Positions 1 through 64,000 of a DNA stretch of 64,000 nt are shown here, piece by piece. A program made the translations under genes and the position numbers. Source of the DNA: Pelotomaculum thermopropionicum SI (GTDB lineage: Bacteria > Bacillota > Desulfotomaculia > Desulfotomaculales > Pelotomaculaceae). The stretch covers positions 992,001-1,056,000 of the forward strand of contig AP009389.1 of the NCBI GenBank assembly GCA_000010565.1. Reading direction: 5' to 3'. The notes below the pieces were generated by a model, which had not been told where the DNA came from, did no database searches, and saw only the letters and a list, made by a program, of their open reading frames with translations. Each line of letters opens with the position of its first letter. Positions within the stretch are counted from its first letter, which is position 1.

Positions 1-645
1 TGAACATTTGCCGCACATTGAACAGTATTCGTATACATCTTCGTATTCCCTTTTGTCAGGCGGCAAATACAGTTCTGTGAGGATGCTGCCAAGCCTCCCG
101 GCCATGCCTTTTGGGGTTATGAGCCCTTTGGAAAGCCCGAATGTTCCGAGTCCGCATATAAACGCAACGTGCCGTTCGGACCAGTTACTTGTAAATGATG
201 TTTTGGTATCGGTCCGGAATCTTTTGTCTAAACCGGGCACGAGGCTGTTGTATCCCGCATTTGTCAGTACGGACTGCAAATGCGAGCACAGCTTGTTTAC
301 CAGTACCTGGCCTTCGATGCGCCCGTACAGCCATTCTTCCGAAGGCCATCGCAAATCTTTTCTGTTTCCCTTTTTTACGGCTTCACTAAACGGTAGAAAA
401 AAGGATATTACCGTCTTCGCCTGCGGCAGCCATTCGTTTGGAAGCAGGAAATGCTTTCCTATTACTGACGGTTGTTTCATTATTGAAAAGTACTCATCGT
501 CCGCGGCGCCAAAAGCAAAGACAGGTTTTTCGAAAATTTTTACCCCTGCAACATTTTCCGAAATGGCTACTTGCCTTGTTATATAATTATCTTCTGAATT
601 CTCTATAAAGTCCACCGCAGCTTTTATTAAATCCTCTTTGTTCAT
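1..645 (-). CDS. QueG-like iron-sulfur protein, 3' part missing at window edge
   Basis: An open frame of 215 codons runs from an ATG at 645 to base 1 with no stop, so the C-terminal part lies outside the window. An AAGGAG lies 11 bases before the ATG. The last visible residues contain a C-x2-C-x2-C motif (CSMCGKC), the start of a ferredoxin-type [4Fe-4S] site. The preceding region, with a GLGTFGLSKGLITPKG-type segment, resembles epoxyqueuosine reductase-like (QueG/reductive-dehalogenase-like) iron-sulfur proteins. Function is inferred from that resemblance only. It is not obviously co-transcribed with hicAB, whose genes end 87 bases upstream. Possible alternatives are any double-cluster ferredoxin-domain protein. 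Confidence 0.7.
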   Translation of the reverse strand, partial: MNKEDLIKAAVDFIENSEDNYITRQVAISENVAGVKIFEKPVFAFGAADDEYFSIMKQPSVIGKHFLLPNEWLPQAKTVISFFLPFSEAVKKGNRKDLRWPSEEWLYGRIEGQVLVNKLCSHLQSVLTNAGYNSLVPGLDKRFRTDTKTSFTSNWSERHVAFICGLGTFGLSKGLITPKGMAGRLGSILTELYLPPDKREYEDVYEYCSMCGKCS

Positions 646-731
646 TTATTTCATTTCTCCTTGTAAAATTATGTTCATGCCAGATACTTGCTGACTAAGT
701 AATGTACCATCGCCAGGTGAAAGGTGTCCGG

Positions 732-1145
732 CTACGTCTGTTTTTCGCTGACCCCCAGATATTTTTTAAGGGCATTTTGCAACAGGTGAGAAAAGTTTAC
801 GTTATGTTCCCGGGCCAGGTCGTCAAGCCATTTAGGTATGGTCAGCGTCTTCTTAACGGCCCGATGCTCCATTTCATCCCGGAAGGGCGGCATCCACACT
901 TCAACGAGAACGACAACCTGGTTGGGCTCCACCTTTATTCTGCTTGCAGGGCTGGGCTCGGGAATGGGAAAGCCATCTTCTTCCAAGCCGTAGAGGTGAA
1001 GGGCTAGCGCTTCTTTAGCCATGCGCAGCGCTTCTTCGTCATTGTCACCGCAGGTGTAGCATCCGGGTAAGTCGGGAAATTCAACCGAAATACCGTCTTC
1101 TGCGTAATCAAAGATGGCAGGGTAGATATATCTGTCTTTAGTCAT
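732..1145 (-). CDS. hicB: HicB family antitoxin
   Basis: This 137-residue protein has an N-terminal HicB/UPF0150 domain (residues about 5-60, with YPAIFDYAEDGISVEFPDLPG and the following CGDNDEEAL region). A C-terminal segment (about 90-135) resembles a ribbon-helix-helix DNA-binding domain. HicB binds and neutralises the HicA mRNA-cleaving toxin and usually represses its own promoter. The start is the ATG at 1145, six bases after AGGAGGCC. The gene follows hicA by 18 bases, the common toxin-first order. The palindrome inside the promoter at 1382-1401 is the likely operator. Confidence 0.92.
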   Translation of the reverse strand: MTKDRYIYPAIFDYAEDGISVEFPDLPGCYTCGDNDEEALRMAKEALALHLYGLEEDGFPIPEPSPASRIKVEPNQVVVLVEVWMPPFRDEMEHRAVKKTLTIPKWLDDLAREHNVNFSHLLQNALKKYLGVSEKQT

Positions 1146-1163
1146 AACTAGGGCCTCCTTTCT

Positions 1164-1364
1164 TTAACCCAAACCTGCTTGCTTCAGTATGTTCTTCACC
1201 GTCTTAACAGGCAGGTTTTTTCTTGGGTGAGGAATAGTAACCAGTCCTGGTTTCGACTGGTGCTTGAATTGGTGGTGGCTGCCACTGACCCTCTCAAGTA
1301 CCCAACCGGCTTCTTGCACCATGCGGATTAGGTCTTTGGATGAATATGTTTTCAATCTCCTCAC
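1164..1364 (-). CDS. hicA: HicA family mRNA interferase toxin
   Basis: A small basic protein (66 residues from a GTG at 1364) with the HicA/YcfA dsRNA-binding fold. The catalytic-His region GSHHQFKH is followed by TIPHPRKNLPVKTVKNILKQAGL, the family hallmark. It would cleave mRNA when free of HicB. The predicted transcription start from the promoter at 1376-1404 is near 1369. A TTG start at 1355 (MKTYSSKD) therefore also deserves attention, because it leaves a leader containing GAGGAG, whereas the GTG would be almost leaderless. It forms an operon with hicB downstream. Confidence 0.9.
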   Translation of the reverse strand: MRRLKTYSSKDLIRMVQEAGWVLERVSGSHHQFKHQSKPGLVTIPHPRKNLPVKTVKNILKQAGLG

Positions 1365-1375
1365 CCCGCAAGTAA

Positions 1376-1404
1376 ATTATAACACGTATAAATATACGTG
1401 TCAA
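1376..1404 (-). promoter_or_regulatory. Consensus hicAB promoter with embedded palindromic operator
   Basis: Read on the minus strand there is TTGACA (1404-1399), a 17-base spacer and TATAAT (1381-1376), both hexamers perfect. Bases 1382-1401 form a perfect inverted repeat (ACACGTATA, two bases, TATACGTGT) that fills the spacer and overlaps the -35 box. This is the expected place for HicB autorepression; HicB binding is inferred. Confidence 0.88.
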
Positions 1405-1417
1405 TGGGTTGGTACCA

Positions 1418-1755
1418 GTGCCCAGCAAATGGACTGAAGAACAGAAGATAAAGGCACTCACTATTGCCCAGGCTGTCAGCATCACCGAAGCGGCCAGGCA
1501 GACAGGAATCCCGGCGGGAACCATCAAACGGTGGCGTTCGGAAGCGAACCGAACCGAACCAAGCGAACCGAACGAACCGAACCACGAAAAAGTTAGATGC
1601 TTTGGCCGGGCAGGCTGCCCAAGAGGCCGTAATTGAGGTCAAGGATTAATTATATTATTGAGCGACTTAAGGTTCTGGCCGACGAGCTTTACTTACTAGC
1701 CGAAGAGGGTGTGCGAGAGACCAGGACGTTCATTTCAGAAGAACAAAAACTAAAA
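1418..1755 (+). pseudogene. Frameshifted phage-type HTH / small-terminase-like gene
   Basis: Three consecutive reading frames together give one plausible protein. The first (start GTG 1418, PSKWTEEQK, then a helix-turn-helix ending GTIKRWRSE) runs to a GAACC-rich repeat near 1545-1590. The second continues KKLDALAGQAAQEAVIEVKD to a stop at 1647-1649. The third continues with YIIERLKVLADELYLLAEEGVRETRTF. The two frame changes lie in the repeat and near 1645-1655. The N-terminal part resembles small proteins of phage packaging or mobile modules that precede a terminase. It lies divergent to hicA and its remnant ends next to the tRNA-Sec terminator. Not expected to make a full product. Confidence 0.6.
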
Positions 1756-1792
1756 TGTTGGATGGAAAGTTGGATGAATTACTGTCCGGCAC

Positions 1793-1826
1793 AAAACGAA
1801 AAGGCTTCCGGGATTCCGGAAGCCTT
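1793..1826 (-). terminator. Intrinsic terminator of tRNA-Sec
   Basis: An 11-bp perfect stem (AAGGCTTCCGG / CCGGAAGCCTT, 1801-1826) is followed on the minus strand by TTTTCGTTTT. It lies directly downstream of the tRNA-Sec 3' end. Confidence 0.85.
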
Positions 1827-1834
1827 AATTTTTC

Positions 1835-1932
1835 TGGCGGGAGTGTGTGGGAATCGAACCCACCACGGACAGGAGCGCTGCCCGACGACTGGTTTTGAAG
1901 ACCAGGAGCACCACCAGGCACCATCCACTCCC
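1835..1932 (-). tRNA. selC: tRNA-Sec (anticodon TCA)
   Basis: The minus strand folds into a long tRNA of 95 bases plus an encoded CCA. It has an extended acceptor arm (GGGAGTG paired with CACTCCC), a 5-bp anticodon stem CTGGT/ACCAG with loop CTTCAAA giving anticodon TCA, a long variable arm, and a GTTCGATTC-type T loop. The length, the large variable arm and the UGA-reading anticodon identify selenocysteine tRNA. The organism therefore probably makes selenoproteins. No selA, selB or selD is in the window. It has its own promoter and terminator. Confidence 0.95.
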
Positions 1933-1967
1933 GTTGGGAAGAAAAGGTCGACGCCGTTGCAAACATC

Positions 1968-1996
1968 ATTATAGCACTTCGCCGGGTTCCAGGCAA
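1968..1996 (-). promoter_or_regulatory. Promoter of tRNA-Sec
   Basis: On the minus strand TTGCCT (1996-1991) and TATAAT (1973-1968) are 17 bases apart, placed about 35 bases before the tRNA 5' end. Confidence 0.8.
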
Positions 1997-2353
1997 GGAA
2001 TGAGGGCTGGAAATACATAAATATGAACCGGCAATTAGGATGAACGGCCTGTTTTTATATTAACGGCCCGGTTTTAAAAAGATGCATTTCTAAATATTTT
2101 AAATATTTTCTTTTTCTTAAATTTATATTATACTTTTCTTATGGGTTAAAGAATACGATATTTATAACAGGCGTTAAATACGGCAATAATTGGGAATGCC
2201 TAACTTTTCATACAAGTTTCCCCTCAGTTCGGGAAGGAATTTATTTTAAGCTATCGAAATACCTATGAGGTGTCTGCATACGTCAACCGGTGCCGACGTG
2301 CCGCTTTGGGGGAACGGCGCTTCCCCTGAATAAACAAGTAGGTGGAGCGGTAA
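1997..2353. other. Gene-free region before the heme operon
   Basis: This AT-rich stretch contains no convincing gene. A small perfect hairpin (GGGGAA / TTCCCC, about 2308-2325) precedes the first gene of the operon, whose ribosome site is AGGTGGAG. I could not place a clear promoter; the AT-rich block around 2100-2140 is the likeliest place. Confidence 0.5.
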
Positions 2354-3319
2354 ATGCTTGAACTTTTTGACGAAATAAAAGGCGACCTGCAGGTGGTTGA
2401 AGAAGAGTTGAGGGCTGTGGTTCAAACGCAGAATCCTCTTCTGACGGAGACTTCTACTCATCTCCTGAATGCGGGGGGCAAGAGATTACGGCCCGCCCTA
2501 TGTTTATTCGGAGCCAAATTTTACAATTACAACCTTGAAAAAGTGTTACCCCTGGCCGTCGCTTTGGAGCTGATCCACATGGCAACCCTGGTTCACGACG
2601 ACGTAGTGGACGCCTCCATGACCCGCAGGGGTATTCCTACTGTTAAAGCGAAATGGGGCAACAGCATTTCCACCCATGTCGGCACTTACTTGTTTGCGAA
2701 ATCCTTAATTCTCCTCTCAAAGTACGAAAAAACGCCCATAATAGCGCGGGTGCTATCGAGCATCAGCGTGAAGATGTGCGAGGGAGAAATTCAGCAAATA
2801 TCCTCCTCGTTCAATATCTGTCAGAGCATTAAAGAATATCTGCACCGCATAAAGCTTAAAACCGCCCTTCTTATAGCCGCCAGCATCCAATTGGGGGCGG
2901 CGGCCTGCGGGGCGCCCGTCAGCATTCACCTTCCCCTGCGCCGCTACGGGCACAACATCGGCATGGCCTTCCAGATTACCGACGATATTCTGGATATGGT
3001 GGCCGAGGAGAGCCAGCTTGGCAAGCCGGTTGGGAGCGACCTGAGGCAGGGGATAGTAACTATTCCCGTCATTTACGCGCTTACCTGCTGTCAACAGCGA
3101 AAGCGCCTGGTGGAACTGATCGGCAAGGTGGAAAAAACAGAGGAAGAGATCCGGGAGGCCATAAAAATAATCAAAAGTTGCGGGGCCATAGAATATTCGT
3201 TTAACCTTGCCAGAAAATATTTGCTAAAGGCGAAGGAAGAGCTAAAATCTTTGCCCGACATTCCGACCAGGTTTACCTTAAGCCTGGCGGCGGATTTTAT
3301 CGGAGTAAGGAAGTTCTAA
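2354..3319 (+). CDS. Polyprenyl (heptaprenyl-type) diphosphate synthase
   Basis: This 321-residue trans-isoprenyl diphosphate synthase has both aspartate-rich motifs. The first is DDVVD (about residue 82, preceded by LIHMATLVH) and the second is DDILD (about 212). It extends farnesyl or geranyl diphosphate with isopentenyl diphosphate to a long chain, most probably the menaquinone side chain. Menaquinone would serve the quinone-type SdhCAB at 49.9-53.2 kb. It is the first gene of the heme operon and is followed 22 bases later by the precorrin-2 dehydrogenase gene. Chain length cannot be read from sequence by eye; the HepT/IspB annotation is by family. Confidence 0.92.
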   Translation: MLELFDEIKGDLQVVEEELRAVVQTQNPLLTETSTHLLNAGGKRLRPALCLFGAKFYNYNLEKVLPLAVALELIHMATLVHDDVVDASMTRRGIPTVKAKWGNSISTHVGTYLFAKSLILLSKYEKTPIIARVLSSISVKMCEGEIQQISSSFNICQSIKEYLHRIKLKTALLIAASIQLGAAACGAPVSIHLPLRRYGHNIGMAFQITDDILDMVAEESQLGKPVGSDLRQGIVTIPVIYALTCCQQRKRLVELIGKVEKTEEEIREAIKIIKSCGAIEYSFNLARKYLLKAKEELKSLPDIPTRFTLSLAADFIGVRKF

Positions 3320-3341
3320 GGCCAGGTCGGGGTGGGGCGTA

Positions 3342-4001
3342 TTGTACGGATATCCTGTATTTGTGGATTTAAGCGGTAAAAAGTGCCTTGTCGTCGGCGG
3401 CGGGCCGGTAGCTGAGCGCAAGGTCCGTTCGCTGCTCGAATGCGGTGCCAGGGTAATGGTGGTCAGCCCGGAGATTACCGCCGGGCTAAAGTCTCTGGCT
3501 GATGACGGTAAAATTATGTACAGGCGCGGCTACTACGCTCCTTCCGACCTGGAGGGGGTGTTCCTGGTCATCGGCTCGGCCGGCCGGGGGGAGGTGAACC
3601 GCCGGGTTGCTGACGATTGCGCCGGGCGGAATATTCTTGTTAATATTGTCGATGATCCTGCCAAAGGGAACTTTTTTGTCCCCGCCGTGGTCAGGCGGGG
3701 TGCGCTGGCAATAGCCGTTTCAACAGGCGGCAAAAGCCCGCTGCTGGCCCGGAAGATCAGGGAGGAACTGGAAAAAGCTTACGGGCCCCAGTACGGGGAA
3801 TTTCTGGACATGCTCGGCAGTATGCGGGATGAAGTGCTCCGCAGCGTTGAGGATGAGGCAAGGAAGAGGAAGATCCTGGAATGTCTAGTCGATGACACCG
3901 TAATGGGTTATCTAAAAGAAGGCCGTTTAGACCTGGCAAAGGAGAGAATGCTGAGTGCTTATCCTGGTAGTGGGTCTCAACCACAGAACGGCTCCTGTTG
4001 A
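3342..4001 (+). CDS. Precorrin-2 dehydrogenase (SirC / CysG N-domain type)
   Basis: This 219-residue protein starts at TTG 3342. An N-terminal NAD-binding Rossmann motif ([20 protein letters not shown], about 17-36) and the segment [24 protein letters not shown] are typical of the CysG N-terminal/Met8p/SirC family. It oxidises precorrin-2 to sirohydrochlorin, the step after CobA in siroheme formation. Some relatives also insert iron; whether this one does is unknown. That matters because no separate sirohydrochlorin ferrochelatase is seen in the operon. Its last 47 bases overlap the start of hemA. Confidence 0.9.
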
Positions 4002-5289
4002 AGTAAGGGAAAAACTGTCTTTTTCCGCCAAGTCCCTTCAAGGCGCGCTGGCCCAACTGAAATCCTACCCGGTTATTGAAGGGTGTGCAATTCTGTCTAC
4101 CTGCAACAGGACCGAGATTTACGCCGCCACCCTGGAAATGGACGACGGGTTGAATGCCATCTGGGATTTCCTGTCCCGCTGGTCGGGGGTGGGCATTTCC
4201 GAAATTAAAAACTTTACCTACAGCCATACTCTCTACGACACCATCCGCCATCTTTTCCGGGTGGCGGCCGGCCTGGACTCGATGATCCTGGGCGAGACCC
4301 AGATACTGGGCCAGGTAAGGGAGGCCTACCAGCGGGCCATCGAGTACGAATCCACCAACCGGGTTCTCAATACGCTTTTCCAGCAGGCAATCACGGTGGG
4401 CAAGCGGGTGCGGACGGAAACCGGCATCGACCGCAACGCCGTTTCCATAAGCTATGCCGCCGTAGAACTGGCCCGGCAGCACCTGGGAAGCCTGGACGGC
4501 CGTTCGGTGCTCGTTATCGGGGCAGGGAAGATGAGCGAGTTGACCGCCAGGCATCTTGTAGCCAACGGGGTTTCCAGCGTTATTGTCTCAAACCGCTCTT
4601 TTGAAAGGGCGGTGGCCCTTGCAGAACAGTTTCGGGGCAGGGCGGTCAGGTTCGATGAGCTATACAGGTGCATGGAGGCGGCCGACATCGTGATCAGTTG
4701 CACGGCGGCTTCCCATTGCGTGGTGAAAGCCGAAGAAGTGAGCCGCGTTATGGACAAAAGGCGGGGCAGGGCAATTTTCATGGTCGATATTGCCGTCCCG
4801 CGGGATATTGAAGCAGAAGTGGGAAATCTGGCGGGGGTCACCCTTTTTGATATCGACGACTTGAAGAACGTAATCGACCAGAACCTGGCCGAGCGCAAGC
4901 AGGCTGCCGTCAAGGCGGAGGAGATTATCGAGGAAGAGCTTGACGGCTTTATGAAGTGGCTGGGGATGCAGTTCGTTGTACCTACCATCTCGGCCCTTAA
5001 AAAATGGGGGGATGAAATTAAGCAAAAGGAGCTGTGCAGGGCCCTGAACAGGCTGGGCAACATATCCGAGCACGACAGGAAGGTCATCTGCTCCATGGCC
5101 AATTCCATTGTAAACCAAATCCTTCATGTGCCGGTGGCCCAGCTTAAAAGCTACGCCCTTACCACTGAGGGCCACCTTTACACCGAAATTTTGCAAAACC
5201 TGTTTAATCTGGACGTGCCCGGCCAGAAACCTAAAAAGCAGCCGGCCCCTGCGGGGATTAAGGAGCCCGTGCTGGCGAAAAAAGGTTAG
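3955..5289 (+). CDS. hemA: Glutamyl-tRNA reductase
   Basis: A full-length (444 residues, GTG start) GluTR. The N-terminal catalytic domain carries the nucleophilic cysteine in STCNRTEIY (Cys50). The [15 protein letters not shown] segment follows, then an NADPH-binding domain ([17 protein letters not shown], about 182-198) and a C-terminal dimerisation helix. It reduces glutamyl-tRNA-Glu to glutamate-1-semialdehyde, the first step of C5-pathway tetrapyrrole synthesis, with HemL at the far end of the operon doing the second. The start overlaps the previous gene, which suggests translational coupling. Confidence 0.97.
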
Positions 5290-5297
5290 GAGAGCGT

Positions 5298-6236
5298 ATG
5301 AAGCGGGAGATTGCAGTGGGCACCAGGGTAAGCAAGCTGGCCATGTGGCAGGCCCGGTGGGTGGTAGACCGCCTGAAGGAGCTCTGCCCCGGTTGCAGCT
5401 TCCGGATTGTAGGAATCCGTACCCTGGGCGACCGTATCCTTGACGCGGCCCTTGTTAAAATAGGAGATAAGGGCCTTTTTACTAAAGAACTGGAAGCGGC
5501 CATGCTGCGCGGGGAAATCGACATGGCGGTGCACAGCATGAAGGACCTGCCCACCGAACTGCCCGAAGGCCTGGTCATAGGTGCCGTGTGCAAGAGGGAA
5601 CACCCGGCCGACGTGCTGGTTTCCCGCCGGGGCAAAAAGCTGGATGAGCTGCCCGGAGGGGCGCTTGTCGGCACCAGCAGCCTCAGGCGCTGCGCCCAGC
5701 TTTTGTGGTACCGCGACGATCTCAGGATGGTAAACCTGCGGGGGAACATCAACACCCGCTTGCGCAAGCTGGAGGAGGAGAATCTGGACGCCGCCGTGCT
5801 GGCTTATGCCGGCCTGTTCAGGATGGGCCGGCAGGACGCAATTACCCAGGTTATTCCCTTCGACATTTGCCTGCCGGCGGTGGGCCAGGGTTCGATTGGG
5901 GTGGAGGTGCGCAGCGATGACGGGGAAGTGCTGGAGCTGGTGAAAAAGATAGATCACCGGGAATCCCGCCTGGCCGTTTTTGCCGAAAGGGCCTTTTTAA
6001 GAAGGCTGGAGGGCGGGTGCCAGGTTCCCGTCGGCGCCCTGGGAACGGTGGAAAACGACCGGCTGCGCCTGGAGGGGGTGGTCGCCACCCCGGACGGAAA
6101 GCAGCTTGTGCGTTCATTTGTGGAGGGAAACGGCGGCGACGCCGCCGCAATTGGGTTAAGGCTGGCGGAGAAGCTCCTGGAGCTGGGGGCGGGGGAAATT
6201 TTAAAAAGGGCAAGGCAGGAGGAAAGACGTGAGTAA
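5298..6236 (+). CDS. hemC: Porphobilinogen deaminase (hydroxymethylbilane synthase)
   Basis: 312 residues, normal for the family. The cofactor-binding cysteine is in EGGCQVPVGA (Cys241), to which the dipyrromethane primer is attached. The substrate-binding arginines lie in TSSLRR and NLRGNINTRL. It polymerises four porphobilinogen units into hydroxymethylbilane. The start ATG at 5298 is preceded by AGGAGAG. The gene overlaps the next one by 8 bases. Confidence 0.97.
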   Translation: MKREIAVGTRVSKLAMWQARWVVDRLKELCPGCSFRIVGIRTLGDRILDAALVKIGDKGLFTKELEAAMLRGEIDMAVHSMKDLPTELPEGLVIGAVCKREHPADVLVSRRGKKLDELPGGALVGTSSLRRCAQLLWYRDDLRMVNLRGNINTRLRKLEEENLDAAVLAYAGLFRMGRQDAITQVIPFDICLPAVGQGSIGVEVRSDDGEVLELVKKIDHRESRLAVFAERAFLRRLEGGCQVPVGALGTVENDRLRLEGVVATPDGKQLVRSFVEGNGGDAAAIGLRLAEKLLELGAGEILKRARQEERRE

Positions 6237-7764
6237 GGGAACGGTCTACCTGGTGGGCGCAGGGCCCGGCGACCCGAAGCTGATAACGCTCAAGGGCCTG
6301 GAGTGCATCAGAAAAGCCGACGTAATTGTGCACGACCGTCTGGCCGGCCGCAGGCTCCTGGCGTATGCCAGGCCTGAAGCCGAAATTATCTGTGCCGGCA
6401 AGTCCCCCGGCCGGCACACTTTAAAGCAGGATGAAATAAACCGCCTGCTGGTGGAAAAGGCCGGGGAGGGCAAAACCGTGGTGCGGCTGAAAGGCGGCGA
6501 CCCCTTTGTTTTCGGGCGCGGCGGGGAGGAAGCCGAAGCCCTGGCGGAGGCCGGCGTGCCTTTTGAAGTCGTTCCCGGCGTCACTTCTGCCGTGGCGGCC
6601 CCGGCCTACGCCGGCATTCCCGTGACGCACCGGGACTGCACGTCCGCCCTGACCATTGTTACGGGGAACGAGGATCCTTTAAAGGAGGATAGCAGAATTG
6701 CCTGGGATAAAATCTCCACCGGCGCCGGCACGCTGGTATTTTTAATGGGCATGGCCAACCTGCCCTTTATTGCCGGGAAGCTGATCGAAAACGGCAGGCC
6801 TGCCGAAACTCCGGCGGCTGTAATCAGGTGGGGCACCGTGCCCGGGCAGCAAACCGTAACCGGCACGTTGGGGGATATAAGCGAAAAGGCATCCCGGGCG
6901 GGGCTGAAAAACCCGGCCGTTATAATAGTAGGAGAGGTAGTGGCGCTCCGGGACAGGCTGAACTGGTTTGAAAAAAAGCCTCTTTTCGGCAGGAGGGTGC
7001 TTGTCACCCGTTCGCGGGAGCAGGCCAGCGCCCTTTCCGAAGCCATTGAAGCCCTTGGGGGCCAGGCCGTGGAATTTCCCGCCATAAGGGTGGCGGAACC
7101 GGAAGATTATTCCCCGCTGGACAGGGCAATCGAAGGGCTGGATTCCTTCCGGTGGGTGATTTTTACCAGCGTAAACGGGGTGGAGTCGTTTTTCAGGAGG
7201 CTCAGGCAGCATCGCAAGGATATTCGCGAGCTGAGGCCGGTCAGGCTGTGTGCCATCGGCCCAAAGACCAGAGAGGCGCTGGAGGCTTACGGCCTGCTGG
7301 TGGACTACGTGCCGGACGAGTACCGCGCCGAGGAGATTGTCAGGGGACTGGCAGGAAAGATTAGAGCAGGGGACAGGGTCCTCCTGCCCCGGGCGGACGT
7401 AGCCCGCAAGGTTTTGCCTGATGCGCTGGCGGAATTGGGCGCTGATGTTACTGAGGTAACGGCTTACCGCACCGTAACGGGTGACGGCGGCGGTACACCG
7501 GTCAGGGAAATGCTGCGGGACGGGGAAATCCACATGATTACTTTTACCAGCTCGTCCACCGTGCGAAATTTTGTAAAGCTGCTGGGAGAGGGGGGGCTGG
7601 ACAGGTTGCTTGCCGGGGTGAAGGTGGCCTGCATTGGCCCAATTACGGCCGCCACGGCGCGCGAGCTGTCCATAAGGGTGGACGTGGTGGCTAAAGAGTA
7701 CACCATAGAAGGGCTTGTCCGGGCCATTCTGGAATACTATGGCGGCGGCGGGGAGGTGGTTTAA
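6229..7764 (+). CDS. cobA-hemD: Uroporphyrinogen-III C-methyltransferase / uroporphyrinogen-III synthase fusion
   Basis: A 511-residue fusion from a GTG start. Residues about 1-245 are an SAM-dependent uroporphyrinogen-III methyltransferase (VGAGPGDPKLITLKGL, GGDPFVFGRGGEE, GIPVTHR motifs). Residues about 253-505 are uroporphyrinogen-III synthase (GRRVLVTRSREQA, WVIFTSVNGVESF, ITFTSSSTVRNF). It closes hydroxymethylbilane to uroporphyrinogen III and methylates it to precorrin-2. The fusion channels flux from HemC towards siroheme. Such fusions are common in Clostridia and relatives. Confidence 0.96.
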   Translation: MSKGTVYLVGAGPGDPKLITLKGLECIRKADVIVHDRLAGRRLLAYARPEAEIICAGKSPGRHTLKQDEINRLLVEKAGEGKTVVRLKGGDPFVFGRGGEEAEALAEAGVPFEVVPGVTSAVAAPAYAGIPVTHRDCTSALTIVTGNEDPLKEDSRIAWDKISTGAGTLVFLMGMANLPFIAGKLIENGRPAETPAAVIRWGTVPGQQTVTGTLGDISEKASRAGLKNPAVIIVGEVVALRDRLNWFEKKPLFGRRVLVTRSREQASALSEAIEALGGQAVEFPAIRVAEPEDYSPLDRAIEGLDSFRWVIFTSVNGVESFFRRLRQHRKDIRELRPVRLCAIGPKTREALEAYGLLVDYVPDEYRAEEIVRGLAGKIRAGDRVLLPRADVARKVLPDALAELGADVTEVTAYRTVTGDGGGTPVREMLRDGEIHMITFTSSSTVRNFVKLLGEGGLDRLLAGVKVACIGPITAATARELSIRVDVVAKEYTIEGLVRAILEYYGGGGEVV

Positions 7765-7767
7765 AAA

Positions 7768-8946
7768 ATGATCAGCGTTACCAGGCTTTTGTGCGATACC
7801 GGGTATTTCGGCGATACGCTGCGTTACAGCACCGGCTCGAAAGGCCAGGTGCACGGCGCGATTGAGGGGCACGGCCCGGTGGTGGTCTGGAACAGCACCC
7901 GCACCTGCAACCTCAGATGCATACACTGCTATTCAAGCTCAGAATCCAGAAAATACGACGGGGAGCTTACCACCGCCGAAGCCAGGCGATTTATAGACGG
8001 GCTGGCCGAGTTTAAGGTGCCCGTCCTGCTGTTTTCCGGCGGGGAGCCGCTTTTAAGAGATGACCTTTTTGAGCTGGCCGCTTACGCCGGGGAGAGGGGA
8101 ATCAGGCCGACCATCTCGACAAACGGTACCTTGCTGGATCTCGATACAGTAAAGGCTTTGAAAAAGCTCGGAATAGGTTACATCGGCATAAGCCTGGACG
8201 GCATCGGTGAAAACAACGACCGCTTCCGCGGCTGCAGCGGGGCCTTCCAGGCGGCGCTGAAGGGAATCAGGAACTGCATGGCGGCCGGCCAGGGGGTGGG
8301 GCTGCGCTTTACCATTAACAGGCACAACTATAAGGATTTAAACGCCATTTTCGACCTGGTGGAGGCGGAAAACATCCCGCGCGTTTGCTTCTACCACTTG
8401 GTTTACGCGGGGCGGGGAAGCAAAATGGTGGAGGAAGACATCACCCGCGAGGAAGCTCGCGCCGCCATGGACCTGATAATGGAGCGCACTCTGAATTTCC
8501 ACAGGCGCGGCCTGCAGAAAGAAGTGCTGACCGTGGACAATCATGCAGATGGCGTTTATATTTACCTTAAGCTTAAGAAAACAGACCCGCAAAGGGCGGA
8601 CAAGGTGCTTGAGCTGCTCAGGCTGAACGGGGGCAACCGGACCGGCATTGCCATCGGGGCAGTGGACTGGTACGGCAACGTTCACCCGGACCAGTTTACC
8701 CAGAACCACACTTTCGGCAATGTGCGGGAAAGAAAGTTCGGAGAAATCTGGACCGACCTGTCCCACCCTGTCCTGGCCGGCCTGAAAAACCGCAAGCCCT
8801 TGCTTAAAGGCCGCTGCGCGGCATGCAGGTGGCTGGACATCTGCAACGGGAACTTCAGGGCGCGGGCCGAAGCGGTTACGGGCGACTTCTGGGAGTCCGA
8901 CCCGGCCTGCTATCTGACTGACGAAGAGATAGGTTTGAACTTATAG
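7768..8946 (+). CDS. ahbC: Radical SAM Fe-coproporphyrin III synthase (12,18-didecarboxysiroheme deacetylase)
   Basis: 392 residues. The radical SAM cysteines are C47-x3-C51-x2-C54 (CNLRCIHC), followed by the [11 protein letters not shown] glycine motif. The C-terminal SPASM-like cysteines are in [10 protein letters not shown]. It matches the NirJ1/AhbC family, which removes the acetate side chains of didecarboxysiroheme to give Fe-coproporphyrin III. The longer N-terminus (about 45 residues before the cluster) separates it from the shorter ahbD product encoded further down. It starts 4 bases after cobA-hemD. The substrate assignment rests on family and on the adjacent ahbABD and hem genes. 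Confidence 0.9.
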
Positions 8947-8959
8947 GAGGTGTGTTTGG

Positions 8960-9943
8960 ATGGCCTTTCCGGTTAACCGGCCAAGGCGCTTGAGAAAAAA
9001 TGAAAATTTGCGGAGGCTGGTGCGTGAGGCCAGGCTTTCCGTGGACGACCTGGTCTACCCCGTTTTTGTTACCCACGGCAGGGGGGTTGCCAGGCCTGTT
9101 GAGTCCATGCCCGGCATTTGCAACTATTCAATAGACAGGCTGCTTGAAGAACTGGAGGAAGTGGCCGCGCTGAACATACCCGCCGTGCTGCCTTTCGGCG
9201 TGCCGGAGGCAAAAGATGAACTGGGGTCCGGGGCTTATGCCGAAGACGGCATCATCCAGCAGGCGGTGCGGGCAATTAAGGAGGCCTACCCCGGGCTGCT
9301 CGTAATTACCGACATTTGCCTTTGCGAGTACACCAGCCACGGCCACTGCGGAGTGGTCGAAAACGGGCAGGTCTTGAACGACCCCACCCTGGACCTGCTT
9401 GCGCGCACGGCCGTTTCCCACGCCAGGGCGGGCGCGGACATGGTGGCGCCGTCGGACATGATGGACGGCAGGGTGGGGGCCATCCGCAGGGCGCTGGACG
9501 AAAACGGTTTTGCGGACGTACCCATAATGGCCTACTCGGCCAAGTACGCCTCGGCCTTTTACGGGCCGTTCCGGGAGGCGGCCGGATCCGCCCCGCAGTT
9601 CGGCGACAGGAAGGCTTACCAGATGGACCCGGCCAATTCCGATGAGGCGCTCCGGGAGGTCTGGCTAGACATTGAAGAGGGAGCGGACATCGTCATGGTC
9701 AAGCCGGCCCTGGCCTATATGGACGTCATCCGCCGGGTAAAGGACGATTACGGCTACCCTGTTGCGGCCTACAATGTCAGCGGGGAGTACAGCATGGTCA
9801 AGGCCGCGGCGCAGCGGGGATGGGTGGACGAACAGAGGATTGTCATGGAGATCCTCACCGGGCTGAAGCGCGCCGGGGCGGACATCATCATTACCTATCA
9901 TGCCAAGGATGCGGCCAGGTGGCTTAGGGAAGGGCGGCAGTAG
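8960..9943 (+). CDS. hemB: Delta-aminolevulinic acid dehydratase (porphobilinogen synthase)
   Basis: 327 residues, complete. The active-site lysines lie in MAYSAKYAS and [11 protein letters not shown], and the metal-binding cysteines in [12 protein letters not shown] (C-x-C-x7-C), which indicates a zinc enzyme. It condenses two aminolevulinates into porphobilinogen. The ATG at 8960 follows AGGAGGTG. It sits between the two radical SAM genes of the operon, although it acts earlier in the pathway. Confidence 0.97.
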
Positions 9944-9977
9944 GTGAATTTGCGGGTGTTCCGCTAAGCTGGGAGGA

Positions 9978-10976
9978 ATGAATATGCTGGTTTCCTGGAA
10001 TACAACCAACGCCTGCAACATGTACTGCAAGCACTGCTACCGCGACGCCGGGGCAAAGGCGGCGGAGGAACTGAGTACGGAGGAGGGCCTGGCCTTAATC
10101 GACCAGATAGCCGGCGCAGGGTTTAAGATAATGATCTTCAGCGGCGGCGAGCCGCTTATGCGCGACGATATCTTCACCCTTGTGGCCCGCGCCCGGGAAA
10201 GGGGCCTGCGGCCGGTCTTCGGCACAAATGGCACCCTGATTACGGGCGAAACGGCGCGGCGGTTAAAGGAGGCCGGGGCCGCAGTGATGGGGATCAGCCT
10301 GGACAGTGTGGATCCAAAAAGCCATGACGACTTCCGGGCAACTCCCGGGGCCTGGCAGGGGGCGGTGGATGGAATGCGTGCCTGCCGGGAGGCCGGGCTT
10401 CCTTTTCAGGTTCATACCACGGTGATGGGCTGGAACAAGGACGAGGTGGAAAGGCTGACCGACTTTGCCGTCCGGATGGGGGCGGTGGGCCATCACATCT
10501 TTTTCCTGGTGCCTACCGGCCGGGCGGTGGGCATTGCAGAGGAATCGCTTAAAGCCGGGCAGTACGAGGAGTTGCTGCAGAGGATCATGAGAAAGCAGGC
10601 CGAGGTGAAGATCGAGCTGAAGCCTACCTGTGCCCCCCAGTTCATGCGGATAGCCTCTCAGATGGGGGTCAAAACCCGCTTCAGCAAGGGTTGCCTGGCC
10701 GGCATAGCCTACTGCATCATCAGCCCCAGGGGTGTGGTTCAGCCCTGCGCCTATCTGGACATACCGGCCGGAAACGTGCGCCAGGCTGGTTTTGGGGATA
10801 TATGGCATGAGGCCGGAATTTTCAAGGACCTGCGCACCGAAGAGTACGGCGGGGGGTGCGGGATCTGCCGTTATAAAAAGGTGTGCGGCGGTTGCCGCGC
10901 CCGCGCCTATTTCTATTACGGCGACTACATGGCGGAAGAACCGTGGTGCCTTTACCGCGAGCGGAAAGGGCGCTGA
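9978..10976 (+). CDS. ahbD: Radical SAM heme b synthase
   Basis: 332 residues. C13-x3-C17-x2-C20 (CNMYCKHC) is followed by the IFSGGEPLMRDD motif. A C-terminal auxiliary cluster region has CLAGIAYC, CAYL, CGICRYKKVCGGC cysteines. It matches NirJ2/AhbD, which oxidatively decarboxylates the two propionates of Fe-coproporphyrin III to vinyls, giving heme b. The very short N-terminus before the cluster is typical. The start is an ATG at 9978 after GGGAGG. It is followed 2 bases after its stop by ahbA. Confidence 0.9.
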   Translation: MNMLVSWNTTNACNMYCKHCYRDAGAKAAEELSTEEGLALIDQIAGAGFKIMIFSGGEPLMRDDIFTLVARARERGLRPVFGTNGTLITGETARRLKEAGAAVMGISLDSVDPKSHDDFRATPGAWQGAVDGMRACREAGLPFQVHTTVMGWNKDEVERLTDFAVRMGAVGHHIFFLVPTGRAVGIAEESLKAGQYEELLQRIMRKQAEVKIELKPTCAPQFMRIASQMGVKTRFSKGCLAGIAYCIISPRGVVQPCAYLDIPAGNVRQAGFGDIWHEAGIFKDLRTEEYGGGCGICRYKKVCGGCRARAYFYYGDYMAEEPWCLYRERKGR

Positions 10977-10978
10977 TC

Positions 10979-11437
10979 ATGAAGCTGGATTTAATCGACA
11001 GGAAGCTTTTAAACCTGCTCCAGGCCGGTTTTCCCCTGGTGCCGGAGCCTTACAGGGAACTGGGAGAAGCGCTCGGCATTTCCGAAGAAGAGGTTATCGC
11101 CAGAATCGGCCGCATGCTGCAAAGCGGCGTCATCCGCCGGCTGGGCTGCGTTTTCGACTCGCGCCAGCTGGGCTACAGCGGCGTTCTGTGCGCCATGAAT
11201 GTTGAAGAGGGCAGGGTGGACGAAGTGGCGGAAGTGGTTAACTCTTTTCCAGGTATAACCCACAATTACCTGCGGGAACATCCCCGCTACAACATGTGGT
11301 TTACCCTGCTGGCCGGGTCGGATCAGGAAATTGAGGCAATCCTGGAACAAATCAGGGAGCGCACCGGCATAAAAGAAGTTATTGCCCTGCCTGCGGAAGA
11401 TGTGTTTAAAATCCGGGTTAGCTTTGACCTTGAGTGA
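10979..11437 (+). CDS. ahbA: Siroheme decarboxylase subunit A
   Basis: 152 residues of the Lrp/AsnC-like NirD/AhbA family, starting at ATG 10979, two bases after the ahbD stop. An N-terminal winged-helix-like part (about 1-60, ending GVIRRLGCVFDSR) precedes an RAM-like domain with GITHNYLREHPRYNMWFTL. AhbA with AhbB decarboxylates siroheme to 12,18-didecarboxysiroheme. Alone it could be taken for a regulator of the AsnC type; the location between ahbD and ahbB makes the enzyme role far more likely. Confidence 0.88.
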   Translation: MKLDLIDRKLLNLLQAGFPLVPEPYRELGEALGISEEEVIARIGRMLQSGVIRRLGCVFDSRQLGYSGVLCAMNVEEGRVDEVAEVVNSFPGITHNYLREHPRYNMWFTLLAGSDQEIEAILEQIRERTGIKEVIALPAEDVFKIRVSFDLE

Positions 11438-11446
11438 GGTGTGGCG

Positions 11447-11923
11447 ATGCTGACCGAACAGGACAAGCGGGTGATCCGCGTTTTGCAGCGGGGCCTGCCC
11501 CTCGAAAGCCGCCCTTTTAAAGCAATGGCGGAAGAATTGAACATGACCGAAGAGGAGCTCATAGATAAAATAAAACAATTTATAAAGAACGGTCAGATCA
11601 GGCGGTTTGGCGCGACGGTCCGCCACCAGGACGTGGGTTACGTGGCCAATGCCATGATCGTCTGGGATGTGCCTGACGACAGGGTTAAAGAGGCAGGCCG
11701 GATAATGGCCGGGTTCGGGGAGGTAACCCATTGCTACCAGCGCCCCCGCCTGCCCGGCTGGCCTTACAACATCTTTACGATGGTGCACGGAAAGACCAGG
11801 GAGGAGTGCATCCGGGCCGCTGAAATGATTTCGCAGGCTACCGGGGTGGGCAGCTACCGGCTGCTGTTCAGCACGGCGGAATTAAAGAAGAGCAGCATGC
11901 TGTATTTTGAACAGGCAACATAA
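11447..11923 (+). CDS. ahbB: Siroheme decarboxylase subunit B
   Basis: A paralogue of the upstream ahbA product, with [17 protein letters not shown] and a C-terminal half containing [13 protein letters not shown]. These motifs are typical of AhbB/NirG-type proteins. I chose ATG 11447 (158 residues), 5 bases after GAGGTG; a GTG at 11441 in frame would overlap that ribosome site. It forms the heterodimer with AhbA. It ends 20 bases before the hemL start. Confidence 0.87.
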
Positions 11924-11943
11924 AAATGCTGGAGGTTGGCACA

Positions 11944-13248
<1,305 letters not shown>

Positions 13249-13281
13249 GAAAAAAGATTAAAGCACCGGTCCGGTTTTTTA

Positions 13282-13310
13282 TTGAAAATGAAACCGGAAA
13301 GGTATATAAT
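13282..13310 (+). promoter_or_regulatory. Promoter of the hydrogenase-maturation operon
   Basis: TTGAAA (13282-13287) and TATAAT (13305-13310) are separated by exactly 17 bases. It lies in the gap after hemL and would start a leader of about 190 bases. Confidence 0.85.
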
Positions 13311-13317
13311 TAGTAAG

Positions 13318-13505
13318 TAGTTAAGTATTTCACAAAAACCTGAGGGGCACGCGCCGCCGGCGCGGACCGGAGGGTCATTTTTCACGCAAGCTCTGCGAAG
13401 AAAGGGTTTTCCCCGCTCTCAAGGAGAAAGGCGGCAGGTGTTATGGCTTTATCGGCCCTTTTTTCGCATGGCGGAAAAAGGGCCGTTTTATTTGGGGGTG
13501 GTAAT
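13318..13505 (+). promoter_or_regulatory. Structured leader with antiterminator/terminator switch before the hyd operon
   Basis: The leader holds a GC hairpin (GCGCC/GGCGC near 13352-13364). Bases 13395-13406 (GCGAAGAAAGGG) can pair with 13456-13467, with one G-U pair, and enclose a small hairpin (about 13412-13433). Bases 13453-13485 form a 15-bp terminator stem that uses 13456-13467 in its 5' arm. The two folds exclude each other, the usual layout of a riboswitch or attenuator. I do not recognise the sensing domain. Confidence 0.65.
13453..13493 (+). terminator. Attenuator-type terminator in the hyd leader
   Basis: A 15-bp stem (13453-13467 with 13471-13485, loop of 3) is followed by TTTTATTT. 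It lies 13 bases before the first start codon of the operon, so it should be conditional. Confidence 0.8.
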
Positions 13506-13760
13506 TTGGAGCGGCGCATAGGGGTTATTGGAATAGTAGTGGAGGACCGGGACAACGCTGCCAAGAGGATCAACGACATACTCAGCGAACACGGCGAAAT
13601 TATTGTTGGAAGGATGGGCGTGCCGTACCGGGAGAAAAACATTTCGGTCATTTCCCTGATCATTGACGGCTCGACGGATGAGATAGGGGCCATGACCGGG
13701 AAGCTCGGCGGCTTAAAGGGCGTCAGGGTGAAATCGGCGCTCGTTACAAAAGGGATATAA
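13506..13760 (+). CDS. TM1266-type iron-only hydrogenase system regulator
   Basis: A small ACT/NikR-C-like protein of 84 residues (TTG start at 13506 after GGGGGTGG). It begins LERRIGVIGIVVED and contains AKRINDILSEHGEIIVGRMGVPY and a GGLKGVRVKSALV end. This matches the small putative regulator that accompanies [FeFe]-hydrogenase maturation genes (TM1266/TIGR03959 family). An in-frame upstream ATG (13443) would place the start before the terminator stem and is less likely. It is the first gene of the hyd operon. What it binds is unknown. Confidence 0.88.
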   Translation: MERRIGVIGIVVEDRDNAAKRINDILSEHGEIIVGRMGVPYREKNISVISLIIDGSTDEIGAMTGKLGGLKGVRVKSALVTKGI

Positions 13761-13775
13761 AGCGGAGGAAGTTTT

Positions 13776-15194
13776 GTGGAATACCGCATTGAAAAGGACC
13801 TGCTGGGAGAGATAAAGGTGCCCAAAGAGGCCTATTACGGGATTCACACCGTAAGGGCCTGCAACAACTTTCCGGTTTCCGGGCTGAGGACGCACCCGGC
13901 GCTGATCCGGGCGATTGCCCGGGTGAAGCAGGCGGCGGCTCTGGCCAACATGTCCGCGGGGCTGCTGGACCGCAGGGTGGGGGATGCAATCTGCCGGGCC
14001 GCCGAAGAGGTCGCCGGCGGCGGACTGGCCGACCAGTTTATTGTGGATCCTTTTCAGGGCGGGGCGGGAACCTCTACCAACATGAACGTGAACGAGGTCA
14101 TTGCCAACCGGGCCATCGAATTGCTGGGGGGGCAGAAAGGGGACTACCGCCTGGTGCATCCCCTGGAGCACGTGAACCTCTCCCAGTCCACCAACGATGT
14201 TTACCCTACCGCCCTGCGGGTGGCCGCCATTGGGATGGTCCTGGAGCTGAGCGATTGCCTGGCCGGACTGCAGGCGGCCTTCCAGGAGAAGGAGGCGGAA
14301 TTTGCAGGGATTTTAAAGGTGGGCCGTACCGAAATGCAGGACGCCGTGCCGGTTACCCTGGGGCAGGAGTTCAGCGCCTTTGCCGAGGGCATTGCCAGGG
14401 ACCGCTGGCGCCTGTACAAGGTTGAGGAAAGGCTGCGCCAGGTCAACCTGGGCGGAACGGCGGTCGGCACGGGGCTGAACGCCGATCCCAAATATATTTA
14501 CGCGGTTATTGAGGAACTGCGGGCCATTACCGGCTACGGGCTGGCCAGGGCGGAAAACACCGTTGACCTGACCCAGAACGCCGATGTGTTTGTTGAAGTT
14601 TCCGGCCTTTTAAAAGCGGCCGCGGTGAACCTCTCGAAGATTGCCGGGGACTTGCGGCTGCTCTCGTCCGGGCCGCTGGGCGGACTGGCCGAACTGAAAT
14701 TGCCGCAGGTGCAACCGGGGTCTTCGATCATGCCCGGCAAGGTCAACCCGGTAATACCAGAAATGGTTACCCAGGTTGCCTTCCAGGTAATGGGCAACGA
14801 TCAGGTTATTGCAATGGCTGCGGCGGCGGGACAGCTGGAATTGAATGCCTTCATGCCGCTCATAGCCCACAACCTTTTGCAATCCCTGGAGTTGCTTATA
14901 AATGCCGTTAACATTTTCAGCGAGAAGTGCGTAAAAGGCATAAAAGCCGACGAGGAGCGCTGCCGGCGCTGGCTGGAGGAAAGCCACAGCTTTATTACGG
15001 CCCTTACGCCGCACCTGGGTTACGACCGGGCGGCGGAGCTGGTGAAAAAGGCAATGGCCGAAAAAAGGCTGTTGAGGGAGGTAATTATCGAATCGGGCCT
15101 GTTTACGGCCGGTGAATTGGAGCTGATATTTACCCCCGGCGAACTGACCAGGCCGGGTGTGGCCGGGGCAAAGCTTTTGGAAAAGAAAGGGTGA
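13776..15194 (+). CDS. aspA: Aspartate ammonia-lyase
   Basis: 472 residues (GTG 13776 after GCGGAGGA). It belongs to the aspartase/fumarase superfamily, with TSTNMNVNEVIANRA, the signature loop GSSIMPGKVNP (catalytic serine region) and VNLSQSTNDVYPTA. The aspartase-type N-terminus (RIEKDLLGEIKVPKEAYYGIHTVRA) favours AspA over class II fumarase. It deaminates aspartate to fumarate and ammonia. It lies between the hydrogenase regulator and hydF, with hydF starting 4 bases after its stop. Ammonia for the H-cluster bridging amine, or fumarate for the reductase encoded at 50 kb, are possible roles. Confidence 0.93.
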   Translation: MEYRIEKDLLGEIKVPKEAYYGIHTVRACNNFPVSGLRTHPALIRAIARVKQAAALANMSAGLLDRRVGDAICRAAEEVAGGGLADQFIVDPFQGGAGTSTNMNVNEVIANRAIELLGGQKGDYRLVHPLEHVNLSQSTNDVYPTALRVAAIGMVLELSDCLAGLQAAFQEKEAEFAGILKVGRTEMQDAVPVTLGQEFSAFAEGIARDRWRLYKVEERLRQVNLGGTAVGTGLNADPKYIYAVIEELRAITGYGLARAENTVDLTQNADVFVEVSGLLKAAAVNLSKIAGDLRLLSSGPLGGLAELKLPQVQPGSSIMPGKVNPVIPEMVTQVAFQVMGNDQVIAMAAAAGQLELNAFMPLIAHNLLQSLELLINAVNIFSEKCVKGIKADEERCRRWLEESHSFITALTPHLGYDRAAELVKKAMAEKRLLREVIIESGLFTAGELELIFTPGELTRPGVAGAKLLEKKG

Positions 15195-15198
15195 TGAA

Positions 15199-16434
15199 AT
15201 GAGCGTAGGCAGCCTGAATGAAACGCCGCGCGGCAGCAGGCTTCACATAGCCATATTCGGCCGGCGCAACGCGGGCAAATCGAGCCTGATTAACGCCTTA
15301 ACCAACCAGAACATTGCCATTGTGTCGGATGTGCCCGGCACCACAACGGACCCTGTGTACAAGTCGATGGAGATACTTCCAGTGGGCCCGGTGGTAATTA
15401 TTGATACCGCCGGCATTGACGACGTGGGCGAGCTTGGCCAGTTAAGGGTAAAAAAGACCATCGGCGTGCTCAACAAGGCCGATTTGATGGTCCTGGTCAT
15501 AGATCCGGGCCAGGACGCCGGTGATTACGAATTGGGGATCATCAAGAAGGCGAAGGAACAGGGTGTGCCGGTGGTGGGAGTGCTGAACAAAATCGACTTG
15601 AACCCTGCCGTAACCCCGGCCGAGCTGGAAAGCAGGCTGGGCATTAAGGTTGTGCCGGTAAGCGCCGTTACCAGGCAGGGGATTGAAAACCTGAAAAAAG
15701 AGATGATCCGGTCGGCCCCCAAGGAGTGGACCGCTCCGACCATCATCGGCGATCTGATCAGCCCGGGAGACATAGTGGTGCTTGTCGTTCCCATTGACCT
15801 GGCGGCGCCCAAGGGCAGGCTGATTTTGCCCCAGGTGCAGACGATCCGCGATATCCTGGATAACGACGCCTGCGCTCTGGTGGTAAAGGAGAGGGAACTG
15901 AAAAAAGCCCTTTCGGATCTGAGCCGCAAGCCCAGGATAGTGGTGACCGACTCCCAGGCCTTTTTGAAAGTGGACGCAGACACGCCGAGGGATATCATGC
16001 TGACCTCCTTTTCAATCCTGTTTGCGCGTTATAAGGGCAACCTGGAGGCGCTGGTGGCGGGGGCAAAGGCGGTGGAGAGCCTGAAGCCGGGCGACCGGGT
16101 GCTTATTGCCGAGGCCTGCACTCATCACCGGGTGGCCGACGACATCGGCACCGTCAAAATTCCGCGCTGGCTGCGCCAGAAGGTTGGTGGCGAGCTCCAT
16201 TTCGACTGGTCGAGCGGCATCGAGCTGCCGGAAAACCTCGGGCAGTACAGCCTTGTCGTGCACTGCGGGGCCTGCATGATTAACCGCAAGGAAATGCTGC
16301 ACCGGATCATGCAGGTGCAGGCGGCAGGGGTGCCAATTGTGAACTACGGCGTCCTGATAGCCTACGTGCACGGGATCCTGAGGCGGGCGCTGTCGCCCTT
16401 CCCTTCGGCCATGCGGGTGCTGGATGAGCAGTGA
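15199..16434 (+). CDS. hydF: [FeFe]-hydrogenase maturation GTPase HydF
   Basis: 411 residues from ATG 15199. The N-terminal GTPase domain has the P-loop GRRNAGKSS (residues 21-29), DTAGIDD and LNKIDL. The C-terminal cluster-binding domain has CTHH and, about 50 residues later, HCGAC, the C-x-H / H-C-x2-C ligand pattern of HydF. HydF is the scaffold on which the diiron subcluster is assembled and from which it is handed to the hydrogenase. It is in the same operon as hydE and hydG. Confidence 0.96.
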   Translation: MSVGSLNETPRGSRLHIAIFGRRNAGKSSLINALTNQNIAIVSDVPGTTTDPVYKSMEILPVGPVVIIDTAGIDDVGELGQLRVKKTIGVLNKADLMVLVIDPGQDAGDYELGIIKKAKEQGVPVVGVLNKIDLNPAVTPAELESRLGIKVVPVSAVTRQGIENLKKEMIRSAPKEWTAPTIIGDLISPGDIVVLVVPIDLAAPKGRLILPQVQTIRDILDNDACALVVKERELKKALSDLSRKPRIVVTDSQAFLKVDADTPRDIMLTSFSILFARYKGNLEALVAGAKAVESLKPGDRVLIAEACTHHRVADDIGTVKIPRWLRQKVGGELHFDWSSGIELPENLGQYSLVVHCGACMINRKEMLHRIMQVQAAGVPIVNYGVLIAYVHGILRRALSPFPSAMRVLDEQ

Positions 16435-16498
16435 GAAAACCGAAGCCCGGCGGCCCGGCCGCTTGCCGGCCGGGCGCGCCAAGACGGGGTGAAAAAGA

Positions 16499-17578
16499 GT
16501 GAGAACAGATTTTGTAAGGGCGCTCGAGCGCGCCGCCAACCTGGAGGAACTGTCCAGGGATGAGCTGGCCGTCCTTATTAGCGCAGACGAAGAGGAAAGC
16601 GCTGCCCTTTTCGATTGCGCCGACATGATGCGCTCCCGCTTTATGGGAGATGAGGTGCATTTAAGAGGAATTATCGAGTTTTCAAATATATGTTCCAGCA
16701 ACTGTTATTACTGCGGTCTTAGAAAGGGTAACACAGCCCTGAAAAGGTACCGCATGAGCAAGGCGGAAATTCTTGAAAGCGCCCGCAAGGCGGCAGTCCT
16801 GGGCTGCCGGACAATCGTCCTTCAGTCGGGGGAGGACCGGTCTTACCCGGCCGGGCTGCTGGCGGAAATTGTTGCGGAAATTAAGTCTGAGTTAGACGTG
16901 GCAATTACGCTGTCCGTAGGGGAAAGGCCGCGGGAGGACTACGCCCTGTGGCGGGAGGCCGGCGCCGACCGCTACCTTTTAAAGCACGAAACCTGCGACG
17001 GAAAGCTCTTCAGCGAACTGCGCCCGGGCACCGTGCTGGAGGAAAGGCTGCAAAGGCTTGCGTGGCTGCGCGAGCTGGGCTACCAGGTCGGTTCCGGCAA
17101 CATGGTCGGCCTACCAGGGCAGACCGTGGAAACCCTGGCCGGAGACATAGTTTTAATGCGCGAAATGGAAGTAGAAATGGCCGGCATAGGCCCCTTTGTG
17201 CCGAACCGGCAAACCCCGCTGGGCAGCTGCCCTGGCGGTACTTTGGAATTGACTTTAAAAACGCTGGCTGCCGCCAGGCTGGCCCTGCCGCGCACGCACC
17301 TGCCGGCCACTACCGCCACGGCTACCATCGACGCGCTGGGCCGGGTAAAGGCGCTCAGGTGCGGGGCAAACGTAATCATGCCAAACATGACGCCGCTGAA
17401 ATACCGCGCCAGCTATTCCATTTACCCGGGCAAGACCGGCCTGGAGGATACTCCGGAGGAAAGCTACGCCAAGGCCGTTAGAATGGTTGAAAGCGCCGGG
17501 CGAAAGGTGGGAACCGGATACGGGCATTCTTTAAGGCACCTGGAGAAAAAGGCAGAGGCACAGGCACAGGCGGTATAA
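16499..17578 (+). CDS. hydE: [FeFe]-hydrogenase maturation radical SAM protein HydE
   Basis: 359 residues (GTG 16499). The radical SAM motif is C65-x3-C69-x2-C72 (CSSNCYYC). The typical HydE/BioB-like barrel follows with LQSGEDRSYP and GSGNMVGLPGQT. HydE processes the mononuclear iron precursor made by HydG. The start follows the hydF stop by 64 bases, with no terminator seen between. Confidence 0.95.
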   Translation: MRTDFVRALERAANLEELSRDELAVLISADEEESAALFDCADMMRSRFMGDEVHLRGIIEFSNICSSNCYYCGLRKGNTALKRYRMSKAEILESARKAAVLGCRTIVLQSGEDRSYPAGLLAEIVAEIKSELDVAITLSVGERPREDYALWREAGADRYLLKHETCDGKLFSELRPGTVLEERLQRLAWLRELGYQVGSGNMVGLPGQTVETLAGDIVLMREMEVEMAGIGPFVPNRQTPLGSCPGGTLELTLKTLAAARLALPRTHLPATTATATIDALGRVKALRCGANVIMPNMTPLKYRASYSIYPGKTGLEDTPEESYAKAVRMVESAGRKVGTGYGHSLRHLEKKAEAQAQAV

Positions 17579-17626
17579 GGTAAACGGCCTGAAGAATTTT
17601 TAAAAAAATTAAAGGAGATGACTTTT

Positions 17627-19033
17627 ATGGCTGCATCCCAGGCTTACTTTATTGACGACAAGGTAATATTCGACCTGCTGGAAGAGGCTAAGAACGCCCC
17701 GGCCGGGGAGGTGGAAAGGATTATCGGAAAAGCCGCGCTTTCGGAAGGGCTTACCCCTGCCGAAGTGGCGGTGCTGCTGCAGGTCGACGATCCCGGCCTG
17801 CTGGAAAAAATTTATAGGACGGCCTATCTGGTTAAAGAAAAAATCTACGGGAAGCGGATCGTCTTTTTCGCCCCCCTGTACATCAGCGACTACTGCGTAA
17901 ACAACTGCTATTACTGCGGCTACCGGCGGGACAACAAGTTTCCCCGCAGGAGGCTGAGCATGCAGGAAATCAAGGACGAAGTGACTGTGCTGGAAGAGAT
18001 GGGCCACAAGCGCATCGCCCTGGAGTGCGGGGAGGACCCTGTCAACTGCCCCATTGACTATGTACTTGACGCCATAAACGCCATTTATTCGGTTAAAGAA
18101 AAAAACGGCAGCATCAGGCGGGTGAACGTAAACATCGCGGCGACTACCGTGGAGAACTACAGGCTGCTGAAGGAAGCCAGGATAGGCACTTACATCCTTT
18201 TCCAGGAGACCTACCACCGCCCGACCTATGCCAGGATGCACCCGTCCGGCCCGAAGAGGGACTACGACTGGCATACCTGCGCCATGGACCGGGCCATGGA
18301 GGGAGGCATTGACGACGTTGGAGTGGGAGTGCTTTTCGGGTTGTACGATTACAAGTACGAAGTGCTGGGGCTGCTGTTCCACGCCCTGCATCTGGAAGAG
18401 GTGTACGGGGTAGGGCCGCACACCATATCGGTGCCGCGCTTAAGGCCCGCCCGCGGCGTGACCCTGGAAAACTTCCCGCACCTGGTTTCCGATGCGGACT
18501 TTAAAAAGATTATTGCCGTTCTCCGGCTGGCCGTACCTTACACGGGAATGATCCTTTCCACCAGGGAGCGCCCGGAGTTTCGCGATGAACTGCTTTCCGT
18601 CGGCATATCCCAGATCAGCGCTGCCTCCTGCACCGGAGTAGGGGGCTACCGCAGGGAGAAGGAGGGCGCTCAGAACGGGGAGGAGGCGCCCCAGTTCAAC
18701 GTTGAAGATCACCGCTCCCTGGACGAGGTAATCAGAAGCGTCTGCCGCTCCGGCTATATTCCGAGTTTCTGCACTGCCTGCTACAGGAGCGGGCGGACCG
18801 GCGACCGCTTTATGGCCCTGGCCAAAAGCGGGCAAATCCAGAACGTGTGCCAGCCGAACGCCATCATTACCTTCAAAGAGTTTCTCGTTGATTACGCCTC
18901 GCCTGAAACGCTAAGGGCCGGAGATGAGGCAATTGCCAAGCATCTGGAACTGATCGAGAACCCGGCCGTGCGGCAGAAGGCAATAGAAAGGTTGGCCCAG
19001 ATTGAAACCGGGCAGAGGGATTTTTACTTCTAA
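17627..19033 (+). CDS. hydG: [FeFe]-hydrogenase maturation radical SAM protein HydG
   Basis: 468 residues from ATG 17627, nine bases after AAAGGAG; an in-frame ATG at 17618 is next to the ribosome site and less likely. The radical SAM cysteines are C90-x3-C94-x2-C97 (CVNNCYYC). The C-terminal C-x2-C (CTACYRSGRTGDRF) and a later cysteine bind the second cluster. HydG splits tyrosine and makes the CO and CN ligands. It is the last gene before a terminator. Confidence 0.96.
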   Translation: MAASQAYFIDDKVIFDLLEEAKNAPAGEVERIIGKAALSEGLTPAEVAVLLQVDDPGLLEKIYRTAYLVKEKIYGKRIVFFAPLYISDYCVNNCYYCGYRRDNKFPRRRLSMQEIKDEVTVLEEMGHKRIALECGEDPVNCPIDYVLDAINAIYSVKEKNGSIRRVNVNIAATTVENYRLLKEARIGTYILFQETYHRPTYARMHPSGPKRDYDWHTCAMDRAMEGGIDDVGVGVLFGLYDYKYEVLGLLFHALHLEEVYGVGPHTISVPRLRPARGVTLENFPHLVSDADFKKIIAVLRLAVPYTGMILSTRERPEFRDELLSVGISQISAASCTGVGGYRREKEGAQNGEEAPQFNVEDHRSLDEVIRSVCRSGYIPSFCTACYRSGRTGDRFMALAKSGQIQNVCQPNAIITFKEFLVDYASPETLRAGDEAIAKHLELIENPAVRQKAIERLAQIETGQRDFYF

Positions 19034-19077
19034 AATAACGCTTCAATAGCGCTGTGCTCATTTTTGTGGAGTGTTAC

Positions 19078-19106
19078 CCTGGTCTTGCCAGGTTGTTTTT
19101 TTTTTA
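19078..19106 (+). terminator. Terminator of the hyd operon
   Basis: CCTGG, a 5-base loop and CCAGG are followed by TTG and ten T residues, 45 bases after the hydG stop. Confidence 0.8.
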
Positions 19107-19131
19107 TCCTGCAGTGCCTGAATAAAGCAGT

Positions 19132-19160
19132 TTGACAGATGCAATTGCAAGTGGTATAAA
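19132..19160 (+). promoter_or_regulatory. Promoter of rex
   Basis: TTGACA (19132-19137), a 17-base spacer and TATAAA (19155-19160). About 107 bases separate it from the rex start. A TTGTGAA-containing stretch near 19176 might be a degenerate Rex site, but I cannot see a convincing full operator. Confidence 0.8.
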
Positions 19161-19266
19161 AAAATAGGCACCTCTTGTGAATACTGTAATTAAGGAAACC
19201 GTTGAGTTTATCGAAAATATTTTATAAAATTTATTTATCTTTAATTTAAAGGAAGGTGATAGGGAA

Positions 19267-19908
19267 TTGAAAGCTCTAAAGGTGCCGGAAGCAACCATTA
19301 CCAGGTTGTCTGTATATTCCAGATTTCTCGAGCGTATGGACAGAAACGGGATAGTTACGGTTTCATCCGGCGAGATAGCCGAAGGGGTGGGGGTCAGCTC
19401 GGCCCAGGTGAGAAAGGACCTGGCCTATTTCGGCGAGTTTGGCACCCGCGGTGTGGGGTATAATGTAAAGGACCTGATGCATTACACTTCCAAAATCCTC
19501 GGCTTAAACGAGCCCTGGCCGATTGTGCTGGCCGGGGCGGGCAACCTCGGCTTTGCTCTCTGCACGTACAAGGGGTTCAACGACCGCGGCTTTACCATAG
19601 TCGGCGTGTTCGACAACGACCTGACCAAGATCGGCAAGAAAATCGTCGACCTGGAAGTGTATCCCCCGGAGAGGATGCCTGAAGTAATAGCCAAGCACAA
19701 GGTCAGAATCGGGATCATCGCCGTTCCGGCGCGGGCCGCCCAGGAGGTGGCGGATCAAATGGTTAAGAACGGCCTGCAGGCCATTTTAAACTTTGCTCCG
19801 GTTGTGCTTAACGTGCCGGATCATGTGCTTCTCCGGAATGTCGATCTGTCCGTGTCGCTTGAAGTTTTGACTTTTAACCTGGTTCAGAAAGAATCCCAGG
19901 CGGGGTAG
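19267..19908 (+). CDS. rex: Redox-sensing transcriptional repressor Rex
   Basis: 213 residues (TTG start). The N-terminal winged helix (about 1-75) has [22 protein letters not shown], the DNA-recognition region. The C-terminal Rossmann domain has [12 protein letters not shown] for NADH binding. Rex senses the NADH/NAD+ ratio and represses fermentative and hydrogen-related genes when NADH is low. Its place directly after the hydrogenase maturation operon fits that role; which promoters it controls here is not shown by the sequence. Confidence 0.95.
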
Positions 19909-19917
19909 GTTTTGGTC

Positions 19918-20325
19918 ATGGGTTCGAAAATCTTTACCATAGAGTTATCCACCAGCAAGAGTACGCAAATGGTGGATATTACCGGGGAAGTAGAGCGGAT
20001 TGTGTCGCAGAGCGGGGTTAAGGAGGGCACCTGCCATCTTTTTACGCCCCATACCACGGCCGGCTTGACGATAAATGAAAATGCCGACCCCACCGTGACG
20101 GCCGACATTCTCATGGAACTCAATAAAATTATCCCCTTTGATGACGGTTACAGGCATACGGAGGGCAATTCGGCGGCCCACATCAAGTCTTCCCTTGTCG
20201 GTGTATCCCTGTCCGTTTTTGTCACCGGCGGCAGGCTGCTTCTCGGGACCTGGCAGGGCCTGTATTTCTGCGAGTTTGACGGGCCCAGGCGGAGAAAGGT
20301 GCTGGTCAAGGTGGTGGAGGATTAG
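19918..20325 (+). CDS. YjbQ family protein (UPF0047)
   Basis: 135 residues. The UPF0047 signature is present in the C-terminal half (SSLVGVSLSVF, GTWQGLYFCEFDGPR), with HTTAGLTINENADP and the HTEGNSAAH histidines. Family members show a weak thiamine-phosphate-synthase-like activity in E. coli; the true role is unsettled. It starts at ATG 19918, nine bases after rex, so is probably co-transcribed with it. It ends 18 bases before the convergent DUF711 gene. Confidence 0.9.
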   Translation: MGSKIFTIELSTSKSTQMVDITGEVERIVSQSGVKEGTCHLFTPHTTAGLTINENADPTVTADILMELNKIIPFDDGYRHTEGNSAAHIKSSLVGVSLSVFVTGGRLLLGTWQGLYFCEFDGPRRRKVLVKVVED

Positions 20326-20343
20326 CCGGCGTCCTCTTTGACG

Positions 20344-21702
20344 CTAGTTGGTCAGGCTGTTGATTGGGGCCGGTATGCGCCCTCCCCGGCGGACGAACTC
20401 CCCTGCGGAAAACGGTTTTACCGGCATGACAGGCGCCCGGCCGAGCAGCCCCCCGAATTCAACATAATCACCTGCTTTTTTCCCCGCCGCCGGGATCAGC
20501 CGCACGGCGGTTGTTTTTTTGTTAATTATGCCTATGGCGGCCTCGTCCGCGATGATGGCGGCAATAGTTTCCGGAGGGGTGTCGCCGGGCACGGCAATCA
20601 TGTCAAGGCCGACCGAGCACACGCAGGTAAGGGCCTCCAGTTTGTCTAAGGTCAGTGAGCCGGCCTCGGCGGCCCGGATCATTCCGGCGTCTTCGCTGAC
20701 CGGGATAAAGGCGCCCGAAAGGCCCCCCACGTAGGATGAGGCCATGGCGCCGCCTTTCTTTACGGCGTCATTTAAAAGAGCGAGCGCGGCCGTTGTGCCG
20801 TGGGTGCCGCACCGTTCCAGGCCCATGCATTCCAGGATTTCGGCCACGCTGTCACCAACGGCGGGAGTAGGAGCCAGCGATATGTCGACGATGCCGAACG
20901 GCACGCCAAGCTTCCGGGCGGCCGTGCGCCCGACCAGCTCACCCATTCGGGTTATTTTAAAGGCCGTCTTTTTGACGGTTTCGGCCAGAACCCCAAAGTC
21001 GGCCCCCTTTGCCGTCCTGACGGCATTTTTAACCACGCCGGGGCCGCTTACCCCCACGTTAATAACGCACTCCGGCTCACCAACCCCGTGGAAGGCGCCG
21101 GCCATAAAGGGGTTGTCCTCCGGAACGTTGGCAAATACCACCAGCTTGGCGCAGCCGATGCTGTCCCGGTCCGCCGTCAGTTCGGCCGTCTTTTTAATTA
21201 TATGGCCCATCCGGTAAACCGCGTCCATGTTAATGCCGGCTTTGGTGGTAGCCACGTTTACCGAGGAGCATACCCGTTCGGTGGTGGCCAGGGCCTCCGG
21301 GATGCTGTCGATCAGGCGGTGGTCGGCGGCCGTGAACCCCTTATGGACCAGGGCGGAAAACCCGCCGATGAAATTGACGCCCACGGCGGCTGCCGCTTCG
21401 TCCAGAGTCCTGGCAAAATCGGCGAAATTGCCGGTGTTGCAGCTTTCGGCCACGATGGCAATTGGAGTGACGGAAATCCTCTTGTTGACAATGGGCAGGC
21501 CGTATTCCCGCTCGATTTCCTCGCCTGTTTTGACCAGGTTGCCGGCTAACCTGGTAATTTTATCATATATCTTCTGTCTGGCCGCTCGCGGGTTTGGATC
21601 GGCGCAGTCCCGCAGGCTGATGCCCATGGTTATGGTGCGGATGTCCAGGTTTTCTTCCTGTACCATCTTTATTGTCTCGACAACTTCCTGCAGCGTTAGC
21701 AT
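20344..21702 (-). CDS. DUF711 / UPF0210 family protein
   Basis: 452 residues, full length for this family of PFL-fold-like proteins ([22 protein letters not shown] at the N-terminus, [21 protein letters not shown] and [18 protein letters not shown] near the C-terminal half). The biochemical function is not known to me. It is transcribed after the small ACT-domain gene with only 15 bases between. This pairing recurs in many Firmicutes, which suggests the ACT protein regulates or works with it. Confidence 0.88.
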
Positions 21703-21717
21703 AAAACCCCTCCCGGA

Positions 21718-22023
21718 TTAGATGCGGTGCATGAACTTAAATACGTCTTCGTGCTGGGCGTCGATGCGCACGCCAATTTCGCGCCCTTTTCCGGCCAGCT
21801 TTTCCTTAAGCGTGGCCATATCGATGGGGCTGGCGCTCATGTCGGCCACCATGACCATGACCAGGAACTCCTGAAGGATGGTCTGGCTTATGTCCAGGAT
21901 ATTGATGTTGTTGTCGGCGAGCACCTGGGCCACCCCGGCAATTATACCCACCCGGTCGGGGCCGATAACGGTAACGATAATCCGGTTGCCTTTCGGCTCT
22001 TCTTTTTTTACCTGTGAAAGCAC
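21718..22023 (-). CDS. ACT domain protein (UPF0237)
   Basis: 101 residues from a GTG. A single ACT domain is visible from about residue 14 (RIIVTVIGPDRVGIIAGVAQVLADNN) to residue 90. The first dozen residues (SQVKKEEPKGN) are not part of the domain. ACT domains bind amino acids or similar small ligands. It is the first gene of a two-gene unit with the DUF711 gene, and probably the ligand-sensing partner. Confidence 0.88.
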   Translation of the reverse strand: MLSQVKKEEPKGNRIIVTVIGPDRVGIIAGVAQVLADNNINILDISQTILQEFLVMVMVADMSASPIDMATLKEKLAGKGREIGVRIDAQHEDVFKFMHRI

Positions 22024-22139
22024 TGGCCTTTCCCCTTTGCAAAAAAATTAAAGCTGGCTGGCAGCTTCACTTTAATATTGATTTATCCGGACAGGTCCTT
22101 TAAATTCTGAAATTATATTAACTTTGGCGCGGGCAAAAG

Positions 22140-23168
22140 TCAAACCATTTTTGCCGCCGGACCGGAGCCGGTTTTAAAGCAGGCAGGCGGCTGTACCAGG
22201 CCGGATTTCTCATTGCAGTAGAGCGATTTAAAGGAATTGAAGTCCCAGTTTTCAAAGAACCTGGCGGCAGCCTGAACGCCGGCCTGGAAAAGGGCCTCTT
22301 TTTGCTGGTTGATTGTTTCAAAGTCCGTGGTTTTGATGCCGAGCGAAGGGATTGATATGGTCCGGACGCTGCTTTTGGGGTCCAGTTCATGCAGTTTGTC
22401 GTGCGCTTCCATCATGGTTGACAGGGTGGCCTTGAAAAAGTCGAACGGATTGGCTATGCGGGACGGCCTGGTTTCGTCCAGTTCAACCGTCTTAAAGCCG
22501 AATGTGGGCCACGGCGGAACCCCGTCGCCGTCAAAGAGCCAGACCGGAAAATTACTCAATACGCCTCCATCTATAATGTAGCTGTAACTTTTCTGTTTTT
22601 CCGGGCTAAAGAACATAAGTTTGTAGGGCTTATAAAAGAAAGGCAGGGAGGCGCTCATTCTGACCGCCTTATAAACTTCCAGGTCGTCCGGCTTGATGTT
22701 GTAGTTCTTGATGTCGTGAGGCAGTTTCAGGAGCTTGCGCTGCGACACATCGGTAGCTATGACGGTAAGCCTGTAGCGGCACCTGGGATCGTTTTCAAAC
22801 TCTTTCAAGACGAGGTCCTTAAAGGTGTGTACCCCTCTGGCCGCAAGCTTTTCCCGCAACCAGCCGGCCAGAAAACCGCCCTCGTACAGACCGTTTTCAA
22901 ACCACAGGCTTAAGGCCGGGCCTATGTAGGGTATCCGGCCGAGCCAGCCTTTGTCTTTAAATTGCCTGAAATCCAGTTCCCACACAAGTTCTTTAATTTT
23001 CCCAGCAGTATAGCCGGCGGCCACCAGGGAGGCAATAATTGCCCCGGCAGAAGTGCCGGCAACGTTCACCCAGGTATAACCCCTTCTTTCGGCTTCGTAG
23101 AGGGCGCCCAGCATGCCGAAGGCTTTTACGCCCCCTCCTTCGAAGATTGCATCGGCCTGCATTTTCAC
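22140..23168 (-). CDS. Patatin-like phospholipase
   Basis: 342 residues (GTG 23168, six bases after GGAGGTGG). The patatin features are all present: oxyanion loop FEGGGVKAFGMLGAL near the N-terminus, the nucleophile elbow GTSAG (about 39-43), and the catalytic aspartate in IDGGVLSNFPVW. It is a predicted serine acyl hydrolase (RssA/YlbK-like) acting on lipids. No signal peptide is seen, so it is likely cytoplasmic. The 116-base gap after it holds nothing clear. Confidence 0.92.
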   Translation of the reverse strand: MKMQADAIFEGGGVKAFGMLGALYEAERRGYTWVNVAGTSAGAIIASLVAAGYTAGKIKELVWELDFRQFKDKGWLGRIPYIGPALSLWFENGLYEGGFLAGWLREKLAARGVHTFKDLVLKEFENDPRCRYRLTVIATDVSQRKLLKLPHDIKNYNIKPDDLEVYKAVRMSASLPFFYKPYKLMFFSPEKQKSYSYIIDGGVLSNFPVWLFDGDGVPPWPTFGFKTVELDETRPSRIANPFDFFKATLSTMMEAHDKLHELDPKSSVRTISIPSLGIKTTDFETINQQKEALFQAGVQAAARFFENWDFNSFKSLYCNEKSGLVQPPACFKTGSGPAAKMV

Positions 23169-23223
23169 TCTTAACCACCTCCAGGTATTTTATTGGGATG
23201 GTTTTTTAAATGTGACAAAATAG

Positions 23224-23244
23224 AACCAGCCGGTTTGGCTGGTT
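23224..23244 (-). terminator. Terminator after the DUF1540 gene
   Basis: AACCAGCC and GGCTGGTT form an 8-bp stem; on the minus strand CTATTTTG follows. The T run is short. Confidence 0.55.
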
Positions 23245-23253
23245 CATGAAGAA

Positions 23254-23400
23254 TTATTTTTTCTTAAAGGTTTCGCATTTGGTCTGATCGGACTTTGAAG
23301 CGCGATCGATGTTGTTGTGGGCGATTTCGATCATGGGGGCGTTGCAAGCCAGATTGCTGTTATATGTGCATTCGGAAACGGTGCACTTGATGTCGGACAC
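23254..23400 (-). CDS. DUF1540 small cysteine-rich protein
   Basis: A 48-residue protein from GTG 23400, preceded by GGAGGAGGTG. The cysteines (IKCTVSECTYN, LACNA, TKCETF) follow the pattern of DUF1540, a small presumably metal-binding protein common in anaerobic spore-formers. Function unknown. It is a single gene between two promoter/terminator regions and is separated from the patatin gene by a hairpin. Confidence 0.85.
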   Translation of the reverse strand: MSDIKCTVSECTYNSNLACNAPMIEIAHNNIDRASKSDQTKCETFKKK

Positions 23401-23507
23401 GGGATCACCTCCTCCCAGAAATTAAAATTCCCAATTTTTCAAAAAAAATTATTACTGAATCTAAATCTTTAAAAGGTAAACCAAGTTAGCCTTTACGGGA
23501 AAAAGCA

Positions 23508-23537
23508 TTGACAGAACTTATGTTCCCATATTATTAT
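23508..23537 (+). promoter_or_regulatory. Promoter before a 59-residue membrane-protein gene
   Basis: TTGACA (23508-23513), an 18-base spacer and TATTAT (23532-23537), about 36 bases before the start codon. Confidence 0.7.
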
Positions 23538-23573
23538 ATAACCAAACATATGTACTGCCAGGAGGGAATAAGG

Positions 23574-23753
23574 GTGGAAAGAACATGGAAGGAAAACGGC
23601 CTGTATGAGCTTTCTTTTGATTGCCTTGTCGTTGAAAAGGTGCTTGGCTGGCTGGAGAGGGAGGACACCGAGGCGGAAAGAATGGTAGCGTATGGTTTAT
23701 GCTTGGCGGCCGTTGCATACTTCCTGGCAGGCATCTTTCATTACATTTTTTAA
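23574..23753 (+). CDS. Small protein with C-terminal membrane segment
   Basis: A 59-residue protein starting at GTG 23574, seven bases after AGGAGGG. The first 35 residues are polar (ERTWKENGLYELSFDCL, GWLEREDTEAERM) and the last 22 (YGLCLAAVAYFLAGIFHYIF) form a single membrane helix. I do not recognise the family. The good ribosome site and promoter make it a probable real gene; a longer start at 23508 would sit inside the promoter and is unlikely. Confidence 0.6.
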   Translation: MERTWKENGLYELSFDCLVVEKVLGWLEREDTEAERMVAYGLCLAAVAYFLAGIFHYIF

Positions 23754-23903
23754 GATATAGCAATTATTGGTACCATTTGTTACAGATTTTTTAATTTGCA
23801 GCCGGGTATAATTTTCAAAAAAAGGAAGTAACGTTATGCCCGGAACGGAAACTTTGTTTTGATCTTGGAAAGCTGGTTTGAAACCTCGGAGGAAAATAAA
23901 ACG

Positions 23904-23921
23904 CCCTCCCAAAAGGGAGGG
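23904..23921 (-). terminator. Terminator of tRNA-Leu
   Basis: CCCTCCC, four bases, GGGAGGG; on the minus strand it is followed by CGTTTTATTTT. It lies about 100 bases beyond the tRNA-Leu 3' end. Confidence 0.7.
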
Positions 23922-23947
23922 AAATAATAAAGCCCTTATAACACACT

Positions 23948-23980
23948 GCCACCAGGCTGGTCTCCTGGTGGCTTTACTTT
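23948..23980 (+). terminator. Terminator on the + strand after the small membrane protein gene
   Basis: GCCACCAGG and CCTGGTGGC form a 9-bp stem followed by TTTACTTTTAAT. Confidence 0.65.
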
Positions 23981-24023
23981 TAATCCCGGTTGCAACAAAG
24001 TTGCACCATTTTTAGCTGATATT

Positions 24024-24111
24024 TGGTGCGGCAGAAGGGACTTGAACCCCCACGGGCGCACTGCCCACAAGAACCTGAATCTTGCGCGTCTGCCAATTCC
24101 GCCACTGCCGC
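24024..24111 (-). tRNA. tRNA-Leu (anticodon CAG)
   Basis: The minus strand folds into an 85-base class II tRNA plus encoded CCA. The acceptor stem is GCGGCAG/CTGCCGC, the anticodon stem CAAGA/TCTTG has loop TTCAGGT, giving CAG, and the variable arm is long. It decodes CUG. Confidence 0.96.
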
Positions 24112-24143
24112 GTTTTTTTATTTCCTCATCAATTGCAAAAATA

Positions 24144-24172
24144 ATATTAGCATAATCAAAAAACAATGTCAA
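24144..24172 (-). promoter_or_regulatory. Promoter of tRNA-Leu
   Basis: On the minus strand TTGACA (24172-24167), a 17-base spacer and TAATAT (24149-24144), about 33 bases before the tRNA. Confidence 0.8.
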
Positions 24173-24207
24173 CAGCATTGTATTTCCAGAAAATTCATAC
24201 AACATAG

Positions 24208-24251
24208 TATGACTTAATAGTTATTATTTTATGACTTAATCGTTATTATTT
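24208..24251. repeat. Two tandem 22-base repeats
   Basis: Bases 24208-24229 and 24230-24251 are the same 22-base sequence (beginning TATGACTTAAT) with one mismatch (A to C). They lie in an AT-rich gap between tRNA-Leu and the LOG-like gene. Confidence 0.85.
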
Positions 24252-24459
24252 AATGAAAGAAGACATGCCTACCTTGAAATTATATCCCGATATGACTGGG
24301 CAGTACCGGGAAGATGTTGTTAAAAAATTTAAGTACCGGTCAATAAAAGTGAACAATTAAAGGTATTTTTGAAGAAAAGGGGAAAATATACTAAATGTTT
24401 TTGGCAGACTTTATAGCAGGAGGGGGGCGAAAACAATCCGCTGTTTTATTGTCGGTGTA

Positions 24460-24963
24460 ATGGGAGGAGGAGAGTCGGCCCCGCCTGAGGACTGTGCGGC
24501 GGCCTACCGCCTGGGCCAGCTTATAGCTGAGGAGGGATGGGTTCTGCTTAACGGCGGGAGGCCGGCAGGCATCATGGAGGCATCGGCTAAAGGGGCAAAA
24601 GACAGAGGCGGGCTGACTATAGGTATTTTGCCCGGCAACAGTGCCCGCCATGCCTCAAAATACATAGACATTCCGGTTGTCACCGGCATGGGGGACGCAA
24701 GAAACGTAATAAACGTGCTTACAAGCGATGCCGTCGTAGCCCTGCCGGGAAAGGGCGGAACAATTTCCGAAGTGGCTTTAGCGCTTAAAAACGGCAAAAA
24801 AGTAGTTCTTTTAAATTTTGATCCGGGGAAGATTTTTGAAACATACAGGGAAAGCGGCCTTTTGAGAAATGCCGGAAGCCCTGAAGAAGCTGTAAAAATT
24901 ATAAGGAATGAGTTTTGCTCTGGGGATAGAGGCGGAAGGCCGGCTGAGGTGGTTAAAAAATAA
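24460..24963 (+). CDS. LOG / TIGR00725-type nucleotide-binding protein, start uncertain
   Basis: 167 residues from the first ATG. The lysine-decarboxylase-like/LOG Rossmann fold is visible: GWVLLNGGRPAGIMEASAKGA, GILPGNS, MGDARNVINVLTSDAVVALPGKGGTISEVALALK. The homology clearly extends upstream (TIRCFIVGV) in the same frame to about 24433, where an excellent ribosome site AGGAGGGGGG (from 24418) lies. No ATG, GTG or TTG is found there. The true start may be a rare codon such as ATC at 24436. Function may be phosphoribohydrolase-like; unproven. Confidence 0.8.
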   Translation: MGGGESAPPEDCAAAYRLGQLIAEEGWVLLNGGRPAGIMEASAKGAKDRGGLTIGILPGNSARHASKYIDIPVVTGMGDARNVINVLTSDAVVALPGKGGTISEVALALKNGKKVVLLNFDPGKIFETYRESGLLRNAGSPEEAVKIIRNEFCSGDRGGRPAEVVKK

Positions 24964-25002
24964 CAGTTCCGGTTATAATGATCGCGTATGCCACTTTATC
25001 TT

Positions 25003-25031
25003 AACCTGCTCTTTGGGGCAGGTTTTTTTTT
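25003..25031 (+). terminator. Terminator of the LOG-like gene
   Basis: AACCTGC, an 8-base loop, GCAGGTT and a run of T residues. Confidence 0.9.
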
Positions 25032-25039
25032 GGCAAAGC

Positions 25040-25064
25040 AATAACCCGGCGTGGCCGGGTTATT
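25040..25064. repeat. Strong palindrome without T tract
   Basis: AATAACCCGGC and GCCGGGTTATT form an 11-bp stem with a GTG loop, directly after the terminator of the LOG-like gene. The rest of the gap up to the tRNA operon shows no gene. Confidence 0.6.
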
Positions 25065-25214
25065 ACCGCTGTAAAAAGCGGCTGGGTGGGTAGGGTGGGG
25101 TCCCTTTGTTAAAATTATATGCAAAACTGTTGGCATATGTTATTTGTGCGATCAATTTTTTAGAAAAAAAGTATATAGAATGCCTTTACGTTTTTGGGGC
25201 TGCAGCGGCTCTCA

Positions 25215-25257
25215 AAAATAAAAAAAGGCAAGTCTTTCCAACCCCATAAGCCTTGCC
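25215..25257 (-). terminator. Terminator of the tRNA-Pro-Gln-Lys operon
   Basis: GGCAAG (25227-25232) pairs with CTTGCC (25252-25257); on the minus strand TTTTTTTATTTTTG follows. Confidence 0.8.
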
Positions 25258-25271
25258 ATTACTGAACTTTC

Positions 25272-25347
25272 TGGTGGGCCATGAGGGAATCGAACCCCCA
25301 ACCTGACGATTAAGAGTCGCCTGCTCTACCAGTTGAGCTAATGGCCC
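25272..25347 (-). tRNA. tRNA-Lys (anticodon CTT)
   Basis: 73 bases plus encoded CCA on the minus strand, acceptor GGGCCAT/ATGGCCC, anticodon stem GGCGA/TCGTC with loop CTCTTAA. Third gene of a three-tRNA operon. Confidence 0.96.
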
Positions 25348-25377
25348 GTTTTTAATAACTCCTGTTATAAAAAGTTC

Positions 25378-25452
25378 TGGCTGGGGCGGCTGGATTCGAA
25401 CCAACGAATGCCGGTTCCAAAGACCGGTGCCTTACCGCTTGGCTACGCCCCA
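25378..25452 (-). tRNA. tRNA-Gln (anticodon TTG)
   Basis: 72 bases plus encoded CCA on the minus strand, acceptor TGGGGCG/CGCCCCA, anticodon stem CCGGT/ACCGG with loop CTTTGGA. The U1-A72 acceptor start is typical of tRNA-Gln. Confidence 0.96.
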
Positions 25453-25466
25453 GCTTAACAGACTGA

Positions 25467-25544
25467 TGGTCGGGATGGAGGGATTTGAACCCCCGGCCTC
25501 TTGCTCCCAAGGCAAGCGCGCTAGCCAAACTGCGCCACATCCCG
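25467..25544 (-). tRNA. tRNA-Pro (anticodon TGG)
   Basis: 75 bases plus encoded CCA on the minus strand, acceptor CGGGATG/CATCCCG, anticodon stem CTTGC/GCAAG with loop CTTGGGA. First tRNA after the promoter. Confidence 0.95.
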
Positions 25545-25558
25545 TTGATGCAAAATAA

Positions 25559-25587
25559 ATTATAACCAAATAAAATACAGGCGTCAA
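25559..25587 (-). promoter_or_regulatory. Promoter of the tRNA-Pro-Gln-Lys operon
   Basis: On the minus strand TTGACG (25587-25582), a 17-base spacer and TATAAT (25564-25559), 15 bases before the tRNA-Pro 5' end. Confidence 0.88.
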
Positions 25588-25696
25588 GTTTATCTTTCTT
25601 TGCAGGATTTGGGTCGGTATGGCCGGGGCACAGCCTTGCGTATATTCTCAAAAGGCGGGGAAAAATACTAAAAAGCCTTAAGGGAGAAGTGAGCAA

Positions 25697-25843
25697 ATGG
25701 CCAAAAAGGTAAAGGGAACAGTAAAAAGGTGCGGTATTGCAGGCACTACCCGGAACGGTTACCGCGCCGTATGGGATATGGGTAAGGCCTCCGGTGCGAA
25801 GAAGATGGGAAAGGTTTCTGGCCCGGACAGGCCGTCCACATAA
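25697..25843 (+). CDS. Small basic protein of unknown function
   Basis: A 48-residue reading frame from ATG 25697, preceded by GGGAGAAGTGAG. The product is rich in Lys, Arg and Gly (AKKVKGTVKRCGIAGTTRNG at the N-terminus) with one cysteine. I recognise no family. It is not on the antisense strand of any known gene; the radical SAM gene ends 129 bases away. It may be a real small protein, but evidence is limited to the ribosome site and the biased composition. Confidence 0.45.
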   Translation: MAKKVKGTVKRCGIAGTTRNGYRAVWDMGKASGAKKMGKVSGPDRPST

Positions 25844-25971
25844 GCGGTAAACCTGCCAAAAGTTTTTTGCGGTCGATTGAAATGGCAGGGAAAATAAAAC
25901 GGGCGGCAGGGCTGCCTTTTGTGGCAGCACTGCCGTTCTTTTGCTTGAAGCCCCGTGTCCTTGGCCCGGTG

Positions 25972-27354
25972 CTATGCCGGCTGCGCTTGCTGCTTGCTCC
26001 GGCGTTTTTCCCGGATGCCGTCGGCCACGGTGCCCCATTGGTTTGCCTTTTGATCGAGGTATCCGGCAATGGGGTCTTCCAGCACCGTTCCGGCTCCCGG
26101 GTGGGTGGGACGGGCGCCTGATTCGGCCACAATTGCCCTCAGCGCTTCCGGATTGTCGATCAGCGGGCAGGGGCGCAGGTGATTTTCGCAAAAAGGCTGG
26201 CGTTTCTGGAAGGAGGCAAACAGGGGCGAGCGCAGAGCCTCTATAAGGCTCTTTTCGTTGATGTTGTCGGTTGCGAAGTGGACAAAAGCGCATGGTTCCA
26301 CGTCTCCGGCGGCATTAATGTGGAAGTACCGCCGGCCGCCGGCAATGCATCCGCCGGTCATTTCACCGTCATTCCAGAAGTCGGCCAGCATGATCGGTTT
26401 GTGGCTGCGGATGTAGGGGATGCGCTCGGCCAGGTAGGCCCGCTGTTCTGCCGTCACCATCAGCTCCGGATTGGGATTGCGCCCGATGGGGATATAATGG
26501 AACAGCCATCCGTAGGCGGCCCCCTTGTCGATCAGAAAGTCGATAAAGTTGTCGCCGGTGACTTCCATTACGTTATCCCGGGTAATTGTAATTGATACGC
26601 CGAATACGGCCCCCTTTTCCCGCAACAGGTCCATGGCTTTTGTGATCTTCTCGAAGGTGCCGGCACCGCGGCGGGCGTCGGTTTGCTCCTGCCACCCCTC
26701 CAGGCTGATGGCGGGCGACAGGTTCCCCGCCTCGACGATTTTCTCGGCCGTCTCTTCATCAATTAGCGTCCCGTTGGTATAGGCCATAAACGCCATGTCG
26801 CCGTGTTTACCGATAAGTTCGAACAAGCGCGGGTAAGCAAACGGCTCGCCGCCGGACATAACCGCCCAGTAGATACCCAGTTCCTTAGCTTCGGTAAAGA
26901 GCCGGTCCAGCCTTTCAAAGCTGAGGGAATTCTTTTGGGCGTACCTGCCTGCCCAGCATCCTTCGCAGGCCAGATTGCACGCTCCGGTCGGGTCTACCAG
27001 GAAGAAGTTCGGCACGTTTACTCCGTGTTTTTGGGACATTTGGGCCTGTTTTGGGATGCCGAAGATCATTGCATTGATAAACCAGTTGTAAATCAGCCGG
27101 CGTTTTACGTTGGGGTGGGTTGTCTCAAACAGCCTGTTGATGTAGGACCTGATGGCCGGGTTATGCTGGTAGGAGAAGGCAACCCGTTCGATATGTTCCT
27201 TGTGTTCCTTCTTGATGGCAAGAATCTTTGTTAGCTTAAACAGCCTGGGTAGGTTTACTTCGGGGTTTTTTTCGAGGTAGCCCAGGGCCTGGCGGAGTAC
27301 ATGATCTTTTACGAAATTTTTGGCAAAGTCAAAATTCACTGCTTTCAACTGCAT
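25972..27354 (-). CDS. Radical SAM/SPASM-type protein of unknown substrate
   Basis: 460 residues. An N-terminal helical region of about 120 residues precedes the radical SAM cysteines CNLACEGC (about 129-136) and the MSGGEPFAYP motif. Later cysteines (GGCIAGG, DVEPCAFVH, CENHLRPCP) suggest an auxiliary cluster. Such proteins occur in many anaerobic Firmicutes; the substrate is not known to me. The ATG at 27354 is 11 bases after AAAGGAGG. A possible regulator gene lies 216 bases upstream on the same strand. Confidence 0.88.
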   Translation of the reverse strand: MQLKAVNFDFAKNFVKDHVLRQALGYLEKNPEVNLPRLFKLTKILAIKKEHKEHIERVAFSYQHNPAIRSYINRLFETTHPNVKRRLIYNWFINAMIFGIPKQAQMSQKHGVNVPNFFLVDPTGACNLACEGCWAGRYAQKNSLSFERLDRLFTEAKELGIYWAVMSGGEPFAYPRLFELIGKHGDMAFMAYTNGTLIDEETAEKIVEAGNLSPAISLEGWQEQTDARRGAGTFEKITKAMDLLREKGAVFGVSITITRDNVMEVTGDNFIDFLIDKGAAYGWLFHYIPIGRNPNPELMVTAEQRAYLAERIPYIRSHKPIMLADFWNDGEMTGGCIAGGRRYFHINAAGDVEPCAFVHFATDNINEKSLIEALRSPLFASFQKRQPFCENHLRPCPLIDNPEALRAIVAESGARPTHPGAGTVLEDPIAGYLDQKANQWGTVADGIREKRRSKQQAQPA

Positions 27355-27570
27355 TTTTCCAAGATACCTCCTTTTTTTTGACAGTAAATTTATTATAAGA
27401 CGGTTGCCGGCGTTAAAGTGCTTACAAGGTCACCCCCTTTAAAATTTTTTATATTGACCTATTTAGTATAGAAGGTCTTGAATTAAGTTTTTCGTAGAGA
27501 TACACCGATGTCTATAGGCATCAATAAAACACAAAATATCAAAAAAACCCAAAAATTGTTTAAAAAATTT

Positions 27571-28263
27571 TTATATGGCCTTTTCCAGGGCTTCGTCCAG
27601 GAACTTAACCAGCAGCCTGTTCTCATTAAGGCTGAATTCGGAGATGTATTTATGAAGCCGGCCCACTTCGTCGGCCAGACGGCCGTTGATAACGTCATGC
27701 ATGTTTTTGACCGCTGCCCCTAATGCTGTGCCAGCAAACAGGCTGAGGTTCAGTTCGGGCCTGTGGGCCGGGTGCAGCAGGTTTTTCATCGTATTAATTG
27801 CCTTTACGCCTAAATTTTGAAGGCAGACGATTAAAATCGCTATTATATGGGCGCATATTACCAGCGGCGCCCCGGCGGCAGGCATGTCTGTTAAAATGTC
27901 CTCGATAGTTTTTTTCGAGCCATGCATTTTGGCCTTTTCAAATATTTCGAGAAGCTTTTTCCGGGCCGCGTGCCATTCTTCCATATAATCGATTTCCTCT
28001 TTTTCCTTCGGGAACAGCTCTCCCGTTTTGGGGGTGGGCAGGAACAGGAGCACCGACCGCCCCGAAGTTCTTTCCTCACGGCTGACAGAGTACTGGCTGT
28101 GCAAATAGCCTTCGTTCTCCAGTTTCTTTAAAATGTCATAGGCCGTCCACTTGCTGACCCCCAGCGCTTTGGCCACGTCTATATAGTGGACGGGTATGCC
28201 GGTGCTTTCGTATATCTTTTTAATCTTTTGCAGGAACTCTTTTCTCCGCCGGGTTAAAGTCAT
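27571..28263 (-). CDS. HTH transcriptional regulator
   Basis: 230 residues from ATG 28263 (eight bases after GGAG); the frame is open further up to 28347, but that part lacks a ribosome site. The N-terminal 65 residues form a winged helix (FLQKIKKIYESTGIPVHYIDVAKALGVSKWTAYDILKKLENEGYL) like DtxR/MarR-type domains. The rest is mostly helical and of no family I can name, including a hydrophobic stretch (PLVICAHIIAILIVCLQNLGV). It may control the radical SAM gene downstream. The ligand is unknown. Confidence 0.75.
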   Translation of the reverse strand: MTLTRRRKEFLQKIKKIYESTGIPVHYIDVAKALGVSKWTAYDILKKLENEGYLHSQYSVSREERTSGRSVLLFLPTPKTGELFPKEKEEIDYMEEWHAARKKLLEIFEKAKMHGSKKTIEDILTDMPAAGAPLVICAHIIAILIVCLQNLGVKAINTMKNLLHPAHRPELNLSLFAGTALGAAVKNMHDVINGRLADEVGRLHKYISEFSLNENRLLVKFLDEALEKAI

Positions 28264-28474
28264 CTGCACCACTCCGTGGCATGTTCTATATCCCAAAAAA
28301 CCAAAAAACCTATGCAAATAATAAACCCGGCAAGACGGAACTGTCAAGGGAAATTTAAAGCCCTGGACCGGCGCCTGATAATTTCCTGATAATTTTATAT
28401 AAAGATTATGTCCAAAATGTCGAAAATATTTGCTATATTACTTATAGTAAAACCAGGAAAAGAGGTGTTAGCCT

Positions 28475-29191
28475 TTGGGAGAGGCATTGTTCAGGCAGAA
28501 AAACGGGCTGGTCGCGGTTAATATTGCTGCGGCCTGCGGTGTTTTTACGCCCGGCCAGTTTCAAGGGCTGGCTGAAGCTGTCCGGGAGGCGGGAGCCGGC
28601 GCTTTAAAATTGACTTCGCGCCAGACCGTTGTATTAATACTCGAGGAGGATAAAATAGCCGGCCTGGCCGAAAAAATTTCAGGTCTGGGCTTGCGGATTG
28701 CTCCGTACGGAAATGCGATCCGGAGCGTTAAGGCCTGTTCGGGCGGTCCCGGGCTTTGTCCCAGGGCCCTTGCCGATGCCCTTGGTTTGGGCATTGAGCT
28801 GCAGAACAGGTATATGGGCCAGGATGTTCCAAAGGACTTTAAAATAGCTGTTGCCGGCTGTATAAGGGGATGCACCGATCCTCACTGTGCTGACTTCGGC
28901 CTGATTGCCTGCGGAAAAGATGCCTACCGGGTTTTAATCGGCGGCAGGGGCGGCAGTCCCAGCCCGGAACGGGGGAAGGTAATTTTAGAGCAGGTTCGTT
29001 CTTCCAGGGTGCCGGAGGTACTGGATTTCGTTCTGGCAAGATACAGGGAGCTTGCCGAACCAGGGGAACGGCTGTGTAAGACCGTTGGCCGGGTAGGGCT
29101 AAAGGAGTTTATTCCGCCTTTTATTGCTGAAGAGCCGGCCGGCAGCCTGCAAGATGATGAATTCGGCGAATTTTTAAGGTCCGGAGAGTAG
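28475..29191 (+). CDS. Small sulfite/nitrite-reductase-like siroheme protein
   Basis: 238 residues (TTG start after GAGGTG). The N-terminal ferredoxin-like half-domain (FTPGQFQGLAEAVREAG, LKLTSRQTV) is followed by the siroheme/[4Fe-4S] cysteines C88-x6-C95 and C129-x3-C133 (CSGGPGLC, GCIRGC). This is the domain plan of low-molecular-weight sulfite reductases. Siroheme would come from the operon at 3-13 kb. It is the first gene of a likely three-gene unit. Physiological substrate unknown. Confidence 0.82.
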   Translation: MGEALFRQKNGLVAVNIAAACGVFTPGQFQGLAEAVREAGAGALKLTSRQTVVLILEEDKIAGLAEKISGLGLRIAPYGNAIRSVKACSGGPGLCPRALADALGLGIELQNRYMGQDVPKDFKIAVAGCIRGCTDPHCADFGLIACGKDAYRVLIGGRGGSPSPERGKVILEQVRSSRVPEVLDFVLARYRELAEPGERLCKTVGRVGLKEFIPPFIAEEPAGSLQDDEFGEFLRSGE

Positions 29192-29201
29192 GGGGTTCGA
29201 A

Positions 29202-29657
29202 ATGAGGAGTTTAAAAAACTTGAATGAAGTTAACCTGGAAGCCATCTACAAGCACTTTGAAAAGCTTTGCAGCGGTTGCGACAAGCTGAACACTCCGGAA
29301 TGCAGGGAGTCGTCATGCCTGATCGGGTTCGGCAAAAGAGCCCTTCGCTTTTCAATAAGCAAGGGGGTGCTGGATATAGCCGGCGCCAAAAAAATGATTC
29401 CAACCGGGGACTTTAAAGTGTACTATCTCGAAGTTATTGCCCCGGGCCTGGCCGAGACCTGCCGCCAGTGCCGCCAGTGCCAGGATAATCACTCCCCCGA
29501 CTGTGTAATTGCCCTGGCCAGGACCTGCCTGGAGTATACCGTTTTGCAAAGCGAGATTGACTACCCCGGCAGCGTCTTTCAGTACTTGGCCAAAGTGAGG
29601 GATCAGGCCCCTGAACTGTCGGCTCTGATTGCGGCGGAGCTTAAGAAGTCCTCATAA
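29202..29657 (+). CDS. Cysteine-rich protein of unknown function
   Basis: 151 residues starting 10 bases after the siroheme protein gene. Two cysteine groups are visible: CSGCDKLNTPECRESSC near residue 23-39 and CRQCRQCQDNHSPDC near 88-102. They could bind iron-sulfur clusters or zinc. I do not recognise the family. The tight spacing suggests it works with the siroheme protein, perhaps as electron-transfer partner; that is inference. Confidence 0.75.
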   Translation: MRSLKNLNEVNLEAIYKHFEKLCSGCDKLNTPECRESSCLIGFGKRALRFSISKGVLDIAGAKKMIPTGDFKVYYLEVIAPGLAETCRQCRQCQDNHSPDCVIALARTCLEYTVLQSEIDYPGSVFQYLAKVRDQAPELSALIAAELKKSS

Positions 29658-29720
29658 AAATAAAATAAGAAGCATCATAAAAGTAAAAACCAAAGCCGAC
29701 CAAAATTACGGAGGCAAAGC

Positions 29721-30935
29721 ATGGACTTTTTTATCAATCCGCACGACATGCTGGCAAACTTATCGCTTTGTCTCGATTTTTTCAAGGAAGGTATTGACCG
29801 GCATCACCAGCGGGTAGCACGCATCGGGCTGAGCCTAGCTGAAGAAATCGGACTGGCGGGTGAAGAAAAAAACCTTGTTTATACGGCGTCAATTATTCAC
29901 GACATTGGCGCCAGTACCTGGGGAGAAAAGCAGCTTTTGCAGCAGTTTGAAGTTGAAGAACCGTGGGACCACTGCAAGAATGGCTATCAGATCGTCAACG
30001 CGGTGGACTTTTTAAAAGATGCGGGGGAAATCGTCTTATACCATCATAACAGGTACGGCGGCAAGAACAGATTTGGGCCGTCCGGAAGTGAGATACCCCT
30101 GGCTGCACGGATTATCCACCTGGCGGACCGGGTAGACGTTCTTTTAAAGCATAACGTCAATATCCTATTGCAATCCGGCAGGGTAACCGAACTGGTAAAA
30201 AAATTCTCCGGCAGCATTTTTGACCCCGAACTGGTTGGGGTTTTCTTTGACCTGGCCCGGCGCGAATGCTTCTGGCTGAATCTGGTTTCCCCTTTTTTGC
30301 CCGGGGAACTGGCCGGCGCTTTCCGGCCGGAGGAGGTTTTGGTCAGCGAGAAGGACTTAAGGCAGATGGCGGAAATGTTTGCCAGGGTAATCGACGGCAA
30401 GAGCCCGTTCACCTACCGCCATTCCAGGGGCGTGGCCGGCGTGGCGGCCTTTCTGGCCGGGATAATGGGCTTTGGGCCGGAAGAGGTTTTTTTGGTGGAA
30501 GTTGCCGGACTGTTGCATGACCTGGGCAAGCTTTCGGTGCCGGAGGAGATACTGGAGAAGGCGGGGGCGCTTACTGACGAGGAGTACACGGTAATCAAGC
30601 AGCACACCTATTATACCTTAAACATTCTAAGAAAGGCCGGCCTGCCCAGCCCCATCCCCGAATTTGCAGCTTATCACCACGAAAAGCTGGATGGCAGCGG
30701 TTACCCGTTCCGCCTGGATGCTTCCCGGTTGCCGCTTGGCTCGAGAATTATGGCCGTAGCCGACGTCTTTACCGCCCTCCGGGAGGACCGGCCCTACCGG
30801 CCCGGCCTTGACCGGGAAAAAATAGAAAAAATAATGCAAAAAATGGTTTTAAATAATGCCCTTGACGGTGCAGTGGTGGAAACGCTTTTCAGTAATTATG
30901 GCGAGGTGGACGGCTGTTTTGCCCGCCTGTCTTAA
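29721..30935 (+). CDS. Tandem HD / HD-GYP domain phosphohydrolase
   Basis: 404 residues. The N-terminal HD domain has HHQRVARIGLSLAEEIG and IIHDIGAS. The C-terminal domain (about 220-400) carries HDLGK and the HHEKLDGSGYP motif that defines HD-GYP cyclic-di-GMP phosphodiesterases. No sensor or membrane segment is seen. It follows the Cys-rich gene by 63 bases and may be part of that operon. Role in c-di-GMP turnover is inferred from motifs. Confidence 0.88.
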   Translation: MDFFINPHDMLANLSLCLDFFKEGIDRHHQRVARIGLSLAEEIGLAGEEKNLVYTASIIHDIGASTWGEKQLLQQFEVEEPWDHCKNGYQIVNAVDFLKDAGEIVLYHHNRYGGKNRFGPSGSEIPLAARIIHLADRVDVLLKHNVNILLQSGRVTELVKKFSGSIFDPELVGVFFDLARRECFWLNLVSPFLPGELAGAFRPEEVLVSEKDLRQMAEMFARVIDGKSPFTYRHSRGVAGVAAFLAGIMGFGPEEVFLVEVAGLLHDLGKLSVPEEILEKAGALTDEEYTVIKQHTYYTLNILRKAGLPSPIPEFAAYHHEKLDGSGYPFRLDASRLPLGSRIMAVADVFTALREDRPYRPGLDREKIEKIMQKMVLNNALDGAVVETLFSNYGEVDGCFARLS

Positions 30936-31394
30936 ATGGGCAAAAGGCCGGTGCCGCAGGCCGTAAAACTGCTGACAACAAAACAAAGCCAGGGTGCGCC
31001 CCGGTACAGGCGGCTTCAGCCGCCGGTGGAACTTTGTCAACAACCTCAGCCAGGGTGCACCCTGGTATTTTTGTTGCAGCGGAGTGAAAAAAAGTCCAGC
31101 TTGCGCTGGACGGGGAGAGATAGAACTTACCAAAGCGGAGTATTTATATTATTTTCAATGAACAATAAAAACATGCATGATTTTTTATTTTATAAATTAT
31201 TCCATGCGCATTTGAAAATGCTGCCGCTGCCCGGTGCTTGTGAATATTCTCACGGCCGGCCGCAAGGCAGGAATATTGACGCCGGTTGTAGAAACACTGG
31301 ACTTTAAGCGTTTGCCCGGGTTATTATTAATTAATGTACTTCCCCGGCTGCGTGCATTTGGAGGGTTTAAAAACGGAATTGGGTGGTAGATTAA
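30936..31394 (+). other. Gene-free region with hairpins upstream of cooC
   Basis: No convincing gene is present. There are three inverted repeats: GGCGGC/GCCGCC near 31009-31024, CCAGGGT/ACCCTGG at 31050-31065 followed by TATTTTT (a terminator for the HD-GYP gene), and GTCCAGC/GCTGGAC near 31095-31112. The AT-rich part from 31140 probably holds the cooC promoter, which I could not place. No remnant of acsA or acsB was found. Confidence 0.5.
31050..31072 (+). terminator. Terminator after the HD-GYP gene
   Basis: A perfect 16-base palindrome (CCAGGGT GC ACCCTGG) followed by TATTTTT. Confidence 0.65.
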
Positions 31395-32165
31395 ATGAAA
31401 TTGGCGGTTTCGGGCAAGGGCGGCGTGGGCAAAACGACCGTAGCCGCCGCGATGGTAAGGCTGTTTTCTGAGAGATGCCGGGTGGTATACGCCATAGATG
31501 CCGACCCCGACGTGTGCCTGGCTGCTGCTTTGGGCATTCCCGATGACATCACCGGGGAACTCAGGCCGCTGGTGGAAATGAGGGAAAAAATGGCCGCTGC
31601 CGGAAAGAGCGGGGAGGATTCGTTAACCGGTTTTCAGCCCTGCCTCAGGGAACTGGATGAATACTGCATAGCTCAGCGCAACATCAGGTACCTGCGCATG
31701 GGAGGCGTAAAAAAAGGCGGCTCTTCGTGTTACTGCCGGGAAAACACCTTTTTAAATGCGGTGGTTTCCTCTCTTCTGCTGGAAAAGCAGGACGTTGTGG
31801 TGATGGACATGGGGGCCGGCATCGAGCACCTTTCCCGCGGTACGGCCAGGGGAGTGGATTTGATGCTGGTGGTGGTAGAGCCCAGTTTAAACAGCATCAA
31901 CACGGCCGGCCTTGTAAAAAGGCTGGCGGCAGAGCTGGGCATAAGAAAAATCCGGGTTATTGCCAACAAGATCAGGAATGAACTGGAAAAGGAGTTTATT
32001 ATTAGCCGCTTTAGCCCTGAAGAGGTGCTTGGCTTTATCCGCTTTGACGAAGGCGTCTGGCGCGGCGCGATGACCGGCTGTTCTCTTGATGGCAGTGAGG
32101 GAAAATTGTCTTCAGACATGAGGGAAATATATGAAAGAGTTTTAAAAGAATTAGAATTGAAATAA
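31395..32165 (+). CDS. cooC: CO dehydrogenase maturation factor CooC
   Basis: 256 residues. The N-terminal deviant P-loop GKGGVGKTT (residues 8-16) of the MinD/NifH-like ATPases is followed by YAIDADPDVCLAAALG. A C-x-C pair (CYC, about 112-114) and VMDMGAGIEHLSRGT are typical of CooC/AcsF. It inserts nickel into carbon monoxide dehydrogenase or acetyl-CoA synthase using ATP. It opens the acs/met cluster. Its targets, acsA and acsB, are not in the window. Confidence 0.93.
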   Translation: MKLAVSGKGGVGKTTVAAAMVRLFSERCRVVYAIDADPDVCLAAALGIPDDITGELRPLVEMREKMAAAGKSGEDSLTGFQPCLRELDEYCIAQRNIRYLRMGGVKKGGSSCYCRENTFLNAVVSSLLLEKQDVVVMDMGAGIEHLSRGTARGVDLMLVVVEPSLNSINTAGLVKRLAAELGIRKIRVIANKIRNELEKEFIISRFSPEEVLGFIRFDEGVWRGAMTGCSLDGSEGKLSSDMREIYERVLKELELK

Positions 32166-32194
32166 AAGAAACACAGGAGTAAAAGGAGAAGGAA

Positions 32195-33532
32195 ATGGGA
32201 CTGACGGGACTTGAAATATTTAAACAACTGCCGAAAACCAACTGCAGGGATTGCGGGCAGACGACCTGCCTGGCCTTTGCCATGGCCGTGGCGACCGGCA
32301 AGGCCGTGCCGGACCGGTGTCCCCACCTCAGCGAGGCAGCCAGGGATTTTCTCGGCTCTGCCTCTGCGCCTCCGGTGATGCCGGTAAAAATTGGGGCCGG
32401 GAGCAAACAGGTGGAAATCGGCAATGAAAGTGTCCTTTTCCGGCACGACAAGCGTTTTGAAAATCCCACCGCCATAGCGGTTACCGTTTGCGACACCTTA
32501 AGCAACGGGGAGATTGCGGCAAGGGTGGAAAGAATAAACGGCCTGGTCTTTGAGCGGGTCGGCCAGGTTTACAAGGTAGACCTGGTGGCGGTGGTTAATT
32601 CGTCGGGAAATCCCGGCAGGTTTGCCGAGGCTGCGAAGATTGCCGCGGAAAGGGCAGAGTTTGCCCTAATCCTTGTCAGCGAGGACCCGGCGGCAATTGA
32701 AGCGGCCCTTGATTGCACGGCAGATGGCAGGCCGTTGGTTTGCGGGGCCAATGCCGCCAATTATCAGGCTATGACCGGCCTGGCCGGAAGGTTCGGGGTG
32801 CCCCTGGCAGTGAGGGGCGCGAACCTGGAAGAACTGGCCAGCCTGGCGGAAAAGGTTGCGGCGCTTGGCTTAAGGCAGATTGTCCTGGATTCCGGGGCTC
32901 GCGAAACAGCAAAAGTGCTGGCCGATCAGACTCAGATCAGGCGCCAGGCCTTGAAAAAGTTCCGCCCGCTGGGGTATCCCACCATTACCTTTGTTGATCA
33001 CGAGGATTCCCTGCAGGCCGTGCTGCAGGCCGGCGTTTACGTGGCCAAATACGCCGGGGTGGTGGTGCTGGACACCGTTGAACCGGCCGACCTGCTGGCC
33101 TTAATCACCCTGCGCCTGAACCTGTATACAGACCCGCAAAAGCCGCCCGCGGTTGAGTCAAAGGTGTACGAAATATTGAACCCCGGGAAGGACTCCCCCG
33201 TATATATAACCACGAACTTTTCGCTGACTTACTACAGCGTGGCGGCTGACGTGGAGGCCTCCAGGGTGCCTGGCTATATTTTGCCGGTTGATACAGACGG
33301 CACTTCCGTCCTGACGGCCTGGTCGGCCGGGAAGTTTACGCCGGAGAAAATTGCTGAGGCGCTGAACAGCAGCGGCATTGCGGAGAAGGTATCCCACCGG
33401 CGGGTAATTATTCCCGGCGCCCTGGGCGTCTTAAGCGGCAGGCTGCAGGAGGTCTCGGGGTGGGAAGTGCTGGTGGGGCCGCGGGAGTCTTCGGGGATCC
33501 CTTCTTTTATAAAACAGCAGTGGAAAACCTGA
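32195..33532 (+). CDS. acsC: Corrinoid iron-sulfur protein large subunit (gamma)
   Basis: 445 residues. The N-terminal [4Fe-4S] site has CRDCGQTTC and CPHL (C-x2-C-x4-C-x16-C). A TIM-barrel domain and a C-terminal corrinoid-binding domain (PGYILPVDTDGTSVLTAWSAGKF) follow. With AcsD it carries the methyl group from methyl-tetrahydrofolate to acetyl-CoA synthase. The ATG at 32195 follows AGGAG. It is in the same direction as acsV, acsD, acsE, metV and metF. Confidence 0.95.
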   Translation: MGLTGLEIFKQLPKTNCRDCGQTTCLAFAMAVATGKAVPDRCPHLSEAARDFLGSASAPPVMPVKIGAGSKQVEIGNESVLFRHDKRFENPTAIAVTVCDTLSNGEIAARVERINGLVFERVGQVYKVDLVAVVNSSGNPGRFAEAAKIAAERAEFALILVSEDPAAIEAALDCTADGRPLVCGANAANYQAMTGLAGRFGVPLAVRGANLEELASLAEKVAALGLRQIVLDSGARETAKVLADQTQIRRQALKKFRPLGYPTITFVDHEDSLQAVLQAGVYVAKYAGVVVLDTVEPADLLALITLRLNLYTDPQKPPAVESKVYEILNPGKDSPVYITTNFSLTYYSVAADVEASRVPGYILPVDTDGTSVLTAWSAGKFTPEKIAEALNSSGIAEKVSHRRVIIPGALGVLSGRLQEVSGWEVLVGPRESSGIPSFIKQQWKT

Positions 33533-33577
33533 AAGGTATGTCTTTAGCTTTGCGAAAACCAAGAGGGGATTAAAACC

Positions 33578-35473
33578 ATGCCTGAATTTTCCGTGCGCTT
33601 TTTACCGGAAGGCAAGCAGGTAATGGCGGCCGAAGGGGAAAGCCTTTTCCGGGCTGCGGCCAGGGCGGGCGTTTTAATTGACGGTTCCTGCGGCGGGCAG
33701 GGGGCCTGCAGCCGGTGCAAGGTTATAATAAAGGAAGGAAAGGTGAGGCTGGCTGCCTCCGGTAATTTAAAAGATGATGAAAAACGCAGGGGGTATGTTC
33801 TGGCCTGCCGGAGTTTTCCCGAAAGCGATCTGGTGGTGGAGGTACCAGTGACCGGTTTGCCTGCCGGCCTGCGCACCGTTCTTGAAGGCGGCGGGGATGT
33901 ATGCGGAGGGGGGCAGGGCGGTTTGGGAAGCTTAAGCCCCCTGTACAGGAAGGTTTTCTTAAGTTTAAAGGAGCCTGCCCCGGGCGACGGGGAGGACGAC
34001 CTGGCAAGGCTGAGCAGGGCCATCCGCAAAGAAGCCGGCGTCGGAGAGTTGCGGCCCGGCCTGGATGTTTTGCGCGGCCTGCCGAAAACCCTGCGGGATG
34101 CCGGATGGAAAGTTACCGTTTCCCTGGCTGAGGGAATAGGCTGCGGATGCGCCGAGATTGCGGAGATTGAACCAGGACGGGTGGGCAGGAAATACTTCGG
34201 CCTGGCCGTGGATATCGGTACCACCACGGTAGTTGCCCACCTGGTCGATCTGGAAAGCGGCCGGACTGAAAGTATGAAGGGCGCCTACAACAGGCAGTCG
34301 GTTTACGGGGAAGACGTTATTTCCAGGATTATTTACGCCGGCGAGCACAAGGACGGCCTGGAAGGGCTGCAAAAGGCGGTTTTGGACACCGTCAACGGCT
34401 TAATCCGGGAAATGACGGAGGAACTGAATATAAAGCGGGTGGACATCAAGGCCGCCGTTTGTGCGGGCAACACCGCCATGACCCATCTTTTTTTGGGTAT
34501 AGACCCAACCTATATCCGGCTGGAGCCGTACACTCCGGCCGCCAACAAGATCCCTGCGGTGCGGGCCGGCAGTATAGGGCTGGATATTCACCCGCAAGCC
34601 TGGGTCAACTGCGTGCCGGGGGTTGCCGGTTTTGTAGGCGGCGATATCGTTGCCGGCGTGCTTGCCTCTGAAATGGCTTTTTCAGAAAAGATGACTTTGT
34701 TTATCGATGTCGGCACCAACGGCGAAATGGTGCTGGGCGGCGGGGAATGGCTGGTTGCATGCGCCTGCTCGGCCGGCCCTGCTTTTGAGGGCGGCGGGAT
34801 CAGGCACGGCCTCCGGGCGGTAAGCGGTGCCATAGAACATGTGGAAGTGGCTCCGGGCAGCCTTGCCGTCAAATATTCCACCGTGGACGGGGTGCCACCG
34901 CTGGGCATCTGCGGTTCCGGCCTGATTGAGGTTGTGGCGCAGCTTTATAAGGCGGGGGTGATTGACCGCGGCGGCAATTTTGTTTTTCCGGGCAGGACGC
35001 CCCGCATCCGCGACGCCGGGGAGGGCAGGGAATTTGTCCTGGTCTGGCCGGAAGAGCCGGCCCTGCCCGGCGGCATAGCCGTTTCCGAGGCGGAGATTAA
35101 GAATCTTTTGCGTTCCAAGGCGGCGGTATACGCGGGGATACGGAGCATGCTGAAAAAGGTGGGCCTGCCCGCCGGAGCAATCGAAAGGGTGATAATTGCC
35201 GGCGGTTTCGGCGGCTATATCAACATCCGGGAGGCGGTAAACATCGGCTTGCTTCCCGACATACCGCTTGACCGTTACACCTATATCGGCAATGCCTCGG
35301 TTAAGGGGGCCGCCATGGCCCTGCTGTCGAGGCAGGCCAGGCAGGCCCTGGAAGAGATAGCCGGGCGGGTGACTTATCTGGATTTAAGCGCCGATAACAC
35401 CTTCATGGACGAATTCGTTGCGGCCCTGTTTATTCCGCACACGGACTTAAGTTTATTTCCAACAGTTACATAA
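33578..35473 (+). CDS. acsV: Corrinoid protein reductive activator AcsV
   Basis: 631 residues. The N-terminal [2Fe-2S] ferredoxin domain (cysteines in CGGQGACSRC and LACRSF) is followed by a large ASKHA-fold ATPase-like domain (GLAVDIGTTTVVAHLVDL near 207-224, LFIDVGTNGEMVLG, IAGGFGGYINIREAVNIGLLP). This is the RACE/DUF4445 architecture, which returns inactive Co(II) corrinoid to Co(I) at ATP cost. It sits between the two CFeSP subunit genes, as in acetogens. Confidence 0.95.
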   Translation: MPEFSVRFLPEGKQVMAAEGESLFRAAARAGVLIDGSCGGQGACSRCKVIIKEGKVRLAASGNLKDDEKRRGYVLACRSFPESDLVVEVPVTGLPAGLRTVLEGGGDVCGGGQGGLGSLSPLYRKVFLSLKEPAPGDGEDDLARLSRAIRKEAGVGELRPGLDVLRGLPKTLRDAGWKVTVSLAEGIGCGCAEIAEIEPGRVGRKYFGLAVDIGTTTVVAHLVDLESGRTESMKGAYNRQSVYGEDVISRIIYAGEHKDGLEGLQKAVLDTVNGLIREMTEELNIKRVDIKAAVCAGNTAMTHLFLGIDPTYIRLEPYTPAANKIPAVRAGSIGLDIHPQAWVNCVPGVAGFVGGDIVAGVLASEMAFSEKMTLFIDVGTNGEMVLGGGEWLVACACSAGPAFEGGGIRHGLRAVSGAIEHVEVAPGSLAVKYSTVDGVPPLGICGSGLIEVVAQLYKAGVIDRGGNFVFPGRTPRIRDAGEGREFVLVWPEEPALPGGIAVSEAEIKNLLRSKAAVYAGIRSMLKKVGLPAGAIERVIIAGGFGGYINIREAVNIGLLPDIPLDRYTYIGNASVKGAAMALLSRQARQALEEIAGRVTYLDLSADNTFMDEFVAALFIPHTDLSLFPTVT

Positions 35474-35487
35474 AAGGGGCGAGAATT

Positions 35488-36432
35488 ATGGCTGTGGCAA
35501 TGGTAAAGGAGAGGTGGCCCGGCAGGGTCATGGAACTGGTAATCGGCCGGGAGCCTCACGCTGTAAAAGCAGGAGGAGAAAGCACCCTTCCCTTTTTGCA
35601 CTTCGAGGGGGAAATTCCCAATAGACCGCTTGCAGCCCTTGAGGTCTGGGATGTTGAACCGGAAGGCTGGCCTGAGACTCTGGCGGAGGCCTATCCGGGA
35701 GTAACGCGGGACCCTGTGGCGTGGGCAAAAATGTGCGAGGATTGCGGGGCCGATCTGATCTGCCTCAGGCTGGCCGGCGCGCACCCGGAAGGTAAAAACG
35801 CCGGCCCTGCGCAGGCGGCGGAAACCGCCAGGGCCGTAGCAGCTGCGGTAAATAGGCCGCTCATAGTGATCGGCTGCGGCGTTGAGGAAAAAGACGAGGA
35901 AATCCTTCCTGCCGTGGCCGGGGCAATTGCCGGCCAAAACGCTCTGCTTGGCTGTGCCACCATGAACAATTACAAAAAGATTACGGAGGCCTGCCTGTCA
36001 TACGGGCATGGCATTATTGCCTCCACTCCGCTGGACATAAACCTGGCCAAGCAATTAAATATTCTGATTAACGAAACGGGCATCCCGCTTGACCGGATTG
36101 CTTTTGACCCGATTGTGGGTCCGCTGGGCTACGGCTTTGAGTACGCCTATTCCATTATTGAACGGGCCCGCCTGAGCGCCCTGAGCGGCGACAGGATGTT
36201 GGCCACACCGGTTATCTGCTTTGTCGGCCAGGAGGCCTGGAAGACCAGGGAGGCGAGAAGCGAGGACGGTGGCGGGTGGGGTGACCAGGCCCGCCGGGCC
36301 ATCCTGTGGGAAGCGTTGACGGCCGCCGGCCTGGCCCTTGCCGGCGGGTCCATTTTCGTCTTGAGCCACCCCGCGTCATTGAACGCTTTTAAAAAGCACC
36401 TGGCGGCAATGATGAAGCCTTTTACCTGTTAA
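35488..36432 (+). CDS. acsD: Corrinoid iron-sulfur protein small subunit (delta)
   Basis: 314 residues, TIM barrel of the CdhD/AcsD family (VIGCGVEEKDEEILPAVAGAI, GCATMNNYKKITEAC, DPIVGPLGYGFEYAYSIIERARL). It pairs with AcsC and helps hold the corrinoid. It starts 14 bases after acsV. Confidence 0.95.
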   Translation: MAVAMVKERWPGRVMELVIGREPHAVKAGGESTLPFLHFEGEIPNRPLAALEVWDVEPEGWPETLAEAYPGVTRDPVAWAKMCEDCGADLICLRLAGAHPEGKNAGPAQAAETARAVAAAVNRPLIVIGCGVEEKDEEILPAVAGAIAGQNALLGCATMNNYKKITEACLSYGHGIIASTPLDINLAKQLNILINETGIPLDRIAFDPIVGPLGYGFEYAYSIIERARLSALSGDRMLATPVICFVGQEAWKTREARSEDGGGWGDQARRAILWEALTAAGLALAGGSIFVLSHPASLNAFKKHLAAMMKPFTC

Positions 36433-36488
36433 GATAGAAAGGCCGGGCCCGGCAGGGCTGAACAGTAATTTTAAGGGAGGTTAACCTG

Positions 36489-37283
36489 TTGGAATTGATT
36501 GGCGAGCGCATTAACGGTATGTTTAAGGATGTAAAGGAGGCAATTTTGAACAGGGATCCCGGTCCTGTAGAATACTGGGCCAGGCGGCAGACCGAAAATG
36601 GAGCCGGCTACCTGGATTTGAGTACCGGCCCGGCTGTGCCGCCGGAGGAGCAGCCGGCGGCCATGGAATGGCTGGTCAAAGTAGCCCAGTCGGCCAGCCC
36701 CCTGCCGTGCTGTCTGGATTCAACCAGCCCTGATGCCATAGAGGCAGGGCTGAAGGTCCACCGCGGCCGGGCCATAATTAATTCCACCAGTGCCGATCAG
36801 TGGCGAATGGACGTTTACTTTCCCATGGCCGTGAAATACGGTGCCGGGCTGATCGGGCTGACGATGAATGAACAGGGCGTGCCCAGGGACGCCGCCTCCC
36901 GCGTCGCGCTGGCCATGGAACTGGTTGTAAATGCCGACATGCACGGACTGCCGATGGCCGATCTTTACATCGACCCCCTGGTCCTGCCGGTCAACGTGGC
37001 GCAGGAGCATGGTCCGGAAGTGATCGAGGCCATCCGCCAGATTAAAATGCTGGCCGATCCTCCTCCCCGGACGGTCATCGGGCTATCCAACATTTCCCAG
37101 CGCTGCGCCGAGCGCCGGCTTTTAAACCGCACCTTTATGGTGATGTGCATGGGTGCAGGCCTCGATTCCTGCATATGCGACCTGGAAGACGGCCTTCTGG
37201 TGGATTCTGCGGCTGCAGCGCGGGTGCTTTTGAACAAGGACATATACTGTGACGCTTTTTTAAAGACCTTCAGGCAGCGTTAG
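36489..37283 (+). CDS. acsE: Methyltetrahydrofolate:corrinoid iron-sulfur protein methyltransferase
   Basis: 264 residues (TTG 36489 after GGGAGG). A pterin-binding TIM barrel with ERINGMFKDVKEAI, YLDLSTGPAVPPEEQ, CLDSTSPDAIEAGL and INSTSADQWRMD. It transfers the methyl group from methyl-THF, made by MetF, to the CFeSP. A normal-length family member. Confidence 0.95.
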   Translation: MELIGERINGMFKDVKEAILNRDPGPVEYWARRQTENGAGYLDLSTGPAVPPEEQPAAMEWLVKVAQSASPLPCCLDSTSPDAIEAGLKVHRGRAIINSTSADQWRMDVYFPMAVKYGAGLIGLTMNEQGVPRDAASRVALAMELVVNADMHGLPMADLYIDPLVLPVNVAQEHGPEVIEAIRQIKMLADPPPRTVIGLSNISQRCAERRLLNRTFMVMCMGAGLDSCICDLEDGLLVDSAAAARVLLNKDIYCDAFLKTFRQR

Positions 37284-37332
37284 GCTGGTTAAAGGTGCGC
37301 TTTAAGAACGGTGTGAAAGCAGGTGGTGCGGT

Positions 37333-38004
37333 TTGATAGTGGCAGAGCAAAAACCCATAGGGCAAATTGCGGAGTTTGTTAAGGATTTTAATAAATTGTT
37401 GCTTGTCGGCTGCGGCGGCTGCGTTACGGTCTGCCTTTCGGGAGGCGAAAAGGAAACCGAAATTTTGGCCAGCGCCCTCCGAATAAAACGCCGCCTGGAA
37501 GGGAGGCCGGTTGAAATAGCTACTTACACCGTTACCCGCCAGTGCGATCCGGAGTTCATCGACGGGCTGGAAAGCATGGCCAGGGAGGCGGACTGCATTG
37601 TTTCCCTGGCCTGCGGCGTGGGCCCGCAGTACCTGGCAGAGCGTTTCAAGGATAAGTGCGTTTTTCCGGCCATGAATACCAGGTTTGCAGGCGGTTACAG
37701 GGCGCGTGGAGTCTGGGAGGAGCGCTGCGGCCTGTGCGGCGATTGCATTCTACATCTGACGGGCGGCATTTGCCCGGTCATCCGCTGCGCCAAGAGCATT
37801 TTGAACGGCCCGTGCGGCGGCTCGCAAAACGGCAAGTGCGAGATCGGCAAGGATGTGGACTGCGCCTGGCAGTTGATTTACGACCGTTTGAAGGCCCTGG
37901 GGCAGCTTGACCGGTTGAGGGAAATTATACCGCCGAAGGACTGGTCCAAGTCGCGGGACGGCGGGCTGCGCCGGATGACCAGAGAGGACCTGGTTTTCGA
38001 ATGA
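37333..38004 (+). CDS. metV: MetV, zinc-finger partner of methylene-THF reductase
   Basis: 223 residues (TTG start). Cysteines lie in VGCGGCVTVC near the N-terminus and in a C-terminal group (CGLCGDCILHLTGGICPV, CAKSILNGPCGG). This matches MetV, which forms the acetogen-type methylene-THF reductase complex with MetF and carries iron-sulfur or zinc sites. Its stop overlaps the metF start (ATGA), so they are translationally coupled. Confidence 0.92.
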   Translation: MIVAEQKPIGQIAEFVKDFNKLLLVGCGGCVTVCLSGGEKETEILASALRIKRRLEGRPVEIATYTVTRQCDPEFIDGLESMAREADCIVSLACGVGPQYLAERFKDKCVFPAMNTRFAGGYRARGVWEERCGLCGDCILHLTGGICPVIRCAKSILNGPCGGSQNGKCEIGKDVDCAWQLIYDRLKALGQLDRLREIIPPKDWSKSRDGGLRRMTREDLVFE

Positions 38005-38912
38005 ATGCGGGCAGCAGGCTGGAGCAGGTACTGAAAAGCGGCAGGCTGGCCGTAACCGCCGAAATAAGCCCGCCCAAACATTCCTCCCCGGAAGGGATAA
38101 TCAATCTCGCCCGGATTTTAAAGGACTGGGTGGACGCAGCCAACATAACCGACTGCCAGGCTGCCGTAGTGAGGATGTCCAGCATCAGCGCCGGCATCCA
38201 TATTTTGCAAAACGGCCTGGAGCCGGTCATTCAGGTGACCTGCCGCGACCGCAACCGGATTGCCATCCAAAGCGATCTCCTGGGCGCTTACAGCCTCGGC
38301 ATGCGCAACCTGCTGTGCCTTTCGGGGGATCATCAGTCGTTCGGCAACCATCCGGCGGCAAAAAACGTTTACGACGTGGATTCTGTTCAGTTAATCCAAC
38401 TGGTCAGGCGGATGAGGGACGAGAGAAAATTTTTCTCCGGTGAGGAAATTAAGAAGTGCGAGCCCAGGTTCTTTATCGGCGCGGTGGCCAATCCGTTTGC
38501 CGACCCCTTCGAGCTTCAGGTGGACCGGCTTGAAAAAAAAATAGAAGCTGGCGCAGAATTCATTCAGACCCAGTGCATCTACGACATGGAACGCTTTGCC
38601 AGGTTTATGGAAGTTTGCGTCCGGCGCGGCCTGCACGAAAGGGCCTACATTCTGGCCGGGCTAACCCCCATTAAGGGACTGCGCTCAGTCAGCTACATGC
38701 GGACCATTCCCGGCATAACCGTGCCGGATGAAATCGTCAGCCGGGTCAAAAATGCCAGGGACCAGAAGGCTGAGGGAATAAACATCTGCATCGAGCAAAT
38801 CAACTACATCAGAAAAAACATCAAAGGCATTTCCGGCATTCACCTGATGGCTATTGCCTGGGAGGAAATTGTGCCCGAAATCGTCAAGCGCGCCGGTTTG
38901 CGCCGGGAGTAA
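38001..38912 (+). CDS. metF: Methylenetetrahydrofolate reductase
   Basis: 303 residues of the MTHFR family (RLAVTAEISPPKH at the N-terminus, NITDCQAAVVRMSS, CLSGDHQ, GAVANPFADPFELQ, EFIQTQCIYDM). It reduces methylene-THF to methyl-THF, supplying AcsE. The 4-base overlap with metV and the lack of a further C-terminal domain indicate the MetVF-type enzyme. Last gene of the acs/met cluster; it ends 16 bases from the convergent gap gene. Confidence 0.94.
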   Translation: MNAGSRLEQVLKSGRLAVTAEISPPKHSSPEGIINLARILKDWVDAANITDCQAAVVRMSSISAGIHILQNGLEPVIQVTCRDRNRIAIQSDLLGAYSLGMRNLLCLSGDHQSFGNHPAAKNVYDVDSVQLIQLVRRMRDERKFFSGEEIKKCEPRFFIGAVANPFADPFELQVDRLEKKIEAGAEFIQTQCIYDMERFARFMEVCVRRGLHERAYILAGLTPIKGLRSVSYMRTIPGITVPDEIVSRVKNARDQKAEGINICIEQINYIRKNIKGISGIHLMAIAWEEIVPEIVKRAGLRRE

Positions 38913-38928
38913 TGCCTGCTGCCGGCCT

Positions 38929-40561
<1,633 letters not shown>

Positions 40562-42088
40562 ATGCACCCTTTTATCCGGCCTGTCGTGGCGGCGCGGCTG
40601 ATTATGAATCCCACTTTTGCCCAGCTAAGGGAGATGGCTAGGCACGAGGAAAAAACTACCTGCTACGGCAGCGCCAGTTTCATTTCGAAAGTAAGAAACC
40701 GCAGCGCTAAAAACACGTATGTGTTGGAGGGCGATTACCTGGGAGTGGACCAGAACGGGATTTCCCTGGAAAAGGAAAACAGCCTGGCCGAAAAAGTGCA
40801 TGAGTACCTGAGGAGCAAAGAAGTGATTTGCCTTGACCGGCAAATGGGGCAGCACCAGAATTTTAGGCTTAACTGCCGGCTATACATAACGAAAGAGTAC
40901 GCCCGCATCCCTTTTATGTGGTACAATATGCTGTTTGAGCCGGAGGGCGAGGCGAAAGAGCCGGACCTCATAAGCATATACGTGCCGGAGTGGCCGGAGC
41001 GGGTTATCTTCGTCCATCCGGAGGCAGGCGTGACTTATATCCTCGGCACGGACTATTTCGGCGAAGTGAAAAAGTCGTTTCTTAGAATGGCCCTCTACGT
41101 CTGGAAGAAACGCTGTGGCATCGGTTTTCATGCCGGCAGCAAGGTTTTACGGGTGCGGACGGCAAACGGCAGGCTGGAAGATGTCGGGTTTATCCTTTTT
41201 GGCCTGAGCGGAACGGGCAAGACATCCCTCACCATTCATGACCATGGTCTTAAGGGCGAGGAGCGGGTCATCATCAGGCAGGATGACATGGTGATGATGG
41301 ATAACAACGGCTACTGCTACGGGACCGAAAACGGCTTTTACGTAAAAACTGAAGGTCTGGATCAGTCCCAGAAGGTGCTTTACGATGCGGCGGTGTCGCC
41401 GAACGCCATACTTGAAAACGTCAAGGTGCTGGACGACGGGAGGGTGCTGTTTGACGACACCGGGCTTACCTCTAACGGCAGGTGTGTCGTCCTGCGCCGG
41501 GAAGTGGCCTGGACCGACGAAAGAATCGACCTGGACAAGGCGCACCGGATCATCTTCATTACCAGAAGGGACGACATCATTCCGGTTGTGGCCAGGTTGA
41601 ATGCCGAGCAGGCGGCCGCTTACTTTATGCTGGGCGAGTCAATAGAAACTTCGGCCGGAGACCCGACCAGGGCGGGCCAGTCCAAACGCGAGGTGGGCAC
41701 AAACCCGTTTATCATCGGCCGGGAATATTACGAGGGGAACAAACTGCTGGAGATTCTGCGCAACAACCCGGATATGGAGTGCTACCTGCTTAATACAGGC
41801 AGCATCGGGGTGGGAGGCCTGAAACCGGGCAAAAAGATTCCCATTGAGGTTTCGGCCGGCATTATGAAACACCTGGCCAGGGGAACGGTAAAGTGGACCG
41901 TCGACCCCGACTGGGGCTACCAGGTCCCGCTGGAAATACCGGGCCTTGATCTGGCCGAATACAACCCGGTTAATTATTTCACGCCCGGGGAATACCGGGA
42001 GCGGGTGGAGAAACTGCGCCGCGAGCGCATAAACTGGCTGGCCAAATATAAAGGGCTGAAGGAAGAAATCGTTAGGGCCATACTTTAA
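40562..42088 (+). CDS. pckA: Phosphoenolpyruvate carboxykinase (ATP) family protein
   Basis: 508 residues from ATG 40562, six bases after AGGAGGA. The kinase P-loop is GLSGTGKTSL, followed by the RQDDMVMMDNNGYCYGTENGFYVKT metal-binding region. The family core RVLFDDTGLTSNGRCVV is present. It converts oxaloacetate and ATP to phosphoenolpyruvate. The N-terminal third diverges from textbook PEPCK, so substrate specificity is less certain than fold. It is divergent to gap, and a terminator follows. Confidence 0.85.
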   Translation: MHPFIRPVVAARLIMNPTFAQLREMARHEEKTTCYGSASFISKVRNRSAKNTYVLEGDYLGVDQNGISLEKENSLAEKVHEYLRSKEVICLDRQMGQHQNFRLNCRLYITKEYARIPFMWYNMLFEPEGEAKEPDLISIYVPEWPERVIFVHPEAGVTYILGTDYFGEVKKSFLRMALYVWKKRCGIGFHAGSKVLRVRTANGRLEDVGFILFGLSGTGKTSLTIHDHGLKGEERVIIRQDDMVMMDNNGYCYGTENGFYVKTEGLDQSQKVLYDAAVSPNAILENVKVLDDGRVLFDDTGLTSNGRCVVLRREVAWTDERIDLDKAHRIIFITRRDDIIPVVARLNAEQAAAYFMLGESIETSAGDPTRAGQSKREVGTNPFIIGREYYEGNKLLEILRNNPDMECYLLNTGSIGVGGLKPGKKIPIEVSAGIMKHLARGTVKWTVDPDWGYQVPLEIPGLDLAEYNPVNYFTPGEYRERVEKLRRERINWLAKYKGLKEEIVRAIL

Positions 42089-42109
42089 CGGCCACCTGCA
42101 GAATTTAAA

Positions 42110-42135
42110 CGGCTCCTTACCGGGAGCTGTTTTTG
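42110..42135 (+). terminator. Terminator of pckA
   Basis: GCTCC/GGAGC hairpin with a short loop, followed by TGTTTTT. Confidence 0.7.
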
Positions 42136-42358
42136 TCGGCGCCGCAATAATTTGCCTGAGGTTTGTTTAAAATGCAGTGCCAAAGTTTTTAGCACTTTTA
42201 TTTTTTGCCGGGAGTTCCTGAGGTAAGGTATGAGTCCATAAACCGGCATTTTGCCGCCTTCTGCTGCCTCCGGCCGGCCGGGCGGGCCCAGGAAAAGTGT
42301 GGACAAACATTCAGCCTTACCATAAAATAAGAGCAGGACGACCTGGAGGTGCGGCCTG

Positions 42359-43201
42359 ATGGCATCAGGGAGAAAAAGCAAAATTGTCAAGTGCGATCAA
42401 AAGGTAAACATTACCGCTACTTTCGGCTCGGACCTTATGCTGGAGGGCTCGACCGCCATACCCAACATCCTGTTAAAAGTTTACAATAAAATCGGTATTA
42501 CGGATTTTCAGATGATGCTTTTAATACACATGTTCAGGTTCTGCATTGAGGAGGGGGAGGTATACCCAACTCCCGAAATGATGGCAGAATACATGCATTC
42601 GGATCCCATAAGGATTAAGAGGGAGCTGGCAGAGCTTCTGGAGAAGGAGATTGTTGGCATCAGCCAGTATATTGAGGAAAGCGGCAACAGGGTTGTTAAT
42701 GGCTACGATTTTGAGCCGCTGTTTTTAAAAATATCTGATGTCTGGGCCGGGATAAGGGCCAGGGAAATAGAAGAGACGGAGAAGAGGCTGAAAGCTGCCG
42801 GCGGGTACGGCTTAGCCGGGGGCAGTTTTAAATACGGGGGCACCGAATTAATTTCCATATTCGAAAAGGAATTCGGCAGGGCAATTTCCCCTCTGGAAGC
42901 GGAACAAATCGGCCAGTGGGCCGAGGAGATGGGGCCTGCAATAATTGTTGAGGCCTTAAAGCGGGCGGTAATCAAGGGCAAGTATAACTTCAAGTATATA
43001 AACGGCATCCTGCTCGAGTGGAAAAAGAACAACCTGCGCACAATCGAGTCTATCCTAGAATACGAACGCGAATTTCAGGAGCGCCGCCTGGCGGCAAAGA
43101 ACAGACGCAAATCCGAAGCGGGACCCGAACCGGGCGGGGACGGAGGCAAAAGCGACTCCAAGAAAAAAGCCTTCATCCGGTCCCTGTACGTGAAATGTTG
43201 A
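42359..43201 (+). CDS. DnaD-domain replication initiation protein
   Basis: 280 residues. An N-terminal winged-helix-like DnaD part (IGITDFQMMLLIHMFRFCIEEGEVYPTPEMMAEYM) is followed by a DnaB_2/DnaD C-terminal domain (about 165-225) with KYNFKYINGILLEWKKNN, the family signature. The tail is basic and low-complexity. It probably loads the replicative helicase together with the DnaC-like ATPase encoded 28 bases downstream. Confidence 0.9.
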   Translation: MASGRKSKIVKCDQKVNITATFGSDLMLEGSTAIPNILLKVYNKIGITDFQMMLLIHMFRFCIEEGEVYPTPEMMAEYMHSDPIRIKRELAELLEKEIVGISQYIEESGNRVVNGYDFEPLFLKISDVWAGIRAREIEETEKRLKAAGGYGLAGGSFKYGGTELISIFEKEFGRAISPLEAEQIGQWAEEMGPAIIVEALKRAVIKGKYNFKYINGILLEWKKNNLRTIESILEYEREFQERRLAAKNRRKSEAGPEPGGDGGKSDSKKKAFIRSLYVKC

Positions 43202-43229
43202 TCAGTAACCGGTGCGGGAGGTAGATATC

Positions 43230-43988
43230 TTGAGTGTAAACTGCGGTATTTGCGGAGATCGCGGCATTATCCTGAAAGGCGAGGCTGCAGTTCCTTGCAG
43301 TTGTGTGAAGAAAAGAGCGGCAGAAAAACTCTTAAGAAGTTCATGCCTGACCGGCAAGCTTCAGAACTGCACCTTAAACAGGTTCAGCTTCAAATACTAC
43401 GCAAAAGACTGCCTCGATCCAGAGACGGGGATGTCTTACCTGGAAATGGCCAGGCTGGCCTACCAGGCGGCAAAAGATTTCATTAGGGATTTCATGGAAA
43501 ACCCCTGTACCGACGGGTTGCTTTTTACCGGCCAGGTGGGAAGCGGGAAAACCTTCCTGGCCTGCTGCATTGCCAACGCCCTGCTGGACAGCGGCCAGCC
43601 GGTACTTTTTACGGTGGTACCCGATCTGCTTGATCAGATCCGCTCTACTTACGATCCGGCCAGATCTGCTGATGAAGTAACCGAGTTCGATATTCTGGAG
43701 GCGGCCAGACAGGTTCCGCTGCTGATTCTTGATGACCTGGGAGCGCACAACTATACGGAGTGGACGAGAAATAAAATTTACTCGATAATAAACTACCGCC
43801 TGAATAACAGGCTGCCACTTATTGTTACTACCAACATTAAGCTGGACGACCTGGAGGAATACCTCGGCGAGAGGACCACCTCGCGCCTTTTGGAAATGTG
43901 CCGGCCGTACCGCTTAATGGTCGAGCTGGATATCAGGGCTGTCCAGCGTAAGGAAAAAGAGTCAAGGATGCTTAGAGGGAGGTCTTAG
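43230..43988 (+). CDS. DnaC/DnaI-like helicase-loader ATPase
   Basis: 252 residues from TTG 43230, eight bases after GGGAGG. An N-terminal cysteine group (CGICGDRG, CSC) probably binds zinc. The AAA+ domain has P-loop GQVGSGKT (about 100), Walker B LLILDDLGAHN and VTTNIKLDDLEEYLGERTTSRLLEMC. This is the IstB/DnaC/DnaI plan. A terminator follows, so dnaD-like and dnaC-like form a two-gene unit. Confidence 0.9.
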   Translation: MSVNCGICGDRGIILKGEAAVPCSCVKKRAAEKLLRSSCLTGKLQNCTLNRFSFKYYAKDCLDPETGMSYLEMARLAYQAAKDFIRDFMENPCTDGLLFTGQVGSGKTFLACCIANALLDSGQPVLFTVVPDLLDQIRSTYDPARSADEVTEFDILEAARQVPLLILDDLGAHNYTEWTRNKIYSIINYRLNNRLPLIVTTNIKLDDLEEYLGERTTSRLLEMCRPYRLMVELDIRAVQRKEKESRMLRGRS

Positions 43989-43989
43989 T

Positions 43990-44016
43990 CCCGGCTGCAG
44001 TTAGCCGGGCTTTTTA
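43990..44016 (+). terminator. Terminator of the dnaD-dnaC-like unit
   Basis: CCGGCT, a 6-base loop and AGCCGG followed by GCTTTTTAATTT. Confidence 0.8.
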
Positions 44017-44133
44017 ATTTCCCGTATTTTTTTGAATTAAACTGTCAATAATTAATTGAGGAGGTTAAAAATGTTTGTATATAAAAGCCGTGGATGTACA
44101 AAATACCCTTTGGATTCGGGAAAGGAGGACAGA

Positions 44134-44820
44134 ATGAGTAAATTTGCTCGAAAGCTCGCAATAAAAACGGCCGCATTCGTTCTTTCCGCAGTTATTGCGG
44201 GAGGTTCGGTGGCGGCCGCCGGTGAGTGTGCTGAGAGCTTAAATGCTCAAAAGGGCCGGTCCGAACCCGCTGCGGCACTTTACAAGGTTAAAGAAGGCGA
44301 CACCCTGTATGATATTGCCAGGGAACATCAGGTGTCCTTGCGCGATCTGATGAAGGTAAATAATCTGAGCGGGGATTTGATCAGACCGGGCGACAACCTG
44401 GTTCTGCCAGAAAAAATAAAAACTGCTAAATATTTATCGAGAGGCATTTCAAGGGAAGAGCTGATGCTCCTGGCCAGACTGATTTACGCCGAGGCGCGGG
44501 GCGAGGACTTTGAAGGGCAAGTGGCGGTAGGCGCAGTAATCCTTAACAGGCTGGCCAGCCCGCATTTCCCCAAAACTATCCCTGAAGTTATATTCCAGAG
44601 GTGCAACAGGGTGTACCAGTTTTCGCCGGTTGCCGACGGTTCCATAAACCTGGAGCCTGACGAGAAAGCCATTCAGGCTGCCATCGCGGCACTGTCGGGC
44701 AGGGATCCCACAGGGGGAGCGCTGTTCTTTTACAACCCCGAGCTGAGCAAGGACCAGTGGATAAGAACGCTGCCGGTATTGACCAGGATCGGCAATCATG
44801 TCTTTGCAACCTGCTCATAA
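44134..44820 (+). CDS. LysM plus SleB-type cell wall hydrolase
   Basis: 228 residues from ATG 44134 (five bases after AAAGGAGG). A signal peptide (KFARKLAIKTAAFVLSAVIAGG, ending AAAGECAES) is followed by one LysM domain (YKVKEGDTLYDIAREHQVSLRDLMKVNNLSG, about 45-90). A SleB/hydrolase_2 domain follows (LLARLIYAEARGEDFEGQVAVGAVILNR, VYQFSPVADGSIN). It is exported and hydrolyses spore-cortex or peptidoglycan. A second in-frame ATG (44071) also has a good ribosome site and would add 21 polar residues before the signal peptide. Confidence 0.88.
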   Translation: MSKFARKLAIKTAAFVLSAVIAGGSVAAAGECAESLNAQKGRSEPAAALYKVKEGDTLYDIAREHQVSLRDLMKVNNLSGDLIRPGDNLVLPEKIKTAKYLSRGISREELMLLARLIYAEARGEDFEGQVAVGAVILNRLASPHFPKTIPEVIFQRCNRVYQFSPVADGSINLEPDEKAIQAAIAALSGRDPTGGALFFYNPELSKDQWIRTLPVLTRIGNHVFATCS

Positions 44821-44825
44821 AAAAA

Positions 44826-44860
44826 CAGAGGCAGCCCTTAGCTGGTTGCCTCTGCTTTTT
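44826..44860. terminator. Bidirectional terminator between convergent genes
   Basis: CAGAGGCA pairs with TGCCTCTG, with T-rich ends on both strands. The stem overlaps the last codons of the minus-strand P-loop/Asp23 gene. Confidence 0.8.
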
Positions 44861-45695
44861 CCCTGGGGAAACTTAGGCCCTTGACCTGGACGTTTACTTC
44901 CTTTACCGTTAGCCCGGTCATTTCCTCCACTGCCTGCTTGATCCGGAGCTGGATGTTTGAGGCCACTTCGGGCAGGTTGCAGCCGTAAACAATGACGGGC
45001 GAGATGTCTATGGCAACGGTGCCTTCTTGTTCAACACTGACGTTAATCTTTCCCGTACTGCTGACTCCGTTTACCAAAGCGGCGGCATGGCCGGCAATGG
45101 AGGCGAGGGCGCTGTTGGATATGGTCAGCCTGCCGTTGGAAGTATATGTCGGCCTGACCACCGATTGCTCAAGCCAGTCTTTTTTGCCGGGAACGTCTTT
45201 TTTGCGCAGGAAAACCTGCAGGGGAGCCACCAGCGTACCGGGAAAGCTTTTTTTTACTTCCAGGGTGGGGGCAGGAATGACGTGCTTGCTGAAGCTGGTC
45301 CTGATGAACTTTGCCTTCCGGATTTCTTTTTCGCTGGCCACTTCTTCGATTTTTATTATTTTTAAAGGAGCGGGCAGACCCAGCCGTGCTGCAATGCGTT
45401 CCACCATTCCGCTGGAAGTTCCGAGAATAAGGATTCTTTCGGGTGCAATGGACGACAGGGCGTCCTTAATTTCCCGGGCCTGTTTTTCGTCCATGAACAG
45501 GGCCGCTTTAATCGCCCCGATCCTGGTCGGCTGGCGCTTGGCCGACGTTCCGGCCACGATGCGGTTGCCCTGAATTAATAGGCCGTCATCAATAATAACC
45601 TGCACTTCCAGTTGATGGGCTACTTTGGCAGCCCGGTGGCTTTTGCCTGTTCCGCTTGGCCCTACTAAAGCATAAACTTCCAAAATTAAATCCAC
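44838..45695 (-). CDS. P-loop ATPase fused to an Asp23/Gls24 domain
   Basis: 285 residues. The N-terminal half has a P-loop GPSGTGKSH (about 12-20) and a kinase-like fold with TSAKRQPTRIGAIKAALF. The C-terminal third (about 170-275) is an Asp23/Gls24 (DUF322/YqhY) domain (LTISNSALASIAGHAAALVNGV, ISPVIVYGCNLPEVASNIQLRIKQAVEEMTGL). The two domains are usually in separate proteins. It is probably cytoplasmic or at the membrane; role unknown, perhaps envelope stress. Confidence 0.82.
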   Translation of the reverse strand: MDLILEVYALVGPSGTGKSHRAAKVAHQLEVQVIIDDGLLIQGNRIVAGTSAKRQPTRIGAIKAALFMDEKQAREIKDALSSIAPERILILGTSSGMVERIAARLGLPAPLKIIKIEEVASEKEIRKAKFIRTSFSKHVIPAPTLEVKKSFPGTLVAPLQVFLRKKDVPGKKDWLEQSVVRPTYTSNGRLTISNSALASIAGHAAALVNGVSSTGKINVSVEQEGTVAIDISPVIVYGCNLPEVASNIQLRIKQAVEEMTGLTVKEVNVQVKGLSFPREKAEATS

Positions 45696-45853
45696 CTGCT
45701 TTAATATGGTTAGATTTCCTTTATATCATAGCATATGCAATTGCGGAAAAACAGTCAAGATCCGGTGCGGCTTTCAGCCGTCTGAGGCTCTGCCGGGCGG
45801 TGGTTTTTTCCGGTTGACAAAAGGCTGCGTACCGGTCCGGAGGCGGAGGTAAA

Positions 45854-47866
45854 ATGACCGGTAAGAAAAGTTTATTTTTAGCAGCATGCCTGTTCTTACT
45901 CGCAACGGGGGCCGGATGTTCGGCACAGCCTTTTCTTATGGATGCCGACGTGCCGCCGGTGTCGAGAATTTTGGATGCCAACGGCGAACTGATAGCCGCC
46001 GTCAGCAGGGAGAACAGGATTCCTGTCAAGCTTGAAAATGTGTCAGTTTTTCTGCGGGAAGCCATTGTTGCCGTAGAAGATGCACGCTTTTACCGGCATC
46101 ACGGAGTGGACCCGGTGGGGGTGGCCAGGGCCCTCTACAAGAACATAACCGCCGGCAGGGTGGTCGAAGGGGGCAGCACCATTACCCAGCAGCTTGCCAA
46201 GAACCTTCTCCCGCCGGAACCGGAGCGGACGGCCGTGCGCAAGCTGGAAGAGCTTGTTCTGGCCGTAAGGCTGGAACGAAAGTATACTAAAGATGAGATA
46301 CTGGAAATGTATTTAAACCAGATCTATTTCGGCCAGGGAGCATACGGCGTTGAAGCGGCGGCCAGGACCTACTTTAACAAGCCTGCCGGGGAGCTCAACC
46401 TGGCCGAAAGCGCAATGCTTGCCGGAATACCCCGGGCCCCCAGCATCAACAATCCCGTAAGCAATTACGAGGCGGCAAAGGCGCGGCAGGCCGTTGTACT
46501 GGCCAGAATGGCGGAACTGGGTCTGATCAGCAGCGGGCAGGCCAGACAGGCCATGGAGGAGCGCCTGCAGCTTGCCAAGAAAAGTCCGGTATTGAAAAAA
46601 GCACCTTATTTTGTGGACGAGGTTATCAGGCATTTTGAGATAAGCTACCCCAACGGGCCGGAAATATTATATGCAGGCGGCCTGACAGTATATTCCACGC
46701 TGGATTTAAAAATTCAGAGGGCGGCGGAAAAATGTCTTTACGAAGGGCTGAAGAACGAAGACCCCCTGCTTGACGGCGCGCTGGTTGCGCTCGACCCCAA
46801 AACCGGCCAGATTAAGGCCATGGCGGGAGGAAAAGATTACAGCAGGTCCCAGTTTAACCGCGCCTTGTCCAGGATTCAGCCCGGCTCGGCCTTTAAGCCT
46901 TTTCTTTACGCTGCTGCAGTTGAGCGTGGTTATACGGCAGGAACGGTTATTAACTGTGAGCCGGTCAGCTTTCCTCAGCCCGACGGAACATCCTATGCGC
47001 CCTCTGACTTTCATGGGAGCTGCCACTGCCGCCCGTTTACCTTAAAGGAAGCATTGTTTACTTCGGACAATGTGGTGGCAGTAAGATTGAACCAGTCCGT
47101 CGGGCCTTCGGTTACGGCAGGTTATGCCAGGAAAATGGGCATAGAATCGGACCTCAGGGCTGTTCCTTCGCTGGCCCTGGGCACCTCCGAGGTGACCCCG
47201 CTTGAGATGGCCAGGGCCTACGGCACCCTGGCAAACGGCGGAATAAAGCCGGAACCATATTACATTCAAAAGGTTACCGACAGTTCCGGGCGCATTCTGG
47301 AGGAGCGCCGGCCGCAGCTTGAAAAGGCAATTGACGAAAAAACCGCCTATATTGTTACCGACATGCTTGAGGAAGTGCTGGGGCCGGGCGGCACCGCCTC
47401 GAACATTGCGGGAATTTTGGACCGGCCTGCGGCCGGAAAAACAGGAACTACTGAAGAATTCAGGGAGGCCTGGTTTGTCGGTTATACGCCAGATCTTGCG
47501 GCCGCCGTTTACGTTGGTTTTGATGAAAAGAGCAAAAGCCCCGGACGCTCCGGGGCACAATTGGCCGCACCGATTTGGGCGAATTTTATGAAAGAGGCTT
47601 TAAAAGACGTTCCGCCGGCCGGTTTTGCCGTTCCCCCCGGCGTGGTTAAAGCGAGGATCTGCGCGGACGACGGGCTGCTGGCAGGGGAATATAACACCCG
47701 GTCAATCGAGGCGGTATTTGTCCGGGGAACCGAGCCGTCTGCCGTCTGTCCCGGGGCAGGGCAACTTGGTCCGGCTGATCAAGTGCCTCCTTATTACCGC
47801 ATGCCTCTGCCCGGCCCAGAAGGGCTGATTTTAAGAAGGCGTTTATACTTTTTTGGAGATGATTGA
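45854..47866 (+). CDS. Class A penicillin-binding protein (PBP1A family)
   Basis: 670 residues. A signal/lipobox-like N-terminus (LLATGAGC) is followed by the transglycosylase domain (EDARFYRHHGVDPVG, GGSTITQQLAKNLL, RKYTKDEILEMYLNQIYFGQGAYGVEAA). The transpeptidase domain has PGSAFKPF (S-x2-K), TSDN (S-x-N) and GKTGT. It polymerises and cross-links peptidoglycan outside the membrane. The N-terminal lipobox is odd for class A PBPs, which are usually anchored by a transmembrane helix. Confidence 0.95.
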   Translation: MTGKKSLFLAACLFLLATGAGCSAQPFLMDADVPPVSRILDANGELIAAVSRENRIPVKLENVSVFLREAIVAVEDARFYRHHGVDPVGVARALYKNITAGRVVEGGSTITQQLAKNLLPPEPERTAVRKLEELVLAVRLERKYTKDEILEMYLNQIYFGQGAYGVEAAARTYFNKPAGELNLAESAMLAGIPRAPSINNPVSNYEAAKARQAVVLARMAELGLISSGQARQAMEERLQLAKKSPVLKKAPYFVDEVIRHFEISYPNGPEILYAGGLTVYSTLDLKIQRAAEKCLYEGLKNEDPLLDGALVALDPKTGQIKAMAGGKDYSRSQFNRALSRIQPGSAFKPFLYAAAVERGYTAGTVINCEPVSFPQPDGTSYAPSDFHGSCHCRPFTLKEALFTSDNVVAVRLNQSVGPSVTAGYARKMGIESDLRAVPSLALGTSEVTPLEMARAYGTLANGGIKPEPYYIQKVTDSSGRILEERRPQLEKAIDEKTAYIVTDMLEEVLGPGGTASNIAGILDRPAAGKTGTTEEFREAWFVGYTPDLAAAVYVGFDEKSKSPGRSGAQLAAPIWANFMKEALKDVPPAGFAVPPGVVKARICADDGLLAGEYNTRSIEAVFVRGTEPSAVCPGAGQLGPADQVPPYYRMPLPGPEGLILRRRLYFFGDD

Positions 47867-47870
47867 CCGG

Positions 47871-48116
47871 CTACAAAAGCTTTTTGCGGCGGAAAAAGAT
47901 GTACACCATAATGGCCAGCGGAAACATAACGCCCATGAAGAGCGCCCAGGCAATTGACTCAGAAAGCGGCCTGCCGCGCCTGCGGGTGTCGAAGAAGACC
48001 CATACCGCGGCTGCGGCAAAAAGGGCCGTCAAGAAGTAGTTGGCAACGGTGGATGCTGTACCGGGATTCTCAGCCAAAGATTTCACCTCTGCTTTTGCGA
48101 TGGTTGACATGATCAT
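47871..48116 (-). CDS. Small membrane protein
   Basis: 81 residues from ATG 48116, or 79 from ATG 48110; neither has a strong ribosome site. Two hydrophobic segments (TVANYFLTALFAAAAVWVFF and SIAWALFMGVMFPLAIMVYIFF) are joined by DTRRRGRPL. It resembles PLDc_N-like small integral membrane proteins. The open frame extends to 48296, but the added part reads as non-coding. It ends only 4 bases from the PBP gene, convergent. Confidence 0.65.
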   Translation of the reverse strand: MIMSTIAKAEVKSLAENPGTASTVANYFLTALFAAAAVWVFFDTRRRGRPLSESIAWALFMGVMFPLAIMVYIFFRRKKLL

Positions 48117-48382
48117 TCTACCACATGAAATTTCTGTTATGAACGGCATGCCTGCCCGGCATGCAATTTTTTTCAAGCGGCCTTCTATGCCGCCCCTTTG
48201 CCTGTTCCGGCAGCTTTTATTTTTCCTGTAGAAAGTTGCTCTTTCTATTCTCTTCCGCAACAATTTGCTCCGGCATACGGCTGAAAAAAACGACATAAAA
48301 AAAAAGGAAAAAATAAAACAGAAGAAAATAAATTAATTATAAGTTTAAATAAACAGCGTTAATAAAGAAAGGGTGGCTGGTG

Positions 48383-48811
48383 ATGTATTTAAATAATCTC
48401 TTTGTTTACGGCACGCTGCTTCCCGGCTTGGCCAACTACAATAAGTTTATCAAAGACCACCGTCCGAAAGTGTACCAGGCCAGGGCAAAAGGAGTCATGT
48501 ACTATCTGCCGGAAGACGGTTACCCCGTTGTCCTGGACGGTGACGGCGAGGTTAAAGGTGTGCTGTACGAAACGCCGGACCTGCCGGTAATCCTGCCGGA
48601 AATTGATGAGATCGAAAAGTATACCGGCGTTGAAAGCCAGAACCACCTTATCCGGGAAATAAGGGATGTGGAAATTCTGGAAACAGGTGAGAAAGTCAAG
48701 GCCCACATGTATTTGTGGCCTGCCTGCAAGGCAAAGTGGCTTAAAGAAAACGGTGAAATTATTCCCGACGGTGACTGGGCCAGATTTTTGCGGGAGAAAG
48801 AAAAGGTTTAA
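48383..48811 (+). CDS. Gamma-glutamylcyclotransferase-like (AIG2) protein
   Basis: 142 residues from ATG 48383. The GGCT fold begins LFVYGTLLPGLANY and contains KGVLYETPDLPVILPEIDEIEKYTGV. The glutamate used for catalysis in the family lies in the DEIEKY region. It may act on gamma-glutamyl peptides or amines. Its last 4 bases overlap the end of the convergent gene. Confidence 0.85.
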   Translation: MYLNNLFVYGTLLPGLANYNKFIKDHRPKVYQARAKGVMYYLPEDGYPVVLDGDGEVKGVLYETPDLPVILPEIDEIEKYTGVESQNHLIREIRDVEILETGEKVKAHMYLWPACKAKWLKENGEIIPDGDWARFLREKEKV

Positions 48812-49143
48812 CCGGTCTCACCTCGGCTGGGAACCTTTCCTTTTGACTTTTCCCAGATATAGGTGCCAATCTGGTTGATAGCCCTTTTAAGACCCTTTAC
48901 ATCCTTTAAGGTATAACCCTTTTCCCAGTGGTCCGCCAGCAGTTCGGTAAACTTTACAAAGCCCGAAAGCCCGGTAACTATCCAGAGATGGATATAGGCC
49001 ACATAGCGCGGATCGCAGTTGTGATTCTGGTCGTTTTTGTGGGTTATCCGGAAGCAGTCAAGTGAATTTCCGTCATCCACCCAGGAAAGCGTTCCCTCTT
49101 CCAGGCTTACTTCATTCCCGCAGGTTTCGCAGTAAAATTTCAC
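48808..49143 (-). CDS. Hypothetical zinc-finger protein
   Basis: 111 residues. An N-terminal C-x2-C (YCETCGNEV) and later cysteines (LDCF, NHNCD) with histidines suggest a zinc site. The rest (YVAYIHLWIVTGLSGFVKFTELLADHW) is amphipathic. I recognise no family. Its end overlaps the gamma-glutamylcyclotransferase-like gene. Confidence 0.65.
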   Translation of the reverse strand: MKFYCETCGNEVSLEEGTLSWVDDGNSLDCFRITHKNDQNHNCDPRYVAYIHLWIVTGLSGFVKFTELLADHWEKGYTLKDVKGLKRAINQIGTYIWEKSKGKVPSRGETG

Positions 49144-49890
49144 GCCTTTACACCCCTCTACCTGTTATTATAAGCACCGGACGGTTTTATTGCGGCTGGA
49201 AAATCAATATGTATGTCCAATCCGAATACTATATATATTATATATTTTACACTGCTGCTTTTAACTCTGCAAAAAATTCTAACTAATCACCCATTATTTA
49301 AGAGGATTTTTTTAAAAAATGACGAATTTCTAAATTGCCAAAATATAATGCATGGCTAAAATTTAGAATTTCTGTTTCCATGTTTTAAAAATTATAAATA
49401 TAAATAAGAATGACGGGCCTGAAAATTTCAAAAGTATTTGCTTTGCGTTGCTCTATAGTTTAAGGAAGTGAAAATTTTTCTGTCCGCCTTTTATTAATTA
49501 TTGCGGCATGGAGGGAATTCCAAAATTGTTTTACAAAATTTTGCAATTGCCCCTTGTTGCATGGCATCCCTTTTGCATTAAAAAGTAAGGGATATTATTG
49601 CTTTTTTGAAGGAGGGATGACTATAGGAGAAAACCTTTTTTAAAAGCTGTCTTGAGGCGAGATGGCTTTTTTAGTAACCGGTAAGGCCGGATTGATCGAG
49701 TTCGGCAAGACGGATAAGGTATTGGCAGCCGGCTTAACCGGGAAGGAAGGGTTCCAGTTAGGTTTGCAGGCTAACTAATTGTTGCACAAGCGGCGGTATG
49801 GAGATGCGCAAGAGGTAATGTTTCAGGTTTTGTAATTGTGCGGTGTGGGGGTTTTAGGTCCGTAAATGTTCCGAAGGAAAGGAGAATAAG
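49144..49890 (+). other. 747-base leader region upstream of sdhCAB
   Basis: The first 470 bases are AT-rich and gene-free. Around 49523-49545 an inverted repeat (CAAAATT, 9 bases, AATTTTG) may be an operator. At 49643-49671 a 10-bp hairpin with two G-U pairs is followed by only three more T residues. A small ORF starts at 49662 (separate entry). I could not fix the sdh promoter; TTGCAT and TAAAAA-like boxes occur near 49557-49585. Confidence 0.4.
49662..49778 (+). CDS. Possible small protein upstream of sdhC
   Basis: A 38-residue frame from ATG 49662 (MAFLVTGKAGLIEF at the start), four bases after GAGG. It is compositionally like real coding sequence and more GC-rich than the flanks. It overlaps the hairpin at 49643-49671. 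No family recognised. It could be a leader peptide or a chance frame. Confidence 0.3.
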   Translation: MAFLVTGKAGLIEFGKTDKVLAAGLTGKEGFQLGLQAN

Positions 49891-50592
49891 ATGGAACTTG
49901 CAAAGACATTACAGGTTACATTAAACAGAAAAGCAAATCCTAAAACGGACATGTACGTGGACATCGCCCAGTCGATCAGCGGTGTCCTGCTGGTTGGATT
50001 CTTATGGATGCACATGCTTTTCGTTGCCACTATTATCGTCAGCCCGGAACTGTTCAATAAGCTTTCCGAAGGCCTGGATAAGTATTATCTGGCCCAGTTC
50101 GGCATTCCTGCTACCATCCTGCTTATTATCATTCACATCTTTCTGGCCGGCCGCAGGGCACCTCTTCGCCTGCGGGATCTGAGGATTACCTGGCGGCTTA
50201 CCAGGATGATGGGCCATTTTGACACCTGGATCTGGGTAGGCCAGGTTGTTACTGCCCTGGCAGTTGGTATTATGGCCAGCATGCACCTGTGGACCATTAT
50301 GTCTAACTGGCCGATCAGGGCGGCCACAAGCGCCGCGCGTGTAGCTCATGTAGGTCCGGCTGATCCTGCCTTTGGCGGCTTTACTTTCCCTTGGATGATG
50401 GTATTTTATGTTATTTTCCTGCTCGTTGGCGAGTATCACGCCGGATTTGGCCTGTACCGCATCTTTGTCAAGTGGGGCTGGTTTGAGCGGCACAAGATGG
50501 GCTATGTCTTGAAAGCCATCACCGTGATTATTGTAGTACTTGGTATTACAGCACTGTATACCTTTAAAAAGCTTGCGGGAGGTGCCCTGTAG
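49891..50592 (+). CDS. sdhC: Fumarate reductase/succinate dehydrogenase cytochrome b subunit
   Basis: 233 residues with five predicted membrane helices (for example GVLLVGFLWMHMLFVATIIV, ILLIIIHIFLAGRRAP, VGQVVTALAVGIMASMHLW, MVFYVIFLLVGEYHAGFGLY, AITVIIVVLGITALYTF). Histidines within helices fit the diheme b-type subunit of Wolinella/Bacillus-type enzymes. Heme b would come from the ahb operon. It anchors SdhAB and exchanges electrons with menaquinone. AAAGGAG precedes the ATG. Confidence 0.93.
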   Translation: MELAKTLQVTLNRKANPKTDMYVDIAQSISGVLLVGFLWMHMLFVATIIVSPELFNKLSEGLDKYYLAQFGIPATILLIIIHIFLAGRRAPLRLRDLRITWRLTRMMGHFDTWIWVGQVVTALAVGIMASMHLWTIMSNWPIRAATSAARVAHVGPADPAFGGFTFPWMMVFYVIFLLVGEYHAGFGLYRIFVKWGWFERHKMGYVLKAITVIIVVLGITALYTFKKLAGGAL

Positions 50593-52418
50593 TGAGCGCA
50601 AAACATACCCACATATGTGACGTACTGGTAATAGGTGCCGGCCTGGCTGCTGAGCGGTCTGCCATTGAGTGTGCGCAAGCCGGTTTAAACGTAATTATTC
50701 TAAGTCTTGTCCCGCCGCGCCGTTCTCACAGCACCGCCGCCCAGGGCGGCATGCAGGCCTCCCTCGGCAACTGCGCCATGGGCCTGGGGGACAACCCGCA
50801 AATTCACTTTGAGGACACGGTTAAGGGCTCTGACTGGGGTTGCGACCAGGAAGTGGCCAAAATGTTTTGCGAGACCGTTCCCATAATGATCCGGCAGCTG
50901 GATTACTGGGGCGTTCCCTGGAACCGGGTTGTAGCCGGCAAGAAGAAGCTGCCGGACGGCCGTGAAATAGAAGACTTAAAGGAAAAAGAAGGTTTGATTA
51001 CCGCCCGCGACTTCGGCGGCGTGGCCAAGTGGCGCTGCTGTTACACTTCGGACGGTACCGGGCATACCGTACAGTTTGTGGTTGACACTGTGGTATGTAA
51101 GCTGGGCATTCCCGTCCACGACCGGATGGAAGCTATTGCGCTGATCCACGACGGCGAAACATGTTACGGCGCGGTAGCCAGGTGCCTGCGGACGGGCGAT
51201 TTGAACGTATACCTGGCCAAGTCCACCATTATTGCCACCGGTGGTGCGGGGCGCATTTACGCGGCGTCAACAAACGCCGTCATTAACGAAGGAACCGGGT
51301 TAGCCATTGCTCTTGATACTGGCGTTGTTCCTCTTGGCAATATGGAAGCCATTCAGTTCCACCCGACCGGGATGCCCCCGACGTTCATCCTGATGACCGA
51401 GGGTGCCCGGGGCGACGGCGGTTATCTGCTGGACAAAAACCTGCATCGCTTTATGCCCGACTACGAGCCCAAAAAGAAAGAGCTTGCCTCCCGTGACGTG
51501 GTTTCCCGCCGGATGATTCAGCATATCAGGGCGGGCTACGGGGTGTCGAGCAAGTACGCCCCGCAGCACCTGTGGCTGGACATCCGTCACCTTGGCCGCA
51601 AGTGGGTCTGGACCAACCTGCGCGAGATTGCCAACATTGCCATGAACTTTAACGGCCTTGACCCGGCCAAGGATCTCATCCCCGTTATTCCTACCCAGCA
51701 CTACACCATGGGCGGCGTGCGCACGAACAAGGATGGGTACGCATACGGCTTGAAAGGCCTGTTTGCCATAGGCGAAGCCGCCTGCTGGGACCTGCACGGG
51801 TTTAACCGCCTGGGCGGCAACTCCCTTGCCGAAACGGTTACCGCAGGCTTCCTGGTTGGCATGCAGGTTGCAAAGTATACTCTTGGCGCAACTCAAAAGT
51901 TCGATTACAAGCTTGTTGAAGATTTTGTCAAGAAGGAAGAAGAGCGGATTAAGAACCTCATTTCCGGCAAGTACGGCAAGGAGAACGTATTCGAGATCAA
52001 GAGCGCCATGCAACAGGTGATGATGGACCACGTCCACATTTTCCGGACCGGTCCCAGCTTGGAGCAGGGCGTGGCAAAACTTCAAGAGCTGTACAGGCGT
52101 TCACTGAAGATCGGCCTTCGTTCCTCCGGCAAAGGAGCCAACCCGGAACTGGCTGCGGCAATCCGCATGCCCGGGATGCTCCGCGTAGCCCTTTGCGTTG
52201 CCTACGGTGCTTTAATGCGCACCGAGAGCCGGGGCAGCCACTTCCGGGAGGACTACCCGAAGCGGGATGACGCCAACTGGCTCAAGCGCACACTCGCCTA
52301 CTGGAAAGAAGGGGCTGACCTGCCCACGCTGGATTACGAGCCTGTTGCATGTCCGTATATGCCTCCGGGCGACCGCGGCTACGGCGAGGCGACTGCGGGC
52401 GCCAAAGGTAGCAAATAA
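50592..52418 (+). CDS. sdhA: Fumarate reductase/succinate dehydrogenase flavoprotein subunit
   Basis: 608 residues from GTG 50592, overlapping the sdhC stop by one base. FAD-binding VIGAGLAAERSAIECA, the flavin-linking histidine in SHSTAAQGGMQASLGN, GGAGRIYAASTNA and FNRLGGNSLAET are present. It interconverts succinate and fumarate. In syntrophic propionate oxidisers the enzyme oxidises succinate; in others it reduces fumarate. Direction cannot be told from sequence. Confidence 0.96.
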   Translation: MSAKHTHICDVLVIGAGLAAERSAIECAQAGLNVIILSLVPPRRSHSTAAQGGMQASLGNCAMGLGDNPQIHFEDTVKGSDWGCDQEVAKMFCETVPIMIRQLDYWGVPWNRVVAGKKKLPDGREIEDLKEKEGLITARDFGGVAKWRCCYTSDGTGHTVQFVVDTVVCKLGIPVHDRMEAIALIHDGETCYGAVARCLRTGDLNVYLAKSTIIATGGAGRIYAASTNAVINEGTGLAIALDTGVVPLGNMEAIQFHPTGMPPTFILMTEGARGDGGYLLDKNLHRFMPDYEPKKKELASRDVVSRRMIQHIRAGYGVSSKYAPQHLWLDIRHLGRKWVWTNLREIANIAMNFNGLDPAKDLIPVIPTQHYTMGGVRTNKDGYAYGLKGLFAIGEAACWDLHGFNRLGGNSLAETVTAGFLVGMQVAKYTLGATQKFDYKLVEDFVKKEEERIKNLISGKYGKENVFEIKSAMQQVMMDHVHIFRTGPSLEQGVAKLQELYRRSLKIGLRSSGKGANPELAAAIRMPGMLRVALCVAYGALMRTESRGSHFREDYPKRDDANWLKRTLAYWKEGADLPTLDYEPVACPYMPPGDRGYGEATAGAKGSK

Positions 52419-52447
52419 CGTAGTACAAGGAGGAGGGCAAATAAAGT

Positions 52448-53197
52448 ATGGGACGCCAGTTAACATTATCAATCTTTCGCTACAATCCGAACATTCCCGG
52501 CGATCAGCCGCGGATGCAGGATTATAAACTGGAAGAGCACGAGGGCATGACCCTGTTCGTGGCGCTGAACAAAATCCGCGAGGAGCAGGACCCCAGCCTG
52601 ATGTTCGACTTCGTTTGCCGCGCCGCCATCTGCGGTTCCTGCGCCATGATGATTAACGGCAGGCCAAGGCTGGCCTGCAAGACCATGACGAGGACCTTGC
52701 CGAGCCGTTTCACCGTAATGCCGCTGCCCGTATTTAAGTTGATCGGCGACCTTTCGGTGGATACCGGCACCTGGTTCAGAAATTTGCAGATCAGAACCGA
52801 GGCGTGGATTCACACCAACAAGAAGTTCGATCCCAACGAACTTGAAGTTAGAATGGATAACAAGGTAGCAGAGGCTATTTATGAGCCGGAGCGCTGCATA
52901 GAGTGCGGCTGCTGCGTGGCCGCGTGCGTGACGGCTAACATTCGTGAGGACTTCCTCGGAGCTACCGGCATTAACCGGGTGGCCCGCTTTATGCTGGACC
53001 CTCGGGACGAGCGCTCTGACGCCGAGTACTTCGAGGTGGTGGGCAACGAGGACGGCGCCTTTGGATGTGTGGGCATTATGGCCTGCGCCGATATCTGCCC
53101 CATGGAAATTCCCCTGCAGCAGAACCTGGCCTACGTCCGCCGCAAGATGGCAAAGGCCGGCCTGAAGCTCGACTTGAAAGGTTTCAAAGTATCGTAA
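52448..53197 (+). CDS. sdhB: Fumarate reductase/succinate dehydrogenase iron-sulfur subunit
   Basis: 249 residues. The [2Fe-2S] cysteines are in CRAAICGSCAMMINGRPRLAC. The [4Fe-4S] site is CIECGCCVAAC and the last cluster lies around GCVGIMACADICPMEIP. It passes electrons between FAD and the cytochrome b subunit. A strong terminator follows. Confidence 0.96.
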   Translation: MGRQLTLSIFRYNPNIPGDQPRMQDYKLEEHEGMTLFVALNKIREEQDPSLMFDFVCRAAICGSCAMMINGRPRLACKTMTRTLPSRFTVMPLPVFKLIGDLSVDTGTWFRNLQIRTEAWIHTNKKFDPNELEVRMDNKVAEAIYEPERCIECGCCVAACVTANIREDFLGATGINRVARFMLDPRDERSDAEYFEVVGNEDGAFGCVGIMACADICPMEIPLQQNLAYVRRKMAKAGLKLDLKGFKVS

Positions 53198-53211
53198 GAA
53201 GTGCGGTTAAA

Positions 53212-53248
53212 AACCCGTGGAAGGCACGGTCCGGCCACGGGTTTTTTG
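53212..53248 (+). terminator. Terminator of sdhCAB
   Basis: AACCCGTGG and CCACGGGTT (9 bp), 14-base loop, then TTTTTTG. Confidence 0.9.
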
Positions 53249-53261
53249 TTGCCAAAAATTA

Positions 53262-53343
53262 AGCCGGGACAAATGTCCCGGCGGAGGTGCGGGCTTGAGT
53301 AAGGCCATCCCTCTGGGCTGAAAGGGATGTTTTCAGACCCGCA
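53262..53343. other. Two adjacent unexplained hairpins
   Basis: The first (GCCGGGACA, two bases, TGTCCCGGC, 53262-53281) is a near-perfect palindrome. The second is a two-tier stem: TGCGGG (53288-53293) with CCCGCA (53338-53343), enclosing CATCCCT/AGGGATG (53306-53312 with 53323-53329), with asymmetric internal loops. Neither has a T tract. No known RNA family is recognised. Confidence 0.5.
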
Positions 53344-53466
53344 GTTTCATTTTAGCACAGCAGGGGCATGTTGTCTAACATGACTTTTCACAGAAATGAT
53401 ATAAAACAATAAGAAAAAGTCATTATCCTGCTTTAAGAGCATATTTTTAGCAAGGGAGGTTTTGCC

Positions 53467-54297
53467 GTGGGCAGTTCTTTTATCGTTTACATAGCTGCCG
53501 ATATGGAAGGTACGACGGGTTACACCGCATGGCCCGAAAGGCCGCCGGAGGACATGTGGCACAGGGAGCAGATGACCGCCGAGGTCAATGCCGCTATAGA
53601 AGGAGCCATGGAGGCCGGCGCAACTGAAATAATAGTGTCTGATATTCACTGGACGAAGCAGAATATCATTCCCGGCAGGCTGCTGGGAAAGGCATCATTA
53701 ATCCGCGGAACAAAGAGAAGACTGATGTGGATGGACCTGGTAGAAGGCAGCCAACTGGTTTTTCTGATAGGTTTTCATGCAGGCTGCGGAGCAGGCGATG
53801 CAGTTTTGCCCCATACCATGGACACCAGGCTGACCAGGCTTTCGGTAAACGGATTTAATGCCGACGAGGCCTTTATCAGCGCGGTCACTGCCGGTTATTT
53901 CGGGGTGGCAGTGGGCATGGCCAGTGGGGACATGGCATTCATCAAAGGGATCAGGACGGTGCTGCCGGAAATTGAAACTGTTGTTGTAAAAAAAGGGATC
54001 GGCAACTGCGCCGCCCTGAACATTCATCCTGCGGTTTCAAAGGAGAAAATAAGGTCGGCGGCTTTCAGGGCGGTGAAAAGAGCCCTTAAAAGCGAATTTA
54101 AACCATATCAGATTGATCAGCCTGTAGAGGCCGTCATGGAATTTGCCTGGCCGGGCTACGCGGATGCCCTGAGCCTCGTTCCCGGGGTAAGGCGGCTGAG
54201 CGCCAGGGAGGTTTCTTTTACAGGCGGCTGGCCGGAGGTCATGGGCGTTATATCACTGTTTGTGAATTGGGTGGGCAAGACCCCCTTTTTATCTTGA
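53467..54297 (+). CDS. dppA: D-aminopeptidase (M55 family)
   Basis: 276 residues (GTG 53467 after GGGAGG). The M55 metal-site residues lie in AADMEGTTGY, SDIHW and GFHAGCGAGDAVLPHTMD. The family cuts peptides with D-amino acids at the N-terminus, likely from peptidoglycan recycling. It is a single gene with no transporter beside it. It has no signal peptide, so it is cytoplasmic. Confidence 0.9.
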   Translation: MGSSFIVYIAADMEGTTGYTAWPERPPEDMWHREQMTAEVNAAIEGAMEAGATEIIVSDIHWTKQNIIPGRLLGKASLIRGTKRRLMWMDLVEGSQLVFLIGFHAGCGAGDAVLPHTMDTRLTRLSVNGFNADEAFISAVTAGYFGVAVGMASGDMAFIKGIRTVLPEIETVVVKKGIGNCAALNIHPAVSKEKIRSAAFRAVKRALKSEFKPYQIDQPVEAVMEFAWPGYADALSLVPGVRRLSAREVSFTGGWPEVMGVISLFVNWVGKTPFLS

Positions 54298-54341
54298 ATG
54301 CACTCTATGGCAGTATTTTTCACCTGCCGGCCGCCGGCATG

Positions 54342-54371
54342 TTGATTTTACGGGCGAAAAGCTGGTATAAT
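54342..54371 (+). promoter_or_regulatory. Promoter of tyrS
   Basis: TTGATT (54342-54347), an 18-base spacer and TATAAT (54366-54371). The leader is only about 38 bases, too short for a T-box. Confidence 0.78.
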
Positions 54372-54415
54372 GGAAAAGATTTTTAAGGTGATTGTTTTTT
54401 AAGAGGTGGATGAAT

Positions 54416-55639
54416 GTGCTTGCTCTGGACAAGCAGATGGAAATTATAAAAAGAGGCACGGTAGAGATTATTCCGGAATCTGAGCTGGCCGACAAGCTGA
54501 GGCGGTCTGTTGAAACAGGCAGGCCTTTGACTGTAAAGCTGGGACTGGATCCAACGGCCCCAGATATTCACCTGGGCCATACGGTAGTGCTGCAAAAGCT
54601 GAAGCAGTTTCAGGACCTGGGCCACCAGGTAGTCTTAATACTTGGCGACTTTACCGCCCGCATTGGTGATCCCACCGGCAAGACCGAAACGCGCCGGCAG
54701 TTGACCGAAGAGCAGGTTTTGGCCAATGCCCGCACCTACGAAAGGCAGATCTTCAAAATACTTGACCGGGACAAAACAAAAGTGGTATTCAACAGCCAGT
54801 GGCTGGCACCTTTGACCTTTGCCCAGGTAATCGAGCTGGCCTCCAAGTATACGGTGGCGAGGATGCTGGAGCGGGACGATTTTGCCAGGCGGTTTAAAGA
54901 ATGCCTTCCGATCAGCATCCACGAATTTTTCTACCCCCTGATGCAGGGATATGATTCGGTGGCCCTGAAAGCCGACCTGGAAATTGGCGGAACGGACCAG
55001 AAGTTCAACCTTTTGATGGGGCGTACCCTGCAAAAAGAGTACGGCCAGGAGCCCCAGGTGGCCGTAATGATGCCCATTCTGGAAGGGCTGGACGGCGTCA
55101 ACAAAATGAGTAAAAGCCTGGGGAACTATATCGGCATCAACGAGCCGCCCAGGGAAATGTACGGCAAAACGATGTCCCTTCCGGATGAACTGATGATCAG
55201 GTATTTTGAGCTGGTCACCGCAATTTCCCTGGAAGAGCTCAAGACTATCGAGGCGGGTTTAAAAAGCGGTGAAATGCATCCAAGGGACGCAAAAATGCGG
55301 CTGGCACGGGAAATCGTGACCCAGTATCATGGCCCGGAGGCTGCCCGTGCCGCAGAAGAGGAATTTAAGAGGGTTTTTCAGCAAAAAGACCTGCCGGACG
55401 AACTGCCCGGTTTTAAGGTAACTGCCGGCATGCTTGAGGACGGGGCAATCTGGCTGCCCAGGCTAATGGCCATGGCCGGGCTGGCCGGCAGCACAAGCGA
55501 AGCCAGGCGGCTGATCCAGCAGGGCGGGGTTAAAATTGACGGCCGGAAGGTGGAAGATCCCAATTACAGCTTAAAAGCCGGTTCAGATATGGTTATTCAG
55601 GTGGGGAAACGCAGGTTTGCCCGCATAATTTTTGAATAA
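54416..55639 (+). CDS. tyrS: Tyrosyl-tRNA synthetase
   Basis: 407 residues from GTG 54416, six bases after AGAGGTGG; an ATG at 54410 would touch the ribosome site. The class I signatures are HLGHT (about residue 46) and KMSKS (about 231). A C-terminal S4 RNA-binding domain follows ([19 protein letters not shown]). It charges tRNA-Tyr. The sequence belongs to the longer type with [21 protein letters not shown] terminator follows. Confidence 0.96.
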
Positions 55640-55648
55640 ATCTGCATG

Positions 55649-55671
55649 AGTGCCGGAAAGGCACTTTTTTA
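55649..55671 (+). terminator. Terminator of tyrS
   Basis: AGTGCC, GGAAA loop, GGCACT and a T run. Confidence 0.9.
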
Positions 55672-55780
55672 TTGCTATCATTTTAATTCAGAAAACATAA
55701 ATTATTTACAGGCAGTATAAAAGGCCGTTTATTTATCTGCTGTGAGAGGCAAATGTCCCTTTTTTACGGAGGTGGCGGGC

Positions 55781-56437
55781 TTGTTTAAAAGGAGGCGGAG
55801 ATTTGCGCGGGTATTGGCCCCGGTTGTTTTTTGCCTGGCAGGCCTGGGGGCAATGATTCTCATAGATATTACACTGAGAAGGACTTTTTTTAGCATTGCC
55901 GAAGTAAAAGCGGTTCAACTGGCAACTGAGGCGGTGCAAAAAACCCTGCAGGAGGAAATATCGAATCAAAATCTTCAGTACCAGGATTTTATTTCCATTC
56001 ACAAGGACAACCAGGGACGTGTGGCCATGATGCAGGCCAATACTGTAAAGGTAAACAGGGTGGCTGCCAGCACCACTCTGGCCCTGCAGAAAACCCTGGA
56101 AGAACTGCGGTGGCAGACTTTCAGCATTCCGCTCGGACAGGTGCTGGGAATTCCGATGCTTGCCACCTACGGTCCCAAACTCAGTTACCATGTTATGCCG
56201 GTGGGCACCGTCAGGGTTAATATAGTAGACAAGTTTGAGTCGGCAGGCATCAACCAGACCAGGCATACAATATACCTGAGCTTTGATACCAGCGTTCGCA
56301 TCGTTGTCCCATCCAAGAGCGGCGACGCGGTGGTGGCGACCCAGGTGCCGCTGGCAGAAAGCATAATAGTAGGAATTGTTCCGAACACTTTTGTCAACGT
56401 GCCCGGAAACATTTTCGGGGGCGGACTGCTTAAGTAA
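55781..56437 (+). CDS. yunB: Sporulation protein YunB
   Basis: 218 residues from TTG 55781, five bases after GGAGGTGG. An N-terminal basic stretch and one membrane helix (ARVLAPVVFCLAGLGAMILIDI) are followed by an extracellular domain ending VPNTFVNVPGNIFGGG, typical of YunB. In Bacillus subtilis YunB is made in the mother cell and affects spore formation. The longer frame from 55742 would add residues before the ribosome site and is not preferred. Confidence 0.9.
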   Translation: MFKRRRRFARVLAPVVFCLAGLGAMILIDITLRRTFFSIAEVKAVQLATEAVQKTLQEEISNQNLQYQDFISIHKDNQGRVAMMQANTVKVNRVAASTTLALQKTLEELRWQTFSIPLGQVLGIPMLATYGPKLSYHVMPVGTVRVNIVDKFESAGINQTRHTIYLSFDTSVRIVVPSKSGDAVVATQVPLAESIIVGIVPNTFVNVPGNIFGGGLLK

Positions 56438-56592
56438 ATTGCAAGTCCTTCCGACATATACAAGCCCTTCCGGCATATAAATGAATAATGTTGAATGCTG
56501 CATGACAGAATATTTTTGAAATATATTAAACAAGCAACATTAATTAGCGCCAATTAACAGCAATTTTGACTGTAATTGCTTTTACAGTCTTC

Positions 56593-56620
56593 TTGACAAT
56601 TGCAAAGAGGTATGTTAAAT
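56593..56620 (+). promoter_or_regulatory. rRNA promoter P1
   Basis: TTGACA (56593-56598) followed after 16 bases by TTAAAT (56615-56620). Confidence 0.72.
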
Positions 56621-56688
56621 TAACAATTGCCGCCCGGAGAGGCGGCAAGAAATGACAGGGCAAGGCAAAGAAATAAATGCAATTAATC

Positions 56689-56717
56689 TTGACTGGCATA
56701 TGAAATTGTGCTAACAT
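56689..56717 (+). promoter_or_regulatory. rRNA promoter P2
   Basis: TTGACT (56689-56694), a 17-base spacer and TAACAT (56712-56717), about 320 bases before the 16S gene. Confidence 0.65.
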
Positions 56718-56784
56718 AAAAAACGCCGTGTTAAGGCGGCAGCAAAACCCGGTCTTTGAAAACTGAACAGAGGGTGGATGGTTA

Positions 56785-56815
56785 GCGGTAGTCAGTAGTC
56801 CGTAGTCAGTAGTCA
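56785..56815 (+). repeat. Solo TAGTCAG heptamer repeat block in the rRNA leader
   Basis: Four to five imperfect copies of the 7-base unit (GTAGTCAGTAGTCCGTAGTCAGTAGTC) without a matching right-hand block nearby. They equal the left ends of the spacer element and the two 23S inserts. Confidence 0.75.
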
Positions 56816-57034
56816 AGGTAGGAGGATGTCGCTGGAGGCGGGATTCTGCGAAGGAATGGCTACAGGCGAGGGGCGGCTGGCGGCCGCAAGAGGACTCTCG
56901 TCGAAGCGAAAGCTAGAAGCGAGCAGTACATTCCGGGATAACGGGAGCCAAATCAAGCGCTGTAAAAGAGGCAGGCATTTCCGCTTTTGCTGCAGCGATG
57001 CAGGCGGGGGCAGGAATGCGCCAGGCCTTAAATT

Positions 57035-58645
<1,611 letters not shown>

Positions 58646-58648
58646 CGT

Positions 58649-58756
58649 AACAGTAGTCGGTAGTCAGTAATCAGTAGTCGGATTATAGAAGGAATTCGGC
58701 GCAGCCGAATTCCAACGAACAATCCGGCTACAGACAACCGACGGCCGACAACTGTT
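58649..58756 (+). mobile_element. 108-base TAGTCAG hairpin element in the 16S-23S spacer
   Basis: AACAGTAGTCGG at the left pairs with CCGACAACTGTT at the right. The arms contain TAGTC repeats on the left and their complements on the right. The centre is an 11-bp hairpin (GGAATTCGGC / GCCGAATTCC type). The same core occurs in the helix 25 insert. No tRNA gene is present in the spacer. Confidence 0.78.
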
Positions 58757-59445
58757 CTCCCAGGTCGATCATCCATCCCTCTGTTCGGTTTTGAAAGACC
58801 AACTGTTCTTTGAAAACTGCACAGCGTAGGAGAGCAAGTTTAAGTGCGAATTAGGTCAAGCTAGGAAGGGCATACGGTGGATGCCTTGGCGCACGAGGGC
58901 CGAAGAAGGACGTGGCAAGCTGCGAAAAGCTACGGGGAGCCGCAAGCGGGCGTTGATCCGTAGGTCTCCGAATGGGGCAACCCGGTCCGTCACGGCAGTG
59001 GCGGGTCACCGCACGCTGAACACATAGGCGTGCGGGGGGCACCCGGCGAACTGAAACATCTTAGTAGCCGGAGGAAGAGAAAGAAAAATCGAACCCCTTA
59101 GTAGCGGCGAGCGAAGCGGGGCGAGCCCAAACCCGGCACTCGATAGAGTGCTGGGGGTAGCGGGACTCCCATAGAGCAAGAGTAGTAGACTTAGCCGAAG
59201 CGGTCTGGAAAGGCCCGGCAGAGGAGGTAACACCCCTGTAGGCGAAAAGTCGAGGCTTTTGCGGGAGCACCCAAGTACCACGGGGCACGTGGAATCCTGT
59301 GGGAATCCGGGAGGACCACCTCCCAAGGCTAAATACCCTGTGCGACCGATAGAGGACAAGTACCGTGAGGGAAAGGTGAAAAGCACCCCGGGAGGGGAGT
59401 GAAACAGGACCTGAAACCGTATGCCTACGAGCAGTCAGAGCCCTA

Positions 59446-59553
59446 TTCGGTAGTCGGTAGTGAGTAGTCAGTAGTCAGATTAAGAAGGAATTCGGCTAAA
59501 GCCGAATTCCCACAAGCAATCCGGCAACAGACTACCGACTACTGACTACCGAA
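59446..59553 (+). mobile_element. Intervening sequence in 23S helix 25 (short form)
   Basis: Lies between the segment CCTACGAGCAGTCAGAGCCC and GGGTGATGGCGTAC, the region of helix 25. The ends are inverted repeats of TAGTC units (TTCGGTAGTCGGTAG against CTACTGACTACCGAA). The centre has the GGAATTCGGC/GCCGAATTCC hairpin and the AATCCGGC segment shared with the spacer element. It would form one long stem and probably be cut out by RNase III. Confidence 0.85.
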
Positions 59554-60060
59554 GGGTGATGGCGTACTTTTTGTAGAACGGACCGGCGAGTTGCTTCTAG
59601 CGGGCGAGGTTAAGCGTGGCACACGCGGAGCCGCAGCGAAAGCGAGTCTTAAAAGGGCGGTATAGTCCGCTGGAGCAGACCCGAAACCGGGTGATCTACC
59701 CATGTCCAGAGTGAAGCTAAAGTAAAGTTTAGTGGAGGCTCGAACCGACCGTCGTTGAAAAGGCGGCGGATGAGGTGTGGGTAGGGGTGAAATGCCAATC
59801 GAACCCGGAAATAGCTGGTTCTCCCCGAAATAGCTTTAGGGCTAGCCCTGGTAATGAATACCGGAGGTAGAGCACTGAATGGGCTAGGGGCCTTCACCGG
59901 TTACCGAACCCAATCAAACTCCGAATGCCGGGTATTTGGATACCAGGAGTCAGACTGCGGGTGCTAAGATTCGTAGTCGAGAGGGAAACAGCCCAGACCG
60001 TCAGCTAAGGTCCCCAAGGCAGGCTAAGTGGGGAAGGATGTGGAGTTGCCCGGACAACCA

Positions 60061-60092
<32 letters not shown>

Positions 60093-60173
60093 GAGTGCGT
60101 AATAGCTCACTGGTCAAGTGGCTCTGCGCCGAAAATGTAGCGGGGCTAAAGCCTGCCACCGAAGCTACGGATT

Positions 60174-60607
60174 TCAGTAGTCAGTAGTGAGTAGTCAGTA
60201 GTCGGAGAGAGAGAATTGGGAGGATACAAGAAACTTGAAGTATATAATAGGTCATATCAGATGGCCTTACGAGTACACAAGTTAACCCAAGACTTTCCAT
60301 CACATGAAAGGCATGAATTAGGGAGTCAACTTCGAAGAGCAGCAGTATCAATAGTACTAAACATAGCAGAAGGATATGGCAGAGTAAAATCGGAGAAAGA
60401 GTTCATGCACTTTCTTAGAAATGCATTAGGTTCATGCAACGAAACAAGAGTGTTAATAGACCTCGTTAAAGACTTGGGATATATAGATAGTCAGATACAC
60501 TCTGAACTGAGTCAAGAATACGAGATAGTAAGCAAACAAATATATCGACTCAGAGAAGCATGGACTAAAGAATAACCGACTACAGACAACTGACCACTGA
60601 CTACTGA
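60174..60607 (+). mobile_element. Intervening sequence in 23S helix 45 (long form, with ORF)
   Basis: Lies between CACCGAAGCTACGGAT and GGTAGGGGAGCGTTC, the region of helix 45. The first 32 bases (TCAGTAGTCAGTAGTGAG and on) are complementary to the last 32 (ending CACTGACTACTGA) with about six mismatches. Between them is a complete S23-protein gene. The insert is more AT-rich than the flanking rRNA. Confidence 0.92.
60216..60575 (+). CDS. S23 four-helix-bundle protein encoded in a 23S intervening sequence
   Basis: 119 residues from TTG 60216 after GGAGAGAGAG. The family signature SQLRRAAVSIVLNIAEGYGR is at about 46-65. The rest is helical (YNRSYQMALRVHKLTQDF, EFMHFLRNALGSCNETRVLIDLVKDLGY, EYEIVSKQIYRLREAW). 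Such proteins are encoded in 23S inserts of Leptospira, Coxiella and others; their job is unknown. The codon use is AT-rich, unlike the host genes, so the insert is probably acquired. Confidence 0.93.
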   Translation: MGGYKKLEVYNRSYQMALRVHKLTQDFPSHERHELGSQLRRAAVSIVLNIAEGYGRVKSEKEFMHFLRNALGSCNETRVLIDLVKDLGYIDSQIHSELSQEYEIVSKQIYRLREAWTKE

Positions 60608-60774
60608 GATGGTAGGGGAGCGTTCTGTATGCGGCGAAGCTATACCGTAAGGAGTAGTGGAGCGTACAGAAGCGAGAATGCCGGTATAAGTAAGCGAAAA
60701 GGCAGGTGAGAATCCTGCCCGCCGAAAGCCTAAGGTTTTCTGGGGAAGGGTCGTCCGCCCAGAGTAAGCCGGGG

Positions 60775-60807
<33 letters not shown>

Positions 60808-61073
60808 GAATCGGTTGATAATCCGATGCCACTGGCGGCCGTTTGAAGGATGGGGTGACACAGGAGGGAAGGCTGAGCGTGCGGTTGGAAAGGCACGTCC
60901 AAGGCGGTAGGGTGGAAGGCAGGCAAAACCGTCTTCCGTAGAGCCTGAGAGCCGAAGGGGAGCGAAAATAAGTAGCGAAGCAGCCCGTGCCCATACTGTC
61001 AAGAAAAACCTCTAACGAGGCTTAGCCGGTGCCCGTACCGCAAACCGACACAGGTAGGCGGGGTGAGAATCCT

Positions 61074-61105
<32 letters not shown>

Positions 61106-61331
61106 CGGCAAAATGACCCCGTAACTTCGGGAGAAGGGGTGCCCCGTTAGCGTGAAGTACCGAGCGTATGGAGCGCGAGGGGGCCGCAGAGAAAGGGCCC
61201 AAGCGACTGTTTACCAAAAACACAGGTCCCTGCCAAATCGAAAGATGACGTATAGGGGCTGACGCCTGCCCGGTGCTGGAAGGTTAAGGGGAGGGGTTAG
61301 CGGCAACGCGAAGCTCTGAACCGAAGCCCCA

Positions 61332-61416
<85 letters not shown>

Positions 61417-61664
61417 TTTGGGCGCTGTCTCGACGAGGGGCTCGGCGAACTTGTAATACCCGTGAAGATGCGGGTTACCTGCGACAGGACAGAAAGACCC
61501 CGTGGAGCTTTACTGCAACCTGATATTGGGTTTTGGTATTGCATGTACAGGATAGGTGGGAGGCTGAGATACCAGGACGCCAGTTTTGGTGGAGCCGTCG
61601 TTGGGATACCACCCTTGGAGTATTGAAGCTCTAACACAGCGCCGTGAAACCGGTGCGTGGACAG

Positions 61665-61700
<36 letters not shown>

Positions 61701-61706
61701 CAAAAG

Positions 61707-61740
<34 letters not shown>

Positions 61741-61808
61741 TTGGAAATCGCGCGTTAGAGTGTAAAGGCAGAAGGGAGCTTGACAGCGAGACATACAGGT
61801 CGAGCTGG

Positions 61809-61839
<31 letters not shown>

Positions 61840-61857
61840 TTGAGTGGAAGAGCCGTC

Positions 61858-61910
<53 letters not shown>

Positions 61911-61911
61911 C

Positions 61912-61966
<55 letters not shown>

Positions 61967-61970
61967 TAGT

Positions 61971-62007
<37 letters not shown>

Positions 62008-62012
62008 TACGT

Positions 62013-62055
<43 letters not shown>

Positions 62056-62082
62056 TCGCAGGCGCAGGAAACTTGAGAGGAG

Positions 62083-62113
<31 letters not shown>

Positions 62114-62172
62114 AGACCGCTGGTGTACCAGTTGTTCCGCCAGGAGCAGCGCTGGGTAGCCAAGTCTGGACG

Positions 62173-62205
<33 letters not shown>

Positions 62206-62381
62206 CCCCTCGAGATGAGGTTTCCCACAGTGTTAAGCTGGTAAGACCCCTGGCAGACTACCAGGTAGATAGGCCGGAGGTGTAAGCTGGGCAACCAGTT
62301 GAGCTGACCGGTACTAATAGGTCGAGGGCTTGACCTTAAAAAGCTTGCTTGCGAGAGCGCTGTGCAGTTTTGAGAGAACGC

Positions 62382-62454
62382 GGGTCAGGCTTAATGATTC
62401 TTAAAATTTTTTGCAAATAGGTTTAAGATTTTTAAGAATCATTAGGTCCGACCC
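62382..62454 (+). other. Long processing-stalk hairpin between 23S and 5S rRNA
   Basis: A 15-bp perfect stem (TAATGATTCTTAAAA, 62392-62406, with TTTTAAGAATCATTA, 62430-62444) is extended by GGGTC/GACCC. It could guide RNase cleavage between the two rRNAs. Confidence 0.75.
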
Positions 62455-62465
62455 TTAAGAAAAGT

Positions 62466-62584
62466 TTCTGGTGACGATATCGGAGGGGGTACACCCGTTC
62501 CCATCCCGAACACGGTAGTTAAGCCCTCCAGAGCCGATGGTACTTGGGGCGAAGGCCCCCGGGAGAGTAGGTCGTCGCCAGAAA
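62466..62584 (+). rRNA. rrf: 5S ribosomal RNA
   Basis: The closing stem TTCTGGTGACG/CGTCGCCAGAA and the CCCATCCCGAACACGG loop define a 5S rRNA of about 118 bases. Ends are approximate. Confidence 0.95.
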
Positions 62585-62588
62585 AATT

Positions 62589-62620
62589 TTTAACCCCATG
62601 GCATTGCCGTGGGGTTTTAA
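62589..62620 (+). terminator. Terminator of the rRNA operon
   Basis: AACCCCATGGC, ATT loop, GCCGTGGGGTT, then TTT. Confidence 0.8.
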
Positions 62621-62701
62621 CTTGTTTTAAACTAAAAAGTGTATAAAAACATAGGGGAAGGGAGAGAGAGAGAAACGGACGGCGGTTTGGAAAGGGGCAA
62701 G

Positions 62702-63076
62702 TTGCGCCTGGAAAGGGATGCTTTTGCCCGGTATCTCGGCATTGTGATTGATGAAATAAAACCCGGTTATGCCCGTGCAACCATGAAGGTTACAAAAGAG
62801 CTGTTAAACGGGACCGGGATCACCCACGGAAGCGCCGTGTTCGCCCTGGCGGACATAGCATTTGCCGCTGCCAGCAATTCACACGGGCCTGAAGCAGTCG
62901 GTTTGAACGTGAATATAAATTATCTGAAAGCTACCAGAGAAGGTGCAACATTAACGGCCGTTGCCAGGGAGGAGAATTTGACAAGAAGAACGGGTGTCTA
63001 CCGGATGGAAGTGATGGATGAAACCGGTGTTCTGGTGGCCGTGGCGGAGGGCCTGGTTTACCGGCGGAATGATTAA
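62702..63076 (+). CDS. PaaI-type hotdog thioesterase
   Basis: 124 residues from TTG 62702, four bases after AAAGGGG; longer in-frame starts (TTG 62687, GTG 62639) lack good ribosome sites. The hotdog fold contains NGTGITHGSAVFALADIAFAAASN, the PaaI active-site helix, and LNVNINYLKATREG. It hydrolyses acyl- or aryl-CoA thioesters; substrate unknown. Stand-alone gene after the rRNA operon. Confidence 0.88.
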   Translation: MRLERDAFARYLGIVIDEIKPGYARATMKVTKELLNGTGITHGSAVFALADIAFAAASNSHGPEAVGLNVNINYLKATREGATLTAVAREENLTRRTGVYRMEVMDETGVLVAVAEGLVYRRND

Positions 63077-63090
63077 ATCAAAAAGAAAAT

Positions 63091-63120
63091 CCCCTTTATT
63101 TGCATAAAGGGGCTTATGTT
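63091..63120. terminator. Bidirectional terminator
   Basis: CCCCTTTAT and ATAAAGGGG form a 9-bp stem, with T-rich sequence on both strands, between the convergent thioesterase and LysM genes. Confidence 0.75.
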
Positions 63121-63123
63121 TTC

Positions 63124-63999
63124 TTATAAACCGGCGGCTCTGCGAACTGCCGCCTGGTGGTCGGGGTCGATCCTGTTGGTTTCGTGGGTGCGGCTGTTCA
63201 GAAAATGAAGGTCGAAGTGGCCGTCAAAGTCGTTGCCGTAAATATCCTGGCTTGTCCCGTGCGGCATTCCGGCCATTGAGCAGGCAATAGCCCGGCCGTT
63301 TAAGAGAAGTACCGCCGGTCTGCGGTCCCAGCTCCACTCGCCTCCAAAAACTTCTTTCATTATCCGGGAGTCTTCTGCGGTAAGGGGCTCGCAATCGGCA
63401 TGGTTGGTTCCAAACAGGCGGTATATTTGGAACTGTCTTCCTGTTTTAAAGTCCTGCAGGTATGCCGTGCTGCCTCTGGGGAACAGCTCGTCCACCTCTG
63501 ACCAGTCGACCGGTTCCACGGTTATCGACCGCTTTTCTTTCCCGGAGGAAGGTACGGCCGGGCGGGAAGCGGAACCTCTGCTTACCGGCTGGTAGGCGGC
63601 TGATGTGCCGGGTATAACCAGCACTTGCCCGACCTGCAGCATATCGGACTCCAGGCCGTTAGCTTCTTTAATCGCTTCTACGGTGGTTCCGGTTTTGCTG
63701 GCAATCAACCAGAGGCAGTCTCCGCTGGTTACGGTGTAACAGGCCGTTGCGCTGTTGCTGCCGTAATTGTCTTGAGCGGAAGACGGCTCCCCAGGAATGA
63801 TCAGGTTTTGCCCTACTTGAATAAAATCAGAGTTCAGGCCGTTTAACTCTTTTAGGGTTTCCACGGTGGTTCCGTACCTGCCGGCAATCAGCCAGAGGCA
63901 GTCCCCCTCGGCTACTGTGTAGGTAAACGAGCCGGCTGCAGCGGCGGTCCCGGGAAAGCAAGCGCTGAAAGATGCGGCTGAAATCAGCGCGCTTAACAT
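63124..63999 (-). CDS. Exported protein with two LysM domains, start probably beyond the window
   Basis: At least 291 residues. A hydrophobic segment (LSALISAASFSACFPGTAAAA) without a basic N-region suggests the true start of the signal peptide lies past base 64000. Two LysM domains follow (YTVAEGDCLWLIAGRYGTT and YTVTSGDCLWLIASKTGTT). A C-terminal domain of about 140 residues (WSEVDELFPRGSTAYLQDF, HADCEPLTAEDSRIMKEVFGGEWSW, GHFDLHFLNSRTH) is of no family I can name. Likely binds peptidoglycan outside the cell. Confidence 0.8.
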   Translation of the reverse strand: MLSALISAASFSACFPGTAAAAGSFTYTVAEGDCLWLIAGRYGTTVETLKELNGLNSDFIQVGQNLIIPGEPSSAQDNYGSNSATACYTVTSGDCLWLIASKTGTTVEAIKEANGLESDMLQVGQVLVIPGTSAAYQPVSRGSASRPAVPSSGKEKRSITVEPVDWSEVDELFPRGSTAYLQDFKTGRQFQIYRLFGTNHADCEPLTAEDSRIMKEVFGGEWSWDRRPAVLLLNGRAIACSMAGMPHGTSQDIYGNDFDGHFDLHFLNSRTHETNRIDPDHQAAVRRAAGL

Positions 64000-64000
64000 T

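Follow-up and report, generated by a model that had tools for sequence, protein, structure and literature searches.

Genes of the locus

The window, which is the whole stretch of 64,000 nucleotides analyzed here, covers positions 992001 to 1056000 of the single-contig genome of Pelotomaculum thermopropionicum SI (3,025,375 bases). It contains, on the forward strand, a leader followed by an operon in the order TM1266-aspA-hydF-hydE-hydG and then by a presumably Rex-like gene. TM1266 (13506 to 13760) has a TTG start and encodes an 84-residue protein of the TIGR03959 family of putative regulators (119.8 bits, against a cut-off of 60.8), with matches to PF21699 and NikR_C. Next come aspA (13776 to 15194; PF00206 and PF10415), named aspartate ammonia-lyase from its operon context, and hydF (15157 to 16434; PF18128 and PF18133), whose true start is probably located 3' of 15157. 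The two radical SAM proteins encoded after hydF, at 16499 to 17578 (PF04055) and 17618 to 19033 (PF04055 and PF06968), are taken to be the maturases HydE and HydG, respectively, from their positions in the operon.

A profile search identifies a class-III aminotransferase (hemL-like) gene directly 5' of the leader. The reading frames at 9978 to 13248, which we presume to be possible haem genes, resemble, by eye, radical SAM and AsnC-type proteins, and then the hemL-like aminotransferase. A selenocysteine tRNA gene is found at 1839 to 1932.

Anatomy of the leader

A simple scan finds a sigma-70-type promoter, TTGAAA-17-TATAAT, at 13282 to 13310. It has 11 of the 12 consensus bases, and 0.2 promoters this good are expected in shuffled sequence; transcription would start at about 13317. 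The transcript contains two modules. Module 1 (13339 to 13374) folds into a hairpin interrupted by a single CCU-GA...GA-GGG internal loop, a half-site, and has conserved, covarying pairs in 37 sequences. Module 2 (13391 to 13426, as matched by the dyad model R3 described below) is a GA-rich pseudo-dyad with two CUG(A/C)-N4-RAGG strands. Its 5' strand doubles as the 5' strand of an antiterminator, in which 13394 to 13408 form 15 unbroken pairs with 13454 to 13468. The latter stretch lies inside the 5' arm and loop of an intrinsic terminator (13453 to 13492, simple scan), which consists of a 15-pair stem at 13453 to 13485 and the U-rich tail UUUUAUU. The original prediction of a promoter, an antiterminator and a 15-bp terminator before TM1266 agrees with what is found at the locus, its competing stems are conserved and covarying in relatives, and its boundaries for the antiterminator, 13395 to 13406 with 13456 to 13467, were essentially right.

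When the RNA is folded as far as 13470, the antiterminator is the minimum-energy structure (-49.4 against -43.1 kcal/mol with the dyad forced), whereas for the full leader the terminator is the more stable (-65.2 against -60.4). Holding the dyad should, therefore, turn the operon off. Four Thermotogae copies (L085, L094, L096 and L104) have GAGGAGG as the 3' dyad strand, a few bases 5' of a TM1266 start codon, so that holding the dyad there would hide the ribosome site. For both kinds of copies, this direction of control is what the anatomy of the RNA suggests.

The antiterminator pairing was compared among 100 leaders. The module 2 strand scores on average 20.1 against its own downstream region, versus 17.2 against those of other copies and 15.8 against its own region after shuffling; none of 10,000 permutations was as good, in a test uncorrected for relatedness. 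A strong score (at least 20) is reached by 47 of the 100, and in a few of those the paired stretch lies well 3' of the terminator region. When the 100 possible partners are ranked, the own strand has a median rank of 20.5. Examples of the covariation are TGCGAAAAAGGG/CCTTTTTTCGCA, TGCGCCAAAG/CTTTGGCGCA and GCGACCAGGGG/CCTCTGGTTGC. The leader thus carries a conserved and mutually exclusive terminator and antiterminator, as does a transcription attenuator.

A translated leader starting with the ATG at 13443, in frame with TM1266, was set aside. The terminator sits within the same stretch, the matching stretch varies in length among relatives, and a ribosome site, GGGGGUGG, is located directly 5' of the TTG at 13506.

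Conservation and distribution

The folding energy of the leader is only modestly unusual (z = -1.98, equally low in 5 of 200 shuffles), so the case for the leader rests on its conservation. TM1266 matches were gathered from 60 relatives, 50 of them matching at E≤0.001, paralogues included, and from the best 80 of 108 loci in a genome collection. This gave 110 upstream regions, or 100 after removal of 10 duplicates, and module 2 is recognized by a strict pattern in 41 of these 100. Covariance model R1, built from 15 relatives with the window excluded, recovers the leader at 13336 to 13428 with 46.0 bits (E = 9.6e-8 over 543 kb), and finds nothing else in the 3.03-Mb genome at E≤0.1. Model R2 was built from 37 sequences. 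In its alignment, 93.5% of the cells are paired, versus 76.7% after shuffling and 39 to 69% when the partners are slid by 1 to 3 columns; there are 124 double changes (35 in shuffles), with a covariation of 0.471 (0.173 in shuffles), all of these counts being inflated by the fitting of the alignment to the structure. In these covariance searches, of the kind proposed originally, the competing stems prove to be conserved in relatives, with covariation in both the R2 stems and the antiterminator.

At E≤0.02, R2 has matches in 69 of the 113 genomes of the class and in 50 of 398 genomes drawn from the phylum, in total 117 places in 108 genomes; as the models were trained mostly on copies adjacent to TM1266, detection may be biased. 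Of these places, 109 precede TM1266, aspA, hydE, hydF or hydG, and the other eight comprise five before ABC transporter operons, two contig ends (L120 and L226, without assignable context) and one false positive. Where no sequence was fetched, the context was taken from the TM1266 positions in the search of the relatives.

These counts bear on one alternative, namely, that the leader is an ordinary terminator after hemL with some chance complementarity and no switch. Terminators are often found between operons, and the modest folding energy would suit one. However, this terminator is preceded by a promoter, its stems and the antiterminator covary, and 114 of the 117 matches are located before hyd or TM1266 genes (109) or ABC transporters (5). 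An ordinary terminator or chance fold is hardly credible and was rejected on conservation. By computational comparison, the leader is a real, widespread, conserved cis-regulatory RNA.

The pseudo-dyad core

The core of the leader is module 2, a pseudo-dyad in which both strands read CU-G(A/C)-N4-(A/G)A-GG. When copies from distant lineages are compared by reading, the dyad is apparent in Thermotogae, Syntrophus, KSB1, Auribacterota, Syntrophomonadaceae and Clostridia. All 27 aligned dyads have identical flanking C-G and U.G pairs, and N4 covaries with its partner, a picture favored by selection because poorly pairing dyads were omitted from this alignment. These 27 belong to a hand-picked set of 34 dyads in the 100 upstream regions and were used to build the general model R3; five of the seven dyads omitted from it (L024, L067, L078, L093, L108, L080 and L090) pair poorly. 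A test of N4 pairing on all 34 gives 3.44 of 4 positions with the own partner versus 1.84 with swapped partners (0 of 20,000 shuffles as high), even though five dyads, as delimited, pair at no more than 2 of the 4 positions. The 30 sites found by R3 give 3.67 versus 1.74, and the 24 of them that are not identical to any of the 34 give 3.63 versus 1.70 (0 of 20,000 shuffles in either case), albeit with sites that come from a model that rewards pairing.

A strict dyad pattern matches 31 of the 100 upstream regions and none of their mono-nucleotide shuffles. A second pattern is insensitive, finding the motif in 1 of 3 control stretches from TM1266-containing genomes and in 0 of 13 from genomes without TM1266, so R3 was relied on for detection. 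R3 recognizes the dyad of the window with 24.4 bits as its sole match in the genome at E≤10. That copy is a weak, degenerate member of the family, with a middle stem of 2 pairs. A kink-turn, which has a 3-nt bulge beside tandem G.A pairs, does not fit the 27 aligned dyads, whose GA loops lie opposite one another with no such bulge.

In a riboswitch, the RNA alone would bind a small molecule or metal that favors the terminator, candidates being an H-cluster precursor, an Fe-CO-CN synthon, iron or a sulfur compound, and TM1266 would be merely coregulated. The highly conserved unpaired bases and the fixed architecture with the terminator fit this model, and the conserved GA loops would equally suit a small-molecule or metal site. 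Against it, the center of the motif varies freely in sequence, and the modules differ among copies in number and arrangement. A variable N4 center combined with dyad symmetry suits a homo-oligomeric protein.

Comparison with known RNA families

A search of the whole window with the 4227 Rfam families at gathering cut-offs gives no match over the leader, and no family covers the element when the window leader is searched at E≤10. In 20 relatives, the same gathering cut-offs give two matches, both outside the leaders, and no family lies over the element in the leaders of L104 and L007 at E≤5. The statement in the original prediction that no known riboswitch class matches holds for the window and for the relatives tested. 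Matches to mir and snoRNA families, as well as a weak antisense PyrG-leader match in L007 (26.8 bits, against 65), were set aside as chance. Like the riboswitches in Rfam, the leader is a conserved 5' element with an expression platform that works by termination or ribosome-binding-site occlusion, but it matches none of their families and shows an apparent dependence on TM1266.

The proposed attenuator resembles those of PyrR, TRAP and HutP, where a trans-acting protein binds the leader RNA and thereby selects the terminator or the antiterminator; PyrR autoregulates its own operon. There is no sequence relation: the PyrR binding site (RF00515) scores 19.4 bits on the leader (E = 1.8), against a gathering score of 54. 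The pseudo-dyad GA motif and the NikR_C-like protein family are further differences. Searches on TM1266, on RNA leaders of hyd genes and on structured RNA near hydrogenases, in a library without most subscription papers, listed no description of such a leader, and the word hydrogenase is absent from the main texts of three structured-RNA catalogues (PMC8632094, PMC2864571 and PMC6429828).

Genes controlled by the RNA

Gene contexts were surveyed at 109 loci, a slightly different set that includes one match by R1 only. TM1266 is present in the fetched stretch at 86 loci, and other hyd genes come first at 15. Among these 15, the first gene after the RNA is hydG in L159, L181, L203, L204 and L221, hydE in L199, L210, L213 to L215, L217 and L218, and aspA in L188 and L216. 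None of these genes is found at the remaining 8 of the 109, which represent four ABC transporter operons, two contig ends and two false positives. Both false positives, G077:C139 (R1 only, L193) and G014:C2 (R2, E = 0.005, L195), are weak and overlap a longer reading frame. The RNA is thus a conserved structured element in the 5' leaders of a coherent regulon, as expected of a riboswitch-type leader. The original assignment to the H-cluster maturation operon is borne out, although it was too narrow, as the RNA is also found before hydE, hydG, aspA and ABC transporter operons.

Operons for sulfonate/nitrate-type ABC transporters lie behind the RNA in L175, L180, L223, L224 and L202, and may hint at the compound that is sensed or required. 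In L202, the RNA is followed by the transporter operon and then by TM1266 and hydE; its binding protein exceeds the SsuA (aliphatic sulfonate) family cut-off, with 213.5 bits against 163.5. Three other transporter proteins tested are similar to sulfonate/nitrate-type families, with scores below the cut-offs. The variety of gene orders, as in riboswitch regulons, and the transporter targets, which are compatible with control by a substrate or product, would also suit a small-molecule riboswitch.

A table for Thermotoga neapolitana in PMC7039931 lists similar values for the TM1266 orthologue, hydG and hydE (5.98, 6.39 and 7.52, respectively) and 1.28 for hydF, as would be expected if the first three genes were controlled together. 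The association of aspA with hyd genes is already known, and ammonia-lyases supply nitrogen for the bridging ligand, according to PMC11736057.

Several loci depart from the common arrangement. In three of them (L225, L190 and L299), TM1266 and aspA are separated by a unit that has a terminator of its own. A dyad directly 3' of TM1266 and before the next operon gene is seen in L225, L190 and L299, as well as in G344, G296, G172, G127, G243 and G272. In L129 (G006), the leader is followed by joined fragments of aspA, which retain only its start and end, and then by hydF, with TM1266 on another contig; this looks like an apparent deletion within aspA. In L029, the interval from TM1266 to aspA contains a second RNA element of the operon, a TwoAYGGAY RNA at 1847 to 1912 (46 bits, against a cut-off of 43). 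A cobalamin riboswitch is found on the reverse strand at 291 to 465 of L096, near a Thermotogae TM1266-hyd locus.

Co-occurrence with TM1266

TM1266 (E≤1e-15) is encoded in 191 of the 398 genomes of the phylum sample, and the HydF tetramer domain is found in 226. All 50 genomes with an R2 match encode TM1266. Among genomes with HydF, the RNA is found in 48 of 179 with TM1266 and in 0 of 47 without it (Fisher p = 4e-6, with ancestry, which confounds this co-occurrence, left uncorrected). Where an RNA copy is not beside TM1266, the gene is present elsewhere in the genome in 16 of 16 cases checked.

The more general model R3 was applied to the same 47 genomes and to 80 hand-chosen members of the 131 R2-negative genomes with both HydF and TM1266. 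In the 80, it has matches in 35 genomes at E≤1 and in 30 at E≤0.05; 28 of the 30 best matches are located upstream of TM1266, hydE or hydG. In the 47, six matches at E≤1 are spread over four genomes, none with a recognizable hyd gene within 1.5 kb, and the single match at E≤0.05 lies inside a 531-codon reading frame. The contrast at E≤0.05 (30 of 80 versus 1 of 47) has a Fisher p of 1.3e-6. Conversely, many genomes with HydF have TM1266 and no detected RNA: 131 of 179 by R2, and 50 of the 80 scanned by R3 at E≤0.05.

In five mixed families (f7, f33, f52, f84 and f145), at least one TM1266-containing member has the element (only weakly in f7, E ~0.1), and members with HydF and no TM1266 lack it, except that G367 of f33 has weak R3 matches (E = 0.17 and 0.72). 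Other mixed families are uninformative: f21, f108 and f110, with no element in the R3-scanned members that have TM1266; f57, in which one such member has only a weak R3 match (E = 0.27); and f38, in which three scanned members with TM1266 lack the element, though G393 and G492 carry it. The latter two genomes have no HydF match and contain RNA-TM1266-ABC transporter cassettes (L201 and L207), so that TM1266 may also act outside [FeFe]-hydrogenase maturation or share a substrate with it.

In this sample, the element is found only with the protein, the pattern expected of a TM1266-dependent attenuator, and its confinement to TM1266-containing genomes among those sampled indicates that the RNA and TM1266 probably work as a pair. 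These correlations are more readily explained by a protein-RNA pair than by a riboswitch acting alone, which does not need the dependence seen in the 0 of 47 genomes with HydF and no TM1266. We consider a small-molecule riboswitch the main rival, though an unlikely one; under it, TM1266 could be a mere member of the regulon or the maker or carrier of the ligand. It is distinctly less probable that some other protein, or the maturation machinery (such as apo-HydF or a radical SAM maturase), reads the attenuator. The position of the RNA before hydE, hydF and hydG themselves would suit such a reader, but the RNA was not found in the 47 HydF genomes without TM1266, and the two RNA-bearing genomes without a HydF match do have TM1266.

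The TM1266 protein

The protein encoded in the window has a NikR_C-like domain (PF08753, 25.2 bits), and a profile search gave no match to a recognized DNA-binding domain. Positions 4, 36, 66 and 76 are basic (Arg or Lys) in 97 to 100 of 100 sequences, which favors the proposed recognition of the RNA. The nearest solved homologue is TM1266 itself (PDB ID 2NZC; E = 3e-18, four chains), whose record reads "hypothetical protein" and names neither a function nor RNA. The C-terminal domain of NikR is similar, with weak PDB matches (E = 0.2 to 0.8). However, TM1266 has no match to the ribbon-helix-helix DNA-binding domain of NikR, and its aligned region is without the His/Cys stretch that provides the nickel ligands in NikR. 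We know of no RNA-binding member of the NikR_C-like protein family.

Proposed mechanism

The leader is probably a TM1266-dependent transcription attenuator, in which TM1266 would hold the dyad and thereby let the terminator form. With no protein bound, the antiterminator would form by pairing of the 5' dyad strand with the 5' arm of the terminator, and the operon would be transcribed. We infer that the pseudo-dyad duplex (CU-GA-N4-RA-GG in both strands) is recognized by TM1266, the product of the first gene of the operon, and that the state of the protein is set by some signal. Bound TM1266 would hold the dyad, the antiterminator could not form, the terminator would fold, and TM1266-aspA-hydFEG would be off. 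In the Thermotogae copies, where the dyad contains the ribosome-binding site, translation would be blocked instead. As for the original description of the leader as riboswitch-like, its conserved terminator and antiterminator outside Rfam stand, while the comparisons among genomes favor TM1266 as the partner. The suggested tie of the signal to iron, redox or the H-cluster is not supported as stated, with no evidence either way.

In a broader form of this model, TM1266 would be the founding member of an RNA-binding attenuator family built on the NikR_C fold, reading a two-fold symmetric tandem-GA duplex with a free N4; across several phyla, termination or ribosome-site occlusion would then control a sulfonate-type transporter as well as the assembly of the H-cluster. 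We regard this as an even call. For TM1266, a putative regulator with a solved structure and no activity named in its records, the results offer a defined candidate RNA target, a regulon and a testable mechanism, and they tie sulfonate-type ABC transporters to H-cluster metabolism. They also add an RNA class with an unusual dyad motif that is absent from Rfam. A practical use would be to control H2 production genetically in syntrophs and thermophiles.

Many genomes encode a second, more distant TM1266-like paralogue with ~25 to 35% identity, of which the NCBIfam family CPF_0552 is a weak relative.
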